64,000 nucleotides of DNA from Anseongella ginsenosidimutans (GTDB lineage: Bacteria > Bacteroidota > Bacteroidia > Sphingobacteriales > Sphingobacteriaceae), in NCBI GenBank assembly GCA_029268045.1, contig JAJUHF010000001.1, positions 1 to 64,000 of the forward strand. The letters run 5' to 3'. The position numbers and the translations under genes were made by a program. A model generated the notes under the pieces. It made no database searches. It worked only from the letters and a program-made list of their open reading frames with translations, and was not told the DNA's origin. Numbering within the stretch: position 1 is the stretch's first letter; each line of letters opens with the position of its first letter. This document shows, one piece after another, positions 1 through 64,000 of this stretch.

Positions 1-1
1 G

Positions 2-1012
2 GATTACCGGTTCTGCTGGCTGCGCGATACGTTTTATGTGCTCACCGCATTTAACCACATTGGCCATTTTGAGGAAATGGAGCGGTATTTCCATTACATG
101 GCGGATATTTCGGTCCGGCATGTGGAGCGGTACCAGCCTTTGTACACGGTAACAGGCGGGGATAAATTGGACGAAAAATTTCTTGACCTGGAGGGTTACC
201 TGGGCAATCAACCCGTACGGATCGGCAATCAGGCAAGTGAACACATCCAGAACGACATTTACGGACAGGTAATTATTTCGCTGTTACCCTTATATGTGGA
301 CAAACGCTTTGCGCTTTCCGAGCGGACCGATTCCTACAATTGGATCAGCAACAACCTGCATAAAATGGAACGACTGGTCAACGAAGCCGATGCCGGGCTT
401 TGGGAATTCCGGAACCTGAGTCAGGTGCATTGTTATACGAACCTGTTTCACTGGGCTGGCGCTTCGGCCGCTTACAAAATTGCCTGTTTTATCAAAAATG
501 AGGATCTGAAGGACCGGGCGCTGAAGCTGCAGAAGCAGGCTTCGGCCAATATTGAAAAGTGCTACGACAAGGAACGGAAAGTCTATACCCAGGCAATAGG
601 AACGGATCATCTGGATGCCAGCACGCTCCAGTTGATTATGATGCATTACCTTGATCCGGCATCTGAAAAGGCCCAAGATCATCTGAAAGGGCTGGAAAAG
701 GAATTGAAAGCCCCCGGAGGCTTATTCTACCGTTACAAACACGTGGACGACTTCGGGAAGCCGGAATCCACCTTCCTGATCAGCGCGTTCTGGTATGTGG
801 AAGCGCTGGCCTGCGTGGGCCGGTTGGATGAAGCCATGGAAGCGTTTGACAACCTATTGAAATACAGCAACCACGTGGGGCTGTTCAGCGAAGACGTCCA
901 TTACGAGACCGGCAGCCAATGGGGGAATTTTCCGCAGGCCTACAGCCACGTAGGGCTCATGAACGCGGCCTACCGCATCGCAAGGAAATTGGACCGGCCG
1001 AATTTCTTCTAA
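2..1012 (+). CDS. Glycoside hydrolase family 15 protein (glucoamylase/trehalase-like), 3' part
   Basis: The reading frame is open to the left window edge, so the gene is cut and only its last 336 residues are visible; the GTG at 38 is not the real start. The visible protein begins with a Y-x-F-C-W-L-R-D stretch typical of GH15 (alpha/alpha)6-barrel enzymes. It continues with a G-N-Q-A-x-E-H-x-Q-N-D block, then P-E-S-T-F-L-I-S-A-F-W, and ends with G-N-F-P-Q-A-Y-S-H, the conserved GH15 C-terminal signature. GH15 members hydrolyse alpha-1,4/1,6 glucans, and some act on trehalose. The neighbour is a convergent trehalose-6-phosphate synthase/phosphatase fusion, and this GH15-OtsAB pairing is common in bacteria, so a role in alpha-glucan or trehalose turnover is likely. 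Exact substrate cannot be read from the sequence. No signal peptide can be judged because the N terminus is outside the window. Confidence 0.88.
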   Translation, partial: DYRFCWLRDTFYVLTAFNHIGHFEEMERYFHYMADISVRHVERYQPLYTVTGGDKLDEKFLDLEGYLGNQPVRIGNQASEHIQNDIYGQVIISLLPLYVDKRFALSERTDSYNWISNNLHKMERLVNEADAGLWEFRNLSQVHCYTNLFHWAGASAAYKIACFIKNEDLKDRALKLQKQASANIEKCYDKERKVYTQAIGTDHLDASTLQLIMMHYLDPASEKAQDHLKGLEKELKAPGGLFYRYKHVDDFGKPESTFLISAFWYVEALACVGRLDEAMEAFDNLLKYSNHVGLFSEDVHYETGSQWGNFPQAYSHVGLMNAAYRIARKLDRPNFF

Positions 1013-1035
1013 AAAAGGCCGGCTGGGATTGAAGC

Positions 1036-3216
1036 CTATTTGGCGGCGGCCAGTTGGAAAAGGATCCGCCGGGCGTCCTTGTAGGTGGGTATGGAGTATT
1101 TGGCTTCCGATATCTTATTGCCCACCTTCACGGTAATGGCCCGCTCGGGCAATGCGCGAAAGGTATATTCGTCGGTGTAATCGTCTCCCAGGGCCACAAT
1201 GAAGTCGTAATCGTCTTCCTCGAGCAGGAAAACCGCCGCCTTCCCCTTGTTGATCAGATTGCTCTTCACCTCGATGACTTTCTCACCCTGAAGGATTTGC
1301 AGTTCTCGGTCTTCGGCAAAGAATTTAAGGTTATCCTCCAACTCCATGGCCCGTTGTTCTCCCAGTCCGCTTTCTACTTTCCGGTAATGCCAGCTTAACG
1401 AAAAGCTTTTCTCCTCGATAAACGCGCCGGGTGTCCGGTCGGTATAGTTCTCCATCACCGGCATGATTTCCCGCTTCCAGTCGTCGCTGAGGCCATGGTA
1501 TCTTTTCCAGCTCTGGTTGTGTTTCTTGGTCCAGGCACCGTGCTCGGCAATGATGTCCAGCGGCAAGTGGCCGAACCATTCATCCAGGGTTTCATACATG
1601 CGTCCGCTGATCAGGATCACCCGATTGCGCTCATCCTGGAGCAGCTGATCCAGCAGGTTGAACAGCTCCTTGTCGGGTCTGGCTTTGAGGGGATCGACAT
1701 TAAATCCTACCAGGGTGCCGTCATAATCCAGAAAGATGATTCTCCGCCGGGCAGCCGTGTATTTGTTCAGTATTACATCGAATGTAGTGCTCGTGATTTG
1801 CCTGGTTGCCAGCGATCGTTGCATATTTTTTATTTCCTTCAGTCGCTCCATGAATAATTTAACCCAATGATTGATGTTGAACTTCTCGACGGTTTTACGC
1901 ATCGCGCACATCCGTTCTTTCTGCTCGCTTTCCGGCATCTCCAAGGCCTCCAATAAAGCGTTGGCCAAGCCCCGGACATCGTTGGGGTTGATGATCAGCG
2001 CTTCGGACAGCTCCTTGGACGCGCCCGCCATTTCACTGAGGATCAAGACGCCTTTCTGATCGATCCGGCTGGCTACGTATTCCTTGCTTACCAGATTCAT
2101 TCCATCACGCATGGGCGTTACCAGGCATACCTGGGCGGTCTGGTACAGCGCCGATAGCATTTCCACGGGAAACGAACGATAGAAATAAAAGACCGGCTGC
2201 CAGCCCAGCGTCTGGTTCCGGGCATTGATGTCGCTCACCAGACGGTCTATTTCCTCCTTCAATTCCCGGTATTGCGGCACTTCATCCCGGGAGGGCACCA
2301 CCACCATCAGCAGCGACACTTTCTCACAATACGATTTGTTCTGTTTCAGAAAGAGGTCGAATGCCTGAAGCCGTTGAAGAATTCCCTTGCTGTAATCGAG
2401 CCGGTCAATGGAAAGGATCATCTCGGCGTCACCGGCGGTTTTTCCAATCCGCTTGATATTGCTCCTGGTCCGGGGAAGCATCGCGATCTCGGTAAACTTC
2501 TCGTAGTCGATTCCCATGGGAAACGCGTCCACCACCACCGGCCGGTTATGAACCGTCAGGTGGTTGGCCGTGGAGCTCAGCCCCATGATCCGGGTCACCG
2601 AACTCATGAAGTGACGGATATCGTCGTAGGTATGGAACCCGATCAAGTCCGCGCCAAGCACTCCTTCCAGCAGGGCTTCCCTCCAGGGGATCTGCCGGAA
2701 TATTTCGTAGGAAGGGAACGGGATATGCTGGAAATAACCAATGCCTATATCGGGTAATTTTTCGCGAAGCAGGAAGGGCAGCAACAACAATTGATAATCG
2801 TTGATCCAGACGGTATCCCCCTTCTCCGCCAATTGCAGCACGCTTTCGGCGAATTTCCGGTTTACCTGCTTGTATGCTTCCCAATACCGATGTTTATACT
2901 GCGCGTAGGAAGGGACATAATGACAGATAGGCCACAGAATCTCATTCGAAAAGCCCTCGTAATAATCGTCAATTTCTTCCCGGGTAAGAAAGACCGGGTA
3001 GAGATGCATTTCTTTCAGTTCGGCCCGGACCTTGTCCTGCGCTTTTTTGTCCTTGACGATCTTGCCTGGCCAGCCGATCCATACATTTCCGGCGCCTTTG
3101 TAAACAGAGCCCAGGCCGGTGGCCAAACCACCTTCGCTGGGCTTATATATTGTCTCGCCGCGTTTTACCTGTATTTTGACAGGCAGGCGATTGGATACAA
3201 TAATTGTTTTGCTCAT
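1036..3216 (-). CDS. otsAB: Bifunctional trehalose-6-phosphate synthase/phosphatase (OtsA-OtsB fusion)
   Basis: This 726-residue cytoplasmic protein joins a GT20 trehalose-6-phosphate synthase to a HAD-type trehalose-6-phosphate phosphatase. It would make trehalose from UDP-glucose and glucose-6-phosphate. The synthase half shows S-N-R-L-P-V near the N terminus, E-G-G-L-A-T-G-L, W-I-N-D-Y-Q-L-L-L-L-P, and the sugar-nucleotide-binding R-L-D-Y-S-K-G. The phosphatase half (about the last 240 residues) has the HAD nucleophile motif D-Y-D-G-T-L and the late G-D-D-Y-T-D-E metal motif, so both activities look intact. I chose the ATG at 3216 because the conserved S-N-R-L-P-V follows at once and AGGAG lies just upstream. 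A longer frame to 3315 would run into the end of the upstream glycosidase gene and adds no conserved sequence. It is convergent with the GH15 gene, with 23 bases between stops. Confidence 0.95.
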   Translation of the reverse strand: MSKTIIVSNRLPVKIQVKRGETIYKPSEGGLATGLGSVYKGAGNVWIGWPGKIVKDKKAQDKVRAELKEMHLYPVFLTREEIDDYYEGFSNEILWPICHYVPSYAQYKHRYWEAYKQVNRKFAESVLQLAEKGDTVWINDYQLLLLPFLLREKLPDIGIGYFQHIPFPSYEIFRQIPWREALLEGVLGADLIGFHTYDDIRHFMSSVTRIMGLSSTANHLTVHNRPVVVDAFPMGIDYEKFTEIAMLPRTRSNIKRIGKTAGDAEMILSIDRLDYSKGILQRLQAFDLFLKQNKSYCEKVSLLMVVVPSRDEVPQYRELKEEIDRLVSDINARNQTLGWQPVFYFYRSFPVEMLSALYQTAQVCLVTPMRDGMNLVSKEYVASRIDQKGVLILSEMAGASKELSEALIINPNDVRGLANALLEALEMPESEQKERMCAMRKTVEKFNINHWVKLFMERLKEIKNMQRSLATRQITSTTFDVILNKYTAARRRIIFLDYDGTLVGFNVDPLKARPDKELFNLLDQLLQDERNRVILISGRMYETLDEWFGHLPLDIIAEHGAWTKKHNQSWKRYHGLSDDWKREIMPVMENYTDRTPGAFIEEKSFSLSWHYRKVESGLGEQRAMELEDNLKFFAEDRELQILQGEKVIEVKSNLINKGKAAVFLLEEDDYDFIVALGDDYTDEYTFRALPERAITVKVGNKISEAKYSIPTYKDARRILFQLAAAK

Positions 3217-3260
3217 TGAACGGCTCCTGGTTGTGGTTATATGCAAATATGGTGCCCATT

Positions 3261-6191
3261 TCAAAACTGCCAGATTTGCACCGGGCCCAGCAAGCCCGAT
3301 TCCAATAATCCCCATTCCTCCCGGATGGTGATGTTGGTTTGGGTGTACCGTTTCTCCGGTGGAAGTCCCCGGTCGCCCACCAGGCGGTTTCGCCAGCTGT
3401 TGATGACTTCAATCTCGAGCCTATTATTCCGCTTTTTCAATAAACCGGATACATCGACGCTGAAAGGAGGTGTCCAAACCACGCCCAGGTCCTTGCCGTT
3501 CAGTGTGACCCGGGCAATGCCCACGTCCTTGACCGCGTTCAGCTGTAAACGGAGCGACCCCTTCCGGGGACCGTCGTACCGGAAGCGCTTACGATAGATG
3601 GCTGCGCCGGAATAATGGCGGATCCCTTCCTCGGGCCGGGCCGTCCAACTGACCAGGGAATCGAAGCGTACCTGGGCCGGACCTCCCCAGTCGAGGCCAA
3701 ATTGCACCTCCCAGTTTCCCTGAAGTGTTTTCAGCAACTTCGCCTCCGCGGCCGGGTCTTTCCCCAACGGTTGCGGTTTTTCCGGAAGAGGTTTTCTGAA
3801 TACGACAAAGCAGGAGCCGTAAGGCATGAAGGTAACCGGCACGGTAATCCTTCCGCTGTCTGCGCGCCATACAGGCGCCGGACGGACTTCCCCGGTCACC
3901 GGGTTCCAGAATTCGGGCAGCCGGTCACCGACCCGGAAGGTAACCTCCACCGACTGGCCTTCCCTGCTGCCGCTGCGGATAAAGTAGTAATCCAGGTCAC
4001 CCTGCCGGTGATGGATGTAGCCAAAGGGCTGGATCCGCAAGCTGGATCCGGACTCCGGTTGCGGTTCGGGCCTGAACTCACAATCCGGAAGTATCCGGTT
4101 TTGGATCAGCCATTCCCGGGCGGTGTAACCCCACGCAACCGTCCCTTTACCCAGTTTCCGTCTTCCTTTAACCGAACCGGCCGTCCCCCACAATGCATTG
4201 GCTATTGTGGCCAGCTCCTTCTCCGATCGGGGATATCCGACCAGACTGACGGTTTTCGTTGTTTTCGGGCCCAGGACGGTCGCCCCCGCCTGGACCAGCT
4301 CATACACTTTACGCAGTGCGTCGAGCGAGAGTACGGCGTGATCCGGTAAAACCAGCAGGCGGTAACTCATTCCATGCGGGAGCGTGAGCCTCCCTTCGAT
4401 CGTACTCAGCGACAGCAGGCGGTCTTCATTGATCAGATCGTAATCAAAACCCGGCAGCGCTCCGGCGGGATCGCTGTCTTTCAGCGTGGCGACGTTGGGC
4501 ACGTGATCGCCGTAATAATACAGTACATCGGCCACAAAAGTCCCCTGCTGCATCATGTACTGACAGCGCGCCATGTAATCGAAAAAGGCGTCGGCATATT
4601 TCCACCAGGTGATGTTGGGATTAAAGTGGGTTCCGGCAAAGTATTCCTGTCCGGGAATACCCATTTCGGGGGGCGAGCTGGTAAAGGTATGTAAAAAGGC
4701 CAGATTCAGCCCCTCGGAAACCGAATAATCGAAACTGGGTTTCATATCCTGCCAGATGACATCATCCCAATGCTTTCCAATGGTTGTAAAACCTTCGGCG
4801 CCCACCAGGCGCTTATTGTAAATATGGGCCGCGCTGGCCGCCTGCTTTACGAAAAAACGCTGTACCGGCGCCGGCCTATGGGCCGAAGGGGACCAGAATT
4901 CGCTCATCATGATCTCACTGTGCCTGTAATTGTTTAACCCATCAAAAGGGCCGGCATGGGGCCCGGCTGACTCCGGCTGGATTCCGATCCCATAGGCGGC
5001 TGCTTTCTCCGCAAAAACCCGGTAATGATTATCGGAAATGCATTCGCCGATCGTTTTCCTGAAATCGGCCAGAAAACGGTTGCTTTCCTCGCGACTGCCG
5101 ATGATTTTGCCCGCAATCACCGGAAGCCAGGGCAGTACGTCATAGCCCCTCCGATCCCTGAATTCTTTACGGAAGCCTTCGGTCCAATTGATTCCCCCCA
5201 ATTCCCAACTATCGGTTTGCAGATACTTCAACGTGGTCCCTGCCAGGGGGCCGATGCGGTCCAGCATGGGCTTTACCCACGTATTCCAATAGCGGGTAAA
5301 GTGCTGCTCATTCATATAATCGAGCACCAGGCCCTGCCAGGCTCCGCTTGAGGTGGAGACATGCGAGCCATTGTTCGTGTACCCGAAACGAAGCACGATC
5401 CATCGGCCGGCCGGAACGGCCCAGCGCAATACCCCTTCCCCATCGGTTGAATCGCTCAGATCGACAACTTCGGTTGGCCTTGCATGGGCTTTTTGGGAAT
5501 TCCCGTCCCGCGCTCCGGGAGAACCCTCATCCAGAAGATGCCGGGTGTCGGCCGCGGAGAAGGCTGCTTCGTCAAAAGCCGCTTTGTGCCGCAGATTATG
5601 AACCGGAGCGATGAATGAGGTATCGTCCCGCCGAAAAGCCAGTACGGCAATGTCGCGGTAAAAATCAAGGCGGGCGGGTGGGCGGGGGAGCACTATTTCA
5701 GCAAACTGCCCACCCTGCAGCTCGGTTTCGGACCAGGTTAGGTGCTTGGCCGACTCCTGGGGTGTGACGTCGGGCCCTCCTAGGTTCCAGCCGCTTTGGA
5801 TGCTGGCGCTCAGCACAAGGCCCAGCCGGTTCGCCTCTTCCACCGCAAACTGGAACAGGTCGAGCCAGGCCGGCGAACCAAAGGTGGGTCCCTCGGGTAC
5901 CGGTCCGTTTCCGCGTTGATCGTGCCCTCCGGCATCGAAAATGCACGCTCCGCTGAAACCCTTTTCCTTCATGGCCTCCAGATCCCGCGTAATGGATGTT
6001 TTGGTGACATTTCCATTCAGCCACCACCACCAGCAGCGGATGCCGTACCTGGATGCGGGCCGCGCGAAATCCGTTTCGGAAATCGCTTCCGGAATCGGCG
6101 CTTGCTGTGCAGACGCCGGTTGAAAAAACAAACCAGAAAAAACCGCCACCAGAAGGACGGGAAGTCGAAAATCAGGCATTCGTAGGTTCAT
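3261..6191 (-). CDS. GH106-type alpha-L-rhamnosidase, secreted
   Basis: This 976-residue protein has a clear signal peptide (residues 1-28, ending A-S-A before Q-Q). The mature part opens with the W-W-W-W-L-N-G-N block, followed by D-L-E-A-M-K-E-K-G-F-S-G, typical of the Glyco_hydro_106 family, whose characterised members remove alpha-L-rhamnose from plant polysaccharides. The central region is a TIM barrel (including W-E-L-G-G-I-N-W and E-S-A-G-P-H). The last 150 or so residues look like a galactose-binding beta-sandwich (R-V-T-L-N-G-K-D-L-G-V-V-W-T-P-P-F). It is third in a susC-susD-GH operon, 21 bases after susD, which fits a periplasmic enzyme acting on oligosaccharides imported by SusCD. 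Rhamnosidase activity is a family-level inference, since GH106-like enzymes vary. A GAGGAG-like ribosome site precedes ATG 6191. Confidence 0.85.
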   Translation of the reverse strand: MNLRMPDFRLPVLLVAVFSGLFFQPASAQQAPIPEAISETDFARPASRYGIRCWWWWLNGNVTKTSITRDLEAMKEKGFSGACIFDAGGHDQRGNGPVPEGPTFGSPAWLDLFQFAVEEANRLGLVLSASIQSGWNLGGPDVTPQESAKHLTWSETELQGGQFAEIVLPRPPARLDFYRDIAVLAFRRDDTSFIAPVHNLRHKAAFDEAAFSAADTRHLLDEGSPGARDGNSQKAHARPTEVVDLSDSTDGEGVLRWAVPAGRWIVLRFGYTNNGSHVSTSSGAWQGLVLDYMNEQHFTRYWNTWVKPMLDRIGPLAGTTLKYLQTDSWELGGINWTEGFRKEFRDRRGYDVLPWLPVIAGKIIGSREESNRFLADFRKTIGECISDNHYRVFAEKAAAYGIGIQPESAGPHAGPFDGLNNYRHSEIMMSEFWSPSAHRPAPVQRFFVKQAASAAHIYNKRLVGAEGFTTIGKHWDDVIWQDMKPSFDYSVSEGLNLAFLHTFTSSPPEMGIPGQEYFAGTHFNPNITWWKYADAFFDYMARCQYMMQQGTFVADVLYYYGDHVPNVATLKDSDPAGALPGFDYDLINEDRLLSLSTIEGRLTLPHGMSYRLLVLPDHAVLSLDALRKVYELVQAGATVLGPKTTKTVSLVGYPRSEKELATIANALWGTAGSVKGRRKLGKGTVAWGYTAREWLIQNRILPDCEFRPEPQPESGSSLRIQPFGYIHHRQGDLDYYFIRSGSREGQSVEVTFRVGDRLPEFWNPVTGEVRPAPVWRADSGRITVPVTFMPYGSCFVVFRKPLPEKPQPLGKDPAAEAKLLKTLQGNWEVQFGLDWGGPAQVRFDSLVSWTARPEEGIRHYSGAAIYRKRFRYDGPRKGSLRLQLNAVKDVGIARVTLNGKDLGVVWTPPFSVDVSGLLKKRNNRLEIEVINSWRNRLVGDRGLPPEKRYTQTNITIREEWGLLESGLLGPVQIWQF

Positions 6192-6212
6192 CTAATTGGC
6201 AGAGCTCCTCGC

Positions 6213-7937
6213 CTATCGTCCTTGCCAGGCCGGATTCTGCGGCAGCTCTACGTCTTTATTTGTATCGATAACTGTTTGCGGAATGGGCCATACATTGTAA
6301 TCAAAGGTCAGCGTGGATTGGGCTTCCGGCCAGAACGCATACTGGCGGATCCGGTCAACGGCAATACTTCCACCCATCCGAAGCAAGGTATTCCACCGGC
6401 ATTCCTCGTAAACCAGTTCACGCGCTCTTTCATCCAGGATCAGGCTGAAATCATCGTCCAGGTCAGCTGCCGTAACCAGGTAAGTACAAGCCGCGCGCTT
6501 CCTAAGCAGGTTGATATCCGCAGCAGCGCCTTCCTTATTTCCCAGCCGCTGCTTCGCTTCGGCACGTAACAGGATCGTTTCGGAAAGACGGATGAAATAA
6601 TCGTCGCGGAATAAATTGCTTCGGTTCTCACCTTCGTCCAGGCCTGTGTATCTATCGGTTGCAATCTTACAGGATACCGGATAGCATAGGCTCCGGTTCA
6701 CCGTGTTGGTTGTTTCATCGGAGCTGCCTTCGTAAATTTCATTCCATGGCACCGGAAGCCCGAAATAAGGCGATCCGGGAACGTTTCCAATAAATGTCCT
6801 CCGAAAAACAATATCTGAGTTCCGCATATCGTCAGCCCATTTATCCTCATAAATGACGTCCCGTGTATACATGGTGGGTATTACCTGCGCAATGCCCCGC
6901 CCACCCACGTCTTCCAGGGTCCCGGTCAGGTGATCTTTGGCGCCATCGCGGAATACCGGTCCGTAGGTTCTGGAATAGGGCAACTTGGACTTGCCGTCCT
7001 CGGCGCGATAGGCCGCGTAATCGATCTGCAATGCCCATATGCATTCCCTGTTACCATCCTGATAATCGACATTCCCTTCCTGAAAGAGATCCCAGTAAAC
7101 ATTCCCCTGCGCTTCATCCTTTCGTGTGCCGAACCGGTCTTCCATCAGGGAGTAAATTCCTCCATCAATCACCTTATTCCCATAATTGACCGAATTGGTG
7201 TACGCCTCCTGAGCTTCCCCACCTTTTCCTTCCTGGTCAAGTTGGATTCCCAGGGCAAGGTATAACTGACAAAGGTTATGCTGCGCCGCGCCCCGTACGA
7301 GTCTTCCCCCCTGGCCGGTGGTTTCGGGCAGGTCATTTTCGATCGCGAGCAGCTCGTCAATCGCAAACTGGTAAGTTTCCACGCGGGTGGCCCGTTGAAA
7401 ATCGTAGCGCGGGGTGGTAGTCACTTCGGTAACCAGCGGCACGCCTCCAAAGAGTTCCCCCAGATTCCGATAAGCATATGCCCTGAAAAACCGCGCCTGG
7501 GCAATGGCGTACTGCTTTTCTTCTTCCGAAGACCAGCTTATTTTCGGTAGTTCGGCTGCGGCGATAGCCAGGTTGGCTTTCGAAATCATTTGGTACCAGG
7601 TACTATAGATATTGTAAAAAACGTTGTTGTCCGGATTGATGATCCCGTAATTATTGAATGTATTGCCTCGCCGGATACTGGGCACGTCGTACATATCGGT
7701 TCCATTCCCCCGGAATACGAAAATCCAGCCTTCCTCAGAAGGATTGGCCCATAGATCACGTAATTGCGAATACATCGATATAAGAACCTGATCTACCTGC
7801 GCCGAGGTAGAAAAGGCATTATCCACCGTATAAAAAGTGGAAGGACGTTCCGTAAGGAACTCCTTATCTGATTTGCATCCATGGATCATGGAAAGGGTCA
7901 ACAGGACGCATAGTGTATTCTTTAGCTTTTTCATCAT
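6213..7937 (-). CDS. SusD/RagB-family outer-membrane glycan-binding lipoprotein
   Basis: This 574-residue lipoprotein has a short signal and a lipobox ending in Cys21 (I-H-G-C). The usual SusD features follow: L-T-E-R-P-S near the start, Y-N-I-Y-S-T-W-Y-Q-M-I-S-K-A-N, and A-I-A-Q-A-R-F-F-R-A-Y-A-Y-R-N-L-G-E of the TPR-like helical core. The end carries I-L-L-R-A-E-A, E-C-R-W-N-T-L-L-R-M-G and W-P-I-P, as in SusD C termini. It would sit on the cell surface and cap the SusC channel. It lies 18 bases downstream of susC and directly before the GH106 gene, so it belongs to one operon with them. The substrate is probably a rhamnose-containing glycan, judged only from the adjacent enzyme. Confidence 0.95.
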   Translation of the reverse strand: MMKKLKNTLCVLLTLSMIHGCKSDKEFLTERPSTFYTVDNAFSTSAQVDQVLISMYSQLRDLWANPSEEGWIFVFRGNGTDMYDVPSIRRGNTFNNYGIINPDNNVFYNIYSTWYQMISKANLAIAAAELPKISWSSEEEKQYAIAQARFFRAYAYRNLGELFGGVPLVTEVTTTPRYDFQRATRVETYQFAIDELLAIENDLPETTGQGGRLVRGAAQHNLCQLYLALGIQLDQEGKGGEAQEAYTNSVNYGNKVIDGGIYSLMEDRFGTRKDEAQGNVYWDLFQEGNVDYQDGNRECIWALQIDYAAYRAEDGKSKLPYSRTYGPVFRDGAKDHLTGTLEDVGGRGIAQVIPTMYTRDVIYEDKWADDMRNSDIVFRRTFIGNVPGSPYFGLPVPWNEIYEGSSDETTNTVNRSLCYPVSCKIATDRYTGLDEGENRSNLFRDDYFIRLSETILLRAEAKQRLGNKEGAAADINLLRKRAACTYLVTAADLDDDFSLILDERARELVYEECRWNTLLRMGGSIAVDRIRQYAFWPEAQSTLTFDYNVWPIPQTVIDTNKDVELPQNPAWQGR

Positions 7938-7955
7938 CGTTTGATTTGGTACGGA

Positions 7956-10900
7956 TTAAAAACTGACATTAACTCCCAGGGAATACGTGGAGAGTACGGG
8001 CGGAACATTGTCCCTGATCCGGGCCCCCGTTTCCGGGTCGCCTCCGTACCAGTTGGTGAACGTGCCCAGATTTTTTGCAGTGAGAAACAATCTCAGATTA
8101 CTGATCCGGGCTGTCTGCATCCAGGGTTGCCGGAAAGTATAGGATAGCGTCACGTCCTGAACCCGTACGAAGCCGCGCGATTGCAAGGCCAGGTACCGGC
8201 CATCACCGGCAAAATACGCAGAAGGATATACATTGCTGGGATTCTCTGGCGTCCAGTACGGTTTATACGTCATATTATCATTGAACCGTCCGGTTCCCGA
8301 GGTCATGTAAGCCGCCGTATTACTTCGCAAATAGTGATTATTTCCTCCAAAATTACCGGTGACCATCACATACAATTCAAATTGCTTGTATGATAAACTA
8401 TTCGCCAGACTCATCCGGAAGTTCACCTTGTCGTAGCCCAGAATCTGCCTGTCGTCAGCCGTGATCCCCGGCACACCGTCCGTATCCTTGTATTTCGGAG
8501 CGCCCGGGGCGGCACCGGTGAGTTCCATGTATTCCACATCGTCTTCCTGAACGATGCCGTCCTGTACATAGCCGTAGATAGCTCCCAGGGAGTGTCCGAT
8601 AAACAAGTTGTTGGAAATATCGTCGTCCTCTTTGCCGTCCCCGTCGTTGTCTTCGCCGTATAATTCCACCAGCTTGTTGTTGTTTTTCCAGAAGGTAAGC
8701 GCCGTATTCCAGTACCAATCCTGCGTCTGCACATTCACGCTTCGCACGGTTAGTTCAATACCTTGGTTGTCAACCCGGCCCATGGATGTTTTAATTGTTT
8801 TGAAGCCCGTCATTACCGGGATGTTTCGTGTGAAAATCTGATCGCGCGTTTGGGAGAAATAGATATCCAAGTCTACAAAAAGTCGGTTATTCAACCAAGC
8901 GGACTCAAAACCGGTATTCCATGATTCGGTCGTTTCCCAACCCAGGTCGGCATTTCCCAACGCGTTCTGGTACAAACCGTACTGGATGACGCCCGGTTGA
9001 TCGTAAAATTGGTAACGCACGCCCCCACTGGCCGAATTCGCGACCGTGGAAAGCGTTCCATAGGGGTCAATGCCCTGATTTCCATTCTGCCCCCAGGAAA
9101 ATTTGAGTTTCAGATCATCCAGTGAGGAAAAATTACGCATAAAGTCCTCGTTGGAAATTCTCCAAGCGATACCGGCTGCAGCGAAATTGCCCCATTTATT
9201 ATTTGCTCCGAAAACAGAGGCGCCGTCCCTGCGATAGGAACCGGTAAAATAGTATTTATTGTCAAGGGAATAGCTGACCCTGCCCAGATAGCCCACATTC
9301 GTGGCCTCGTACGCGTCGAGATCCGTCCGCTGCACAGTGGCCTTGTGCAAGCCCCATCTTCCCAGGGCGGTATTTCCGTTCGATGCAAAATCGGACCCGA
9401 TCGAATTTACCATCTGATATTTCAAATAGTCGCGTGTGGCGACCAGGGTAACATCCAGCACATGCCGGTCAAAATCACGGCGGTAATTCAGGATATTGTC
9501 CACGACGTAACTCCTGGTTTTGTTATTGTTCATATTCCCGTTGGCATTAGTCAGAAAACCTTGTATCACACCGGGGTCGTAACGCTCGAGACCTTCGCCT
9601 TCTTGTACGTAGAAGCCTTCGTAGGTGAAGTTGGCGGATTGATTCCGGTCCAGGTTGGTGAGATAGTTTACCCGATAGCTCAACCCGTCTATCCAGGGGA
9701 TCGCGACTTCCATCCTTGCATTCAACCGGAAATTATTTCGGATATCCTGGTTGTCACGAAGTCCGTCCTCAACTCCCCAGAGGGGGTTGACACCCGATTG
9801 AGTATAGGGATATTTTTCCAGGTTGCCCTGATCGTCGCGGAACATAACGCCGTACGGGGACATTGTTTGAGCCTCCCCGACGTTTGCCGCGATTCCGGAG
9901 TAATCCCGTCTGGAAAAAGCAGCATCCAGCCCGAGCTCGAGCCAGTCGGCGATCTGGGTTTCCAGCTTTCCAAGCAATGAAACCCGGTTAAAATCGTCGC
10001 CGATGATCACTCCTTCATTATCATCATAAGAAGAAGAAAAGTAATAGTTAACCCGCTGGGCAGCACCTGACACGGAGGCCTGGTAGGTTTGCATCACTCC
10101 AGTCCGGGTAATTTCGTCAAGCCAAATAGTTTCCCGGCCCGCCTCGCGGTTGGCCAGCTCCCCGGGTTTCAGCCAGTTAATGGAACCTTCGCTATATTGA
10201 TTTCGAGCGTTTACCACTTCGATCCATTGTTCCCCTCTCATCATCACGGGTTGATTTTGCCATCGCTGAACTCCAGTTGAGGTATTCAAGGAAATCATCG
10301 GTTTGTCAGACCGGCCCCGTTTCGTGGTAATTGCGATCACGCCATTGGCTGAACGGGATCCGTAGGCCGCAGCCGAGGTAGCGTCTTTCAGAACATCCAC
10401 CGAAGCAATGTCATTCGGATTGATGTCATTCAGACTTCCCAGGTAAATGACACCATCCAATACAATCAGCGGATCGTTTGTTCCGCTTATCGAATTTTGC
10501 CCCCTGATCTGCATGCTGGGCTGCCCGCCGGCTGTATTGGTGGCCCCGATATCGAGTCCCGGGATGTTTCCTTTCAACGCTTCCAGCGTATTGGTGTTTG
10601 GCAAGAGCGCCACCGGCGACTCTTCCATCCGCAACGAACTGACCGATCCCGTAAAATCCTGCCGGCTGGTGGTCCCGTAGCCGATCACGACCACTTCCTC
10701 CAGCCCAAAGAAATCCGCTTCAAGAATCACATCGATAACGGTCCGGCTATTCACCGGGATCTCCTGTGTGGCGTAGCCGATCATGGAAACCAACAATACC
10801 TCGTTTCCGTCTGCCTGAATCGCAAAACGACCGTTTTCATCGGCCGACACCCCCATGGTCGTTCCCTTGACCTGTACATTCGCTCCAGGTAGTGGAAGAC

Positions 10901-11048
10901 CTGCCTTATCCGTCACCCGGCCTGTCACCTGGTTCTGAGTCGTCGCGGCCGTGCTTCCGGAATAGCCGGCGATGAGAAACAGGTTCAGGACGATCCACCA
11001 AACCCGTCTTGAGCACTGGTTGAGTAAGAATAAATGTTTCATATACAT
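7956..11048 (-). CDS. SusC/RagA-family TonB-dependent outer-membrane transporter
   Basis: This 1030-residue protein has a signal peptide, then a carboxypeptidase-regulatory-like domain (G-R-V-T-D-K-A-G-L-P-L-P-G-A-N-V). A TonB-box-like stretch follows (L-E-E-V-V-V-I-G-Y-G-T), then a plug domain containing the SusC signature around D-G-V-I-Y-L-G-S-L-N-D-I-N-P-N-D-I-A-S-V and a large beta-barrel ending in an aromatic-rich strand (S-L-G-V-N-V-S-F). It has no STN domain, unlike the second SusC in the window, so it should be controlled by the divergent AraC regulator rather than a sigma/anti-sigma pair. It is first gene of a susC-susD-GH106 operon. Either the first ATG (11048) or the one two codons later (11042) could be used. 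Confidence 0.96.
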   Translation of the reverse strand: MYMKHLFLLNQCSRRVWWIVLNLFLIAGYSGSTAATTQNQVTGRVTDKAGLPLPGANVQVKGTTMGVSADENGRFAIQADGNEVLLVSMIGYATQEIPVNSRTVIDVILEADFFGLEEVVVIGYGTTSRQDFTGSVSSLRMEESPVALLPNTNTLEALKGNIPGLDIGATNTAGGQPSMQIRGQNSISGTNDPLIVLDGVIYLGSLNDINPNDIASVDVLKDATSAAAYGSRSANGVIAITTKRGRSDKPMISLNTSTGVQRWQNQPVMMRGEQWIEVVNARNQYSEGSINWLKPGELANREAGRETIWLDEITRTGVMQTYQASVSGAAQRVNYYFSSSYDDNEGVIIGDDFNRVSLLGKLETQIADWLELGLDAAFSRRDYSGIAANVGEAQTMSPYGVMFRDDQGNLEKYPYTQSGVNPLWGVEDGLRDNQDIRNNFRLNARMEVAIPWIDGLSYRVNYLTNLDRNQSANFTYEGFYVQEGEGLERYDPGVIQGFLTNANGNMNNNKTRSYVVDNILNYRRDFDRHVLDVTLVATRDYLKYQMVNSIGSDFASNGNTALGRWGLHKATVQRTDLDAYEATNVGYLGRVSYSLDNKYYFTGSYRRDGASVFGANNKWGNFAAAGIAWRISNEDFMRNFSSLDDLKLKFSWGQNGNQGIDPYGTLSTVANSASGGVRYQFYDQPGVIQYGLYQNALGNADLGWETTESWNTGFESAWLNNRLFVDLDIYFSQTRDQIFTRNIPVMTGFKTIKTSMGRVDNQGIELTVRSVNVQTQDWYWNTALTFWKNNNKLVELYGEDNDGDGKEDDDISNNLFIGHSLGAIYGYVQDGIVQEDDVEYMELTGAAPGAPKYKDTDGVPGITADDRQILGYDKVNFRMSLANSLSYKQFELYVMVTGNFGGNNHYLRSNTAAYMTSGTGRFNDNMTYKPYWTPENPSNVYPSAYFAGDGRYLALQSRGFVRVQDVTLSYTFRQPWMQTARISNLRLFLTAKNLGTFTNWYGGDPETGARIRDNVPPVLSTYSLGVNVSF

Positions 11049-11124
11049 TAATTATTGTGGTTCGAAGGGGCTTCCGGTAAATTCCGGATTGTTATCTTTA
11101 TTGACATGATCGGGTTAGCAGGAT

Positions 11125-11154
11125 TAAAGATAGTATGAATTTGTTCATAATTAA
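11125..11154 (-). promoter_or_regulatory. Probable promoter of the susC-susD-GH106 operon
   Basis: On the minus strand a -7 box TATCTTTA (11132-11125) matches TAnnTTT of the Bacteroidota consensus, and TTA lies exactly 19 bases upstream (11154-11152) in place of TTG. The spacer contains a perfect inverted repeat, TATGAA-N4-TTCATA (11134-11149), which could bind a regulator. A second repeat, CCGGAA twice at 10-base period (11087-11072, minus strand), lies between this promoter and the susC start. Start point and regulator are inferred. Confidence 0.5.
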
Positions 11155-11192
11155 ATACATATTCTGATATTTATTTTATAAAAATTGCCTGC

Positions 11193-12068
11193 ATGCAGAA
11201 TTACCATAAATACGTTTCGGTTAGCGAAGAGGACGAAGACTGGGGGCTTTACCTGGTTACCGCCGGACAGGCCCGCACCGACAAGGGCAGTCGCTATCCC
11301 GGAGGGGATCACCCGCGGGAATACCTTTTCAACTGGAATAGGGGACGGATTCTGAACGGACTCTATATTGTCTATGTGGCCAGCGGGAAAGGAATCTTCG
11401 AATCGGCCAATACGCCGGCCACCACCATCGGGGAAGGCACCTGTTTTCTTTTATTGCCTAACGTCTGGCACCGCTACAGGCCGGATCCGCATTACGGATG
11501 GCGCGAATATTGGATTGGGCTGCGGGGCAGCATCCTCCAGGATTGGATTGAAAAACAATGCATCCCGGCTGATAAAACCCTCTATCATACGGGAGTGAAC
11601 CATGAGCTTACTTCGCTTTTTAAAAACATCCTGGATTGCATCCAGCATAACCCGCCCGGGTTGCAACCGCTTGTTACCGGTATGGCGCTGCAATTGCTCG
11701 GAATAGTGCTTGGCACGGAAAAGAAGCAGTTGCCGCAAACCATCGAACAGAAGATTGAGTGGGCCAAGTCCTTTATCAACGACCATCTCGAACAGGATAT
11801 CCGCGGACCGCAACTGGCCAAGGAGTTGGCAATCAGTTATTCACTTTTCAGGAAACAATTCAAAAACCTTACAGGGAAGTCTCCTGCCCAATATCATCTG
11901 GACAAACGAATGGAGAAAGCGGGCGAATTTCTTTCCACTACCCGTTTATCGATAAAAGAGATCGCGTCGATCATGGGCTTCGATTCCATCTATTATTTTT
12001 CCAGGGTATTCCGGTCGCGATCCGGTCTTAGCCCGACCGCCTACCGGAAAAAGCATTTTCTCCATTAA
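11193..12068 (+). CDS. AraC-family transcriptional regulator (cupin sensor plus HTH)
   Basis: This 291-residue regulator has an N-terminal AraC-type cupin sugar-binding domain (about residues 20-160, with F-L-L-L-P-N-V-W-H-R-Y-R-P-D and Y-W-I-G-L-R-G). A C-terminal double helix-turn-helix domain follows (about 190-290, L-A-K-E-L-A-I-S-Y-S-L-F-R-K-Q-F-K, then I-K-E-I-A-S-I-M-G-F-D-S-I-Y-Y-F-S-R-V-F). It is divergent from the susC-susD-GH106 operon across 144 bases and is the obvious candidate regulator of it, probably sensing a released sugar. It closely resembles the second AraC regulator at 24016, which also faces a GH106 gene, so the two look like paralogues. It ends 19 bases before the convergent VCBS-repeat gene. 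Confidence 0.93.
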   Translation: MQNYHKYVSVSEEDEDWGLYLVTAGQARTDKGSRYPGGDHPREYLFNWNRGRILNGLYIVYVASGKGIFESANTPATTIGEGTCFLLLPNVWHRYRPDPHYGWREYWIGLRGSILQDWIEKQCIPADKTLYHTGVNHELTSLFKNILDCIQHNPPGLQPLVTGMALQLLGIVLGTEKKQLPQTIEQKIEWAKSFINDHLEQDIRGPQLAKELAISYSLFRKQFKNLTGKSPAQYHLDKRMEKAGEFLSTTRLSIKEIASIMGFDSIYYFSRVFRSRSGLSPTAYRKKHFLH

Positions 12069-12087
12069 GACTGCGCCCTGGTCCGGA

Positions 12088-13263
12088 TTAAGGCGTGGTG
12101 CCTTCGTTGTAAAACACGTACAAACCGTCTTTGCCGGCTACTACGATGTCCAGACGGCCCGTATTCCGAAGGTCGGCGGTCGAAAACGAGAGCCCGGCCC
12201 CCTTCCCCACGCCTAACGGCCCGTAACTGATAACCTGTTTGGAGAACGACTCCCCGTTCCATTTGAAATAGTAAAGACCCAGCAAATCGTCTGCTCCGGG
12301 ATCCCCTCCATTATGTGCCCGGTACCGCTTGCCGGTTAACAGCTCGCCTTGCCCGTCTCCATCCAGATCCACCCATTGCATGGTATGATATTGGGAATTG
12401 AAGGGATCGATCGGGTGTTTGACCCAAGCCCGGTTCCCTTTCGAATCGACGGTTTGTTCATACCAGTCAAGACCGTAATCATGCCCCTGGCCTACGATGA
12501 TATCCATTTTCCCATCCTGATTCACATCAACCAGGAGAATGGGAAGGCTGGCGCCTCCGAAATCGAATTCCTCATGCAATACCCACTTCCCGGTCAAGGG
12601 GTCTTCGGGGGCTTCGAGCCAACCGTTACTGATCACAAAATCCCCCCGGCCGTCACCGTTGACGTCCCCGAAACCGAGTCCGTGCCCCTGATTGGCTGCA
12701 ACGACTACTTCCTGGAACCGGCCGGCGGCCCGCCCCGTGCCGTCGCGTAGCAACTTGAAAAACCGAAGCGGATGACCCGGTGTATTGGGAACAATCTCGA
12801 TATGACCGTCTCCATCAATGTCCCAGCCCATGGTGCCTTCCACATTCCCGGTTTCCCCGATAATATGCTGTTTCCATTCCTGGTCGTCGCCCGGGTTTTC
12901 GTGCCAGCGTACGCTGTTGCTGAACCAGCTTCCGGTCACATAGTCCATCCGGCCGTCGCCGTTGACATCCAAGGGGATGTTGGAGAAATCATCCCAGTAT
13001 TCACCATAAGGTTTTACCGGACCGATGTAATGTTTCCGAATAAAATTCGGGCCTTCATACCAGTAGGCTCCCGAAACCAGGTCGGATATCCCGTCACCAT
13101 TTACATCAAACACGCCCACGGACTCATAGCTTTCCGATGCAATCTGCACTTTTGTAAACCGAACCGGGCCCAACGGCTTCTCCTGGCCCTGGGTTTCGCC
13201 AATCGGCACCATCGCTGCAGCTAGCGCAAATAGGAAAAGGGTCTTACTTTTCATGCTGATCAT
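12088..13263 (-). CDS. Secreted FG-GAP/VCBS-repeat protein
   Basis: This 391-residue protein has a signal peptide (about residues 1-27) followed by seven repeats of the FG-GAP/VCBS type, each with a D-x-[ND]-x-D-G-like calcium loop: D-V-N-G-D-G-I-S-D, D-V-N-G-D-G-R-M-D, D-I-D-G-D-G-H-I-E, D-V-N-G-D-G-R-G-D, D-V-N-Q-D-G-K-M-D, D-L-D-G-D-G-Q-G-E and a degenerate D-L-R-N-T-G-R-L-D. These repeats fold as a seven-bladed beta-propeller in family members. The ATG overlaps the stop of the upstream dehydrogenase/cytochrome gene by four bases (ATGA), so the two are translationally coupled and probably act together. The catalytic or binding role is unknown. A start three codons later (13254) is also possible. 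Confidence 0.85.
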   Translation of the reverse strand: MISMKSKTLFLFALAAAMVPIGETQGQEKPLGPVRFTKVQIASESYESVGVFDVNGDGISDLVSGAYWYEGPNFIRKHYIGPVKPYGEYWDDFSNIPLDVNGDGRMDYVTGSWFSNSVRWHENPGDDQEWKQHIIGETGNVEGTMGWDIDGDGHIEIVPNTPGHPLRFFKLLRDGTGRAAGRFQEVVVAANQGHGLGFGDVNGDGRGDFVISNGWLEAPEDPLTGKWVLHEEFDFGGASLPILLVDVNQDGKMDIIVGQGHDYGLDWYEQTVDSKGNRAWVKHPIDPFNSQYHTMQWVDLDGDGQGELLTGKRYRAHNGGDPGADDLLGLYYFKWNGESFSKQVISYGPLGVGKGAGLSFSTADLRNTGRLDIVVAGKDGLYVFYNEGTTP

Positions 13264-16200
13264 TTTTGTGTCAGAAGATATGATAATAAGCTATCGAACT
13301 CTTCCTGTGAGAGCACTTCACCGAAATTGCCCGGCATCAAGGTAAATTCAGAGGCTTCCTGCGAGGCAATATTTGATTTGGCGACCGCAAATTCCGCCCC
13401 GGTCACGTCGGCGAAAATAATCGTCTCCCCTTCTTCCCGTCTGAACAGGCCGGTGAGCGTTTTTCCATCGCGGGTTTTTACAATATAGTTGCGGAACGAT
13501 TCGGAGACATTCCTGTTGGGGTCGAGGATTTTTTCCGCCAGCGCGTTCGGACCCCAGTTTCCAATACCGGTCAGCTGCGGACCGATCATGCCGCCTTCTC
13601 CATTGAGCTGATGACAGGGTGAGCAGTGGAGCGCAAACAGTTTTTTTCCTGCGGCGACCATGTCGTCGTCTTTCGGGGCTTTGCTGAAATTAACCATCCG
13701 GGTCCACAGCAAGGCTTGCTTTTCTTCGCTCACGGGCGGGATATCGGCCGTGAGGGATTCGTATTTCTCCTGCTGTTGGGCACTCAGATCGGACAGTCGC
13801 TGCTTGACCTGCGGATCCAGCAGGGTGCGCGGAAAAATCTCTCCTTTCTCAACTTTTTCGAAAATCAGGGCAACCCCGTTGGGAGCATTCGCCAACGCTT
13901 TGACGATTTCCACCTGCAGGGCGGCCGGCGCGTTGGGAACCGAAGCAAGCAGCTGGGTTACCTTCTTTCCGGGAAATTCGCCCAGGACAGCTGCAATCTG
14001 TTTTCTCAGTTCCAGATCGGTCGAGTCGCTCTTGAGCAGGTCCCCGGCAAGCGCGGCATGCTGTTCCCGATCCAGCTGCAGCAGGGAGCGTGTGGCGCTG
14101 ATCTTCACGTTTCGTTCGGTTTCCGGTTGCTGGAGCGCTCTTTTCAACGGATCGCTTAGTGCGGCCAGCCGTGCCTGTCCCACGTATTCGACAGCGAATC
14201 GCTGGCGCGCGATGTCCCGGTTTGATGCGTTGCCCGCGGGAGCAGACCCTTTGGGCGGAAAATAAGTATTGAGAATATCCCGGGCCAGGGACTCTCCCCA
14301 GGAGGACAGGGCCGGACCTTCTTTTACGCCGCGCTGCGCGATCCCCTGCCGGATCGCCGTAAAGGCGTTGAACGAGGCATCCATATCCTGCCCATGTGCC
14401 TTTCTGGCAGTGGAGATGACCGTTTCCAATGTGCTTTCCGGAATGAACCGGGCGGTATGTTCCAAGAAACGGGGAAGCTGCTCATTCGGAACGGTATGCG
14501 CTCCCAAATAATTGAACAGGAATATTCCCGCCTGGGGCGAATGAACGCCCGTTATCACGTCGGCCAAGGTGGAGGCCTGCCGGTCATCCCAGTCCTGTGC
14601 CACCACTTCCTTGACCAGCGGCTCGTTCCTCAACAGATTACGCAGACTGAGGCGGGTGGTATATAATAGGTGCGTATCGTAGTCCGGGATACGGTCCCGG
14701 AAGGCCAGCAGCTGTTCTACCGTATTTTTTTGCGGGTAGTTTGCAAGCACCTCGACCGCTGCGCGTTGCACGTGCGGATCGGCATCCTGTAATGCTTCGA
14801 GCGCCAGTTTATAGTGGTCTTCGCCGGAAGATTTCATTTCGGCCAGAATGCGCATCGCATGGATCCGGATGACGGGATCCTCATGCCGGGCCGCTTTCCC
14901 TGCCAGCTCGTTATCCAGGGCATCCAGACGGTACAGGGCCCACAGGGCGTGCACAAACTCCTGGGAACTGAGATCGGGATCCTGAACAAAGTTCCTCAGA
15001 GGCTGCACCGCCTCCTGACCCAAGCGCTCCACGAGCTCGTTTGCGATTTGAAGGCGGACCTTCAGGTTGCTGTGCCGGAAGCCTTCCAGCAATTCCTGGA
15101 TGCCTGCCTGGGTCCAATCTTTTACTTCCTGACTGTTTCCCTTATAGGTGATCCGCCAGATCCTGCCGCGGATGCGGTCCCGGGCGGGATGATCCAGTGC
15201 AACTTCATAATGCCCGATGATGCTATTGTAAAAATCGGCGATATACAAGGCGCCGTCCGGTCCAACCTTCACATCCACCGGGCGGAACCACGGATCTTCA
15301 CTCATAACCAGGTCCTGTTCCGCCTTGGCCGAGGGAGTGGACCCGTTAAATTCAAAACTGTATCGGTGAACCCGGCAAGTGACCACATCTCCGATAAAAA
15401 GATTCCTACGGAATTCTTCAGGGAATGCCTCTCCGGAATAATAGGCCATGCCCGCCAGGGCGGTGGATTCCTCGCCATGGGGCTTGGTATCGGGCGCAAA
15501 GCCAATTCCTTCCGGCCTTTTGCCGAAATGCGGATAGTCCGCTCCGCGGATCAGCTGATAAACAGGCGAAGAATGGCAATCTACCGAATACAGATACCCC
15601 AGTTCATCAAATGCCAGTCCGAAGGGGTTCACGCGACCAAAGGTCGTCTGTTCTACCCGGCTTCCATCGGGCCGGAACCGAAATGTGTTTCCCGACTCCA
15701 TGGTAATGGAATCCCCGTCTGTTCCAGCCACCGTAGAGCGATTGGTAAAGCCATGATCGGCATGGATCCAGCCATCGAAACCCCATGCGAAATTATTGAC
15801 CATCCCGTGGGTATCCCTGTATTGAAAAGGCCCCAGCAGGACCGAGGACCTGTCGGCCTTGCCATCCCCATCGGTATCGCTGAAACGATATACGTTGGGA
15901 ATGCTGTATGCGATGGCGCCATCGCGATAAGGCATGATCCCGATGGGAATGTTCATTGTATCGCTGAAATGAGTAAACTTATCGGCACGTCCGTCTCCAT
16001 CGGTATCTTCCAGTATACTGATCCGGTCCCTTCCAGGACCATCGGCAGCAAACGGATATTCGTACGACTGGGTAACCCACATTCTTCCTTTGGCATCGAA
16101 GGCAATGTTCATGGGTTTCCCGATATCGGGCTCGGCGGCATACAATTCAATTTCGAAACCCGGCGGCAATTTAAAGCCGAGCCGTTCTTCCTCCGGTGTG

Positions 16201-16334
16201 CGGGGATCCGTGGAACGAATGTGTTCGGAAAATTTCTCACCGCTGAACCGTTCCGCATCGTCCGTCTGTTGCGTGCCCGTGCAGCCCGAAAGCAGAAGCA
16301 GAAGAGAAACACAACCGATTCGTTGAAAATTCAT
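13260..16334 (-). CDS. PVC-type membrane-bound dehydrogenase with HEAT repeats and cytochrome c domain
   Basis: This 1024-residue lipoprotein has lipobox L-L-S-G-C with Cys18. The N-terminal half (about 50-400) is a glucose/sorbosone-dehydrogenase-like beta-propeller of the PVC-type membrane-bound dehydrogenase family (G-F-E-I-E-L-Y-A-A-E-P, D-T-D-G-D-G-R-A-D, F-R-P-V-D-V-K-V-G-P-D-G-A-L-Y-I-A-D-F-Y). HEAT-like helical repeats follow (about 410-860), then a heme-binding domain with C-S-P-C-H at 904-908 and a distal Met in L-M-P-G-N. It is probably an outer- or inner-membrane-anchored periplasmic sugar or alcohol oxidase passing electrons to its own heme. The true substrate and cofactor (perhaps PQQ) are unknown for most of this family. 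It is one of four such proteins in this window, and is followed, with 4-base overlap, by the VCBS propeller gene. Confidence 0.85.
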   Translation of the reverse strand: MNFQRIGCVSLLLLLSGCTGTQQTDDAERFSGEKFSEHIRSTDPRTPEEERLGFKLPPGFEIELYAAEPDIGKPMNIAFDAKGRMWVTQSYEYPFAADGPGRDRISILEDTDGDGRADKFTHFSDTMNIPIGIMPYRDGAIAYSIPNVYRFSDTDGDGKADRSSVLLGPFQYRDTHGMVNNFAWGFDGWIHADHGFTNRSTVAGTDGDSITMESGNTFRFRPDGSRVEQTTFGRVNPFGLAFDELGYLYSVDCHSSPVYQLIRGADYPHFGKRPEGIGFAPDTKPHGEESTALAGMAYYSGEAFPEEFRRNLFIGDVVTCRVHRYSFEFNGSTPSAKAEQDLVMSEDPWFRPVDVKVGPDGALYIADFYNSIIGHYEVALDHPARDRIRGRIWRITYKGNSQEVKDWTQAGIQELLEGFRHSNLKVRLQIANELVERLGQEAVQPLRNFVQDPDLSSQEFVHALWALYRLDALDNELAGKAARHEDPVIRIHAMRILAEMKSSGEDHYKLALEALQDADPHVQRAAVEVLANYPQKNTVEQLLAFRDRIPDYDTHLLYTTRLSLRNLLRNEPLVKEVVAQDWDDRQASTLADVITGVHSPQAGIFLFNYLGAHTVPNEQLPRFLEHTARFIPESTLETVISTARKAHGQDMDASFNAFTAIRQGIAQRGVKEGPALSSWGESLARDILNTYFPPKGSAPAGNASNRDIARQRFAVEYVGQARLAALSDPLKRALQQPETERNVKISATRSLLQLDREQHAALAGDLLKSDSTDLELRKQIAAVLGEFPGKKVTQLLASVPNAPAALQVEIVKALANAPNGVALIFEKVEKGEIFPRTLLDPQVKQRLSDLSAQQQEKYESLTADIPPVSEEKQALLWTRMVNFSKAPKDDDMVAAGKKLFALHCSPCHQLNGEGGMIGPQLTGIGNWGPNALAEKILDPNRNVSESFRNYIVKTRDGKTLTGLFRREEGETIIFADVTGAEFAVAKSNIASQEASEFTLMPGNFGEVLSQEEFDSLLSYLLTQK

Positions 16335-16443
16335 AAATCAATAGGATTAGGATCACAAAAAGCAAATATTCTGTTTTACGCGGGGCTAATCTTTGCGGAT
16401 ATTACCATAAAATAATACTATTTTGTCCATTTCGTCCTATTTT

Positions 16444-18600
16444 TTACTCCAAATTGGCAGTTTGCCGCTGCCAAAGCCGGTAGTACGGTCCCTTCTGTCC
16501 CAGGAGTTCGAGGTGCCGGCCTGTTTCAACTACTCCTCCCCGGCCCAGCACAACAATCCGGTCGGCCTCCTGGATGGCAGGTAAACGGTGCGTGATGATG
16601 AGGATGGTTTTGCCTTTGTCGCGAAGCGAAAAGAAGGTGTTCTGAATCCGGCTTTCAGCAACCGCATCGAGGGAAGCGGTTGCCTCATCCAGTACCAATA
16701 CCTGCGGGTTACGGTACAAAACCCGGGCAATGGCTACACGCTGCCGTTGCCCCCCGGAAAGACGCGTGCCCCCTTCCCCAATACCGGTATGCAGACCTAA
16801 AGGAAGGGTTTCGAGGAAATCCATCATTCCCGCGCCCTTGCATGCGTAGAGGACCCGCTCCATATCAGGCGCGTATTCGCCCATTGCAATGTTTTCCAGT
16901 AGGCTTCCGGGTAAAAGGTGGATTTGTTGGGGGACAATCCCTACGATCCGCCGCAGGCGCTGGGGATCGACGTGCCGGATATTCATCCCGTTGATCGTTA
17001 TCGTTCCCGATTCCGGAGCATATATTCCCAGCAACAGGGAAGACAAGGTACTTTTACCCGAACCGCTTTCCCCGACCAGGGCTGTAATTTCACCTTCCGG
17101 AATGCGAAGCGTCAGGCCCCTAAAGACGGGAGATCGCGTTCCGTACCGGAACGTAATGTTATTGAAACAGATGGGACCGGCTTTTTCGGGACTGAATTGC
17201 GCTTGGCGGCTTACCGAATCAGGCTCCAGATCCATGATCTCAAATAGCCGCCCTGCTGCAATCAGGGCATCCTGCAGCGTTTGGTTCATTTCCACCAAGC
17301 GGGCTACCGGCGCGGTGAAGTAATTCAGCAGCGTGAAAAAGGAAAGCAATTCGCCCGGTGTCATTTCCCTTTCCAGCACAAACGCTGCCCCAGCCCAAAG
17401 AAGCAGTACCTTGAACAGGGACGAAATAAACTCCGAACCGTTTCCTGCCCACAGCGCATTCAAAGACGATGCGTAGCTGGTCCGGAGAAAACGGACCAGC
17501 CCTGCCTCGGTTTTCATCCCGACGAAATCCTCCACTCCGGACTGCCGGATGGTTGACGCTGCCTGGAGGCTGCTGACCAGCTGGCTTTCCAGCTCCGCAC
17601 TTTCCTCCATGATCCGTCGCTGGGTTTTCCTGTTCAAACTGTTTGAAACAAGGTAAACCGATGCGTACAAGGGAACGATCAGCAGGATCAGAAGCGCCAG
17701 TTTCCAATAATAGGTAAACATAAGCCCGAAGGAAAACAGCAGCATGCACAGGTTTACCCCTACCCCCACCAGCACATCGTTGATAAATACTCTTATTTTG
17801 AACGCATCATTTACGCGCGAAACAAGCTCTCCGGTACGCATCGAGTCCACAAAGGATTGCGGAAGCCTGAATAAATGCCGGTAGTAAGCAAGAATCAGCC
17901 GGGCATCAATCAATTGTCCGCTTCGAAGCGTAAGTACCCCTTTTATATGGTTTATAAAGGCCTGTACAATCAACAAGACCAGCAGTACCGATCCCATCAG
18001 GTTCAGCAGATTGGTATTTCCTGAAGGCAAAACATGATCGATGATTTTCTGGACGAAAACCGACAGCGACAAGCCCAGCACAGTATAAAGGACAGCCCCA
18101 AAAAGCGCCTGCAATAGAATCGCACGGTGCGGTTTAAGCAATTGCAGGAAGCGAATCCAAACCGATCCTTCCATGTTGCCGGGCTGAAAACTTTCGGAAG
18201 GAACCAGTATCACCAGGACGCCGCTCCATTGTTCCACGAATCTTTCGCGCGGGACCTTATGGATCCGTCCATCCGCCGGATCCATGATCCGGATATACCG
18301 GGGCGAGACGCCGACGATCACCACAAAGTGAAAATAGCCCGCTGCGAGCACGACGTGTGCCACCGCCGGAAGCGGAATACGGCTTAAGCTTTCGTAGGAA
18401 CCCTTCACCCCTCTTGCGGAAAATCCCAGGCGTTGCGCTGCATCCAGCATACCCCGTACATTGGTTCCCCTGGAATCGGTGGAAGCATATGCGCGGACGG
18501 TTGCCAGGGGAACCCGAAGTCTGTAAAAGGCGGCTACCGAAGCAAGACACGCCGCGGCGCAATCGGTCCGGTCGTGTTGTTTAACCTTTATTCTTCTCAT
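16444..18600 (-). CDS. Peptidase-containing ABC exporter (C39 bacteriocin-processing type)
   Basis: This 718-residue transporter should cut double-glycine leaders and export the mature peptide. Residues 1-135 form a C39 peptidase with Gln8, catalytic Cys14 (T-D-C-A-A-A-C), His91 (Y-F-H-F-V-V-I) and Asp107 (I-M-D-P-A). The six-helix membrane domain spans about 155-440. The nucleotide-binding domain carries Walker A at 510-518 (G-E-S-G-S-G-K-S-T), signature L-S-G-G-Q at 614-618, Walker B with Asp638-Glu639, and switch His671, so all functional residues are present. The gene overlaps the upstream HlyD-type adaptor gene by 20 bases. Upstream, on the same strand, lie two small peptides with double-glycine leaders, the natural substrates. 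Confidence 0.95.
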   Translation of the reverse strand: MRRIKVKQHDRTDCAAACLASVAAFYRLRVPLATVRAYASTDSRGTNVRGMLDAAQRLGFSARGVKGSYESLSRIPLPAVAHVVLAAGYFHFVVIVGVSPRYIRIMDPADGRIHKVPRERFVEQWSGVLVILVPSESFQPGNMEGSVWIRFLQLLKPHRAILLQALFGAVLYTVLGLSLSVFVQKIIDHVLPSGNTNLLNLMGSVLLVLLIVQAFINHIKGVLTLRSGQLIDARLILAYYRHLFRLPQSFVDSMRTGELVSRVNDAFKIRVFINDVLVGVGVNLCMLLFSFGLMFTYYWKLALLILLIVPLYASVYLVSNSLNRKTQRRIMEESAELESQLVSSLQAASTIRQSGVEDFVGMKTEAGLVRFLRTSYASSLNALWAGNGSEFISSLFKVLLLWAGAAFVLEREMTPGELLSFFTLLNYFTAPVARLVEMNQTLQDALIAAGRLFEIMDLEPDSVSRQAQFSPEKAGPICFNNITFRYGTRSPVFRGLTLRIPEGEITALVGESGSGKSTLSSLLLGIYAPESGTITINGMNIRHVDPQRLRRIVGIVPQQIHLLPGSLLENIAMGEYAPDMERVLYACKGAGMMDFLETLPLGLHTGIGEGGTRLSGGQRQRVAIARVLYRNPQVLVLDEATASLDAVAESRIQNTFFSLRDKGKTILIITHRLPAIQEADRIVVLGRGGVVETGRHLELLGQKGPYYRLWQRQTANLE

Positions 18601-19759
18601 ACGGATTCAGCCAGTCGTTTACATCGTCGAACAGCAGTTGGAATAGCGTCCGCCGGGTGACAGGAAATCGCGCCTGGAGCGTCATCCCCTGCTTCAATCT
18701 GCCCTGATATCCGTTCTTCAGCGCCAGCACCTTGTTTCCCAATTTACAGCGCACCTCAAAAAAGGGATTCCGGTCCGGGCCCTGGAATACATCCCCTGAA
18801 ATATCGGAAACCACGGCCTGTATCGCTCCCCACTGCCGGTAGTTGAACGCGTCGATCTGTAGGTGAACCGGCATGCCGCGCCGGATCAAACCGATGTCTG
18901 CGGGCGGGATGGCGATCCGGGCAAGGAGCCCCGAATCGGGGGAGAGGAGTACAGCCTGTTCCCCCTGATCAAAAAAAGCTCCCGCATGGAGGCCGTCCAT
19001 CTCCTGCAGGATCCCATCTGCCGGCGCGCGCACTTCGTATGATCCACGTTGGGTATGGAGCTTTTTTTCGGCTGAAGCCAATTGCTGGAGTTCCTGGCTC
19101 AGTTCATTCAGGTCAAGTTGCCAGCGGCTGCCCTGTTCCTGATATACTAAATTGAGGCGGTTATGCACCTCCTGAAACGCCATTCTGTGTTTATCAAATT
19201 CCATAGCCGCCACCACCCCCGCTTCAAACAAGTACTCGTAACGCTGGCAACTCGCCTCTGCTTCCCGTAATTCTTCATGGATCCCGCGTGCCCGCTGCTC
19301 GAACAGGTCGTACTGCCGGGCGTATACCGCCGACCGGAGCGGCCCGGGCGGGGTTAATTTTCTTTTATATATCCAGGCGGTCAGTTTTTTCAGGTCGGTG
19401 ATCCGGCCTTGTACAGCAGCCTTTTTTTGCCGGAGGTACACAAGATCCTCTTCAAGCAGGGAAGATTCCAGGGTAAACAACACGTCTCCTTTGGCCACGG
19501 CCTGATTTTCAGTCACGTGGACGGTTGAAACACGACCCGCAACGGGCGCCTTTACCCAGGTGCGCTGCCGGGAGCCGGTCAGGATACCGTTCCCTTTGAC
19601 AACGACCTGCACGGAAATAATAAGCAGCGCCCCTGAGGCAAGGACGAGACACAATAGCACGACCACATACAACAGCCCGGAACGTTTATCCATGCGTTTA
19701 AAATGATGCTCATAGGTATACTCCACCAGTTCGGCTGGCAGCATCCGTGTATTTTTCAT
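18581..19759 (-). CDS. HlyD-family periplasmic adaptor of the peptide exporter
   Basis: This 392-residue protein has one N-terminal membrane helix (about 28-50), then a lipoyl/barrel-sandwich half-motif (V-K-A-P-V-A-G-R-V-S-T-V-H-V-T-E-N-Q-A-V-A-K-G-D). A long coiled-coil region follows (about 105-235), then the second half-motif (V-R-A-P-A-D-G-I-L-Q-E-M) and a beta-barrel end. Such adaptors link an inner-membrane ABC exporter to an outer-membrane TolC-type duct; no TolC gene is present nearby, so a duct encoded elsewhere must be used. It overlaps the ABC gene by 20 bases, indicating one transcript. An intrinsic terminator sits only 20 bases before its ATG, so it is probably expressed at a lower level than the precursor peptides. 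Confidence 0.93.
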   Translation of the reverse strand: MKNTRMLPAELVEYTYEHHFKRMDKRSGLLYVVVLLCLVLASGALLIISVQVVVKGNGILTGSRQRTWVKAPVAGRVSTVHVTENQAVAKGDVLFTLESSLLEEDLVYLRQKKAAVQGRITDLKKLTAWIYKRKLTPPGPLRSAVYARQYDLFEQRARGIHEELREAEASCQRYEYLFEAGVVAAMEFDKHRMAFQEVHNRLNLVYQEQGSRWQLDLNELSQELQQLASAEKKLHTQRGSYEVRAPADGILQEMDGLHAGAFFDQGEQAVLLSPDSGLLARIAIPPADIGLIRRGMPVHLQIDAFNYRQWGAIQAVVSDISGDVFQGPDRNPFFEVRCKLGNKVLALKNGYQGRLKQGMTLQARFPVTRRTLFQLLFDDVNDWLNPYEKNKG

Positions 19760-19774
19760 AGGTTCAGATGAGTT

Positions 19775-19806
19775 AAAAAGAGGGAGGCAGAAGCGCTGCC
19801 ACCCTC
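19775..19806 (-). terminator. Intrinsic terminator/attenuator between peptide genes and export genes
   Basis: On the minus strand two 11-base arms (19806-19796 and 19790-19780; GAGGG and GGCAG pairing with CTGCC and CCCTC around one mismatch) enclose a 5-base loop and are followed by TTTTT (19779-19775). This is a classical Rho-independent terminator, lying after the three small peptide genes and just before the adaptor gene. It would allow abundant precursor transcripts with limited read-through into the transporter genes. Confidence 0.8.
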
Positions 19807-19864
19807 CAGGTTTAGGAATGAACGGGTTTAAAGCTAGCCGCTCCTTAACCGGGAACCCGGACCG

Positions 19865-19969
19865 CTAATGGAATATCCGGTCCCAGTTCCGGAAAATTGC
19901 CAGGAACAGCAAAAAAGATAACACGACGATGAGCAGTGGATACCATTCGTTTTTCTTTAGAATTTTCAT
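19865..19969 (-). CDS. 34-residue single-helix membrane peptide (possible immunity peptide)
   Basis: This short gene starts at ATG 19969, 10 bases after the stop of the first precursor peptide. It encodes a 34-residue protein with a basic N terminus (M-K-I-L-K-K-N), a single strongly hydrophobic helix (about residues 10-26) and a polar tail with R-N-W-D. It has no double-glycine leader, so it is not an exporter substrate. Position between precursor genes and transporter, small size and one membrane helix are typical of immunity peptides of class II bacteriocins, but no homologue is recognised and the role is inference. A longer frame upstream would overlap the precursor gene and is unlikely. 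Confidence 0.55.
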   Translation of the reverse strand: MKILKKNEWYPLLIVVLSFLLFLAIFRNWDRIFH

Positions 19970-19979
19970 CGTCCCAGAA

Positions 19980-20168
19980 TTAACAGGAGCATGCCGCACC
20001 ATTAGCCGCTGCATCGAACATGGCCGTGGGTATCCCATGGATGGCCGCCATCCCCAGGTACCTGAAAACCCGGCCAACATCGTATGCAAAGCCTTTTCCT
20101 CCGCCTAACTCTACGACCTCGGTATCTTTAAGTAGCTGTACTACTCCGTTTTCGATTAAGTTTTCCAT
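19980..20168 (-). CDS. Double-glycine leader peptide A (bacteriocin-like precursor)
   Basis: This 62-residue precursor has a leader ending in G-G-G at 22-24. Counting back from Gly24, positions -12 Leu13, -8 Glu17, -7 Val18, -4 Leu21, -2 and -1 Gly match the C39 recognition pattern L-x3-E-L-x2-I-x-G-G. Cleavage would release a 38-residue product beginning K-G-F-A-Y-D-V, glycine/alanine-rich and amphipathic, and ending C-S-C. A strong AGGAGG ribosome site lies just before ATG 20168, in keeping with high expression. It follows peptide B by 18 bases. It is too short for homology to decide whether it is an antibacterial peptide or a signal; two different peptides side by side suggest a two-peptide class IIb-type bacteriocin. 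Confidence 0.8.
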   Translation of the reverse strand: MENLIENGVVQLLKDTEVVELGGGKGFAYDVGRVFRYLGMAAIHGIPTAMFDAAANGAACSC

Positions 20169-20186
20169 TGTCTTCCTCCTGCCTGT

Positions 20187-20372
20187 TCAACGTTTACAGG
20201 CTCCCGACAGGCCTGCTTTAAAATTATCCCAATCGGCAATGATCTCCGTGAAAGCGGAAATACATACACCGGCACCAACAGCCGCCCAGAAAACCAGACC
20301 ACCATGACAGGAAATCATTTCATCCCGGGTCAGACCGACCAATCCGGCCGTATCAGTACTTGCGTTTTTCAT
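20187..20372 (-). CDS. Double-glycine leader peptide B (bacteriocin-like precursor)
   Basis: Starting at ATG 20372 gives 61 residues: a 25-residue leader ending L-T-R-D-E-M-I-S-C-H-G-G, an excellent C39-type leader (-12 Leu, -8 Glu, -7 Met, -2/-1 Gly). The 36-residue core has a hydrophobic Gly/Ala helix (W-A-A-V-G-A-G-V), then E-I-I-A-D-W-D-N-F-K-A-G-L. Two cysteines (37 and 59 of the precursor) could form a disulphide. Cores with D-W-D-x-F-K-x-G recur, from memory, in small bacteriocin-like peptides of Bacteroidota. A frame start at 20420 adds 16 residues and would make an unusually long leader, so 20372 is preferred although its ribosome site is weak. The gene lies first in the peptide operon, behind a good Bacteroidota-type promoter. 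Confidence 0.82.
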   Translation of the reverse strand: MKNASTDTAGLVGLTRDEMISCHGGLVFWAAVGAGVCISAFTEIIADWDNFKAGLSGACKR

Positions 20373-20455
20373 ATCAGTAAGTGTTGTTTCCGTGCCTACT
20401 CTGTTACAGGTTTTCGGCATCCCCTGCGAAGTGCTAACCGGTTCACGTCGTAACG

Positions 20456-20486
20456 TAAAGGTAGGAGGATCAGATTAAAGGTCCAA
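20456..20486 (-). promoter_or_regulatory. Promoter of the bacteriocin-like peptide operon
   Basis: On the minus strand TTG (20486-20484) is followed after 20 bases by TACCTTTA (20463-20456), matching the Bacteroidota pattern TTG / TAnnTTTG in seven of eight -7 positions. The predicted start point is near 20450, giving a leader of about 75 bases to peptide B. It is divergent from the XRE regulator promoter 37 bases away, so one bound regulator could control both. Confidence 0.6.
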
Positions 20487-20522
20487 GAACTTTCTTAAAC
20501 CATTAGGTTTTAAATTATAGCT

Positions 20523-20552
20523 TTGAATTAAAAAGGAATCTTGCTATCTTGT
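20523..20552 (+). promoter_or_regulatory. Promoter of the XRE regulator
   Basis: TTG (20523-20525), exactly 19 bases, then TATCTTGT (20545-20552), agreeing with TAnnTT of the Bacteroidota -7 element. The ATG of the regulator follows 18 bases later, so the untranslated leader would be very short. Confidence 0.55.
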
Positions 20553-20570
20553 CTCGCAAAACTGTTTACC

Positions 20571-20798
20571 ATGAAAGACGAAGCCATTTGTACAAGCAGA
20601 GTAATTGTCAAACGGATTCGGAAGATCCGTGAATCGAAGCACTATTCCCAGGAGTTTATGGCCCGAAGACTGGGGATTTCCCAGGAAGCCTACAGCAGGA
20701 TGGAATTGAGTGAAACCACCCCCTCCATTAAAAGACTGTTGTCCATCGCCCAGATTCTGGAGATTACCCCGGACGAGCTGCTGTTTACCAGCTCATGA
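20571..20798 (+). CDS. XRE-family helix-turn-helix regulator
   Basis: This 75-residue protein is almost entirely a Cro/CI-type HTH domain (about residues 10-68: I-R-K-I-R-E-S-K-H-Y-S-Q-E-F-M-A-R-R-L-G-I-S-Q-E-A-Y-S-R-M-E). It has no sensor domain. It is divergent from the peptide operon and shares a short intergenic region with it, so it probably controls peptide production. I chose ATG 20571; a TTG at 20541 lies inside the predicted promoter. Its end overlaps the convergent GH106 gene by 14 bases. Confidence 0.85.
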   Translation: MKDEAICTSRVIVKRIRKIRESKHYSQEFMARRLGISQEAYSRMELSETTPSIKRLLSIAQILEITPDELLFTSS

Positions 20799-23700
20799 TC
20801 CTGAAATCCTCGAGCATCCCGTAGTCCAGTTGCTGATATTGCCTGCCCGGTGGGTAGCTGTCCGCATTCCGGAAAAGCCAGGGAGAAACCAGTCCTGGAG
20901 CAGGATTTTTATGGAAGGGTCCCAGGGTATTTTTCAGGCTTCCGACCACCACGACCTGCACCTGATTGGTTCCTTCCCGGACATAGGGTGAGATATCCAG
21001 CGTAAATGGTGGAGCAAAGCAGATTCCCGCCTCTTTCCCATTCACATGGACCACCGCCACGGTGCCTTTCCACTTACCGGGCTGAATCAGATAACGGGAA
21101 CCTTCCCGGACCGTAAAGCTTTTGGCGTAGGCTACCTGCTGTCCAAAAAATGGCATTCCCTGCGACCTCCAGCTTCCCAATTCCAGGGGAGCGGACCGGG
21201 TGATCCGGAATCCCTTGGCTGCCGCTTTCACCCCAAAATCGCCAAGGATATAAACCGGTTCGATTTCAGCATGGACCCGCATCGGATCGGCTACCAATGT
21301 CAGCTGGTTATTTCCGGCCCGGACTGCGCCGGTCAAATCGAATACGGCAAAGGACTTATCCAGCCACCATTGTCCCGGAATGGGAGACAAGGGCTTCCCG
21401 TTCAGGCTCACTTTCCATACATGGGGACGTTCCACCACGGCCTGGAGACCATTCAGATCGACGCCGTCATCTACCTGAAAATGATACGTTGCTGCAAAGC
21501 CGGTCCCTGTCTGGAAGGTATCACGGTCCAGGATATTTGTTTTGAACTGCACGGATGTATTCCACGGATTCCCGTTTGCAAAGCCATGGAATTTGAATAC
21601 CGTATCTGCCGCATGGTATACATGCAGATCCCGGAGCAGACTTGTTCCCAATTGGATGTCGCAGAAGTCAATCGTCAGGACATTCGGACCGAGCCGCTCC
21701 ACCTGGGTGGTTCCGGTAGCGACTTCCCTGAGATTGGAAGGTTGTGGCATATGATCCGGGAAACCCGTCCTCTTCTCCCGGCTGATAAAAAGTAATTGGT
21801 TGCCGGCGGGCGGAAGTTCAAAATCAATACGCGCGAAGCCCGCTTCGGTCACTACCGGATAACGGGAAATGTTCCCGGTCACGGCATCCAACAGCAGCAC
21901 GACATTTCCTTCGATCCGAACACGTCCGGTGGTCGGTTCGTCCATACTGGAATTGACGAGAAATACCAGCTGCCCATCGGTGAATTCACGTCGCTGATGA
22001 TACAGGTTCCCCCCCTCGACATATAAAAACTCGATTTTGGACGAGGCAAAATAGCCACCGAACAGATCCTTCAGCGGCCGGTTGTCCACCTCATCCCAGG
22101 CGGCCAAATCAAACCGGATCGCCTGCTGCTGCAGATCCGCTAACTTATCGCTGGCCGCACCATCGAGGAATTGAAGTTGCCCGAAAGCAAGCAGGGTTCC
22201 GCCCGCGCGGCAGAATTCCTGAAGCAATCCGAAGGTTGCCCTGTTCACGTTTTCCATACCGGGCGGGATAACCACCGTGGAATACGCTCGTTGGCCGATC
22301 ACAAACCGATCACCAACAACGGCGCCATGATCCTTTATGATGTTTTCGGAGCCGAGGTCAAAGCCGGCCTGCTTTTTTTCAAGAAAGGTGACAAAGCGTT
22401 GAAACTCCTCACCGATCTCCTGTCTGCGGGGATGTGGATTTTCGTATGCCGAATACATCCAGGCGGAGGTCGTGGGTTCCAGTACAAGCACGTGATTTAT
22501 CTGTTCCCCCATGGACAGCGCCAGCGATAAACGCGCGAAATATTGGTTGAGCGGATAATACCACGGCCACCACGGACTATGATAGGAGAAGGACTGCGGA
22601 TAGTCGTATTTCCGGGCGCCCTGGATGGTCATAAAGGATAGATGCTGATTCAAGGTGTTTACTCCCAGCACATACTCCCAGTCGCCCAACCGTTTCATAT
22701 CCATAAAGGTAAGCTCCCACCCGCCTCCGCCGTAGGTTTCGCTCAGTGTTCTTTCTTTCCCCAGCTGGTTGGCAACGCTCGCCAACTCTTTTACGGCCCG
22801 GATATTCCCGAACTGGGCCTGCGGGCTTTCTTCGTTGAACCGGTTAAAGAGCATGTCAATGCCGGGCCGCTGATGCCATGCGTACATGGCCATGTTGTCT
22901 CCCCCGTGGTTGGGGTTCGGCCAGCCGTGCTCCCAGTAATGCCCGGTCCATTCAAGACCCTTGCTTTCCGTGTAAGCATGCCAGGGTTTCGCCCAGCGGT
23001 CAATAAACAGCTGAAGCAAAACCTGATAATAGTTATGCCGTACCCGCTTCCAGTCCCCGGTTTCTTCGTAAAGACTGGGAAGATGGTTCCGCAGATCGTA
23101 ACCCCAAGTCTGCTGGAATAATTTAAAAAGATCGGGCGTCCACCGGATATTTCCGCGGCCCTGGACTTCAATATTGGGTTCATCGGTAAATAGGCCGGGA
23201 ACGAGCTTGCCGAATTCATCCCCGGCAACGCGCTCGTAACCTTCCATAGTCAGGTCAATGAACTTTTCGGTCACTCCCTCCATTAACAGATCCACATAAG
23301 AGAATCCGCCATACCAAGGCGAAGCGCGGTAGTTTTCTTTTGAGAACAAATAGAAATCACCCGGTTTCCCCTGCTCAGCTTTCAGGGAAGCCGTGATATC
23401 GCGGAATCCGCTGCCAGTCCGCCGCAGCACAATGAAATAATCCTCCGCATCGGCCGGAAGCGTGTCAGCTTTGGTCAGGTGCAGCATCTGGCCCTGATTG
23501 AAGGAGGATGGCATCTGGTCGGGGACATGCCCCCCGGCAAACCCGCTGGGATAGGAGTTTTCGTCGTAGATCCATACTTGCAAACCCAGTTCCCGGCCTT
23601 TTTTCAAGGTGTGTGCCACCAGACGGAACCATTCATCGGACAAGTACTCGGTGACCAAGCCAGGACGCGGGTGGATAAACACGCCTCCGAACGCGTTCTG

Positions 23701-23955
23701 GCTGAAGGCGTGCATCATGGTGTCGATCAGCTCGGTTGTTACCTCCGTATTCCAAACCCAAAGCGGCGCGCTTCCATATTCTTTTCCGGGAAATGCAAAT
23801 TGGCTGTGCAGGCTGGAAAACGAGTCTCGCTCCACAGGCTGGGGCGATGCGGCTTCCTCCGGCGAACCGGGCCGAACGATAAAACAGGACGCCATTCCGG
23901 TAGCCAGCAGGCCAATCATTGGTAAGAACCGGATACTCAAAAAATCAAACCTCAT
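20785..23955 (-). CDS. GH106-type glycoside hydrolase (alpha-L-rhamnosidase-like), lipoprotein
   Basis: With the ATG at 23955 the protein has 1056 residues and a lipoprotein signal ending T-G-M-A-S-C. An in-frame ATG at 23988 adds 11 residues before the signal. The catalytic region starts at S-A-P-L-W-V-W-N and continues with F-G-G-V-F-I-H-P-R-P-G-L and V-W-I-Y-D-E-N-S-Y-P-S-G-F-A-G-G, which are hallmarks of GH106-like enzymes. The C-terminal 300 residues contain beta-sandwich modules ending with V-H-V-N-G-K-E-A-G-I-C-F-A-P-P-F-T-L-D-I-S. It is related to, but diverged from, the GH106 protein at 3261. A monocistronic gene facing a divergent AraC regulator, it is probably induced by a rhamnoside. 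Activity is inferred from family. Confidence 0.83.
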   Translation of the reverse strand: MRFDFLSIRFLPMIGLLATGMASCFIVRPGSPEEAASPQPVERDSFSSLHSQFAFPGKEYGSAPLWVWNTEVTTELIDTMMHAFSQNAFGGVFIHPRPGLVTEYLSDEWFRLVAHTLKKGRELGLQVWIYDENSYPSGFAGGHVPDQMPSSFNQGQMLHLTKADTLPADAEDYFIVLRRTGSGFRDITASLKAEQGKPGDFYLFSKENYRASPWYGGFSYVDLLMEGVTEKFIDLTMEGYERVAGDEFGKLVPGLFTDEPNIEVQGRGNIRWTPDLFKLFQQTWGYDLRNHLPSLYEETGDWKRVRHNYYQVLLQLFIDRWAKPWHAYTESKGLEWTGHYWEHGWPNPNHGGDNMAMYAWHQRPGIDMLFNRFNEESPQAQFGNIRAVKELASVANQLGKERTLSETYGGGGWELTFMDMKRLGDWEYVLGVNTLNQHLSFMTIQGARKYDYPQSFSYHSPWWPWYYPLNQYFARLSLALSMGEQINHVLVLEPTTSAWMYSAYENPHPRRQEIGEEFQRFVTFLEKKQAGFDLGSENIIKDHGAVVGDRFVIGQRAYSTVVIPPGMENVNRATFGLLQEFCRAGGTLLAFGQLQFLDGAASDKLADLQQQAIRFDLAAWDEVDNRPLKDLFGGYFASSKIEFLYVEGGNLYHQRREFTDGQLVFLVNSSMDEPTTGRVRIEGNVVLLLDAVTGNISRYPVVTEAGFARIDFELPPAGNQLLFISREKRTGFPDHMPQPSNLREVATGTTQVERLGPNVLTIDFCDIQLGTSLLRDLHVYHAADTVFKFHGFANGNPWNTSVQFKTNILDRDTFQTGTGFAATYHFQVDDGVDLNGLQAVVERPHVWKVSLNGKPLSPIPGQWWLDKSFAVFDLTGAVRAGNNQLTLVADPMRVHAEIEPVYILGDFGVKAAAKGFRITRSAPLELGSWRSQGMPFFGQQVAYAKSFTVREGSRYLIQPGKWKGTVAVVHVNGKEAGICFAPPFTLDISPYVREGTNQVQVVVVGSLKNTLGPFHKNPAPGLVSPWLFRNADSYPPGRQYQQLDYGMLEDFRIMSW

Positions 23956-24015
23956 GTTGCCTGGTATCAAATTTATCAAGAATCGCATAATTTAACTATT
24001 TTAGGAGTCTCAGCC

Positions 24016-24909
24016 ATGATCAGTTATTATAAATATCTTCCGGTAACACAAGATGCCGTAGACTGGGGTTTATGTGTCACTGCCGCGGGTTGCGGCCGCA
24101 TCGAGCATGCCGATACCTATCCCCGCCCCGACCATCCGGCACACCATTATTTTGACTGGAATAACGGCCGGGCGCTTCAGGAATACCAGTTGATCTATAT
24201 CCCCCGGGGCGCAGGAGTCTTTGAATCCGAAAGCGCCTCCCGGTTAAAGGTCGACGAAGGAACGATCATCTTCCTTTTTCCCAACGAGTGGCACCGCTAC
24301 AAACCCGACCCGGGTACCGGCTGGGACGAATACTGGGTGGGGTTCACCGGAAGCATTATGGACAACCTGGTGAAAAAGCGCTTTTTCGAACCGAAGCGCC
24401 CCTGTATGCCCATCGGGGTAAATGAACAGGTCGTGAGCCTTTTTGATCAGATCATCACCCACACAAAGGAAGAAAAATCCGGATACCAGCCGCTGATATC
24501 GGGCACGGTGGTCCATCTATTGGGGCTGGTCCATTCCATTTCCAGAGGGAATCGATTCGAAGACCAGCAATCCATGGTTGAAAATATGGTAAACAAAGCC
24601 CGCATTTTGCTCCGCGCGAATGTGGAACAGCAGATATCGCCGGAAAAGGTCGCCAACGAACTGGGACTAAGTTATTCCTGGTTCCGTAAAACCTTCAAAG
24701 CCTATACGGGAATTGCGCCTGGCCAGTACCTGATCCAGCTGAAGATTGAAAAAGCGAAAATGCTGCTTTCCGACCGATCGAAGTCTGTAAAGGAAATCGC
24801 CTATAATCTGAATTTTGATTCCAGCTTCTACTTTTCCAAGCTTTTTAAGGAGAAAACGGGCTTGCCGCCGGAAAAATACCGCAGGAAGATGTTCCCCCAG
24901 GAGAAGTAA
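24016..24909 (+). CDS. AraC-family transcriptional regulator (cupin sensor plus HTH)
   Basis: This 297-residue protein has the same build as the regulator at 11193: an N-terminal cupin-like sensor (F-L-F-P-N-E-W-H-R-Y-K-P-D, Y-W-V-G-F-T-G) and a C-terminal AraC double HTH (V-A-N-E-L-G-L-S-Y-S-W-F-R-K-T-F-K, V-K-E-I-A-Y-N-L-N-F-D-S-S-F-Y-F-S-K-L-F-K). It is divergent from the GH106-type gene with only about 60 bases between starts, so it is the probable local activator. A strong hairpin terminator follows immediately. It is also the nearest AraC protein to the CAGGA direct-repeat site at 25051-25068, so it cannot be excluded as the binder of that repeat. Confidence 0.92.
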   Translation: MISYYKYLPVTQDAVDWGLCVTAAGCGRIEHADTYPRPDHPAHHYFDWNNGRALQEYQLIYIPRGAGVFESESASRLKVDEGTIIFLFPNEWHRYKPDPGTGWDEYWVGFTGSIMDNLVKKRFFEPKRPCMPIGVNEQVVSLFDQIITHTKEEKSGYQPLISGTVVHLLGLVHSISRGNRFEDQQSMVENMVNKARILLRANVEQQISPEKVANELGLSYSWFRKTFKAYTGIAPGQYLIQLKIEKAKMLLSDRSKSVKEIAYNLNFDSSFYFSKLFKEKTGLPPEKYRRKMFPQEK

Positions 24910-24911
24910 CC

Positions 24912-25018
24912 TAAAACAAACAAGGCTGTTCGGGAGAACAGCCTTTGTTTGTATGTAACCAAAACCTAACTTATGAGAAAAAAGTTTGCAAAAAGTCGTA
25001 ATGCGATTTGTCGTTCAT
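24912..25018 (-). ncRNA. Predicted ~105-nt small RNA or leaderless 15-codon gene under a CAGGA-repeat promoter
   Basis: No gene is known here, yet the minus strand has a full transcription unit: the direct-repeat promoter element at 25068-25051, a perfect -7 box TATTTTTG (25031-25024), and a strong terminator at 24952-24914. The transcript would start near 25018 and be about 105 nt long. An ATG at 25018 opens a 15-codon frame, MNDKSHYDFLQTFFS, ending in TAA at 24971, practically without a leader. The frame has no recognised homologue. The unit may be a regulatory RNA, a micro-peptide, or just promoter-driven read-out; transcript data would decide. Confidence 0.45.
24914..24952. terminator. 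Strong bidirectional hairpin terminator
   Basis: GGCTGTTC (24924-24931), a four-base loop and GAACAGCC (24936-24943) form a perfect stem, flanked by complementary A-rich and T-rich arms (AACAAACAA against TTTGTTTGT). It ends the AraC gene on the plus strand. On the minus strand it is followed by TTGTTTGTTTT and would end the small transcript predicted from 25018. Confidence 0.85.
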
Positions 25019-25023
25019 TTTTT

Positions 25024-25068
25024 CAAAAATAACAGATCGCGAACTCCTAACTATCCTGTAGTATCCTG
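25024..25068 (-). promoter_or_regulatory. Direct-repeat promoter, site E
   Basis: The minus strand reads CAGGATACTACAGGATAG (25068-25051), then 19 bases, then TATTTTTG, a perfect match to TAnnTTTG. It has the same layout as the four other sites in the window. It faces the predicted small transcript, not an annotated gene. Confidence 0.6.
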
Positions 25069-25072
25069 CCTT

Positions 25073-26005
25073 TCAGTCTTGTTCTTCGAAGAAATCCGCA
25101 GGGACGCCGCGGACCCCGGGTTTAACCGAGAAAACACCGCCGCTTAAAGGAAACTCCCGGAGTTGATCCTCGTTGAGCCCCTGACGGGCAGTGGTTATAT
25201 ACAGAATATCCAGATTCTCACCCCCAAAGGCACAGGACGTCGTGTGCGGACCGGGTACGGTGATTTTTTGAAGCAACTTGCCGGTCATTGGATCCCAACG
25301 GGCTACGCAGGATCCGCCCCAATGGGCTACCCATAGTTTTCCTTCCTCGTCGATGGTCATCCCGTCGGGCGAACCCATATCGGACGGAACTTCCACAGCC
25401 ACCCGCGGCCGGCTTATTTCACCTGAATCGTGATCGTAATCGAAAGCCATCACCTTTTGGGTCGGAGTATCCACGTAGTACATTGTTTTCCGGTCGGCCG
25501 ACCAGACAATGCCGTTTGAGATGGTCACCTTGTCCAGCATCTGGTGGATGCTGCCGTCCCCGTCAACGCGATAAAGTGCCGCCTGCTGGTTCCCGGCCAT
25601 CGTACCCACCCAGAAACGCCCTGCTGGATCGCATTTTCCATCGTTATACCGGATCTTCGGATCCTTTTCGGCGTTCACCACGAATTCCATTTCGCCGGTG
25701 GCCGTATTTATTTTATGGACCCCATCCTGTAGGGCCACCAGGGCACCTCCTCCCCGGATCGGCACCACCGTCCCAACCTTCTGTCCCGTGGAGAGCAGAC
25801 GGTCCTGGCCCGTGGCCGGATCGTATATGTGCAGGGTTTTTCCCTCAATATCAACCCAATATAGTTTTTGTTCGATGGGATGCCAAAGCGCCCCCTCTCC
25901 CAGGGTGGCCTTTGCATCCAGTGCCAGGCGCACATCCTGTGCCCCCGCGGTTCCCGATGTCAGTGTAAGAATGACCATTAATAAGGATAAATGCCTGTAT
26001 TTCAT
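25073..26005 (-). CDS. SMP-30/gluconolactonase-family protein, secreted
   Basis: This 310-residue protein has a signal peptide (about 1-22, ending A-G-A before Q-D-V). The SMP-30 six-bladed propeller follows, with all four metal-site residues recognisable in context: Glu in L-G-E-G-A-L-W, Asn in Y-N-D-G-K-C-D, Asn in I-S-N-G-I-V-W and Asp in S-P-D-G-M-T-I-D. Family members hydrolyse aldonolactones to aldonic acids, which suits a periplasmic step after oxidation of an aldose by the dehydrogenases nearby. It is divergent from the Nudix-type regulator at 26063 across a short shared region, which is the likely controller. Its precise lactone is unknown. Confidence 0.9.
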   Translation of the reverse strand: MKYRHLSLLMVILTLTSGTAGAQDVRLALDAKATLGEGALWHPIEQKLYWVDIEGKTLHIYDPATGQDRLLSTGQKVGTVVPIRGGGALVALQDGVHKINTATGEMEFVVNAEKDPKIRYNDGKCDPAGRFWVGTMAGNQQAALYRVDGDGSIHQMLDKVTISNGIVWSADRKTMYYVDTPTQKVMAFDYDHDSGEISRPRVAVEVPSDMGSPDGMTIDEEGKLWVAHWGGSCVARWDPMTGKLLQKITVPGPHTTSCAFGGENLDILYITTARQGLNEDQLREFPLSGGVFSVKPGVRGVPADFFEEQD

Positions 26006-26045
26006 GAGTTAAAATAAATCCGTAGGGAAGATAAGGATAAATGTT

Positions 26046-26053
26046 TAATTTTG
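26046..26053 (+). promoter_or_regulatory. -7 element of the Nudix-type regulator gene
   Basis: TAATTTTG is a perfect TAnnTTTG box 9 bases before ATG 26063, implying an almost leaderless transcript. No TTG is found at the expected distance upstream, so the promoter may be weak or activator-dependent. Confidence 0.45.
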
Positions 26054-26062
26054 GTTTGTATC

Positions 26063-26797
26063 ATGCGGGGATATTCAGGACAACAACGGCTGCTGCTTGC
26101 AGCAGATTGCATTATTTTCGGGTTCGACGGACGGGATATCAAATTGCTGCTCATCCAACGGGGTTTTGAACCGGCGCGGGGCAAATGGAGTCTGATGGGC
26201 GGATTTGTCCAGCCGGGGGAAAGCGCCGACGAATCGGCGCACCGGATACTACGGCAATTGACCGGACTGGACGGCGTGTATATGGAACAGCTCCATACGT
26301 TCAGCGTGCCGGACCGAGATCCGGTGGAAAGGACGGTCAGTGTTGCTTACTTTGCGCTTATTGATATCAACAAATACCAACAGCAACTCAGCGATGAATA
26401 CCATGCCGAATGGTTTCACCTGAAAAAAATACCGGAGCTAATCTTTGATCACCGACAGATGGTGGAAATGGCACGTAAACGCCTCCAATACAAAGCCGCC
26501 CTCCATCCCCTGCTGTTTGAACTGCTGCCCGAAAAATTCACCATTCCCCAACTGATGCATCTCTATGAGGGGATTTACGATACCACCTTTGACAAACGGA
26601 ATTTCAGCCGTAAGCTGCTGTCCACCGGATTGCTCATCAAACAGGATGAGAAGGACAAAAGCAGTTCCCGGAAAGGTGCATACTACTATATTCTGGACCA
26701 GCAGCGCTATGCCCGGAATTTCCAGTCGTTCCTGCACTTCATACCCAACCCCGATCATTTACTGCGCGACGACACCGGGGCTCCTTCCCGGCTATAG
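26063..26797 (+). CDS. Nudix-domain transcriptional regulator (NrtR/AraR-like)
   Basis: This 244-residue protein has a Nudix fold (about 10-140) followed by a winged-helix domain (about 150-230). The Nudix box keeps G-x5-E (G-G-F-V-Q-P-G-E-S), but the catalytic R-E-x-x-E-E part is R-I-L-R-Q-L, lacking the metal-binding glutamates, so it is almost surely a non-enzymatic ligand sensor. Bacteroidota use such proteins as sugar regulators (for example the Nudix-type AraR of Bacteroides). It is divergent from the SMP-30 lactonase gene and convergent with the DUF1080 gene, overlapping it by six bases; the lactonase gene is the most likely target. ATG 26063 is preferred to TTG 26051, which would fall in the -7 box. 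Confidence 0.88.
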   Translation: MRGYSGQQRLLLAADCIIFGFDGRDIKLLLIQRGFEPARGKWSLMGGFVQPGESADESAHRILRQLTGLDGVYMEQLHTFSVPDRDPVERTVSVAYFALIDINKYQQQLSDEYHAEWFHLKKIPELIFDHRQMVEMARKRLQYKAALHPLLFELLPEKFTIPQLMHLYEGIYDTTFDKRNFSRKLLSTGLLIKQDEKDKSSSRKGAYYYILDQQRYARNFQSFLHFIPNPDHLLRDDTGAPSRL

Positions 26798-27586
26798 TTC
26801 TTTCAGGCGGATATTCCGGTACTCAACCTTCATCGGCGGGCCTACGTGTACCTGGGCCCCGAGGTACCCGCTTGACTTTCCGTTGACCGTGTCGTTATCG
26901 GTTACCTCGCTCATGAGTACGCCGTTCACATAGTGCTGGAGATGATTCCCTTTGGCTATAATGTGTATCTCGTTCCAGTCGTCCAGCTTCACATGTTCTT
27001 TCAGCGAATCGCTGCTACCCAGTTCTTCGGTCACCTCTGCCGGTGTCCAGGCGTTCCCCTTCACGTGCTCCTTCACCGCGCCCTCGGTGGGTGGGATAAC
27101 CACTTTTTGCCCGCGGTAAGCCAATGTGGTGCGTCCCCGTTCCTCGTAATTCTGGCCGGTATACCGGGCGGCGCCGTCAATATCGGCCTGGTACCCTTTC
27201 AAGGCGTGCGGGATATCCTTCAGCAATTCGCTGCGGTAATTCACCCCACTGTTCCCGCGCTCGGATATTCTGAATTCGGCTTTAAACTCAAAGTCGCCGG
27301 GGGTTCCCCCCTGCCAGATGATAAACGAATTGTTCTTCAGATCCACCCCGGGCTTGATCTCACCCACCAGGTTCCCGTTCTCGACCCGCCACAGACTGGT
27401 ATCCCCTTCCCATCCTGCAAGACTTTCTCCATCAAAAATACGGACGAATCCCGCTTCCAGGGCGCCCGTCTCCGTGGAATCCTCCTCCTGGCCGCCGCCG
27501 CGTTGGGGTGCCGGGTTACACGAGGTGGTCAGTAGCAGGCATCCGGCTGCAATGACAGCAAGGCTTGAATTAAATTTCCGAATCAT
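26792..27586 (-). CDS. DUF1080 / 3-keto-disaccharide hydrolase-family lipoprotein
   Basis: This 264-residue lipoprotein has lipobox L-L-T-T-S-C. A single DUF1080 jelly-roll (about 45-262) starts at F-V-R-I-F-D-G-E-S-L-A-G-W and includes S-G-V-N-Y-R-S-E-L and the closing G-Y-L-G-A-Q-V-H-V-G-P-P-M. Pfam names this family 3-keto-disaccharide hydrolase: members cleave glycosides after the sugar has been oxidised at C3. It is the last gene of a six-gene operon that also encodes a Gfo/Idh oxidoreductase, the kind of enzyme that makes 3-keto sugars, which supports this role here. A hairpin separates it from the gene before it. Substrate not known. Confidence 0.85.
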   Translation of the reverse strand: MIRKFNSSLAVIAAGCLLLTTSCNPAPQRGGGQEEDSTETGALEAGFVRIFDGESLAGWEGDTSLWRVENGNLVGEIKPGVDLKNNSFIIWQGGTPGDFEFKAEFRISERGNSGVNYRSELLKDIPHALKGYQADIDGAARYTGQNYEERGRTTLAYRGQKVVIPPTEGAVKEHVKGNAWTPAEVTEELGSSDSLKEHVKLDDWNEIHIIAKGNHLQHYVNGVLMSEVTDNDTVNGKSSGYLGAQVHVGPPMKVEYRNIRLKEL

Positions 27587-27613
27587 ACGATCTCTCTGTT
27601 TAAATAAATGGGA

Positions 27614-27643
27614 GGCACGGCATACTTTGCGGCATGCCGTGCC
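27614..27643. repeat. Perfect inverted repeat between the Gfo/Idh and DUF1080 genes
   Basis: GGCACGGCAT (27614-27623) and ATGCCGTGCC (27634-27643) form a perfect 10-base stem with a 10-base loop. No T-run follows on the minus strand, so it is not a classical terminator. It could stabilise the upstream mRNA part or act as partial terminator between two operon genes. Confidence 0.6.
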
Positions 27644-27649
27644 GAATTG

Positions 27650-28810
27650 TTAGATATTGTTTGTTACGCCGGTATCCTTCCAGCTTTTGGACGCTGCCGA
27701 TTCCAAAACCGCTTCACATACTTTCTGGGTTTCCAGCGCATCACGGAATGTGGGCGCACACGGTTCACCGCTTTCCAGGCTCTTGAAAAAGTCGGCCACC
27801 TGGTGGATGAAGGAATGCTCGTAACCGATCCCCAGGCCGGGAACCCACCATTTATCCATGTAGGGCTGGTCGCCGTCGGTTACGTGAATGGACCGCCATC
27901 CCCTTACATTGGATTCGTCGCCGTGATCGAAAAACTCCAGGCGGTTCAAATCATGCAGGTCCCAGCGGATCGAAGCATGCTCGCCATTTATTTCAAACGT
28001 ATACAATGCCTTGTGTCCGCGGGCATATCGGGTAGACTCAAAAAGTCCCAGCGACCCGTTTGAAAAATGACAATGGAAAATACAGGCATCGTCAATTTTC
28101 ACCGCTTGCATCTGCCCGCTTTGGGTATGCATCCGTTCCTTAATGAACGTTTCGGTGACGGCTGATACGTCTGTAATCGCACCGTTCAGCCACATGGCCG
28201 TGTCGATGCAATGCGCCAGCAAATCGCCCGTAACACCGGATCCGGCCGCATCGGCATCCAGACGCCAGAGCGACTCCCCGCCCTGGGGCAGATCCGCGCT
28301 GATGGTCCAGTCCTGCAGGAAGTTCGCCCGGTAATGGAAAATCCGGCCGAGTTTGCCTGAATCCACGATCTGTTTGGCCAGGGTTACCGCCGGCAGGCGA
28401 CGGTAGTTATACCAAATGGTGTTCTTTACTCCCGCTTTCTCAACCGCTTCGACCATGGCCTTCGATTCTTCCATGGTGCGGGCCAGGGGTTTTTCGCAGA
28501 GCACCATTTTTCCGGCTTCTGCAGCAGCGATTGCAATTTCAGCATGCATGTTATTGGGGGCGCAGATGTCAATCGCGTCAATATCGTCCCGTGCGATCAA
28601 CGCCTTCCAATCCGTTTCAGCCGATTCATACCCCCATTGTTGGGCAAATGCGTTCACCTTCCCGGGATTCCGCGAGCATACGGCTTTCAAAACGGGGCGG
28701 TATTGCAGTTCCGGGAAGAAATTAGCGACCCGGTTGTAGCCGTTGGAATGGGTTCTGCCCATGAATCCACAGCCAATTAATCCGATTCTTATTTCCTTCT
28801 TATTTTCCAT
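27650..28810 (-). CDS. Gfo/Idh/MocA-family oxidoreductase
   Basis: This 386-residue cytoplasmic protein has an N-terminal Rossmann fold with [13 protein letters not shown]. The conserved catalytic lysine lies in C-E-K-P-L-A-R-T, and the C-terminal domain carries the active-site stretch [12 protein letters not shown]. Members oxidise or reduce sugars and inositols with NAD(P), often at C3. ATG 28810 is chosen because it directly precedes E-N-K-K-E-I-R-I-G; a longer frame to 28846 overlaps the upstream gene. It lies between a TIM-barrel isomerase gene and DUF1080 in an operon that fits 3-keto-sugar chemistry. No signal peptide, unlike the Gfo/Idh protein at 48025. Confidence 0.92.
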
Positions 28811-28829
28811 TTCGATTCTACTTTTTGTT

Positions 28830-29861
<1,032 letters not shown>

Positions 29862-29899
29862 AATTCTGGTTTTTTCAAATTTAACATTGCTTCATCCAA

Positions 29900-31105
29900 T
29901 CACAAAACGAGGTCGGGGTTATCCGGACCGAAATGTTTCAGCATGACAATCGGATCGCTGTCCGATGCGTTTACGATCCGGACGCCTTCCCGCGCAGCTG
30001 CTTCGCTGACGAAGAATTCATCGTTTGTTAATTGCCCGTAGCGAATCAGCGCCGGAGTTTCCACATTCCAGACCCCCATTTTTCCATGACCTTGCATCAT
30101 GATCATGCCGTAAGCCGCACTGTCCTTGATCACCACTTCGGCTCCGGGAAGCACAGTCAGCTCTTTTGCGCTGAATGCATCGGATTTATAGCATATCCAC
30201 TTTTCAATGTATCCGGCTGCTTCCATTTCCTCCAGAGGCCGGACCGGTATCGGTTCCATGAAACGATTCTCCATCATATTCGGATCCACGTTCAGTTCCC
30301 AATCCAACACATCCAGCAAATGATCCAGGTCACCGATCTTCTCTTTGGGCGTGCAGTTCCAGAGTAACTCTTCGGGAATGATCGCCTCGTTGACCAGCGA
30401 CTGGTACATCGCAAATACGTCGGAGGCCTTCTGCGGCTCGTAGGTGCAAAGACTTCCTGGAGCATGCAAAAGCCCGGGAGGAACGTCCCATCCTGTTCCG
30501 GGTTCCAAACGGAAAGCAGATGAATAATTGGTGATCTTGTTATCCCCTTTGGAAAAATTCGCCAGGCATTCCCGGATCTTCTCCCGGGGAGTACCCGGTT
30601 CGATCCCCATGAACGTATAAGGGAAGTCTCCGCCGTGGTTGTTTACCTGGGGCGGGAAATAATAGGCCTCCGGCTTGCCCAGTTGACCGGTGAGTGCAGC
30701 CATCTCATCGTTGTGGTGCACGTGATGCGGAAGCGGCCCCATGTTATCAAAAAATTTGGAATACATCGGCCAGCTTTTGTACTCGTTCCAAATCCGGTCG
30801 CCGATGAGCTTCCCCTGCAGTTCGTCCACGGCATCTTTCAATAGAAACTGCGTTTCCTTGGAGCCGTCCTTGAATACGATAAAACTCAAGCCCTCGAACT
30901 CTCCGGTCAGGGGTCCGTTCTGAGCTGGGGTGGTCGAAGAAAACCAGCGTTCGTCAATGCCGCCACGCGCTCCGCCCAGGACGTAATAATCGTCCGGATG
31001 AAGTTTTATTCTCCTACCGGGTACACAAAAAGATCTTGGAACCCAGTTGGGGGCTAAACGCACGATGCCTTCGCCTTGTTCCAGTGCTTTCTCCGCTAAA
31101 CTCAT
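29900..31105 (-). CDS. Cupin-fold protein resembling mannose-6-phosphate isomerase
   Basis: This 401-residue protein has two cupin-like halves. The first has a metal-binding cluster P-H-H-V-H-H-N-D-E and later P-P-G-L-L-H-A-P-G-S-L, the layout of type I phosphomannose isomerases. The second half (about 300-400) has G-A-E-V-V-I-K-D-S and G-M-I-M-M-Q-G-H-G-K-M-G-V-W. It overlaps the DUF4432 gene by four bases (ATGA) so is co-translated with it. A role as an aldose/ketose isomerase in the same sugar pathway is likely, but the substrate may not be phosphorylated mannose. No signal peptide. Confidence 0.7.
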   Translation of the reverse strand: MSLAEKALEQGEGIVRLAPNWVPRSFCVPGRRIKLHPDDYYVLGGARGGIDERWFSSTTPAQNGPLTGEFEGLSFIVFKDGSKETQFLLKDAVDELQGKLIGDRIWNEYKSWPMYSKFFDNMGPLPHHVHHNDEMAALTGQLGKPEAYYFPPQVNNHGGDFPYTFMGIEPGTPREKIRECLANFSKGDNKITNYSSAFRLEPGTGWDVPPGLLHAPGSLCTYEPQKASDVFAMYQSLVNEAIIPEELLWNCTPKEKIGDLDHLLDVLDWELNVDPNMMENRFMEPIPVRPLEEMEAAGYIEKWICYKSDAFSAKELTVLPGAEVVIKDSAAYGMIMMQGHGKMGVWNVETPALIRYGQLTNDEFFVSEAAAREGVRIVNASDSDPIVMLKHFGPDNPDLVL

Positions 31106-32172
31106 TGATTCATATTTTTATGGTTCAAAAATTCAGTAATTTCCTCCTCCGTGGTCAATAACGCGATCTCCAGATCGTATTCCCGCTGTTCTCCCGGTTC
31201 CAGGAAGATAAGTTCGTTGTTTTTTCTCGCAGCGGCCTGGCCAATGGCCGGATGGGTTCCCGGTTCCAGGCCGGTCACGTACTCTCCTTCACCCCAATGC
31301 TGCCAGTTGACCAGCCAGGGTAGCTGGCTTTTGGTAAACCGAAGCGCCAGCGCCATGCCCAGACGGGCATTGTACAGGCCGCAGGAGCAACGTCCGGAAG
31401 CATCGGGACGGATGTCAATGAAGGCTGCTTCTTCGCCAGCGCCCCGGTGCTCGGGAAGCGGGGCGGGGCATTTCCTGAAATCATTTCCTTCGCGGAAGAT
31501 CCGGTTGGCATCGCCCTGCTCGCGGGCTTGCCAGTTTCCTTCCCAGACAATGTCCGTTCCCTCATCTACCAATGGCCAGCCGAAATTGCAATGATATAGC
31601 AACATGTGAGGCGCCGGTGTATTTCCCCGGTTGGCCACCTCATCACGGATCCGGATAAGGGGTTTCCCCAGTTCACCGGAAATGGTGCGCCGAAGCTCCA
31701 GGCTTGGGCCAAAGGGCTGCGTTTCCCGCATAATTCCCGTAATCCGCATTTCGGTGCGTCCCGCCGCTGGATCGGGCTGAATCACCGATTCAATCACCGC
31801 CGGCGTATTGCTTATCAGACCGTGCAAGCCCCGCTGGCCGTATTCGTCTTCTTCCGGTCCTCCAACGTGCGTCAGCCCGCAAGTGGTGACCAGACCCCCT
31901 CCAAAGGTCCGGAGCCAGTTGAGGCCGCCCCCTGAAAAAGGCTGCGGCGAAGTGATCCCGCCGTGGCTCAGCCAGGCCAGGCTGTGTTGATTGTAAAATG
32001 CATCGGCAATATCCATGGCGCGATCCAGGACTACCTTGTAGCGCAAGCCCCCGCCGGTATTGATCCACGCGATGCGAGTACCCCGGCCGGGCCCGTTGTC
32101 CAGGACAGCCGTCTCAATGCCACCCACCTGGAAGGGGTTGGATATCTTCTGCTTCCAATCCTGCCTGTTCAT
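31102..32172 (-). CDS. DUF4432 (aldose-1-epimerase-like) protein
   Basis: This 356-residue protein belongs to the galactose-mutarotase-like beta-sandwich superfamily (DUF4432). Typical stretches are G-L-R-Y-K-V-V-L-D-R-A-M-D-I-A-D, W-L-S-H-G-G-I-T-S-P, T-T-C-G-L-T-H-V-G and L-Y-H-C-N-F-G-W-P, with the two His residues expected at a mutarotase active site. It has no signal peptide. ATG 32172 gives the family-like N terminus and follows the dehydrogenase/cytochrome stop by 13 bases; the longer frame to 32250 overlaps that gene and is unlikely. It probably handles anomers or keto-forms of the sugar processed by the operon. Confidence 0.85.
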   Translation of the reverse strand: MNRQDWKQKISNPFQVGGIETAVLDNGPGRGTRIAWINTGGGLRYKVVLDRAMDIADAFYNQHSLAWLSHGGITSPQPFSGGGLNWLRTFGGGLVTTCGLTHVGGPEEDEYGQRGLHGLISNTPAVIESVIQPDPAAGRTEMRITGIMRETQPFGPSLELRRTISGELGKPLIRIRDEVANRGNTPAPHMLLYHCNFGWPLVDEGTDIVWEGNWQAREQGDANRIFREGNDFRKCPAPLPEHRGAGEEAAFIDIRPDASGRCSCGLYNARLGMALALRFTKSQLPWLVNWQHWGEGEYVTGLEPGTHPAIGQAAARKNNELIFLEPGEQREYDLEIALLTTEEEITEFLNHKNMNQ

Positions 32173-32185
32173 TTCTGCCTGTCGA

Positions 32186-34876
32186 TTATTCGGCGCTTGC
32201 CACCGGTGCTCCCTGAAATACTTCGTGGTCCTTGTTTCCGCCGGAAACAAGGTAAGCCATCAGGTCTCTCAATTCCTCTTCATTCAAGGAATTGATCAGA
32301 CCGGGCAGCATGACCGAAACCGTAGACGGCTTCGTGGAAACAACTTCCGATTTGGGAACTTCCTCAATCGCATCGGGCACAAATGGATTCTGCGATACCA
32401 TATACGCCTGGCTGGTTTCGTTCATGATCCGCCCCACGATGGACTTTCCGTTTTTAAGCTGCAACACAGTAGCCCCGTATTGGTCGGAAATGACCTTGCT
32501 TGGTTCGATGATGGCCTCCAGGATATCCCGGGGAGTAAACCGCGTTCCCAACTGGGTCAGATCCGGACCGGTGGACGCTCCTTCCCCTTGCATGGTATGA
32601 CAGCGGTTACAGCTGGTAGCCAGGTACATATTCCGGCCCCGTTCAAAGTCGCGTCCGGTAAGCTTTCCTTCCACTGCCGCCGTTGCTTCGTCAACCGTCC
32701 AGCGTCTGCCTGGTCCTTCAGGCCCTTTGATGTTGACCAGGTCGTTGCCCGACTTGTTCAGGAGGGAATCCCCCGAGATGCCTGCGTAATACGCTTTCCG
32801 GTCGGCCGGTACATTGGCCAGTGCCATTTGCCGGGCTTTGTCTATAAACCCAACGTAACTTCTTCCTCCCTGATACCCGAAAGCCTCTTCAAACCATTTG
32901 AAATATTGTTCCCGCAGCGCCGGGGTCCACCCGCTTTTCACGCGGCTCAGCACCGTCGCGTAATAGATCTGTCCGCCGGGGGGGACTTTTTCAAGCATTC
33001 CGGCCAGATCCAGACCGTATTGGGGGTTCCGCATGATCTTGTCCGAAATACCGGTCATGGCTTCGGTATCTTCACCGGATTCCGCTTTTTCCAGCAAGGC
33101 CAGGGTTTTTTCAATCACACCAGGCGCCTCCAGAAAAGCCAGAATTTTACTGAGTTCCTTATTTAACAGGGTCGAAGCGGCAGGATATAGCGGATCCAAC
33201 GCACTGATCAGCTGCGTTTTGACTCCGCCGGCCGGCTGACCCATCCGGTAAAGAATGATTTCATAGGCTCTCAGGAAACGCAACTGCTGCGCCTCATTTA
33301 ATTCCGAAAGGTCGGTATTCAGCAAAGTGGAAATCAACTGATCCCGCTGCGACGCATCCGAATGCCTCGCCAATGCAAGCAATGCCTCGGCCTGTATATC
33401 GGGGTCTCTTTCGGCCAGCGCCTTGTTCTGCCACAAATTCCGGGGCTGATGTTCCACCGCGATGCGGGCCGCGTAGCGCACAAAGCGGTCGGGATGTTTC
33501 AGGTGCTGCCAGGCAAAGTCGATCGCCTCCTGCCCTACTTCCCGATGATAGGCTTCCAATTTCCGTCTTAACTGGTTTTCCGGTGTCGGGTCGGGGAAAC
33601 TCAGCTCGGAATCCACGTCTTCCTTTCCCGTGTAATAGACGCGGTACAGATCCGACTGCAGGCCGCGGCCGCCGGTAAGGAAATAGAGCGCGCCGTCGGG
33701 CCCGATCATCCCATCGGTAAGCGGCAAGGGAATCCCGGAGAGAAACTCTTCCTGCGTGGCTTCATAGGATGCCCCTTTGGGCTCCAGGAATATATTGTAC
33801 ACAATCCCAAAACTCCAATCAAATGCAAACAGCGCTTTCCGGTATTTTTCCGGGAACCGGGCGTTCCGCGCGTGCAGAAAATTGGTAGGCGAACCCGGAC
33901 CGATATCCAGTGCAGGAGGAAGCACATCGGGATAGGACGAACCCAGTTTTCCGTTCCCCGTACGCCATCCGAACTCCGACCCGCTGGTCGCGTGGTAAAT
34001 CCGGGTAGGCCGGTACCAGGGAAGGCCAAAATCCCATTCCATGTCGGAATCATAGGCAAACAGATCGCCGTGCTCGTTAAATGTAATATCGTACGTATTT
34101 CGGTAACCCGCACTGATCAGCTCCCAGTGCGCCCCTGCGGAATCGGTCCGAGCGATCCAGCCGCCGGGTACGCCCCGGTCATTGGCATGCCCCCGGGGAT
34201 CTTTGATCTCCGGGAACAGATTATCGGTTTGCCAAACCTTCGGCAACAGGTATTCGTCCATCTCCGGCAGGTCGGTGTGGTTTCCGGCTACCACGTAGAG
34301 CGACACGCTGTCCGGCCCGATGATCACGCTGTGCGGACCGTGTTCTCCCTGCCCGTTCATTTCCTTCAGCAGGGTGATGCGGTCGTATTGATCGTCTCCA
34401 TCGGTATCCTGCAAGCGGTATAAACCGCTACCCCGAGCTAATTTATCATTGGCACGGTGATTCACCACCACGTAAAGGCTGTTGAACGCATACAGCAAAC
34501 CCTGTGCGTGACCGATCTGCAAATCCCCTTCCTTGACATCCTCCAGTTTGGGCATTTCCAGCTTCTCCACCTTGACCTGTACGCTGGAATCGGAACCAAT
34601 GGGCGGCAATTCCAGCCGATAAAGCGCTCCGTTTTGATCCGAAGCGATCATTCTGCCCTTGTTGTCGAAGGTCATGGATACCCAGGATCCCTGACCGTTG
34701 TCGGAGGGGCTGTAAATATGATCGGCGGTAAACCCGTCCTGAAGTTCCAGCTTGGCAACCCGGGGGTCCAGTGGCCGGTCTGATTTCTTTTGATTACAGC
34801 CGGTTGCGGCAAATGCCAGTATCAATGTGGAAAAAAGAAGACGACTTATTACACCTGTACAAAGGTTTAGATTCAT
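32186..34876 (-). CDS. PVC-type membrane-bound dehydrogenase with cytochrome c domain
   Basis: This 896-residue lipoprotein has lipobox A-T-G-C. The dehydrogenase-type beta-propeller (about 40-420) contains T-F-D-N-K-G-R-M-I-A-S-D, D-T-D-G-D-D-Q-Y-D and I-G-P-D-G-A-L-Y-F-L-T-G-G-R-G-L. HEAT-like helices follow (about 430-720), then a heme domain with C-N-R-C-H at 756-760 and a distal Met candidate in V-M-L-P-G-L. It heads a six-gene operon with DUF4432, cupin, TIM-barrel, Gfo/Idh and DUF1080 genes, so it likely oxidises a sugar or glycoside in the periplasm and delivers electrons to the respiratory chain. The direct-repeat promoter (site A) lies 64 bases upstream, shared with the divergent GntR-type regulator. 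Confidence 0.85.
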   Translation of the reverse strand: MNLNLCTGVISRLLFSTLILAFAATGCNQKKSDRPLDPRVAKLELQDGFTADHIYSPSDNGQGSWVSMTFDNKGRMIASDQNGALYRLELPPIGSDSSVQVKVEKLEMPKLEDVKEGDLQIGHAQGLLYAFNSLYVVVNHRANDKLARGSGLYRLQDTDGDDQYDRITLLKEMNGQGEHGPHSVIIGPDSVSLYVVAGNHTDLPEMDEYLLPKVWQTDNLFPEIKDPRGHANDRGVPGGWIARTDSAGAHWELISAGYRNTYDITFNEHGDLFAYDSDMEWDFGLPWYRPTRIYHATSGSEFGWRTGNGKLGSSYPDVLPPALDIGPGSPTNFLHARNARFPEKYRKALFAFDWSFGIVYNIFLEPKGASYEATQEEFLSGIPLPLTDGMIGPDGALYFLTGGRGLQSDLYRVYYTGKEDVDSELSFPDPTPENQLRRKLEAYHREVGQEAIDFAWQHLKHPDRFVRYAARIAVEHQPRNLWQNKALAERDPDIQAEALLALARHSDASQRDQLISTLLNTDLSELNEAQQLRFLRAYEIILYRMGQPAGGVKTQLISALDPLYPAASTLLNKELSKILAFLEAPGVIEKTLALLEKAESGEDTEAMTGISDKIMRNPQYGLDLAGMLEKVPPGGQIYYATVLSRVKSGWTPALREQYFKWFEEAFGYQGGRSYVGFIDKARQMALANVPADRKAYYAGISGDSLLNKSGNDLVNIKGPEGPGRRWTVDEATAAVEGKLTGRDFERGRNMYLATSCNRCHTMQGEGASTGPDLTQLGTRFTPRDILEAIIEPSKVISDQYGATVLQLKNGKSIVGRIMNETSQAYMVSQNPFVPDAIEEVPKSEVVSTKPSTVSVMLPGLINSLNEEELRDLMAYLVSGGNKDHEVFQGAPVASAE

Positions 34877-34911
34877 GTTGCTAATAATTTATTCTTTCGT
34901 TGGTTAGGCCA

Positions 34912-34956
34912 TAAACATAGGACTTGCGCCTGGCTTATCTATCCTGCTCTGTCCTG
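34912..34956 (-). promoter_or_regulatory. Direct-repeat promoter, site A
   Basis: Minus strand: CAGGACAGAGCAGGATAG (34956-34939), 19 bases, then TATGTTTA (34919-34912), which matches TAnnTTT. The promoter points to the dehydrogenase operon. The repeat also covers the place where the -33 element of the divergent GntR gene should be (about 34952-34954), so one protein here could activate one direction and repress the other. Confidence 0.65.
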
Positions 34957-34973
34957 CCGGGAACCGGTCCACA

Positions 34974-34981
34974 TAATTTTG
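34974..34981 (+). promoter_or_regulatory. -7 element of the GntR-type regulator gene
   Basis: TAATTTTG is a perfect TAnnTTTG box, 65 bases before ATG 35047. The region 19-20 bases upstream is occupied by the CAGGA direct repeat rather than TTG, which suggests autoregulation. Confidence 0.5.
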
Positions 34982-35046
34982 TCAAAGACAATTTTCACGT
35001 GAAATTTAGTAATTTCACAGAATTATTTAGCCTCCAACCAAAGAAG

Positions 35047-36087
35047 ATGGAGGCTTCAGCATTTGTTATGGAAGTACAATTTGATATCGAGTTTAAGGAA
35101 AACACCCCCAAGTATCTCCAGATCATTGATTCCATTATTCACGCCATTAGCAAAGGCAAATTGAAGCGTGGCGATAAAATTCCCTCCATTAACCAGTTCA
35201 GCGAAGAATTTCTGCTTTCAAGGGATACGGTAGAAAAAGCCTACCGCCAGCTGATCCGGGACGGGATTCTCACCGCGGTGAGGGGCAAGGGCTACTACAT
35301 CAACCGGGTGGATGTGGAAGCAGCCATCCGGGTACTGTTGCTCTTTAACAAAATAAGCAATTATAAAAAACAGATTTATAACGGATTTACCGATGCCCTG
35401 GGCCGAAAAGCTTTTGTGGACCTCCACATCCATCATTGCAATTCCGGATTATTCAAAAGCCTTATTCAGAACAGTGTGGGCGAATACCATTATTATGTGA
35501 TCATGCCGCACTTTTACGCGGGCCTGGAGGACGCCATGGAAGGCATCAGCCTGATCCCGCCCGAAAAGCTCATTATTCTGGACAAAGACATTCCATTGCC
35601 GGTCAACGACGTGGCCTGCGTTTACCAGGATTTTGAAAAGGACATTCTCTACGCCCTGAACGAGGCGGTTGATCTGATAAAAAAATACCGGAAGCTGGTC
35701 CTGGTCTTTCCGGCCATTGTTCCCTATCCGAAGGAGATCATCAAAGGGTTTCGTTTGTTTAGCATGCAACACAACATGGAGCATGAAATTATTCATGAAA
35801 TTGAAGAACATACGGAAATAAGGCGCGATGAAGCCTATGTGGTGATCGAGGAAACCGACCTGGTGAACCTGATCAAGAATTGCAAGGAGAAAGGGCTGCA
35901 CGTAGGCAAAGACCTGGGCATCGTTTCCTATAACGACACACCGCTCAAGGAAATTCTCCTGAATGGAATTACAACGGTCACAACCGATCATGAACTGATG
36001 GGCGAAACAGCCGCCCGTCTGATCCTGGAAAACCGCCGGGAGAAAATCAAGAATCCGTTCTACCTGATCCGAAGAAAATCCTTATAA
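35047..36087 (+). CDS. GntR/LacI-type hybrid transcriptional regulator
   Basis: This 346-residue protein has an N-terminal GntR winged-helix (about 15-90: P-K-Y-L-Q-I-I-D-S-I-I, R-G-D-K-I-P-S-I-N-Q-F-S-E-E, S-R-D-T-V-E-K-A-Y-R-Q-L, G-I-L-T-A-V-R-G-K-G-Y-Y). A periplasmic-binding-protein-like LacI-type sensor follows (about 100-340), ending G-I-V-S-Y-N-D-T-P and T-V-T-T-D-H-E-L-M-G. This is the AraR-like architecture used for sugar sensing. It lies in the middle of the sugar region, divergent from the dehydrogenase operon and convergent with the epimerase/ThuA genes (six bases of overlap). An ATG at 35068 is an alternative start; the frame to 34924 has no support. It is the best-placed candidate to read the CAGGA direct repeats, though GntR proteins usually bind inverted repeats. 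Confidence 0.9.
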   Translation: MEASAFVMEVQFDIEFKENTPKYLQIIDSIIHAISKGKLKRGDKIPSINQFSEEFLLSRDTVEKAYRQLIRDGILTAVRGKGYYINRVDVEAAIRVLLLFNKISNYKKQIYNGFTDALGRKAFVDLHIHHCNSGLFKSLIQNSVGEYHYYVIMPHFYAGLEDAMEGISLIPPEKLIILDKDIPLPVNDVACVYQDFEKDILYALNEAVDLIKKYRKLVLVFPAIVPYPKEIIKGFRLFSMQHNMEHEIIHEIEEHTEIRRDEAYVVIEETDLVNLIKNCKEKGLHVGKDLGIVSYNDTPLKEILLNGITTVTTDHELMGETAARLILENRREKIKNPFYLIRRKSL

Positions 36088-36933
36088 ACCGTGCTTCCGG
36101 CACATTTCCCGGATGAATTTCAAGCCGTTTTCGGCCATATCCCAAGGTTTGGAAAACTCCCGCCATACGCCGATGGAATTGGCGAAGTCGGGATCGTTCC
36201 GGGTGAACCCCTCAATGGTAAGCCAGCCTTTGTAGTTGATCCTTGCCAGGGCCGAAAACGTTTCATCCCAGGGAACGTGGCCACTCCCGGGCGTTCCCCG
36301 GTCGTTCTCACTGATGTGCACGTGATCCAACACCGGCGCGATGGTTTCGATGGCCGAAGCCAGTTTTTTTTCTTCAATATTGGCGTGATGGGTATCGAAC
36401 ATGGCCCGGACATTGGGATGGGCGGTTTTATTTACCAAATACAGGAGCTGGTCCATCGTGTTGCACAGGTAGCATTCAAATCGGTTAACCGCCTCGGGGG
36501 TAAGCACAATACCCGCCTGGGCAGCATGGTCTCCTGCTTTGCGGAGTATTTCCGCACTCCAGTCGTACTCCCGCTCGGTAGGCGCCTGTTTTGAAAAAAC
36601 CGTAAAGGCCGAATGGAACGGCCCGCAGATGATTTTCGATCCCAGGTCGTGGGCACGGTCGATAGTCCATTTGATCTTATCCAGGCCTTTCTCCCGCACG
36701 GCGGGCGATTCGTCAATCGGGTTTACATCGGGCCCGAGGACAAATACCGACGTGGTCTCCAGACCGAGCTCCCGGGCAAAATCCCCCATGCGCCGGTAGG
36801 CCGCTTCATCGGGCGCTGCAATCAAAAATTCGACCCCATCGTAACCCAGGCGGCGAAGCCGTTCAAGCTTGGGTTTTAATTCGTCCGAAACCATGGCCGA
36901 CCAGGCCAGTACATTAAATCCCATTTTATTCAT
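36082..36933 (-). CDS. Ketose 3-epimerase-like TIM-barrel protein (D-tagatose/D-psicose 3-epimerase type)
   Basis: This 283-residue protein is of the sugar phosphate isomerase/epimerase family. The four metal ligands of the ketose 3-epimerases are in place: Glu in T-P-E-A-V-N-R-F-E, Asp in F-D-T-H-H-A-N-I-E-E, His in H-V-H-I-S-E-N-D-R-G and Glu in T-I-E-G-F. The combination N-R-F-E plus S-E-N-D-R-G is particular to this group, which epimerises free ketoses at C3. It overlaps the ThuA gene by four bases and is co-translated. Given the rhamnose genes nearby, L-rhamnulose or a keto-sugar is a possible substrate. Confidence 0.85.
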   Translation of the reverse strand: MNKMGFNVLAWSAMVSDELKPKLERLRRLGYDGVEFLIAAPDEAAYRRMGDFARELGLETTSVFVLGPDVNPIDESPAVREKGLDKIKWTIDRAHDLGSKIICGPFHSAFTVFSKQAPTEREYDWSAEILRKAGDHAAQAGIVLTPEAVNRFECYLCNTMDQLLYLVNKTAHPNVRAMFDTHHANIEEKKLASAIETIAPVLDHVHISENDRGTPGSGHVPWDETFSALARINYKGWLTIEGFTRNDPDFANSIGVWREFSKPWDMAENGLKFIREMCRKHGL

Positions 36934-38000
36934 TCCGCTTTCTTCTTTACAATTTCCCCGGGCATGATCAATGAATCCCAGCCCGCCAGATCGGAAGGTC
37001 TTACGTTTGCCTTATACCCGTCAAAACTGAATTTGGTGGGCTGGTAAGGACCGACAAAATCCACGTTGTTGTTTGGCTTAATCGCCTTCTCCATTCCGAC
37101 AGCCCAGAAGCACGCATTGATTACCATCCGGCGGAAGCCTTCGTTCTTCAGGTCTTCCGAAGCACCGTGAGTTGTGGCAAATACCCGGCCGCTGCCTCCG
37201 TTTTCGAGTTTATACTGGCGGACCCACGCCACGGGCAATAGCTCCTTGGTCTCGTCCGCCGGCGCATCCGGCTCCATACCGTTCAGCACCTGTCCGCGCG
37301 CCAGGACCGTCGCGCCCATTTTTTCCGGATAGGCCGTGTAGCCTCCGCTTTCCACGAACATATCCGAAACACCCCGTAAAATCGGGTGTGCTTCCTGCCC
37401 TTTTTCGATTACCAGACGGGATGCCTGCTCGTGGTTGGTACCGTAGTGGCTCACCCAGGTTTCACCCAGGATCAGTTTGCCAAAGCCGTTCTTCCATGCA
37501 GACCGCGGCCCGTTGTAATTATAGCTGTAGTGCGCCCAATCGGCATTTTCCAGGTTACTGAACGCATGCGTTGCGGTGCGAAAACCCACCACGGGTCCTC
37601 CCCGTTTCAAATAGTTGTCCACATGGCGCATCTGTTCGTCGGGAAGATTTAGAAAACGTGTAAAAATCACCAGAAGATCCGCATTTTCCAATACTTCCAA
37701 TCCCTTCAGGTTGGAACTTCCCGGCAGAATATACCCCTGCTCATCCAGGCCGAAAAGCACGGTGCAATGAAATCCATGCCGTTTGGCGAGAATACGCGCC
37801 AGGGCCGGAAGACTCTCCTCTGAACGATACTCATGATCGGACGCGATAAAGACTAGGTGCTTGCCTTTTCCAGGACCCCGTTTCCCTTGGTAATCAACGC
37901 GGTACTCCTGCAACTGCTGGCCCGATGCCGCCTGGAAACAAACCAGGATTCCCCATACGGCGGCCGCAAGCAGTTTGAAAGCGGTGGTTTTTTGTTTCAT
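36930..38000 (-). CDS. ThuA-domain protein, secreted
   Basis: This 356-residue protein has a signal peptide (about 1-27, ending A-S-G). A ThuA-like class-I-glutamine-amidotransferase fold follows, from K-H-L-V-F-I-A-S-D-H-E-Y-R-S-E-E through R-G-G-P-V-V-G-F-R-T-A-T-H-A-F to G-G-S-G-R-V-F-A-T-T-H-G-A-S. ThuA proteins take part, with the Gfo/Idh-type ThuB, in rhizobial trehalose use through a 3-keto intermediate; enzymatic details are not settled. It is first of a two-gene operon with the ketose 3-epimerase. Direct-repeat site B lies about 75 bases upstream, and GGAGG-like ribosome sites precede the ATG. A periplasmic role in keto-sugar handling is inference. Confidence 0.85.
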   Translation of the reverse strand: MKQKTTAFKLLAAAVWGILVCFQAASGQQLQEYRVDYQGKRGPGKGKHLVFIASDHEYRSEESLPALARILAKRHGFHCTVLFGLDEQGYILPGSSNLKGLEVLENADLLVIFTRFLNLPDEQMRHVDNYLKRGGPVVGFRTATHAFSNLENADWAHYSYNYNGPRSAWKNGFGKLILGETWVSHYGTNHEQASRLVIEKGQEAHPILRGVSDMFVESGGYTAYPEKMGATVLARGQVLNGMEPDAPADETKELLPVAWVRQYKLENGGSGRVFATTHGASEDLKNEGFRRMVINACFWAVGMEKAIKPNNNVDFVGPYQPTKFSFDGYKANVRPSDLAGWDSLIMPGEIVKKKAE

Positions 38001-38047
38001 CCTTCTATTGATTTATGACCTCCCGAAATTCTCACTTCTTTCTACCT

Positions 38048-38092
38048 CCAAAGTATGACATAATGCAAGCAGGACTATCCTGCCCTGTCCTG
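38048..38092 (-). promoter_or_regulatory. Direct-repeat promoter, site B
   Basis: Minus strand: CAGGACAGGGCAGGATAG (38092-38075), 19 bases, then TACTTTGG (38055-38048), which fits TAnnTTTG in all but one of its six fixed positions. An extra TCCTGC just downstream makes a palindrome GCAGGA-N3-TCCTGC (38069-38083) at this site only. It faces the ThuA/epimerase pair. Confidence 0.65.
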
Positions 38093-38121
38093 CTTTTCCA
38101 CCGGGCTCCGGATTACCCGGA

Positions 38122-41100
38122 TCAGTCCCCGCTGCCGGTGACCCGCAGGATCCCCTTCATCATCCGCCAGTGTCCCGGAAAGGTACAAATAAATGGGTAA
38201 TTTCCGTCTTGTGCGGGCGCGGTGAAATTCAGCCGGAAGGTTTCATCGGACCCGATCAAGGGCGTCCAGAAAAGTACGCCCGGGTTCTCGGGCACAAAAT
38301 GACGTTGGTAACCGTCTTCCGACAGCGCCATTTCGTCGGCCGCTTCCCCGACCGCCTCCCAGCTTCCCGGTTTTACGATCACCACATTATGCGCCATCTG
38401 ATCGTTGTTGGTGAAGATCAGGGTCACCGTCTTTCCCGCTGGGATTGGGATCGTATCCCGATCGTAACGCATTTTACCGGGCAGGGCGGAAAGATGGACA
38501 ACTACCTCTCCCGGTTCCGATTCGGGTACCGGCGAATTGTTCGTGGATGCCTGACCAGTATCGATTGACCGGTCCGGTCCGGCGAAAAGCGCCGGATTGG
38601 CGGCTCTGAACTGTTCAAAAGCCGCAACGCCGGTGAGGGAACCGATCTCTTCCGGTGAAAGGGGGGCTACGCCGTATCGGGCATGACGGGGGTCCTGGGT
38701 GATAAAACCGGGAACCTGCAATTGCTCCAGTGAAAGCAGGGGCCGGAAGAGAAAATCCGCCTTTTGAGGCTGATCCGACAGGAAATCAGGGTCTTCCCGG
38801 AACATCTTCATCCAAATGGGTTTTAGGTGTTTAAACGATTCAATCAAGGCATACCCGATGTAATCATCCACCGGCAACTCGGTCGCGGCCAGCAAAGCGC
38901 CCACCGCGGCTTCACTACGCAAATGGCTCAGGCCAATAATCGCCTGCAACCGCACCGGGGGGGCGGGATCGGTCGCCAGTTTTGCCAGCATCGCTTCCGC
39001 CTGAGGCAGTTCAGCTGCCCAATAATGGAGAACACGGGTAGCTGCCGCGCGCAAATGGGGATCCTCGGATCCAAGAACTCGTTTTAAAAGCGCTTTATCC
39101 GGCCGGTTGAACTGCTGATACACCCATAGGCCTTCAAGCAGATGCTGCCCGTATTCCGGATCGTTTGTATCCAATGCGCCAATCCAGTTTTCGAGTGCGG
39201 GCATCACTTCGTTTACCGGCAACTCGTTCAACCGCGTACGCGCCCGGTATCTTTCCCGGTCTTCATGTACTTTCAGGCGATCCAGGAGTTCCGGGATACG
39301 CAGTTGGGTCAGGTCCAACACCTCCAGCGAAGGGGTACCCTTGTGTGTGATACGCCAGATCCGGCCCCGGGACTTGTCGCGCAGCGGGTCGCGGAAACCC
39401 TGTTCCCCATGCTGGATAATCGGATCATACCAATCGGCCACATAGAGCGCGCCGTCCGGTCCGAATTTCAGGTCCACCGGCCGGAAGTTTGGGTCTTTGG
39501 ATTGTAAGATCGGTTCGGTTTCATCGGCAATGATCCCACTTCCCTCCCACCGGGGGACGTGTTGCCGCACGCCCTGAAAACCAATAAAGGTATTGAACAG
39601 GACGTTACCCTGCACATTTTCCGGAAACGCCCGGCTGGCTACCACTTCCATGCCGCAGGTTTTCGGTTTCACCGGGGTGGTAAGAAAATCGCGCATTCCC
39701 ATGTGCTTTTTAGGGTAGTCGATCGCTACGGTTAATGGAAGGGCGAAATAATTCATGCCCGTAGACACGTCCGCGATTAAATGGGTCCCGTTCCGGGTAA
39801 ATACCTGACCCCAGGGATTCGCATAAGGATATGATATGTAAGGCTCCAGCTTCATGGTCCGGGGTTCGTACCGCCAGGTAGTTCCATAAGCTCCCCTTCT
39901 GGGTCCATAAGGCGTTTCAATCTGGGAATGTAAAAAGGTGCCCATGTGCATGTACAAGGCCCCGTCGGGTCCCCAGGTATAGGCGCTCAGGGTATGATGA
40001 GAATCCTCTGTTCCGAATCCGCTCATCAGCGTTTGACGGTAATCGGCCCGGTCGTCGCCGTCGGTGTCTTTCATAAACACCAGATCGGGTGCCTGGGTTA
40101 AATAGACGCCGCCGTGCCCCAGTTCGAATCCCAGGGGAAGATACAGGCTATCGGCGAACACGGTATGCTTGTCTGCCCGTCCGTCCCGATCGGTATCTTC
40201 CAAAATAACCAGCCGGTCGTTGGGCGGATCGCCGGGTAAATAATGCGGGTAGGAAGGCATACTGGCCACCCACATCCTGCCCTTCGCGTCGAATGTGAAC
40301 GTCACCGGATTGGCAATCGGAAAATCCAGTTCCGAAGCGAAGAGCTCCACTTGGTATCCTTCCGGCAGTACAAACAGGGATTTGGCTTTCTCCAGTTCTT
40401 TTCTGGCTTGCGCAGGATCCGGCGTATGATCCGATGCCGCGGTTCCGCTGCCTTCGAAGCGGATGATCTCCCGGATCTTGGCCCGATCCGGCGTGGTCTC
40501 CGCTCTGCTGCCTTCCCAGATTACCTGATCAAGGCGGGACACCATACTATCGATCACCAGCGATTCGGCCGGCAGGGTCTGGCCTCCGGCCCATTCCCGG
40601 CGTCTGCCATATATGTATTCGCCATTCTGCGCTTTACTCCGGTAAAAGAAATGCTGATTTTTGGTTGCGATCGCCTGCCTCAGCAATTCGGAGTGGGCGT
40701 CTCCGGTCCAGCTTTGCACGGGCAGATCCAGAGCGGCCGCCATGAACTGGCTCACCAGCCGGTATCCCTTTTCATTCAGGTGGATTCCGTTGCTTGTTAT
40801 TGAATCCGGGCCACTGCCCAGGCGGGCTGTGGCATCGTAAACATCGATGAAAGGAATAGCCAGTTCGCGGGCCACTTGCCGCATTCCTTTCACATACAGA
40901 CGCAGGTTCCTGTTGTGCTCAGTCGGATCGGGGAGCATACCACCCAATGCCTCGTGAGCGATGGGTGAAACCAGTACAAGCTGGGGTCCGGAAGTACCGT
41001 TGTATTTTTGCTGCTGCAGATGCGAAAGCAGGTTCTTCAGATCGCGCTTAAACACCTCCAGGCTGTCCGGGCCATCAAATGCCTCATTCAAACCGAAACA

Positions 41101-41418
41101 AGCGAAAATATAATCGGCTTGCTGCTGCCGCAGGTGTTCGTCCAACGTACCGAAATTCATAGGCCGTACCTGCAGATTCACTTCATCGGCGCTCCAGGCA
41201 AGATTCCGGACCCGAAGCCGATGGTCCGGAAAACTTTGGTAAAGAAGTGTCTCAAAATAATTGTGCTCATGTAGGCGCTCGGCAAACGTATTACCGATAA
41301 ACACAATGCGGGCATCCTGTTTCGGATCCAGCTTAAAAACCGTTTCGATCTTGCCGCAGGATAGCAGCAATAACAGGCTCAGCCAGGCAAAGGGGACTTT
41401 AAATTGCGGGTGATTCAT
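38122..41418 (-). CDS. SGNH-hydrolase / PVC-type dehydrogenase / cupredoxin fusion lipoprotein
   Basis: This 1098-residue lipoprotein has lipobox L-L-L-S-C at Cys21. Residues about 35-235 form an SGNH/GDSL-type hydrolase with I-G-N-T-F where G-D-S is usual, F-G-L-N-E and a late N-G-I-H-L-N-E-K-G-Y. Residues about 345-760 are the dehydrogenase beta-propeller (D-T-D-R-D-G-R-A-D, F-R-P-V-D-L-K-F-G-P-D-G-A-L-Y-V-A-D-W-Y), then HEAT-like repeats to about 900. The end is a type-1 copper domain with His1010, Cys1078, His1083 and Met1087 in azurin-like spacing. The three other dehydrogenases in this window carry CxxCH heme there instead. It is the last gene of the sigma-fecR-susC-susD operon, 39 bases after susD, suggesting a surface or periplasmic enzyme acting on the imported glycan. 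Confidence 0.85.
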   Translation of the reverse strand: MNHPQFKVPFAWLSLLLLLSCGKIETVFKLDPKQDARIVFIGNTFAERLHEHNYFETLLYQSFPDHRLRVRNLAWSADEVNLQVRPMNFGTLDEHLRQQQADYIFACFGLNEAFDGPDSLEVFKRDLKNLLSHLQQQKYNGTSGPQLVLVSPIAHEALGGMLPDPTEHNRNLRLYVKGMRQVARELAIPFIDVYDATARLGSGPDSITSNGIHLNEKGYRLVSQFMAAALDLPVQSWTGDAHSELLRQAIATKNQHFFYRSKAQNGEYIYGRRREWAGGQTLPAESLVIDSMVSRLDQVIWEGSRAETTPDRAKIREIIRFEGSGTAASDHTPDPAQARKELEKAKSLFVLPEGYQVELFASELDFPIANPVTFTFDAKGRMWVASMPSYPHYLPGDPPNDRLVILEDTDRDGRADKHTVFADSLYLPLGFELGHGGVYLTQAPDLVFMKDTDGDDRADYRQTLMSGFGTEDSHHTLSAYTWGPDGALYMHMGTFLHSQIETPYGPRRGAYGTTWRYEPRTMKLEPYISYPYANPWGQVFTRNGTHLIADVSTGMNYFALPLTVAIDYPKKHMGMRDFLTTPVKPKTCGMEVVASRAFPENVQGNVLFNTFIGFQGVRQHVPRWEGSGIIADETEPILQSKDPNFRPVDLKFGPDGALYVADWYDPIIQHGEQGFRDPLRDKSRGRIWRITHKGTPSLEVLDLTQLRIPELLDRLKVHEDRERYRARTRLNELPVNEVMPALENWIGALDTNDPEYGQHLLEGLWVYQQFNRPDKALLKRVLGSEDPHLRAAATRVLHYWAAELPQAEAMLAKLATDPAPPVRLQAIIGLSHLRSEAAVGALLAATELPVDDYIGYALIESFKHLKPIWMKMFREDPDFLSDQPQKADFLFRPLLSLEQLQVPGFITQDPRHARYGVAPLSPEEIGSLTGVAAFEQFRAANPALFAGPDRSIDTGQASTNNSPVPESEPGEVVVHLSALPGKMRYDRDTIPIPAGKTVTLIFTNNDQMAHNVVIVKPGSWEAVGEAADEMALSEDGYQRHFVPENPGVLFWTPLIGSDETFRLNFTAPAQDGNYPFICTFPGHWRMMKGILRVTGSGD

Positions 41419-41457
41419 TCGATCTTGCTATGTTTTGGATTAACTACTGTGGCCGGC

Positions 41458-43080
41458 CTACCAATCCGGGTTTTGTTCCAACTTCGGATTTTTTTCGATT
41501 TCCCGTTGCGGAATAGGCATAAAGTACATTTTCTCCTGGAAAATGTAGGGGCCCTGTGTCACCGGCTTGGTTTCGTACGTATAGGAACCGTCGTCATGCC
41601 GGGTGATATGCATGGCATGAAAGCGCTTCCCATTCAATTTTTCAATGGCCGTTTTCCATCTTCGCAGGTCCCAATAGCGTTTTTGCTCGAAAGCGAGTTC
41701 AATGTACCGCTCGTGCCGGATCCGTTCCCTCATTTCTTCTTTGCTGAGGTTATCTGGCAACTGATAAGGATTTAAACCGGCCCGCTCCCGGATACGCTCC
41801 ACCGCCTCGTAGACGCTTTGATCGGGTGCCGCCAAGGCTTCGTTCCGGGCTTCCGCGTAATTGAGCAAAACTTCGGCAAAACGAAGTTCAAGCCAGTTCT
41901 GATCGCTCCCTGAGCCGCCATAATAATCCTTGTTGCTTTCATCCGTCCCTTTCCGCATTAAATAGCCTGTTATGGTGGCATAGGGTTGATTAATTCCATC
42001 GATCGGCGCTCCCACATACATGTACACCGGCAGCTCCTGGAATCCAAAGGTTGAGCCATTGACAATCAGCGTTGCATCGAAACGAGGGTCCCTATTCTGA
42101 TAGGGATTAGCCGGATCGTATCCCGACCCGGGTTCACCGATCGCTTTTCCATTTTTCATTTCAAAAGCATCCACGAACTCCTGCAGGGGACTTCGACGAA
42201 CAGCATCTTGCCGGGACCTGGAATCAGGCATGGCCCAGGAATCCCATCCATGCTCTCGGTACGGCCGTAGGAATTGGACACTGAACACCTCTTCCCGGTT
42301 ATTCTTTTCCAGCATAATGGTACGGAAATCTGGATGCAATCCGTATATCCCCGCATCAATCACTTCTTTATTGATTAGTGCCGCCTTTTCCCATCTGCTT
42401 TTGTCTCCTGTGGGGTTATATAAGGGGCTGGCCCAGAAAAGGCAAACTCTGCCCAGAAAAGCTTTTGCCGAATATTTATTGGCTTTCCCCACGTCAATGT
42501 TCACATCGCCATACGTTTCGGGCAACAGATCGATGGCCGATGTCAACTCGCTGATGATGAATTCAAAGCACTCATCGAGGCTTTTCCGTTCTACAAACAA
42601 ATCGTCAGCAAGCGATTGGGGTTCCGTAATAAGAGGGACACCTCCATACCTTTTTACCAGGTTAAAATAATGCATGGCCCGAAGGAACTTGACCTGACCC
42701 GTCAGTTCAGACCTGGTCTCCTCGTCCACTGGTGCGCCGTCTGCTTTACTCAGAAACATATTGGTTTTTCTGATGGCCGCGTAGGAGTAGTCCCAATTAT
42801 CCATGGGATTGTTATCGGGGAACCACTGGCCTTCTACCACGTTCCGTGGAGCGCCGCCCCAGTAGCTTCTGGATTCGTCGGCGATGTTGTCGTAGAGGTC
42901 GTGATCAAAAGAGGGCACATCGGCGTATAATTGATTGACAAACAACTGCATTAAAGCAGGGTCTTCAAACACATCTTCTTCCGGAATGGCATCGGGAGCC
43001 TGCCGGTCAAGGAACTCATCCTGACAGGCCGTCAGGCAGGACAGCCCGGTTAAAAACAAAATAATGTGGCGTGTTTTCAT
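41458..43080 (-). CDS. SusD/RagB-family lipoprotein
   Basis: This 540-residue lipoprotein has a lipobox L-T-A-C at Cys19, followed by the usual E-F-L-D-R-Q. SusD core motifs are F-L-R-A-M-H-Y-F-N-L-V-K-R-Y-G-G-V-P-L-I, L-R-F-A-E-V-L-L-N-Y-A-E-A-R-N-E, and R-H-E-R-Y-I-E-L-A-F-E-Q-K-R-Y-W-D-L-R-R-W near the end. It closes with F-M-P-I-P-Q-R-E-I-E-K-N-P as typical SusD proteins do. It lies 19 bases after the STN-type susC and before the dehydrogenase-cupredoxin fusion. It would be the surface glycan-binding lid for that SusC. Confidence 0.96.
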   Translation of the reverse strand: MKTRHIILFLTGLSCLTACQDEFLDRQAPDAIPEEDVFEDPALMQLFVNQLYADVPSFDHDLYDNIADESRSYWGGAPRNVVEGQWFPDNNPMDNWDYSYAAIRKTNMFLSKADGAPVDEETRSELTGQVKFLRAMHYFNLVKRYGGVPLITEPQSLADDLFVERKSLDECFEFIISELTSAIDLLPETYGDVNIDVGKANKYSAKAFLGRVCLFWASPLYNPTGDKSRWEKAALINKEVIDAGIYGLHPDFRTIMLEKNNREEVFSVQFLRPYREHGWDSWAMPDSRSRQDAVRRSPLQEFVDAFEMKNGKAIGEPGSGYDPANPYQNRDPRFDATLIVNGSTFGFQELPVYMYVGAPIDGINQPYATITGYLMRKGTDESNKDYYGGSGSDQNWLELRFAEVLLNYAEARNEALAAPDQSVYEAVERIRERAGLNPYQLPDNLSKEEMRERIRHERYIELAFEQKRYWDLRRWKTAIEKLNGKRFHAMHITRHDDGSYTYETKPVTQGPYIFQEKMYFMPIPQREIEKNPKLEQNPDW

Positions 43081-43099
43081 TTCTTAATCTTATTACAGG

Positions 43100-46000
43100 T
43101 TAGAACGTCAGGTTTATTCCCAGGTTGAAGGTCCGCTGCTGAGGGTAATAGGTACCGTTGGGATTTTCTATTTCCGGGTCGAACATTTTAAGCTTATCCA
43201 ACAACAACAGATTGGTACCGGAAAGATAGATCCGAAGACGGTGTACGCCGAGGTTTTTTACCACCTGATCTGAAAACGTGTACCCGACATCGGCCGACTT
43301 CAGTCGAATGTAGCTGGCATCCCGCAAATAGAGGCTGGAATTGAGTGAGTTATTCGGATGTGCTCCCTCCCAGGGCCGGGGATATCGCGCATCGCGGTTT
43401 TCGGGAGTCCAGTAATCCAACAGGTCCACAAAGGTGTTCCGGGATCCGTTCATAAAGAAATCACGCGCCATGCCACTTAATAACCGGTTGACTTTGGTGG
43501 CACCCTGGAACAACACAGCGAAATCAAAACCTTTGATAACCCCACCGAAAGAGAGGCCCCCGATAACTTTGGGAGTGCTGTTATCCATCGAAATAATCGT
43601 CTGGTCGTTGGCATCCACTTTCTGATCGCCGTTAATATCTGCATATTTCACATCTCCTGGGCGCTGCCCTCCGTTGAATTGGGGGTAATGCATTTCCACA
43701 TCTTCTTCCGACTCAAAAAAACCAATGGCCTTATACCCGGTAATAAAGCCTAACGGTCTCCCTGTCTGCAACAAATAGTCCGGTATGTTGGCAGGCTCGT
43801 CGAGCGTAATCACCTTGCTCCTGGAAAAGCTTCCGTTCAGGGATACGTAGAAATTCAGGGCGCCCACCTGGTTCCGATGGGTGAAGGCTAATTCGATGCC
43901 TTTGTTATCTACTACCGCGTAGTTTTCCGCCGGCAACCCGGCGCCCAGGGTAGCAGGCACAGACCGGATACGTTTAAGTAGGATATCCGACGTGCGCTTA
44001 TAGAACAGATCCGCGATAAACTCCAGTTTCCCGTTCCAAAGGGTACCTTCCAGACCCAGATCAGCAATAGTAGCCGTTTCCCAAGTCACGTCGGGATTGG
44101 GCAGGATCCCCGGTGCGATACCGGTAAGCGCTTCGTTTCCGGAGACAATGGTTGCAGCACGGGAAAAAGTCTGCAAATACTGGAAGGTGGGTACCCGCCC
44201 ATTGTATACATTCCGGTCATTCCCTACCTGTCCGAGGGAAGCCCGTAGCTTCAGGTGATCGATGAAAGCGAGATTTTGCATATAAGGTTCCTCGCCCATC
44301 CGCCAACCCACGGAGACGGCGGGAAAAAACCCGTATTTCCTGTTATCGGGAAATGCTACCGAGCCGTCACGACGGAAAGAAGCCTCAAAAAGGTACCGCT
44401 GTTTATAGGCGTAATTGACACGAGCCACCGCGCTGCGACGGCCATCATTGAACGATCCTCCACCGCCATCTTTCTGTGCTTCCCCTCCAAAAATAAATTC
44501 ATCCAGGCCTTCCGCCGGGAAGTTGGTACGAAAGGCGTAAAAGTTATTGGATTTGGCGTCAAACTGCTCCAGCAAAAACAAACCGCTGAGTTCATGGTCT
44601 GCAAAGCTCCGCGTATATTCAAGCGACAGGTTCAACGTGGTTGTATTGTACTCGTCCAAGCCCTGATAAAGCGCTGTTTTCCCATTCCAGCCGCCATAGG
44701 GATAAATCTCCAGCGTATTCCCTTCTTCGTCCTGGCGGTTCATCAGAATGGGTACGTTGTAATTTTTATTGTTTGCATATTCCCTGCCGAACGAAGCTTT
44801 GCCCGATACCGACATTCCCGGCAGAAACGGAAGCGCTTGCTTCAACGAAAGCGTGGTCTGCAGAATATTCGTTTTTGTATTATTATAACCCGTTTTGATC
44901 TCCTCAACGGGATGTTGTTCGTGGGTATAATAGATTGTTCCGTCCGGATTGTAGGCCAAATCCATCGGATAGGCTGCTACGATGTCGTCAAAAATCGCTT
45001 CGGGCGAATAGGCGCTTTGCCTGCTGTCCCGGGTGGCAGCGTCGAAACTCGCAGAGATCGTCAGGTTGTCGTTTATGTTCGCGTCCACATTGGAACGGAT
45101 GGAATAACGCTGAAAATTGATCCGGTCGTACATTCCGTCCTGGTCCAGGTACCCCAGCGAAAGATAGTATTTAATGGCCTCAGATCCGCCGTTTACGCTG
45201 ATATTCTGTTGGGTCTGGAAAGACTGATCCTTAAGCGTAAGATCATACCAATCCGTCTCCGGGATTACTCCTCTGCGGATATCCTCCAACTCCTGGTCAC
45301 TGTATTGGGGAGGCTTTCCCATATTCTCCACCGCCACATTTTTAGTCACCGCGTATTGATACGCATTCAGCACATCGGGATACCGGGTCGGACTTTGCAA
45401 CCCTACGAAACCGTTATAATTGAACGTGGGTTTGCCTTCGCTGCCCCGCTTGGTGGTTACCAAAATCACCCCATTTGCAGCCCGTGAACCGTATACAGCC
45501 GTCGCCGAAGCATCTTTTAATATCGAGATACTTTCAATCTCGTTCGGATCGATATACTGAAAGTCGCGGACAATTCCGTCTACCACGATCAGCGCACTGT
45601 TATCGCCAAAGGTACTGGCGCCACGAATGGAAATACTTGAACCGGCACCGGGTTTTCCATTCCCCTTCACTGCAATCAGCCCCGGCAGCCTGCCTACCAG
45701 CGCATTGCTCACATTCGTTGCCGACGACTTGAGGATTTCATCGGCTTCGATGGTGGAAACCGAACTGGTCAATGTGATTTTTTTTTGGGTACCGTACCCC
45801 ACCACGACAACCTCCTCAAGGGCTTCCAGGTCCGGCATCAAGGCGATTGTTATCGTCTCTCCGACTTTCACTGTTACCTCTTGGCTCAGGTATCCGAGAA
45901 ACGAAACAATCAGGACCACTTCCGGTTCGTCTACGGCAAGTTCAAAATTCCCTTCCGTATCGGTGGCCGTGCCCTTCAAGGAGTTTTTAATCCGTACCGA

Positions 46001-46447
46001 TGCGCCGGGAAGCGGATCCGTCCCATTCGTTACTTTCCCAATGATCAGATTCTGGACCGCTTCCCGGTCCTCAGGGAGCTTATCCGCCGAACGGACCACC
46101 TCCGACGACTTGAATTCTTCTTCCTCCGCAAGGATGGCATAAACTTGAGGGGAAACACGTTCGAACCGCAAGCCGGCAGACCGCAAAATACGGTTTAGGT
46201 TTTCCTCCAGTTGAAGAGAGCGGTCCACATCCAAACGGGTTGACTTCCCCTCCAAGGTAGCGGCATCGTAGGAAAAAAAGACCTCGTGCATGAGTTCCAG
46301 GTCCTTGAGTAGGGTCCGTAGGTCCCGGGCATCGGGTTCGCCCTTTAGGCGCGTACTTTGCAATCCCCACTGGGCAGTCACCATACCGGGAAGCATCACA
46401 CCGATAAGCAACAAGGTAAATGTCCAGCTTCGTGTAATTGTTTTCAT
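43100..46447 (-). CDS. SusC/RagA-family TonB-dependent transporter with STN signalling domain
   Basis: This 1115-residue protein has a signal peptide, then an STN (secretin/TonB N-terminal) domain (about 35-115, with L-D-V-D-R-S-L-Q-L-E-E-N-L-N-R-I-L). A carboxypeptidase-regulatory-like domain (about 135-215), plug (V-V-V-G-Y-G-T-Q-K-K, then I-R-G-A-S-T-F-G-D-N-S) and beta-barrel ending T-F-N-L-G-I-N-L-T-F follow. The STN domain is the part that contacts a FecR anti-sigma factor, and the fecR and sigma genes lie directly upstream, eight bases from this start. So this is a signalling transporter that induces its own operon upon glycan binding. The glycan is not known; rhamnose genes and direct-repeat sites nearby suggest a rhamnoside. 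Confidence 0.96.
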   Translation of the reverse strand: MKTITRSWTFTLLLIGVMLPGMVTAQWGLQSTRLKGEPDARDLRTLLKDLELMHEVFFSYDAATLEGKSTRLDVDRSLQLEENLNRILRSAGLRFERVSPQVYAILAEEEEFKSSEVVRSADKLPEDREAVQNLIIGKVTNGTDPLPGASVRIKNSLKGTATDTEGNFELAVDEPEVVLIVSFLGYLSQEVTVKVGETITIALMPDLEALEEVVVVGYGTQKKITLTSSVSTIEADEILKSSATNVSNALVGRLPGLIAVKGNGKPGAGSSISIRGASTFGDNSALIVVDGIVRDFQYIDPNEIESISILKDASATAVYGSRAANGVILVTTKRGSEGKPTFNYNGFVGLQSPTRYPDVLNAYQYAVTKNVAVENMGKPPQYSDQELEDIRRGVIPETDWYDLTLKDQSFQTQQNISVNGGSEAIKYYLSLGYLDQDGMYDRINFQRYSIRSNVDANINDNLTISASFDAATRDSRQSAYSPEAIFDDIVAAYPMDLAYNPDGTIYYTHEQHPVEEIKTGYNNTKTNILQTTLSLKQALPFLPGMSVSGKASFGREYANNKNYNVPILMNRQDEEGNTLEIYPYGGWNGKTALYQGLDEYNTTTLNLSLEYTRSFADHELSGLFLLEQFDAKSNNFYAFRTNFPAEGLDEFIFGGEAQKDGGGGSFNDGRRSAVARVNYAYKQRYLFEASFRRDGSVAFPDNRKYGFFPAVSVGWRMGEEPYMQNLAFIDHLKLRASLGQVGNDRNVYNGRVPTFQYLQTFSRAATIVSGNEALTGIAPGILPNPDVTWETATIADLGLEGTLWNGKLEFIADLFYKRTSDILLKRIRSVPATLGAGLPAENYAVVDNKGIELAFTHRNQVGALNFYVSLNGSFSRSKVITLDEPANIPDYLLQTGRPLGFITGYKAIGFFESEEDVEMHYPQFNGGQRPGDVKYADINGDQKVDANDQTIISMDNSTPKVIGGLSFGGVIKGFDFAVLFQGATKVNRLLSGMARDFFMNGSRNTFVDLLDYWTPENRDARYPRPWEGAHPNNSLNSSLYLRDASYIRLKSADVGYTFSDQVVKNLGVHRLRIYLSGTNLLLLDKLKMFDPEIENPNGTYYPQQRTFNLGINLTF

Positions 46448-46455
46448 TTTTATGT

Positions 46456-47307
46456 TTATTTAGGTTGTTCTTCCTTGCGGCGAAATTCCACCCTGTTCCC
46501 ATTGCATATGGCATCCAATTGATAGGTCTTCATCAGGGCCTTTAACAAAACCTGTGCGTTATCTGCGGGAAAAGTACCGTTGAACAGCCGGTTGCCCATC
46601 AGGGAATCGGGAAAGGAAACAGCCAGACCGAACTGATCCTCAATCTGTTGGCATACTTCCTTAAGGGGCGTATTGTCAAATAGAAGCTTCCCGTTTACCC
46701 AGGAAAAATACCGGGACGGATCCACCCTGGTTTTCATCGGGTGGCCCTCATTTCCTACTTTTGAAACCATTTCTCCCGGTACCATCCGGATCGCCGCCCG
46801 GTTTTCATATTGCAATTGCACGCTTCCCGAGTTCAACACCACGCGCTGTATTTCACCTCTTGCAAAAATATTGAATTCGGTCCCTAACACGCTTACCTGC
46901 ATCCCTCCCGGAGTACGGACAATGAAAGGCCGGTCATCCACCGTATGGACCACGGAAAACACAGCTTCTCCCCGGATTCTAGCCTGCCGCTTGCGGGACC
47001 ACCATGGATCGTTAAAACGCAGGGAAGAGTTTGAGTTCAATACCACACGGGAGCTGTCTGGCAGTATAATATGTTTCTGTTCCCCGTACCCCGTCGCATA
47101 CGTACGTTGAGAAGAGCGGCCTGAAATCCATATCGTTAGCAGTGCAGCCAGGACTACACTGGCCGCTGCAGCGAGCGTCCTTTTCCAGTTTATCTTAAGC
47201 ATCCCACTTCGTCTTACAGTGATTTGCCTTTTTTTTTCAATGGCATCCTGGAGACGGCTCCATTCCGTGTGGATCTCGTGTTCGTGCAGATCGTCCTCAA
47301 ATTTCAT
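46456..47307 (-). CDS. FecR-family anti-sigma factor
   Basis: This 283-residue protein has a short cytoplasmic part, one membrane helix (about 44-62) and a periplasmic FecR domain (T-G-Y-G-E-Q-K-H-I-I-L-P-D-S-S-R-V-V-L-N-S-N-S-S-L, then V-L-G-T-E-F-N-I-F-A). The C-terminal part (about 205-283) with F-D-N-T-P-L-K-E-V-C-Q-Q-I-E-D-Q-F resembles the STN-like domain that contacts the transporter. It lies between the ECF sigma gene (82 bases upstream) and the STN-SusC gene. It should hold the sigma factor until the transporter signals. Confidence 0.95.
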   Translation of the reverse strand: MKFEDDLHEHEIHTEWSRLQDAIEKKRQITVRRSGMLKINWKRTLAAAASVVLAALLTIWISGRSSQRTYATGYGEQKHIILPDSSRVVLNSNSSLRFNDPWWSRKRQARIRGEAVFSVVHTVDDRPFIVRTPGGMQVSVLGTEFNIFARGEIQRVVLNSGSVQLQYENRAAIRMVPGEMVSKVGNEGHPMKTRVDPSRYFSWVNGKLLFDNTPLKEVCQQIEDQFGLAVSFPDSLMGNRLFNGTFPADNAQVLLKALMKTYQLDAICNGNRVEFRRKEEQPK

Positions 47308-47389
47308 ATGAGTCGTTTAGGAGGTCTCTGTAACCCATATGAATAAGAGGGAAGGTGTGCTGTTTTTGTAGTGTCGCTTTGAAAAAAAA

Positions 47390-47974
47390 TCAGGTAGACC
47401 AGTTTAGGATTCCGGTGGAAAGAGGTGCTGCAGAACCTGCCACATCCTTGCTTTGCAATTCTTTCCGCAAACTCTTGATGCCCTTGGACACCAGATCCCG
47501 CGCGGTTTGATATTCTATACCCATTACATTCACAATCTGGTCGTAACTCAATTCCTGGCCGTATCGGAGGTAAATCGCTTCCCGGCGTCGATGGGGCAAC
47601 TTATTAAAGGCTTCTTTGAATCGGCTATCGAACAGGAGCTGGGATTCCCTGATAACGAATTGGTCTTCCACCGAAGCTTGTTTGACTTCCGGGATATCGT
47701 CATTGGACAACCTGCTTGCCTGCGCGACTTGTATAATCCGTCTCCGGAAAGCTACCAAGAGATAGTATTTAACCTGTTTTACCGAAGGCAGACGCTCCCT
47801 TCGCTCCCAAAGGTCGAGGAACATTTCATGCAGACAATCCATGACCACTTCTTTATCTGCAAAAATGGTGAAGCCGTAGTTGTAGAGTGGACGATAATAC
47901 CGGTGATACAGATTCCCAAACGCCTCCATATCACCCGTTCTGAATGCGTCCCACAATTGGTCAGCCGTATCCAT
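47390..47974 (-). CDS. ECF-type RNA polymerase sigma factor
   Basis: This 194-residue protein has sigma region 2 at about 20-85 (F-G-N-L-Y-H-R-Y-Y-R-P-L-Y-N-Y-G, D-C-L-H-E-M-F-L-D-L-W) and region 4 at about 120-170 (L-P-H-R-R-R-E-A-I-Y-L-R-Y-G-Q-E-L-S-Y-D-Q-I-V-N-V-M-G-I). It is the first gene of a sigma-fecR-susC-susD-dehydrogenase operon. ATG 47974 fits the family start and lies just four bases after the predicted -7 box, so if site D is its promoter the message is nearly leaderless. The sigma factor's own target promoter was not identified. Confidence 0.95.
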   Translation of the reverse strand: MDTADQLWDAFRTGDMEAFGNLYHRYYRPLYNYGFTIFADKEVVMDCLHEMFLDLWERRERLPSVKQVKYYLLVAFRRRIIQVAQASRLSNDDIPEVKQASVEDQFVIRESQLLFDSRFKEAFNKLPHRRREAIYLRYGQELSYDQIVNVMGIEYQTARDLVSKGIKSLRKELQSKDVAGSAAPLSTGILNWST

Positions 47975-47978
47975 GCAC

Positions 47979-48023
47979 CCAATATGTCCAATTAGAGGAC
48001 ACCTGCCATCCTGTGCTGTCCTG
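47979..48023 (-). promoter_or_regulatory. Direct-repeat promoter, site D
   Basis: Minus strand: CAGGACAGCACAGGATGG (48023-48006), 19 bases, then CATATTGG (47986-47979), a weak -7 box. The last bases of the repeat are TGG rather than TAG. It lies between the stop of the Gfo/Idh gene and the sigma-factor start, so it faces the sigma-fecR-susCD operon. Confidence 0.55.
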
Positions 48024-48024
48024 C

Positions 48025-49302
48025 TTAAATACCTATACTATAGGGTTTTCGGTATTTCTTTCCAAGCAATTTATTGGCGGCGCGGTTATTGGAACGCTCT
48101 TTAACGGGATCCCATTCCAGCGGGGTACCTAGCTTGTAGGCGATATTGGCCACGTTGCAGATCGAGGCAGACCGATGCCCTATTTCCACATCGCAAACCG
48201 GCAGCTCCCGCGTTTTGATACACTGCAACCAATCCTGATAGTGATTATCGCTTTTATACAGGCGCGTTTCCGTTGGCTTAATGGTCTGGGAGGCGATGGA
48301 CGCCGGATTGGTTTCCAGAAAGGACCGACTAACCTGAAGCTGCCCTTCGGTGCCGTTGAACTCGACCGCCCAGCCCCGATCGAAATCTTCGTGGGTCATG
48401 ACGACCCCGTTTTCATAGTGAAATTGCATCCCCCGCTTGGCGTTCCGATCCGGGGGCGGCACAAATGCCACCGGCCCTGAATGATCCATCTGAAGAGCCC
48501 ACTGGACAATGTCAAACATGTGCGCCCCCCAATCCGAAAGAATCCCCCCGCCGTATTCTTCGTAATACCGCCACATGGGGAAACCATCGAACGATGGCGG
48601 AGGAGCCATAACCGCGTTAAAGGGACGGGCAGGCGCCGGACCCAGCCAGGCGTCCCAGTCCAAACCTTCCGGACCGGGTTCGGCGGGAAGGTCGCAGGGA
48701 ACAGCAGGGTCCCCGACATTCACCCTGACCGATTGAACTTCCCCAATGTATCCGTTCACCACCAGCTCGCATGCATGCCGGAATCGTTCCCAGGAGCGTT
48801 GCATGCTGCCGGTCTGCAGGATCCGCCCGTGTTTGCGGGCTGCATTGGCCATGGCCCTTCCCTCTTGGACCGTATGCGATAAAGGTTTCTCACAAAACAC
48901 GTCTTTTCCCGATTCCATGGCCGCAATGGCCGGGATGGCATGCCAGTGATCGGGAGTCACAATGACGACCGCATCCACTTTTTCCAGTAATTCGTGATAG
49001 TCCGTGTGAGCGGTTGTCGCGTTGTAGGAGGGCCTGCCAAGCTTTTCCGCATACCGCGCATTCAATTGCTTTACAAAACGATCCAGTTTTTGCCGATACA
49101 CGTCGCAGGCGGCGGTCACCCGGCATTCATCCAGTTTCAAAAATTGTCCGGCAAGGCCATGGCTTTGCTTGCCGGTACCGATTATTCCCAAGGTTATCTG
49201 ATCGTTGGGTGCGGTGAAGCCCTTGCCGAGCACGTGTCGGGGAACGATCGAAAACAGGGTGGCCGAAGCCAGCGTGGATTGCAGGAACGTCCTTCTTTTC
49301 AT
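48025..49302 (-). CDS. Gfo/Idh/MocA-family oxidoreductase with Tat-type signal
   Basis: This 425-residue protein begins M-K-R-R-T-F-L-Q-S-T-L-A-S-A-T, a twin-arginine type signal, so it is probably exported with its NAD(P) already bound. The Rossmann motif is L-G-I-I-G-T-G-K-Q-S-H-G, the conserved lysine is in C-E-K-P-L-S-H-T, and the C-terminal active-site part is G-G-G-I-L-S-D-W-G-A-H-M-F-D-I-V. Many Bacteroidota have such periplasmic Gfo/Idh proteins near glycan genes; they oxidise or rearrange sugars in place. It lies 34 bases after the kinase and is probably the last gene of the rhamnose operon. A good ribosome site (GGAGG-like) precedes the ATG. Confidence 0.9.
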   Translation of the reverse strand: MKRRTFLQSTLASATLFSIVPRHVLGKGFTAPNDQITLGIIGTGKQSHGLAGQFLKLDECRVTAACDVYRQKLDRFVKQLNARYAEKLGRPSYNATTAHTDYHELLEKVDAVVIVTPDHWHAIPAIAAMESGKDVFCEKPLSHTVQEGRAMANAARKHGRILQTGSMQRSWERFRHACELVVNGYIGEVQSVRVNVGDPAVPCDLPAEPGPEGLDWDAWLGPAPARPFNAVMAPPPSFDGFPMWRYYEEYGGGILSDWGAHMFDIVQWALQMDHSGPVAFVPPPDRNAKRGMQFHYENGVVMTHEDFDRGWAVEFNGTEGQLQVSRSFLETNPASIASQTIKPTETRLYKSDNHYQDWLQCIKTRELPVCDVEIGHRSASICNVANIAYKLGTPLEWDPVKERSNNRAANKLLGKKYRKPYSIGI

Positions 49303-49336
49303 TCTACCGGAGGTTTAGGTTTTTATTGCATAAATC

Positions 49337-50620
49337 TTAAAAGAGACCCAGATGCATGGCAGCCCCCAAGGCTGTACCCTCGTGAAACCCAAGCGATTCA
49401 ATGGACAGTCCGGGAAACTCCCGCCGCAGCATGGCGATGAACAGAGGGTTTTTACTGAAACCGCCATCTATATACAGTGTCTGGTGTTTCCCGTCGGTGC
49501 CGGCCGCCAGGCGGACTGCCCGCGCCTGCTTCTTTACCAGCGCCCGCATAAGGGTGGCGTACGCATGCCTGAACTCTTTAAACCGGCGCATATCCCATTG
49601 CTCGAAATCCTCGTCCAGTCCGTTGAGTTCCAAGGTGCTCCATTTTTCGACTTCTTCCCGGTCCCAGCCTATTATTTTGATTGCCGCGGGATGAAAGATG
49701 CTTTCCAGGCGCTTGAGCATTTCATCGTGATAATGTCCCAGGAAAAAGCGGGAAGCACGAACCGTCCCCCCCTGGGGAGTCATGAAATTCAGGCAATCCG
49801 CACGGAGCAGTTCCGGACTCAGCGCTTCGCGGGCATAGGGGTTGAGTGTAATACCCCAGGTACCGGTAGACAGCAGCATAAATGAGCTGGTTGCCCGCTT
49901 CCGATAGGGAATAAGCGCGGAAGAACTATCGTGCAGACCGGTTCCAATGGGCAGGTAATCGCCGCGGAACGGAATGGCGCCATTGAAGGGATCGGTCACC
50001 AGCGGGGGAAACAGCACATCCAGCTTCTCTTCCCTGACCCACCGGTGGTACTGGCCGGCGCTGAAATCCCATAAGCCCGTGTGGCAGCCCACGCTGGTAT
50101 ACTCCGAGCAAAGCTCCCCGCCAAGCAAATAGGAAAAATACTGCGGAAGGTGAAGCGAATACCTGATCTTCCTGAAAAGTTCCGGCCGCATGTATTTCAG
50201 CCAATAGAGCTGAAGTCCGGAATTCAGCATACCCAGCGGAGGGGAAGCGGTTTCGGTCGAAAACCGGATCTCATCCCCGTACTTGGCCCGAAACTCCGCA
50301 AGCAGCTTTTCAGGAAAAGGCTTGAGGTAATTATAGAGCCGGCCAAGGGGCTTTCCCTTTTCGTCCAGGTGCACAAAACTTGCACCGTAGGTTGTGAAGT
50401 TAAGCGCCCGGATGTCAAAACGGCGGTCGTCTTCCAGCTTCTTCCAGGTAGCCTGTACCCAATCGCTCACCTCCGCCAGATTTTCACAGGGGAAGCCGTC
50501 TTCGTCCGTGATTTCGTCAAATTGCCGGGAAAAAGAGTGTACCACCTGGTATTGCTCGTCGAAAAGCAATACTTTTTTATTCGTTTTACCTATATCAAAT
50601 ACTGCAATACAAGGAATCAT
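49337..50620 (-). CDS. rhaB: FGGY-family carbohydrate kinase, probable L-rhamnulokinase
   Basis: This 427-residue kinase starts with the ATP/sugar motif V-F-D-I-G-K-T-N-K-K. It has F-T-T-Y-G-A-S-F, G-T-G-L-H-D-S-S-S-A and L-S-T-G-T-W-G-I-T-L-N-P in the FGGY core. The last part, I-D-G-G-F-S-K-N-P-L-F, is the second ATP motif. Its place, directly after the rhamnose isomerase gene (10 bases) in an operon with rhamnulose-1-phosphate aldolase and rhamnose transporter, points to phosphorylation of L-rhamnulose. It is shorter than the E. coli RhaB (489 residues from memory), so the symbol is given by context. Confidence 0.85.
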   Translation of the reverse strand: MIPCIAVFDIGKTNKKVLLFDEQYQVVHSFSRQFDEITDEDGFPCENLAEVSDWVQATWKKLEDDRRFDIRALNFTTYGASFVHLDEKGKPLGRLYNYLKPFPEKLLAEFRAKYGDEIRFSTETASPPLGMLNSGLQLYWLKYMRPELFRKIRYSLHLPQYFSYLLGGELCSEYTSVGCHTGLWDFSAGQYHRWVREEKLDVLFPPLVTDPFNGAIPFRGDYLPIGTGLHDSSSALIPYRKRATSSFMLLSTGTWGITLNPYAREALSPELLRADCLNFMTPQGGTVRASRFFLGHYHDEMLKRLESIFHPAAIKIIGWDREEVEKWSTLELNGLDEDFEQWDMRRFKEFRHAYATLMRALVKKQARAVRLAAGTDGKHQTLYIDGGFSKNPLFIAMLRREFPGLSIESLGFHEGTALGAAMHLGLF

Positions 50621-50630
50621 CGTGAATTAG

Positions 50631-51914
50631 CTACAATCCGGTGGCTTGCGACGACATGCCCCGTTCTTCAATCAGCCGCCGGCGGATGTTCAATTCCCGG
50701 AACAGCCCAATGGGGTCCAACGCGCCGCCCGACCGCAGCATGGCTTCTCTCACAAGCGGCCGGACATCGGTCCGGAACGCATCCTGAAGAAGCTGTTGTG
50801 CCCCCACCGCGTCGTTCTCCTGTTGGGCGACGGCCAGCGCCTCCCGGTCAATGAGCAGCGCCTGCGCGTAGGCGATCAGGATCGCTTCGACCGATTGCAG
50901 AAGATCTTCCAGCGGATCTTTCACATTATGGCTGGCGTCGATCATCCACGCATACGCATTGCTATCGCCTCCGGCAAGCCGGATTCCATCCACCAATTCG
51001 TTAAAGATAAGAAAAAGCAGATAAGGCCGGATGCTTCCCACGGTAAGGTCGTCGTCGCCGTACCGGGAATCATTGAAATGAAAACCGCCCAGTTTTCTTT
51101 CGTTGATCAAAATGCCTACGATCTGTTCCAGATTGGTATTGGGCAGGTGATGTCCCAGATCAACCAATACGTTGGCCTTTTCGCCCAATTTGGTGCAGAA
51201 CAGGTGAGACGTTCCCCAGTCCTGGATTACGGTCGAATAAAAGTTGGGTTCATACGGTTTATATTCCACCAGAAACTGCCAGTCTTCGGGCAGGGCTTCG
51301 TAAATTGCCTGGAGGCTTTCCAGCGTCCGGTTGAATGCCCCTGCGAAATTCTGCTGCCCAGGGAAACAGGATCCATCGGAAAGCCACAGGGAAAGCGCTT
51401 TGGAACCCAAAGCCATTCCGTGCCGGATCACTTCAAGGTTATGTTCCACCGCCTGACGCCGGACAGCGGGGGCGGTATGACTGAGTGACCCGAACTTATA
51501 GGAAAGTTCCTGACCGGGCTGATCCTGAAACGTATTTGAGTTTACGGCATCGAACCGGATCCCGAACGCAGCTGCCTGATTTCGGATCCTGGCCGCGTCT
51601 TCTGGAATATCCCAGGGGATATGCAGGGATATCCGTCCGCTGCTTCGGTTCAGTGCATGCAACAGTCCGATGTCTTCGATCTTCTGCTCCAAGTTGCCCG
51701 GTTCGCCTCCTCCGGGGAATCGACCGAAACGGGTTCCGCCCGTTCCGAGGGCCCAGCTTGGAATCGCTACCTGAAAATCCTGTAACCGGTTGATTAGTAC
51801 CTGTGTCCGGATTCCCTTATCGGAAAGCTCTTCTTCCAGCCGGGCTAGCTGTCGTGCATGTTTTACCCGGAACCGCTCATTGAAAGCGTCCAGCGCGTCT
51901 TTCTCGATGATCAT
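50631..51914 (-). CDS. rhaI: L-rhamnose isomerase (RhaI type)
   Basis: This 427-residue TIM-barrel isomerase resembles the Pseudomonas-type L-rhamnose isomerase rather than E. coli RhaA. Metal and catalytic blocks are Glu in V-E-Y-K-P-Y-E-P, Asp in V-L-V-D-L-G-H-H-L, His in G-F-H-F-N-D-S-R and Asp in G-D-D-D-L-T-V-G-S. Early W-A-L-G-T-G-G-T-R-F is a further family mark. It converts L-rhamnose to L-rhamnulose in the cytoplasm. It lies between the aldolase/dehydrogenase (14 bases) and kinase genes, in the order of the pathway. Confidence 0.92.
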   Translation of the reverse strand: MIIEKDALDAFNERFRVKHARQLARLEEELSDKGIRTQVLINRLQDFQVAIPSWALGTGGTRFGRFPGGGEPGNLEQKIEDIGLLHALNRSSGRISLHIPWDIPEDAARIRNQAAAFGIRFDAVNSNTFQDQPGQELSYKFGSLSHTAPAVRRQAVEHNLEVIRHGMALGSKALSLWLSDGSCFPGQQNFAGAFNRTLESLQAIYEALPEDWQFLVEYKPYEPNFYSTVIQDWGTSHLFCTKLGEKANVLVDLGHHLPNTNLEQIVGILINERKLGGFHFNDSRYGDDDLTVGSIRPYLLFLIFNELVDGIRLAGGDSNAYAWMIDASHNVKDPLEDLLQSVEAILIAYAQALLIDREALAVAQQENDAVGAQQLLQDAFRTDVRPLVREAMLRSGGALDPIGLFRELNIRRRLIEERGMSSQATGL

Positions 51915-51928
51915 CCCGCAAAGCCCTT

Positions 51929-54040
51929 TTATCTGACGAAGGTGGCAGGAATCCCACCGTCCACATTCAATACGTTGCCCGTACTCTTCTTCAAAAGCCC
52001 GCTGACAAATGCGAATACCGCCCCGGCAATGTCCGCGGCAGAAATCGTCTCATTCAGGATGGTTCGCTTGGCATAGTAGGCCGGCAGTTCGTCAACGGTG
52101 ATCCCGTACGCTTTGGCCCGGCCTTCCGCCCAGCCGCTTTCCCAGATTTTGCTGCCTTCGATTACGGCGTCGGGATTGACTACGTTGACACGCACCTTGT
52201 CCGGGCCCAGTTCGGCGGCAAGCAAACGGGACATATGCAGTTGGGCCGCTTTGGCGGACCCGTAACCCACGTTATTGGGTCCGGACATGAGGGCGTTCTT
52301 GCTGGCAATATTAACAATATCGCCACCCATCTGCTGCTGCTTTAAAATGGCGGCCCCTTCTCTTGATACCAGGAATTGTCCTTTCACAAGCACGTCGTAC
52401 AGGATATCCCAGTCTTTCTCGGTCGTTTCCAGGAGGGATTTCGAAATGGATAATCCGGCGCAATTGACCAGGATATCCACTCCACCGTATTGCAGTTTGG
52501 TGATCTTGAGTGCTTCAGCCACTTTCTCGGCGCTGGTTACATCGGCGGGCGCAATGGCCGTCACATCCTTGCTGAATAGTGCATCAAATTCGGCTTTGGT
52601 ATCGACCAACGCATTCTCGTCAATGTCTGACAACACCACGCAGGCGCCTTCGGCCAGAAAGCGTTGGGCAATGGCCTTCCCGATCCCGCCCGATCCGCCG
52701 GTTACAAAGGCTACCTTTCTGGAAAGCGGCTTTTCCTGGGGCATCCGCTGCAATTTCGCTTCTTCCAGCAGCCAGTATTCAATATCAAAGGCTTCCTGTT
52801 CGGGCAGGGAGACGTAAGAGGAAACCGCCTCGGCTCCCTTCATCACGTTGATCGCGTTGATGTAAAACTCAGCCGAAACGCGGGTAGTCTGCTTGTCTTT
52901 GGCAAAGGCAAACATTCCCACTCCGGGATACAGAATGATTACCGGATTGGGATCCCGGACCGCGGGGCTGTTATCCCGCTTGCAGCGGTCGTAATAGGCT
53001 TGGTAATCTTTTCGGTACGCCTCAAACTGCGGACGCAGGTGATTGACTATTTCTTCGGGCGAGGCCTCCAGTTTCTCCAGAGGCAGATCCAGGACAAGCG
53101 GTCGGATCTTGGTCCGCAGGAAATGGTCGGGACAACTGGTACCCATGGGCGCCAGGCGCTCCAGGTCATGGCTGCCGATGAATTCGAGCACGCGGGGATC
53201 GTCGGTGAAATGACCGATCATGGCGCGTTGTTCGGAAGCAAGCCCACGCAGGTACGGGATTAAGCGGGCGGCCACGTCCCGCCGCTTGCCTTCTTCCAGG
53301 GCGGCCACCTTTTGCCCCCCGAAGACAGGTCGTTTCTTACCATAGTGTTCTTCCAGGTAAACAGCCGCCTTTTCGATGGTTTCCAGCGTGTTCAAATAGG
53401 ATTCGTAGGCGGTGTCTCCCCAGGTGAACAAACCGTGTCCCCCGAGCATGATGCCGCGAATACCCGGATTGTCCCGGACCGCCTGTTCCATCTGAAGCCC
53501 CAGGTCGAAGCCCGGACGCTGCCAGGGAACCCAGGCCAGCTCCCCGCCAAAAAGTTCGCGGGTAATGGCCTCGCCGTCTTTTGAGGCACAAATGGCAATG
53601 ATGGCGTCGGGGTGAAGGTGATCCACGTGCTTGAAGGGCAGGAAGGCGTGCAGGGGGGTGTCAATGGAAGGCGCCTTCGAATCCAGGTCATATATGCAAT
53701 GGTTGAACAATCCCACCATTTCGTCTTCAAATTCAATGCCCCGGTACCTCTTTTTAAGGTCGTGCAACCGGTCCAAATAAAGGCCGGCCAGCCCGTTCCG
53801 TTTGAGCGTCCCGAGGTCGCCGCCGGAACCTTTTACCCAGAGTACATCCACTTCGTTTCCGGTCAGCGGATCGATCTCCCGGGTTTTACAGCTTGTATTT
53901 CCGCCGGCGTAATTCGTAAGCCGAAGATCGGCCCCCAATAAATTGGAGCGGTAGAGCAACAGGCCGATTTCGTCATTTTCCAAAGCCTTCGCTTTGTTTT
54001 CATCCCATAGGTAGCTTACGTGTTTAAACTTTGTATCCAT
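51929..54040 (-). CDS. rhaEW: Bifunctional rhamnulose-1-phosphate aldolase / short-chain dehydrogenase
   Basis: This 703-residue fusion has an N-terminal class-II aldolase/adducin domain (about 20-400; G-G-N-T-S-C-K, D-H-L-H-P-D-A-I-I-A, L-G-G-H-G-L-F-T-W). A C-terminal short-chain dehydrogenase follows (about 430-700; V-A-F-V-T-G-G-S-G-G-I-G-K, N-C-A-G-L-S, and catalytic Y-G-S-A-K). The aldolase splits L-rhamnulose-1-phosphate to dihydroxyacetone phosphate and L-lactaldehyde; the dehydrogenase part works on lactaldehyde. This fused form is known from rhamnose operons of many bacteria. It sits between the transporter (14 bases) and the isomerase. Confidence 0.93.
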   Translation of the reverse strand: MDTKFKHVSYLWDENKAKALENDEIGLLLYRSNLLGADLRLTNYAGGNTSCKTREIDPLTGNEVDVLWVKGSGGDLGTLKRNGLAGLYLDRLHDLKKRYRGIEFEDEMVGLFNHCIYDLDSKAPSIDTPLHAFLPFKHVDHLHPDAIIAICASKDGEAITRELFGGELAWVPWQRPGFDLGLQMEQAVRDNPGIRGIMLGGHGLFTWGDTAYESYLNTLETIEKAAVYLEEHYGKKRPVFGGQKVAALEEGKRRDVAARLIPYLRGLASEQRAMIGHFTDDPRVLEFIGSHDLERLAPMGTSCPDHFLRTKIRPLVLDLPLEKLEASPEEIVNHLRPQFEAYRKDYQAYYDRCKRDNSPAVRDPNPVIILYPGVGMFAFAKDKQTTRVSAEFYINAINVMKGAEAVSSYVSLPEQEAFDIEYWLLEEAKLQRMPQEKPLSRKVAFVTGGSGGIGKAIAQRFLAEGACVVLSDIDENALVDTKAEFDALFSKDVTAIAPADVTSAEKVAEALKITKLQYGGVDILVNCAGLSISKSLLETTEKDWDILYDVLVKGQFLVSREGAAILKQQQMGGDIVNIASKNALMSGPNNVGYGSAKAAQLHMSRLLAAELGPDKVRVNVVNPDAVIEGSKIWESGWAEGRAKAYGITVDELPAYYAKRTILNETISAADIAGAVFAFVSGLLKKSTGNVLNVDGGIPATFVR

Positions 54041-54054
54041 TGTAAAACATGATT

Positions 54055-55113
54055 TTAATAAGTCAGGGAATTGCCGTATCCAACGATCACCACCGATAGA
54101 ATGATCACGACAATTCCGGTTAATATCGTGTTGAATGTTTTTCTGCTAACCCCCGCCCATTCTTTCAGAGCCATTCCCCATAAGTTGGATGCCAGGATGA
54201 TAAAGGCCATATGCAGTATCCAGGAACTGGCTCCGTTCCCCAATTTGCTTTCCCCCATTCCGTAAAAGAAAAACTGAAGAAACCAGGTCGTGCCGGCCAG
54301 CGCGGAAAACAGGTAGTTTCTTGCGAGCGGCGCGTTTGGGTTTACATAGTCCCGGAATGTTCTGTTTCGCGCATTCAGCATGAGACACCAAATCAGGTTG
54401 GTGGTGAGGCCTCCCCATAAAATAATCACAAAACTCACGTTATTCCGGAACAGGGGGTTGGCTCCGGCCAGTTCCGCCGCCTGGGCCAGGGGTTTACCCG
54501 CTTCGATCCCGTAATTGAAACAGGCGCTGAGGATCCCTGATACGATGGCTACTACCAGCCCTTTTCTTACCGAAAACTCGTTCCCCTGCCGCCTGTGCTG
54601 AGGGCTGTCCAGTTCTCTTTCCTTGCGGACCCCCGCTTTTCCGCATAGGTAAATCCCCAGCAAACAAACCGCCACACCGGCCAGCACCCATCTGCCCCCC
54701 ACGTGATGGAGCATGGCCGAAAACGTACCCTCGGTTTCTGTGGTAAATACATCGCGGTAAATCGGCGGAAGAAGGGCTCCGAAGGCGGAAGTAAAACCCA
54801 GTGCCACCGATTGGCCCAGCGATACCCCCAGGTAGCGTATGCCCAAACCAAAGGTAAGGCCCCCGATCCCCCAGAGGAAGCCCATGGCGTAGGTCCAGAA
54901 AACCACCTCGTCCGGGGAACTTCCGATGATTGCCATTAACCCGGGAACGGTTAACCAGGCTGCAATAAAAGGAACGATCATCCAGGAAAACAGTCCGCCC
55001 ACGATCCAGAAGCTTTCCCACGCCCAGTTTCTGACCTTTTTAAAAGGTATGTAGAAACTACCGGATGCAAAACCTCCGATGGCATGAAAAATAACTCCTA
55101 AAACTGCTCCCAT
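54055..55113 (-). CDS. rhaT: L-rhamnose/proton symporter (RhaT family)
   Basis: This 352-residue, ten-helix inner-membrane protein matches RhaT: G-G-F-A-S-G-S-F-Y-I-P-F-K-K-V near the start, W-G-I-G-G-L-T-F-G-L-G-I-R-Y-L-G-V-S-L-G, then W-G-G-L-T-T-N-L-I-W-C and F-F-Y-G-M-G-E-S-K-L-G. It imports L-rhamnose with a proton. It is the first gene of the rhamnose operon and is preceded, about 50 bases upstream, by direct-repeat site C. Confidence 0.93.
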   Translation of the reverse strand: MGAVLGVIFHAIGGFASGSFYIPFKKVRNWAWESFWIVGGLFSWMIVPFIAAWLTVPGLMAIIGSSPDEVVFWTYAMGFLWGIGGLTFGLGIRYLGVSLGQSVALGFTSAFGALLPPIYRDVFTTETEGTFSAMLHHVGGRWVLAGVAVCLLGIYLCGKAGVRKERELDSPQHRRQGNEFSVRKGLVVAIVSGILSACFNYGIEAGKPLAQAAELAGANPLFRNNVSFVIILWGGLTTNLIWCLMLNARNRTFRDYVNPNAPLARNYLFSALAGTTWFLQFFFYGMGESKLGNGASSWILHMAFIILASNLWGMALKEWAGVSRKTFNTILTGIVVIILSVVIVGYGNSLTY

Positions 55114-55137
55114 ATACTACTGGTAATTCTCAAGGTG

Positions 55138-55182
55138 TAATGTTAAGAAGGAATCGGATGAAAACTATCCTGTTCTGTCCTG
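55138..55182 (-). promoter_or_regulatory. Direct-repeat promoter, site C (rhamnose operon)
   Basis: Minus strand: CAGGACAGAACAGGATAG (55182-55165), 19 bases, then TAACATTA (55145-55138), a weaker -7 box keeping TA. It faces rhaT, whose ATG is about 25 bases downstream of the box. The stop of the previous gene lies 13 bases before the repeat. Confidence 0.6.
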
Positions 55183-55195
55183 TGAACAGCGCTTG

Positions 55196-58100
55196 TTACC
55201 CTCCATTCTTTAGCCCGCGAAGGTAGGCGATCAGGTTGAGCAATTGGTTCTTTCCCATTGCTTCACCCAGTCCGGAAGGCATCAGGGAGTGTCCGTATGG
55301 TTTTCTGGATCTGACCTCGGAACGCGCTATCTGATGGGTCTGCCCTCCGATGACGCGTAATGAAATTCCGCTTTCGGTTTCGCCCGTCAGATAACCGGTC
55401 AGCGTGCGTCCGTCCCGGAGCGTAACGGTGTACCCTTCGTAGCCAAAATTGATCCCTTTATCGGGATGAAGAATCGCGTCGTAAAGCCCCTCCTCCGAAA
55501 GCTTGGCGCCAATGCCCGAAAGCTCCGGACCGAACGCGATCCCTTTTCCGTTTACGACATGGCAGGAACTGCACCAGGCGGTATACACGGCAGCTCCGGC
55601 TGAGGCGTCGCCCCGGAGCCCGAGCAAGGTGCTGACCGGAGGAAGCGCCTCGTCCCCTTTTTCCTCCCGGTAGAAAGCCCGTGCTCTTGCCAGAACGTCC
55701 GGCCGCCAGGCGGAGGAGAGCACTTCTTTGGCCAACGTATCGAACAGGGGAGGCAATTCATCCGATTCGGCTAGCCGCATGAGTCTGTCGCTCCCGGTCC
55801 AGGTTGCTCCCAATGAACTGACAGCCTGCCGGCGCAACGGCGCGCGGTAGGCCTCATCCAAAATGATCCGCTCCAATTCCCCAAATACCCGGTCGTCATC
55901 TGCCTTGGGTAATAGACGGATCAGAATCAATGCATGCCGCTCGTCCGCTTCCATCGCGGAACGGACCACATCCATCCGATCCATTTGGACGATCGTAGTC
56001 AGGGCACGTTCCCGCATTTCCTGTTCGTAGGTGGTGTCCAGCGCGATTTTCAGCAGCTCGGGGGATTTCTCCTGAAGATGAAATCGCGCAACCAGCTGGA
56101 TGTATTCCGGTTTGCCCTGCAAAACGCGCAAGCTTTCCTCCATGGTTTGCTTCATGGCCGGGGTGCGCGAAAGCCTGTCCGGGTCGACCAGCATCAGCGC
56201 ATAGGCGGCTGCTTCCGGGCTCGTCCCCTGTCCGCGTAGGAGTGAAAGAAGGGCTTGGTTTTTTTGCGAAGCCGGACTGAACTCGATCGCGCGGAAGAGC
56301 TTTCTTCTTTCCCTGTCTCCAAGCCTTTCGGCGGACGCCATGTCAACCAAAAGCGGCAGGGCTTTTGCCGATCGGGACCGCCAAACGATTTGACGCCCCT
56401 CCGGCGTGGCGGGGTCGCCGCCGCTTTCCAGCCAGGCTTCAAAACAGGCATCCGGGTCGTTGGCCGCGGCGATGCCCAATGCTTCCAAATACCAAGGATC
56501 ACTCCCGTCGTAATGGGCCGCCAGGCGCGCCCACAGGGCGGGCCGTTCCGGTACGTTGAGGTAATGCAGGCCAATCAGCGCAGCACGCCGGACCTCCGGA
56601 GAAGGATCGTCTGCCACGCGCTGGAGTACCTGCGCCAGCTCCATGTCCATTTGCCGGGCAGCGCGAATGGCCGTCGCACGGATCAACCCGTCGTCATCCC
56701 CGAGGGCCAGCTCAAGATACTGTGGCCCGTTCTCCGGGAGCTTGGCAAGCAGCCACAAGGCCCGCGCGCGCAGCCGGGGATCGGAAGGCGACGAAGCTGG
56801 ATACGCGCCCGAAGTAAAAAGCTCCTTTAACGCCGGTTCCGCTTGATTACCCAGGACATGCAATGCGGTCCAGCCAAGATACCGGAGGGATTGCGCCGGA
56901 CTGGCCAGGGCCGCGATCGCCGCTTCGGGCGTTTCGACCGAAACCCTTTCGGGGCGGTAGGCATGCCCCCGGGGAGCGATCCGGTAAATCCTTCCCCGTG
57001 CCACGTCGCCGGCACGATGCCCGCCCACACCCGGGTCATACCAGTCGGCTACCATCAGCGAACCGTCCGGAGCGGGACAAACGTCCACGGGACGGAACCA
57101 GTTATCTTCCCTTGAAAAAAGCAGATCCTTCCGGGTGGCCTCAAATCCTGCGCCGGCGGCACGAACCGGATAAATCCGGATAGCACCCTGTCCGGCTTCC
57201 GCGTGGATCAGCTGTCCCTGGTAACCGGCAGGCAACAAACTTCCTTCATAAATACACAGTCCCGAGGGTGATCCGGCTCCATTGACAAGCAGGTTGGGAA
57301 CTACTCCGGGATCGTCCTGATGCCAATGCCTGCGCGGAACGGAGTCCTCCCGGTTGATCCTCCACTCGGTCCAGCGCGCGCCGGTCAATTCATCGGTATA
57401 GCCGTAATTGCCGTACTCCATGACGAAATTGATGCGGGTACTCCGGTTCCCGTCGTCGTCGTTGTCGGATTGCCAGACCCGGCCGTAGGAATCCACCGCC
57501 AGCTCGTATGGATTCCTGAAATTATGGCCGATCACTTCCAGTTCCGACCCGTTGGGATTACAGCGGAAAGCCATACCTTGCCGATAAGGCGCGTCGCCTG
57601 CACGGATAGTCCGTCCCAGCGGGTCAAGCAGGGCTTGTCCGTCGGGACCCAGCAGTGTGTGCCCCTCATTTCCGAAATTAAAATATAATTTTCCGTCGGG
57701 GCCGAATACGAAGGCATGTACGGCATGATCATGCTGCAGCCCCCCGATGCCGGAAAAAAGCAAGGTAGTTGTGTCTGCTTTGTCGTCCCCGTCGGTATCG
57801 GTCAGCAGGTAAACGCCGGGACTACAGGAAACAACGACCTGATTGCCCAGTACCGCGATACCCATGGCCGCATTGATTAGGGTATCCTGAAAGAACACCT
57901 TGGCCGTATCGGCCTGGCCGTCTCCGTCCATGTCTTCCAGGATCACAATCCGGTCGCCTTGCTCCCGGTAAGGATTTTCGGTATTAAGCCAGTTCCGGTA
58001 GTTCCAGGCCTCGGTAACCCAAACCCGGCCCCGGGCGTCCACGTCGATATTGGTAGGATTACTCAGGAGCGGCTCACTGGCGAAAAGACGGACTTCGAGT

Positions 58101-58246
58101 CCGTCGGCAACTTCCAGCGTGGCCAGCGATGCCTCCGGTGAGTTCTTCCGGTCTTCCGCGGAACCAGCCGGATCAGACTCACAGGCAAACAAAACAAGAA
58201 TAGCAGGCAGAAGTAAAATGTAAAAATGACACTTATTCATATGCAA
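55196..58246 (-). CDS. PVC-type membrane-bound dehydrogenase with HEAT repeats and cytochrome c domain
   Basis: This 1016-residue lipoprotein has a lipobox L-F-A-C. The beta-propeller (about 45-430) shows G-L-E-V-R-L-F-A-S-E-P, D-M-D-G-D-G-Q-A-D and N-W-F-R-P-V-D-V-C-P-A-P-D-G-S-L-M-V-A-D-W-Y. HEAT-like repeats follow (about 450-850), then a heme domain with C-S-S-C-H at 892-896 and a distal Met in S-L-M-P-S-G-L. It has the same architecture as the protein at 13260 but is clearly diverged. It is apparently monocistronic, behind infB and ahead of the rhamnose operon. The nearby rhamnose genes make oxidation of a related sugar plausible. Confidence 0.85.
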   Translation of the reverse strand: MHMNKCHFYILLLPAILVLFACESDPAGSAEDRKNSPEASLATLEVADGLEVRLFASEPLLSNPTNIDVDARGRVWVTEAWNYRNWLNTENPYREQGDRIVILEDMDGDGQADTAKVFFQDTLINAAMGIAVLGNQVVVSCSPGVYLLTDTDGDDKADTTTLLFSGIGGLQHDHAVHAFVFGPDGKLYFNFGNEGHTLLGPDGQALLDPLGRTIRAGDAPYRQGMAFRCNPNGSELEVIGHNFRNPYELAVDSYGRVWQSDNDDDGNRSTRINFVMEYGNYGYTDELTGARWTEWRINREDSVPRRHWHQDDPGVVPNLLVNGAGSPSGLCIYEGSLLPAGYQGQLIHAEAGQGAIRIYPVRAAGAGFEATRKDLLFSREDNWFRPVDVCPAPDGSLMVADWYDPGVGGHRAGDVARGRIYRIAPRGHAYRPERVSVETPEAAIAALASPAQSLRYLGWTALHVLGNQAEPALKELFTSGAYPASSPSDPRLRARALWLLAKLPENGPQYLELALGDDDGLIRATAIRAARQMDMELAQVLQRVADDPSPEVRRAALIGLHYLNVPERPALWARLAAHYDGSDPWYLEALGIAAANDPDACFEAWLESGGDPATPEGRQIVWRSRSAKALPLLVDMASAERLGDRERRKLFRAIEFSPASQKNQALLSLLRGQGTSPEAAAYALMLVDPDRLSRTPAMKQTMEESLRVLQGKPEYIQLVARFHLQEKSPELLKIALDTTYEQEMRERALTTIVQMDRMDVVRSAMEADERHALILIRLLPKADDDRVFGELERIILDEAYRAPLRRQAVSSLGATWTGSDRLMRLAESDELPPLFDTLAKEVLSSAWRPDVLARARAFYREEKGDEALPPVSTLLGLRGDASAGAAVYTAWCSSCHVVNGKGIAFGPELSGIGAKLSEEGLYDAILHPDKGINFGYEGYTVTLRDGRTLTGYLTGETESGISLRVIGGQTHQIARSEVRSRKPYGHSLMPSGLGEAMGKNQLLNLIAYLRGLKNGG

Positions 58247-58279
58247 AGGTTTAGGCCGCGTAATACCTTATGCAGGAAC

Positions 58280-58328
58280 CGGGAGCCCTGCCGGGGAGGT
58301 TTCTAACACCACCTCATCAGGGCACCCG
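58280..58328. repeat. Large imperfect hairpin between infB and the dehydrogenase gene
   Basis: Arms CGGGAGCCCTG (58280-58290) and CAGGGCACCCG (58318-58328) pair with one mismatch, and inside them GAGGT (58296-58300) pairs with ACCTC (58311-58315). No T-run follows on the minus strand. It may be a Rho-dependent or weak terminator of infB, or a structured leader of the next gene. Confidence 0.5.
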
Positions 58329-58340
58329 CACGAGTTTCGG

Positions 58341-61292
58341 TTATAACTTGCGTTTTACCTGAACTTCTTCGTAGCCTTCAATGATATCACCCACTTTCAC
58401 ATCATTGAAGTTCTGGATATTCAAACCGCACTCGTATCCGGCGCTTACTTCCCGCACATCGTCTTTGAAACGTTTGAGGGAGGCCAGCTCGCCGGTATAC
58501 ACCACAACCCCGTCCCGGATCAGACGCACGTTGGTGTTCCGCGTAATTTTGCCGTCCAGGACCATGCATCCTGCAATGGTACCCAGTTTGGAAACCTTGA
58601 ATGTCTCCCTGACCTCCAGGTTACAAACAATCCGTTCCTCCACATCGGGCGCCAGCATTCCTTCCATGGCCGACTTGATTTCCTCAATGGCCTTATAGAT
58701 AACGGAATAAAGACGGATATCGATTTCTTCGTGTTCCGCCAGGCGGCGCGCCTGGGGCGAAGGCCGGACCTGGAAACCGACAATGATCGCATCGGAGGCC
58801 GAGGCAAGCAGTACATCGGATTCGGAGATCTGACCCACCGATTTGTGGATCACGTTGATCTGAATTTCTTCGGTCGACAATTTCAGCAGGGAATCGGCAA
58901 GCGCCTCCACGGACCCGTCCACATCGCCTTTCACGATCAGGTTCAGTTCCCTAAAGTTGCCGATGGCCAAACGACGGCCGATTTCATCCAATGTAATATG
59001 TTTCTGGGTCCGCAATCCCTGTTCACGCTGCAATTGCTGACGACGGGTGGCGATATCCCTGGCTTCCTGCTCGGTTTCCACCGCATTAAACCGGTCGCCC
59101 GCCTGCGGCGCGCCCTGCATTCCCAGTACCTGTACAGGGGTGGAAGGACCCGCCTTTTCAATTTTCTTTCCGCGTTCATTGAACAGCGCTTTGACGCGGC
59201 CGCTGTATTGGCCGGCCAGAATGGGCTCGCCCACGGTTAAGGTCCCGGCCTGAATAAGCACAGTGGTGACGACCCCGCGCCCTTTTTCCATGGCGGCTTC
59301 GATGACCGTACCAATTGCCTTTTTCTTTGGATTGGCTTTCAGGTCCTGAAGTTCTGCTTCCAGCAATACCTTTTCCAGCAGTTCATCCACACCCATACCC
59401 GATTTGGCGGATATTTCCTGGGCCTGGAATTTTCCACCCCATTCCTCCACCAGGATGTTCATTCCGGAAAGCTGTTCCCGGATCTTATCCGCGCTGGCTC
59501 CCGGCTTATCCATTTTGTTGAACGCGAATACCATGGGTACCCCCGCGGCCTGCGCGTGGTTGATGGCTTCAATGGTTTGGGGCATCACGCTGTCGTCAGC
59601 CGCAATCACGATAATCACCACATCGGTCACCTTGGCACCGCGCGCCCGCATGGCGGTAAACGCTTCGTGTCCCGGGGTATCCAGGAAGGTGATCTTGCGG
59701 CCGTCATCCAGCACCACTTCGTAGGCTCCGATATGCTGCGTGATACTGCCTGCTTCGCCGGCAATGACGTTGGCTTTCCGTATATAGTCCAGCAGGGAGG
59801 TCTTTCCATGATCCACGTGACCCATCACGGTGACAATGGGATGGCGGCTTACCAAATCTTCCGGATTGTCCTCTTCCTCCAGGAGATCATCCTGATCATC
59901 CGCGGTAATGAATTCCACATCGAATCCGAACTCGTCAGCAACAATGCTGATGGTTTCGGCATCCAGCCGCTGGTTAATGGAAACAAACAACCCCAGGCTC
60001 ATGCAGGTGGCTATGATCTGGGTGACCGAAACGTCCATCAGGTTGGCCAATTCGTTGGCAGTCAGGAATTCCGTTACCCGGAGCACCTTGGACTGCAATT
60101 CCCTTTCCTGCTGTTCTTCTTCCGCCACGCGGGCAATATCGTCCCGCTTTTGCCGGCGGAGACGGGCACGCTGCGCGAATTTGCCGGATTTTCCGGCCCC
60201 GCTCAATCGGGCCAGGGTGGCCTTAATCTGTTCCTGTACCTGTTTGTCATCCACTTCCTCCCGCTCTTTGCCTCGGCGATCCCGCGACCCGGTTTTACCC
60301 GGTTTGTTATCTTTCGTCTGATGCTGTCCCGCGCTTACCGGAGCAACCGTTCCCCGCTCGCGGCGCTTCCGTTTCCGCTTCCCTTTTTCCGGTTGTCCCG
60401 AGGAGGAGGCTACCGGTTTCGATTTTCTTTCCGCAGGGAGATCAATCCGGCCAATGACTTTCGGTCCGCTCAGGCGCTGCGCCGTAGCGCGGATTACTTC
60501 CCGTTTACCGGAATCTTCTTTTTCCTCCGGCGAATCGGCTGTGGGTTGGTCATCTGCGGTCTTTTCCGGAGAACCGGCTTTTTCCGCTGCCTGGGTTTCC
60601 GCTTCGGCCTCATCGGCCGCCTCGGCTGCGGGTTCGGCCTCGGCTTGTGGGGCTTCGGGTTCAGGCGCTGTCTGTTCCGGGGTGGCCGGATCCTGCACCT
60701 GCTCCGCCGGTTGTACCGGAGTCTCCCCGGCCTGCGTTTCAGCGGCTTCGGCTTGTTCGGCCTCTTCCGCTTTCTTTGCCGGGCGGGGCTTTTTGCCCAG
60801 GCTATCGAGGTCTATCTTACCAACTATTTTGGGACCGCTGGTCCTTCCGGCCGGTTCAGGAGCCGGAACCTCTTCCTTCTTCGCTTCCTGTTCTTCGGCC
60901 GGAGCTTCCTTCTTCTGCTCGGGTTCGGCTTGTCCTTTCCCGGCCAGGGGTTTCTCGGTCTTGGTAATGGTGGTGGAGGAAGCGGTGTTCTTTATTAGAA
61001 TTTCTTCCTGTTCTTCATCATCCCCGTTGGGCTTGGCCGCTTTCACCTCGTCAATGGAGACATCCTCCCGGCGCGCACGGCCAATATGGATCTGCTTCGC
61101 TTCCTCCTTGTATATCTTGTCGGTCTGATATTCCTTCAGGAGCAGCTGATACAGATCGTCCCCAATCTTCGTATTGGGTCGTGCCTCAACGGAGTATCCT
61201 TTGTCGCCGAGGTAGTCGACGATCGTTGTAATACTGACGTTAAGTTCCTTCGCTACTTTAAGTAATTGATATGTTTTCTTGTCTTCAGACAT
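58341..61292 (-). CDS. infB: Translation initiation factor IF-2
   Basis: This 983-residue GTPase places initiator tRNA on the ribosome. An IF2_N helical domain is at about 4-55. A long low-complexity linker rich in Ala, Glu, Pro and Lys spans about 80-390, followed by a second IF2_N-type domain (about 405-465). The G domain has [17 protein letters not shown] and F-N-K-M-D, and the C-terminal domains end in [12 protein letters not shown] 61292 (M-S-E-D-K-K-T-Y) with AGGAAG upstream is chosen over an upstream TTG. It follows nusA by 20 bases in the conserved rimP-nusA-infB order. Confidence 0.98.
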
Positions 61293-61312
61293 TAGCAAAT
61301 TGATCTTCCTTT

Positions 61313-62551
61313 TTATTCTTCGAATTCTGCCCGCAAGATCGACAAAATATCCCGGATTGTTTCTTCCTCCAGGTCGGTTCGTTTTACGAGTTCTTCTATC
61401 GAAAGTGCGAGCACGCTTTTGGCTGTATCCAACCCGATTCCCTTCAATTCATCAATCATCCAGCCTTCGATTTCGTCCGAGAATTCATCCAGGTCCACGT
61501 CTTCATCGTCTCCCTCGGATTCACGGTACACATCGATCTCATAACCGGTCAGCTTTCCCGCCAGCCGGATATTGTGGCCACCGCGTCCGATGGCAAGCGA
61601 CACCTGGTCCGGTTTCAAATATACCGAAGCATATTTAGTTTCTTCATTGATCTTGATACTATTGATCTTTGCCGGACTCAATGCGCGCTGAATATACAGC
61701 TGAATATTGTTCGTATAATTGATCACATCAATGTTCTCGTTGCGGAGCTCCCGCACAATCCCATGGATCCGGGAACCTTTCATCCCCACGCAGGCCCCCA
61801 CCGGATCAATCCGGTCATCGTAGGATTCCACCGCCACTTTGGCCCGTTCACCCGGCTCCCGTACGATTTTCTTGATGGTGATCAGCCCGTCAAATATTTC
61901 AGGAACTTCCAGCTCAAAGAGACGTTCCAGAAACTCCGGAGCGGTACGCGACAGGATAATGCGCGGATTTCCGTTGATCATTTCCACTTTCAAAACAACC
62001 GCCCGGATGGTCTCGCCCTTCTTAAAGAAATCGGCGGGGATCTGTTCGGTTTTGGGAAGGATCAGCTCATTCTTCTTTTCATCCAGCAGGAGAATCTCCT
62101 TCTTCCATATCTGGTATACTTCGGCCGTAATGATTTCCCCTACCCGGTCTTTGTATTCCGTATAGATCGCGTCTTTTTCCAGTTCAAGGATTTTGGAGAT
62201 CAGGGTTTGCCGAGCAGCCAGGATAGCGCGGCGCCCAAAGTCTTCCAGCGTGATCTCATCAATGTAATCGTCACCTACCTCCAGGCTGTCATCCAGTTTC
62301 TTCGCTTCGGACAGCTCAATTTCAAGCGCATCATCCTCAGAAAAACCGTCGGCCATGACCTTGCGGGTCCGCCATATTTCAATATCGCCTTTATCGACGT
62401 TGAGGATAATGTCGCAGTTCTCATCGGTGCCGAATTTCCTCCTGAGCATACTCTTCACCACTTCCTGCAGCACACTTTCCATGTACGGCCTGTCTATCTT
62501 CTTTTCATCCTTAAAATCCTTAAAGGAATCTACCAGATTGATATTGCTCAT
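61313..62551 (-). CDS. nusA: Transcription termination/antitermination factor NusA
   Basis: This 412-residue protein has the N-terminal RNA-polymerase-binding domain ([11 protein letters not shown]), an S1 domain (about 130-200), and two KH domains (about 230-345, [12 protein letters not shown] and [13 protein letters not shown]). A short acidic tail follows, instead of the acidic repeats of E. coli NusA, as usual in Bacteroidota. It lies 29 bases after rimP and 20 before infB. Confidence 0.98.
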
Positions 62552-62580
62552 AATCTATGAATACAAAGAATACAAATTTT

Positions 62581-63033
62581 TCAGTTAATTGTCACTTTCG
62601 CTTCCGCTATTTCTGAAAATGGAAGTTCGGATTCGACCAGGATAAATTTTTTCCGGTCCGTTTTCCGTTTTTCCTCCAGCAAAATGCCCTCTTCCCTTAC
62701 CTGCACCAACCGGCCTTCGCGCCGGGTGCCGTCCTGCATTTTCAACGCCAGGGTACGCCCTGTGTTTTTAACAAACTGCCGGTTCAGCTTCAAAGGCATA
62801 TCCAAACCCGGGGACGATACTTCCAGTGTGTAAGCGTGATCGATAAGATTTTCTTCCTCGATGGCGCGGCCCAGGTGCCGGCTTATGTCCGCGCAGGCAT
62901 CGATGGATACGCCGCTGTCCCCGTCAATGAAGACCTGAAGCCGGTTTCCATGCAGCCGCACTTCCACAATAAACAGATCGGTTCCCGCGATCTTTTCTTC
63001 TATCAGCTCCGTGATCCGACGAATGTTGTCCAT
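62581..63033 (-). CDS. rimP: Ribosome maturation factor RimP
   Basis: This 150-residue protein matches RimP: V-E-V-R-L-H-G-N-R-L-Q-V-F-I-D-G-D-S-G-V-S-I-D-A-C near the middle and Y-T-L-E-V-S-S-P-G-L-D-M-P-L, the family signature. It is required for 30S subunit assembly. First gene of the rimP-nusA-infB operon; a terminator of the upstream gene lies just before it. Confidence 0.97.
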   Translation of the reverse strand: MDNIRRITELIEEKIAGTDLFIVEVRLHGNRLQVFIDGDSGVSIDACADISRHLGRAIEEENLIDHAYTLEVSSPGLDMPLKLNRQFVKNTGRTLALKMQDGTRREGRLVQVREEGILLEEKRKTDRKKFILVESELPFSEIAEAKVTIN

Positions 63034-63065
63034 TCCCTCCCTGTGTTACGCGCTACAGTACCGCT

Positions 63066-63093
63066 AATAAAAAGAGGGGACGCCCGTCCCCTC
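63066..63093 (-). terminator. Intrinsic terminator of the aminopeptidase gene
   Basis: GAGGGGAC (minus 63093-63086) and its complement (63081-63074) form a perfect 8-base stem with a 4-base loop. On the minus strand TTTTTATT follows (63073-63066). It lies between the aminopeptidase stop and rimP, so rimP should have its own promoter close by. Confidence 0.8.
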
Positions 63094-63151
63094 CTTCCAG
63101 TTCCAAAAACGAGTGCAAATATAATAAAATATTTCTATAATATTTTAAAGT

Positions 63152-64000
63152 TCAACGCTTTTTGAGTGCTTTTTTCGCTGCAGCCTCTACCGCCGGAGAG
63201 GGGTCTTTTGCCGCCTTTTCAAACAAGGTTTTGTTTTGCTTTCCTCCGAAATGTTCGGCAAGGGCTTCTACGGCAAGCGCACGGACCAGGGACTTTTCAT
63301 CTTCGGTTGCCAGCCGGACCAGAACGGGACGCGCCTTCTCTTTGTATTCAGGGGAAAACCGGCTTACCAGATGAATGGCTCCCAGCCGGATGGCCCAGGT
63401 AGTTTCGTTATCGAGCGCGTCCAGCATCACTTCCTGCACCCGCGGATCCGCCGCCGTTCCGACCAGGTGTTGCAGCGCGCGGTATTTATCCATGTACAAG
63501 GGCGCATGGTAATATTGGAATACCCACTGTTCCAACGGCTTGTCTTCCCGGACCCGGGCAAGCAGCATCTTTTCCGCGTCCATATTCACCAGCTCCGGCT
63601 CCCGGGGCATATCCAATGTGAAGGTTTGCACCTGCTGATCAATAACCAGCTGTTTTCGCTCCACCTTTCCATCGAGGTAGAAATCAACCGCAAGCGGCAA
63701 CTTGTACAGCGGCCATTTCGATAGGTCCTGGGTCTGCTCCGTGCGGATAACGACTTGACCTGCCTCCGCATTCCAAGAAATCTTAAAATTCAGCTCAGGA
63801 TGCCCTTTATCCAGCATCCATTGATTAAAAAACCAGTTCAGGTCTTCGCCGGTCACCGCCTCAAAGGCCATTCGCAAATCGTGGATTTCCACGGTCTGGA
63901 AACGGTGGTTTTCCAGGTATTGCCTGAGGGCCTCGAAAAACGCTTCATCGCCCACATATTTCCGAAGCATATGTAGCACGCGGCCCCCTTTCTGATAGGT
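63152..64000 (-). CDS. M1-family metallopeptidase (aminopeptidase), 3' part
   Basis: The frame is open to the right window edge, so the N-terminal part with the zinc site is not seen; 282 residues are visible. They begin Y-Q-K-G-G-R-V-L-H-M-L-R-K-Y-V-G, the conserved segment that follows the HExxH zinc motif in M1 aminopeptidases, and continue with F-F-N-Q-W-M-L-D-K-G-H-P. The last 120 residues are HEAT-like repeats (V-R-A-L-A-V-E-A-L-A-E-H-F), ending in a lysine-rich tail. The peptidase probably trims peptides in the periplasm. It ends in a good intrinsic terminator. Confidence 0.88.
   Translation of the reverse strand, partial: TYQKGGRVLHMLRKYVGDEAFFEALRQYLENHRFQTVEIHDLRMAFEAVTGEDLNWFFNQWMLDKGHPELNFKISWNAEAGQVVIRTEQTQDLSKWPLYKLPLAVDFYLDGKVERKQLVIDQQVQTFTLDMPREPELVNMDAEKMLLARVREDKPLEQWVFQYYHAPLYMDKYRALQHLVGTAADPRVQEVMLDALDNETTWAIRLGAIHLVSRFSPEYKEKARPVLVRLATEDEKSLVRALAVEALAEHFGGKQNKTLFEKAAKDPSPAVEAAAKKALKKR

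Follow-up and report, generated by a model that had tools for sequence, protein, structure and literature searches.

Five adjacent genes on the minus strand of the window, the 64,000-nucleotide stretch of Anseongella ginsenosidimutans DNA analysed here, probably constitute a single bacteriocin unit of the two-peptide (class IIb-like) kind, with a candidate immunity protein that may act by mimicry; we put the probability of this reading at about 0.7. Most known two-peptide bacteriocins come from Gram-positive bacteria. The genes follow the order pepA, pepB, the gene of a 34-aa single-transmembrane (TM) protein, a HlyD-type gene and a C39-ABC exporter gene, with gaps of 18 bp between pepA and pepB and 10 bp between pepB and the TM gene, and a 20-bp overlap of the exporter and HlyD genes. 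The features of the cluster and its upstream region are given below, where G001 denotes a same-genus genome.

20187 to 20372, minus strand: pepA, 61-aa double-glycine precursor (leader of 25 aa, core LVFWAAVGAGVCISAFTEIIADWDNFKAGLSGACKR of 36 aa)
19980 to 20168, minus strand: pepB, 62-aa double-glycine precursor (leader of 24 aa, core KGFAYDVGRVFRYLGMAAIHGIPTAMFDAAANGAACSC of 38 aa)
19865 to 19969, minus strand: 34-aa single-TM protein MKILKKNEWYPLLIVVLSFLLFLAIFRNWDRIFH, candidate immunity protein (G001 ortholog, family profile, conserved position)
18581 to 19759, minus strand: HlyD-type membrane fusion (accessory) protein, 392 aa (matches to PF13437/PF16576, TIGR01843 and TIGR01000)
16444 to 18600, minus strand: C39-peptidase ABC exporter (PCAT), 718 aa (Q8, C14, H91, D107; Walker A at 510, LSGGQ at 614)
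20571 to 20798, plus strand: XRE/Cro-type HTH regulator, 75 aa, divergent (PF01381, 1.6e-15)
20497 to 20510, no strand assigned: inverted repeat AAACC-N4-GGTTT, possible operator, within the block conserved with G001
20456 to 20486, minus strand: promoter-like TTG-N20-TACCTTTA, with equal spacing in G001

The original prediction placed two different double-glycine precursors here beside a C39 exporter with an intact Cys/His/Asp triad, and it held in these particulars. Both small ORFs are present on the minus strand with complete leaders. The pepA leader, MKNASTDTAGLVGLTRDEMISCHGG, carries L-12, E-8, M-7, G-2 and G-1, and the pepB leader, which ends in LLKDTEVVELGGG, carries L-12, E-8, V-7, L-4, G-2 and G-1, matching the predicted Leu, Glu, hydrophobic residue and glycine pair. 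The pepB cut was placed after the third Gly because the same-genus ortholog reads AGG before the cut and RGFAYDV after it. The cores differ as had been stated: the 36 residues of pepA include two Cys and DWDNFK, and the 38 residues of pepB end in CSC. Their computed average masses are 3788.35 (pepA) and 3924.51 (pepB) in the reduced form, and 3786.34 and 3922.49 with one disulfide. Considering the leader register, the intact triad and the conservation, PepA and PepB are predicted to be C39-processed double-glycine precursors, as originally proposed.

When the leader rule was applied across the entire window, to 438 ORFs of 35-115 aa, only pepA and pepB reached the threshold leader score of at least 6. 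Shuffles of these ORFs gave 0.59 leader-like ORFs expected by chance, which makes a leader by itself a weak argument, and the figure speaks for reading the small genes as leftovers or chance ORFs. That reading, to which we give almost no probability, is refuted by conservation: amino acid identity to the G001 orthologs is 66% for pepA and 48% for pepB, the promoter region is conserved, and relatives occur in several families. Substitution rates against G001 point the same way. The pepA core (dN 0.105, dS 2.3, NG86) is under strong purifying selection; the pepA leader gave dN 0.40 and dS 0.88, and the pepB core gave dN 0.29 with saturated dS (NG86). Judging from sequence, we take pepA and pepB to be real genes because of this conservation and their position beside the sole PF03412 match; their start codons were fixed by comparison with G001. 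A Pfam search with the window peptides returned zero matches, and an NCBIfam search returned a single weak and unrelated one. The AF2 model of pepA has helices at 25-46 and 48-55 with a break at D47 (mean pLDDT 69), and that of pepB is of low confidence (mean pLDDT 51).

The exporter is the sole PF03412 match in the genome (a 3.06 Mb assembly, 92% complete). A C39 peptidase domain (PF03412, 1.5e-28) with the Cys/His/Asp triad (C14, H91, D107) and the additional Gln (Q8) is fused to ABC_membrane and ABC_tran domains, which retain Walker A, LSGGQ and Walker B. It aligned with PCAT1 (PDB 4ry2) over its full length (E 1.7e-158), including the catalytic residues, although its substrates differ from those of the peptidase-containing ABC transporters PCAT1 and ComA. 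C39 exporters from other genera of the window's family (G004, G019, G035 and others; 30-41% identity) were set aside as other types, and none of those surveyed had a neighbouring peptide that satisfied the leader rule.

The whole cluster is kept in G001 (locus L031; pepA at 7041-7226, pepB at 6829-7017), where the HlyD counterpart is 53% identical. An upstream block of about 43 bp, which contains AAACC-N4-GGTTT and TTG-N20-TACCTTTA, is common to both genomes. The Bacteroidota promoter consensus is TTG / TAnnTTTG, and the element in the window is close to it. The XRE regulator is also kept, as the upstream sequence of G001 has a readable antisense ORF with its motifs. Two AraC-like regulators, alike in sequence, flank the cluster region on the plus strand (11193-12068 and 24016-24909), and each adjoins carbohydrate-type genes.

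When one genome per species was scanned, relatives of pepA were found in Arthrospiribacter, Algoriphagus, Marinifilum, a MAG labelled Bacteroides sp., Balneolaceae and two Cyclobacteriaceae; a family search added G737. A plasmid search with one pepA relative gave zero matches. An intact leader with a DWDNFK core is present in eight loci (window, L031 of G001, L047, L048, L049, L050, L052 and L113), and in all eight a pepB-type peptide adjoins it, with an FAYDxG core in the form GFAYD(V/I)G or SFAYDIG. Two different GG-leader precursors thus stand side by side, as in class IIb, in every intact locus; L052 has the order B-A and the other seven A-B. The pairing is seen in the window's family and as far away as Cyclobacteriaceae and Marinifilum; in further genera of the window's family, more distant A-B pairs precede CPBP-type genes. 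L051 and L053 hold degraded or leaderless copies. In L051 (7945-8548, Balneolaceae), a frame-disrupted pepA and a pepB remnant lie beside an intact TM mini-protein, and no C39 gene was seen within the 16 kb examined. A different arrangement was observed in G640, where L141:503-3051 encodes about 15 near-identical GG peptides in tandem (VIPIFLAGVAVGILIGKALD).

Absence of the precursors beside homologous exporters had been named as evidence that would count against the prediction; instead, both the same-genus ortholog and the relatives named above have them. Of the two options originally offered, a two-peptide bacteriocin agrees with the pairing in eight of eight loci and with weak matches of the wider families to lactococcin G-alpha, lactococcin G-beta and plantaricin K, while a bacteriocin plus a signal peptide is disfavoured. 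GG leaders are also used by pheromones, and one pepB-type relative weakly matches the BlpC pheromone model (3.4e-4, below the cut-off and mostly through the leader). However, cores of 36 and 38 aa are long and of membrane-helix character, the two peptides constantly co-occur, and the large ORFs listed beside the cluster included no histidine kinase, so that one pheromone with one bacteriocin seems very improbable. The strict pairing therefore favours one two-peptide bacteriocin over this combination. Alternatively, PepA and PepB could be two independent one-peptide bacteriocins that share an exporter and show no synergy, as PCATs can take several substrates and many loci of relatives have several GG peptides beside a single C39 exporter. 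This is unlikely, considering that the two types adjoin in all intact loci in either order and that the wider families match two different lactococcin G subunits.

The matches in question are below cut-offs and partly run through the leader: wider pepB-type peptides matched lactococcin G-alpha at 4.3e-5, and wider pepA-type peptides matched lactococcin G-beta at 0.0056 and TIGR03949 (lactobin A/cerein 7B) at 0.0009-0.012. Against a cut-off of 37 bits for NF038035 and NF038034, relatives scored 23.5 and 16.9 bits, and against 21.5 bits for TIGR03949 they scored 18.9 and 15.3 bits; the window peptides matched none of these models. Because of these cut-offs, the matches were used as analogy only, and the cluster is described as working like lactococcin G, not filed in its families. 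Over the core stretch, the pepB profile found lactococcin G-alpha (2jpj, E 0.61) and PlnK (2keg, E 0.76) among 177,635 PDB sequences, a likeness that is suggestive. GxxxG-like motifs of class IIb are present in the helical pepA core as small-xxx-small in eight of eight sequences (AF2 helix 25-46) and in pepB as AYDVG in the sequence, with an AF2 model of low confidence. Taken together, the comparative evidence appears to support the bacteriocin reading well.

In the two-peptide bacteriocin that we favour, PepA and PepB would be synthesised as leader-bearing precursors and cleaved behind the double glycine. Export would run through the C39-ABC protein and HlyD, presumably together with a TolC encoded elsewhere in the genome. 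The cores would be helices packed via small-xxx-small contacts that jointly target the inner membrane of related Bacteroidota, possibly at a receptor, and so may kill in synergy. The divergent XRE protein probably controls the cluster promoter. A lactococcin-G-like pair family across several Bacteroidota families would offer a set of narrow-spectrum agents against a phylum that dominates in the gut and the environment.

A third small gene inside 19865-20372, absent from the original prediction, encodes the 34-aa single-TM protein. It occupies the position of the immunity gene in the five-gene class IIb layout, and its G001 ortholog is MKIIEKNEWRFLVIILISFLTFYVIFKNWDFIWY. A 40-aa TM ORF of G001 was rejected as the ortholog and is a second TM mini-protein (L031:6483-6605, minus strand), absent from the window, whose tail YHLGRLVGSF recalls AYDVGRVFRF of the pepB core. 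A candidate immunity gene directly follows the pair in all eight intact loci: a TM mini-protein alone in the window, G001, L049 and L050; a CPBP/Abi-type gene alone in L113; and both in L047, L048 and L052. CPBP/Abi Rce1-like (PF02517) proteins are present in L048, L052, L056 and L142, and by motif in L047 and L113, and none was found among the five cluster genes of the window.

Immunity is the preferred role of the 34-aa protein because the class IIb minimal cluster consists of precursors, immunity, transporter and accessory genes (PMC6957408), and because CbnZ provides a precedent. CbnZ, the experimentally proven immunity protein of carnobacteriocin XY, is described there as the shortest known of class IIb, with 42 aa and, likewise, a single TMD (PMC6957408). 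All five positions of the gene set are filled in the window, the 34-aa gene being the putative immunity gene. It could instead assist export, act as a regulator or be a third, leaderless component of the toxin, with immunity encoded elsewhere or absent. In bacteroidetocin clusters, toxin activity depends on an extra TM protein and an immunity protein seems to be lacking (PMC6671954), and the pepA core profile has a weak likeness to LdrD, a small toxic peptide (E 0.72). On the other hand, the gene directly follows the pair and alternates with the CPBP/Abi class of immunity genes, the TM mini-protein of L051 is intact beside the disrupted pepA in a locus where no C39 gene was seen, and orphan TM mini-proteins occur, as immunity genes do. 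A role other than immunity is thus a serious possibility, but one at less than even odds.

The TM mini-protein family is related to the pepA C-terminus at the level of sequence profiles. Pair-adjoining TM mini-proteins end in NWD.LK.LL or similar, and leaderless TM homologues end in DWENFKxGLxGxPP, as pepA does. A pepA-core profile matched nine leaderless single-TM ORFs (E 3.7e-8 to 2.3e-4), whereas 18,056 reversed or shuffled controls gave no match at E<=1. Conversely, a profile of eight pair-adjoining TM mini-proteins found TM ORFs of this kind, ending in DWDDFKRGL and DWGNFKRGL (1.4e-6 and weaker; controls started at 0.7). Most leaderless DWENFK ORFs first surfaced in whole-genome pepA-profile searches (E of about 1e-5 to 2e-3 per genome), which biases the set towards this tail but not towards the single-TM, K-rich, leaderless form. 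When TM tails were matched to GG cores by locus, the median rank was 0.24 against 0.5 expected (22 TM mini-proteins), which gives moderate support to locus-specific matching and is not the main evidence. Other GG peptides are also echoed by leaderless TM mini-proteins in relatives (e.g. L138 and L142); in L142, one lies 62 bp past a GG peptide whose motif parallels its own (NSIGNIMYELGRTLG and NELGDIAYNIGNDIG).

The sequence relation to pepA is the ground for proposing mimicry. The 34-aa protein would stay in the inner membrane of the producer, with its charged N-terminus inside and its NWD tail towards the periplasm, and would give immunity most likely by taking the place of PepA with PepB or the receptor. 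In its full form, a leaderless relative of the subunit keeps the helix and the DWxxFK tail, has lost the small-xxx-small face and caps the complex; this proposal is tentative and rather doubtful. The pepA helix has 33% Gly+Ala with small-xxx-small in eight of eight sequences, in contrast with 6% and five of 15 in the TM mini-proteins. Two observations count against mimicry: of the shared motif, the protein of the window retains just NWD.IF, its link to pepA running only via its family, and several DW(E/D)NFK-type TM mini-proteins occupy loci without pepA. Literature searches on mimic immunity returned nothing on point, and the mode of action of class IIb immunity proteins is called a mystery in the excerpts of PMC6957408, which make no statement on how CbnZ relates to CbnX or CbnY in sequence. 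The novelty of the cluster seems to lie chiefly in this mini-protein, whose relation to one peptide would provide a concrete, cheap and testable mechanism for class IIb immunity; if true, mimicry may serve immunity widely among Bacteroidota.

Among known systems, the lactococcin G, enterocin 1071 and enterocin C group shares two adjacent GG precursors with helical small-xxx-small cores, a small immunity-type membrane protein, an accessory protein and a C39-ABC exporter. The window differs in its Gram-negative Bacteroidota host, the HlyD-type accessory protein, two Cys per core and family profile scores under cut-offs, and its immunity candidate has 34 aa and one TM segment, whereas LagC of lactococcin G has 110 aa and four TMDs. 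The Bacteroidota class II peptides reported in PMC6671954 are single-peptide bacteroidetocins. They share GG leaders, a C39-ABC exporter and Cys-containing cores of about 40 aa, but have leaders of 15-16 aa, four Cys in A and B, and a thiol oxidoreductase in most loci, with no immunity protein found (PMC6671954). In contrast, the window has two peptides with leaders of 25 and 24 aa and no oxidoreductase among its five genes. Cdz of Caulobacter crescentus is also a Gram-negative two-protein bacteriocin with type I secretion, GxxxG motifs and a small TM immunity protein (PMC5380434). Its proteins, however, are glycine-zipper proteins of 84-86 aa that aggregate on the cell surface and carry RTX-like secretion signals, and its immunity protein CdzI has three predicted TMDs, compared with one in the window candidate (PMC5380434).

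Outside the window, small HTH_11-like regulators beside the C39 clusters of relatives (L047:5699-6019, L048:7547-7873, L049:4046-4375, L057:908-1222 and others) end in a double-glycine leader motif and a short tail, mostly of about 11-20 aa, for example LERSAFREITGG followed by CAFFRNNFATTFFV. Literature searches on double-glycine tails of regulators returned nothing on point. The leader motif scored at least 6 in 13 of 26 regulators, compared with 0.3% of shuffled tails, and the exporter perhaps cuts or senses its own regulator.
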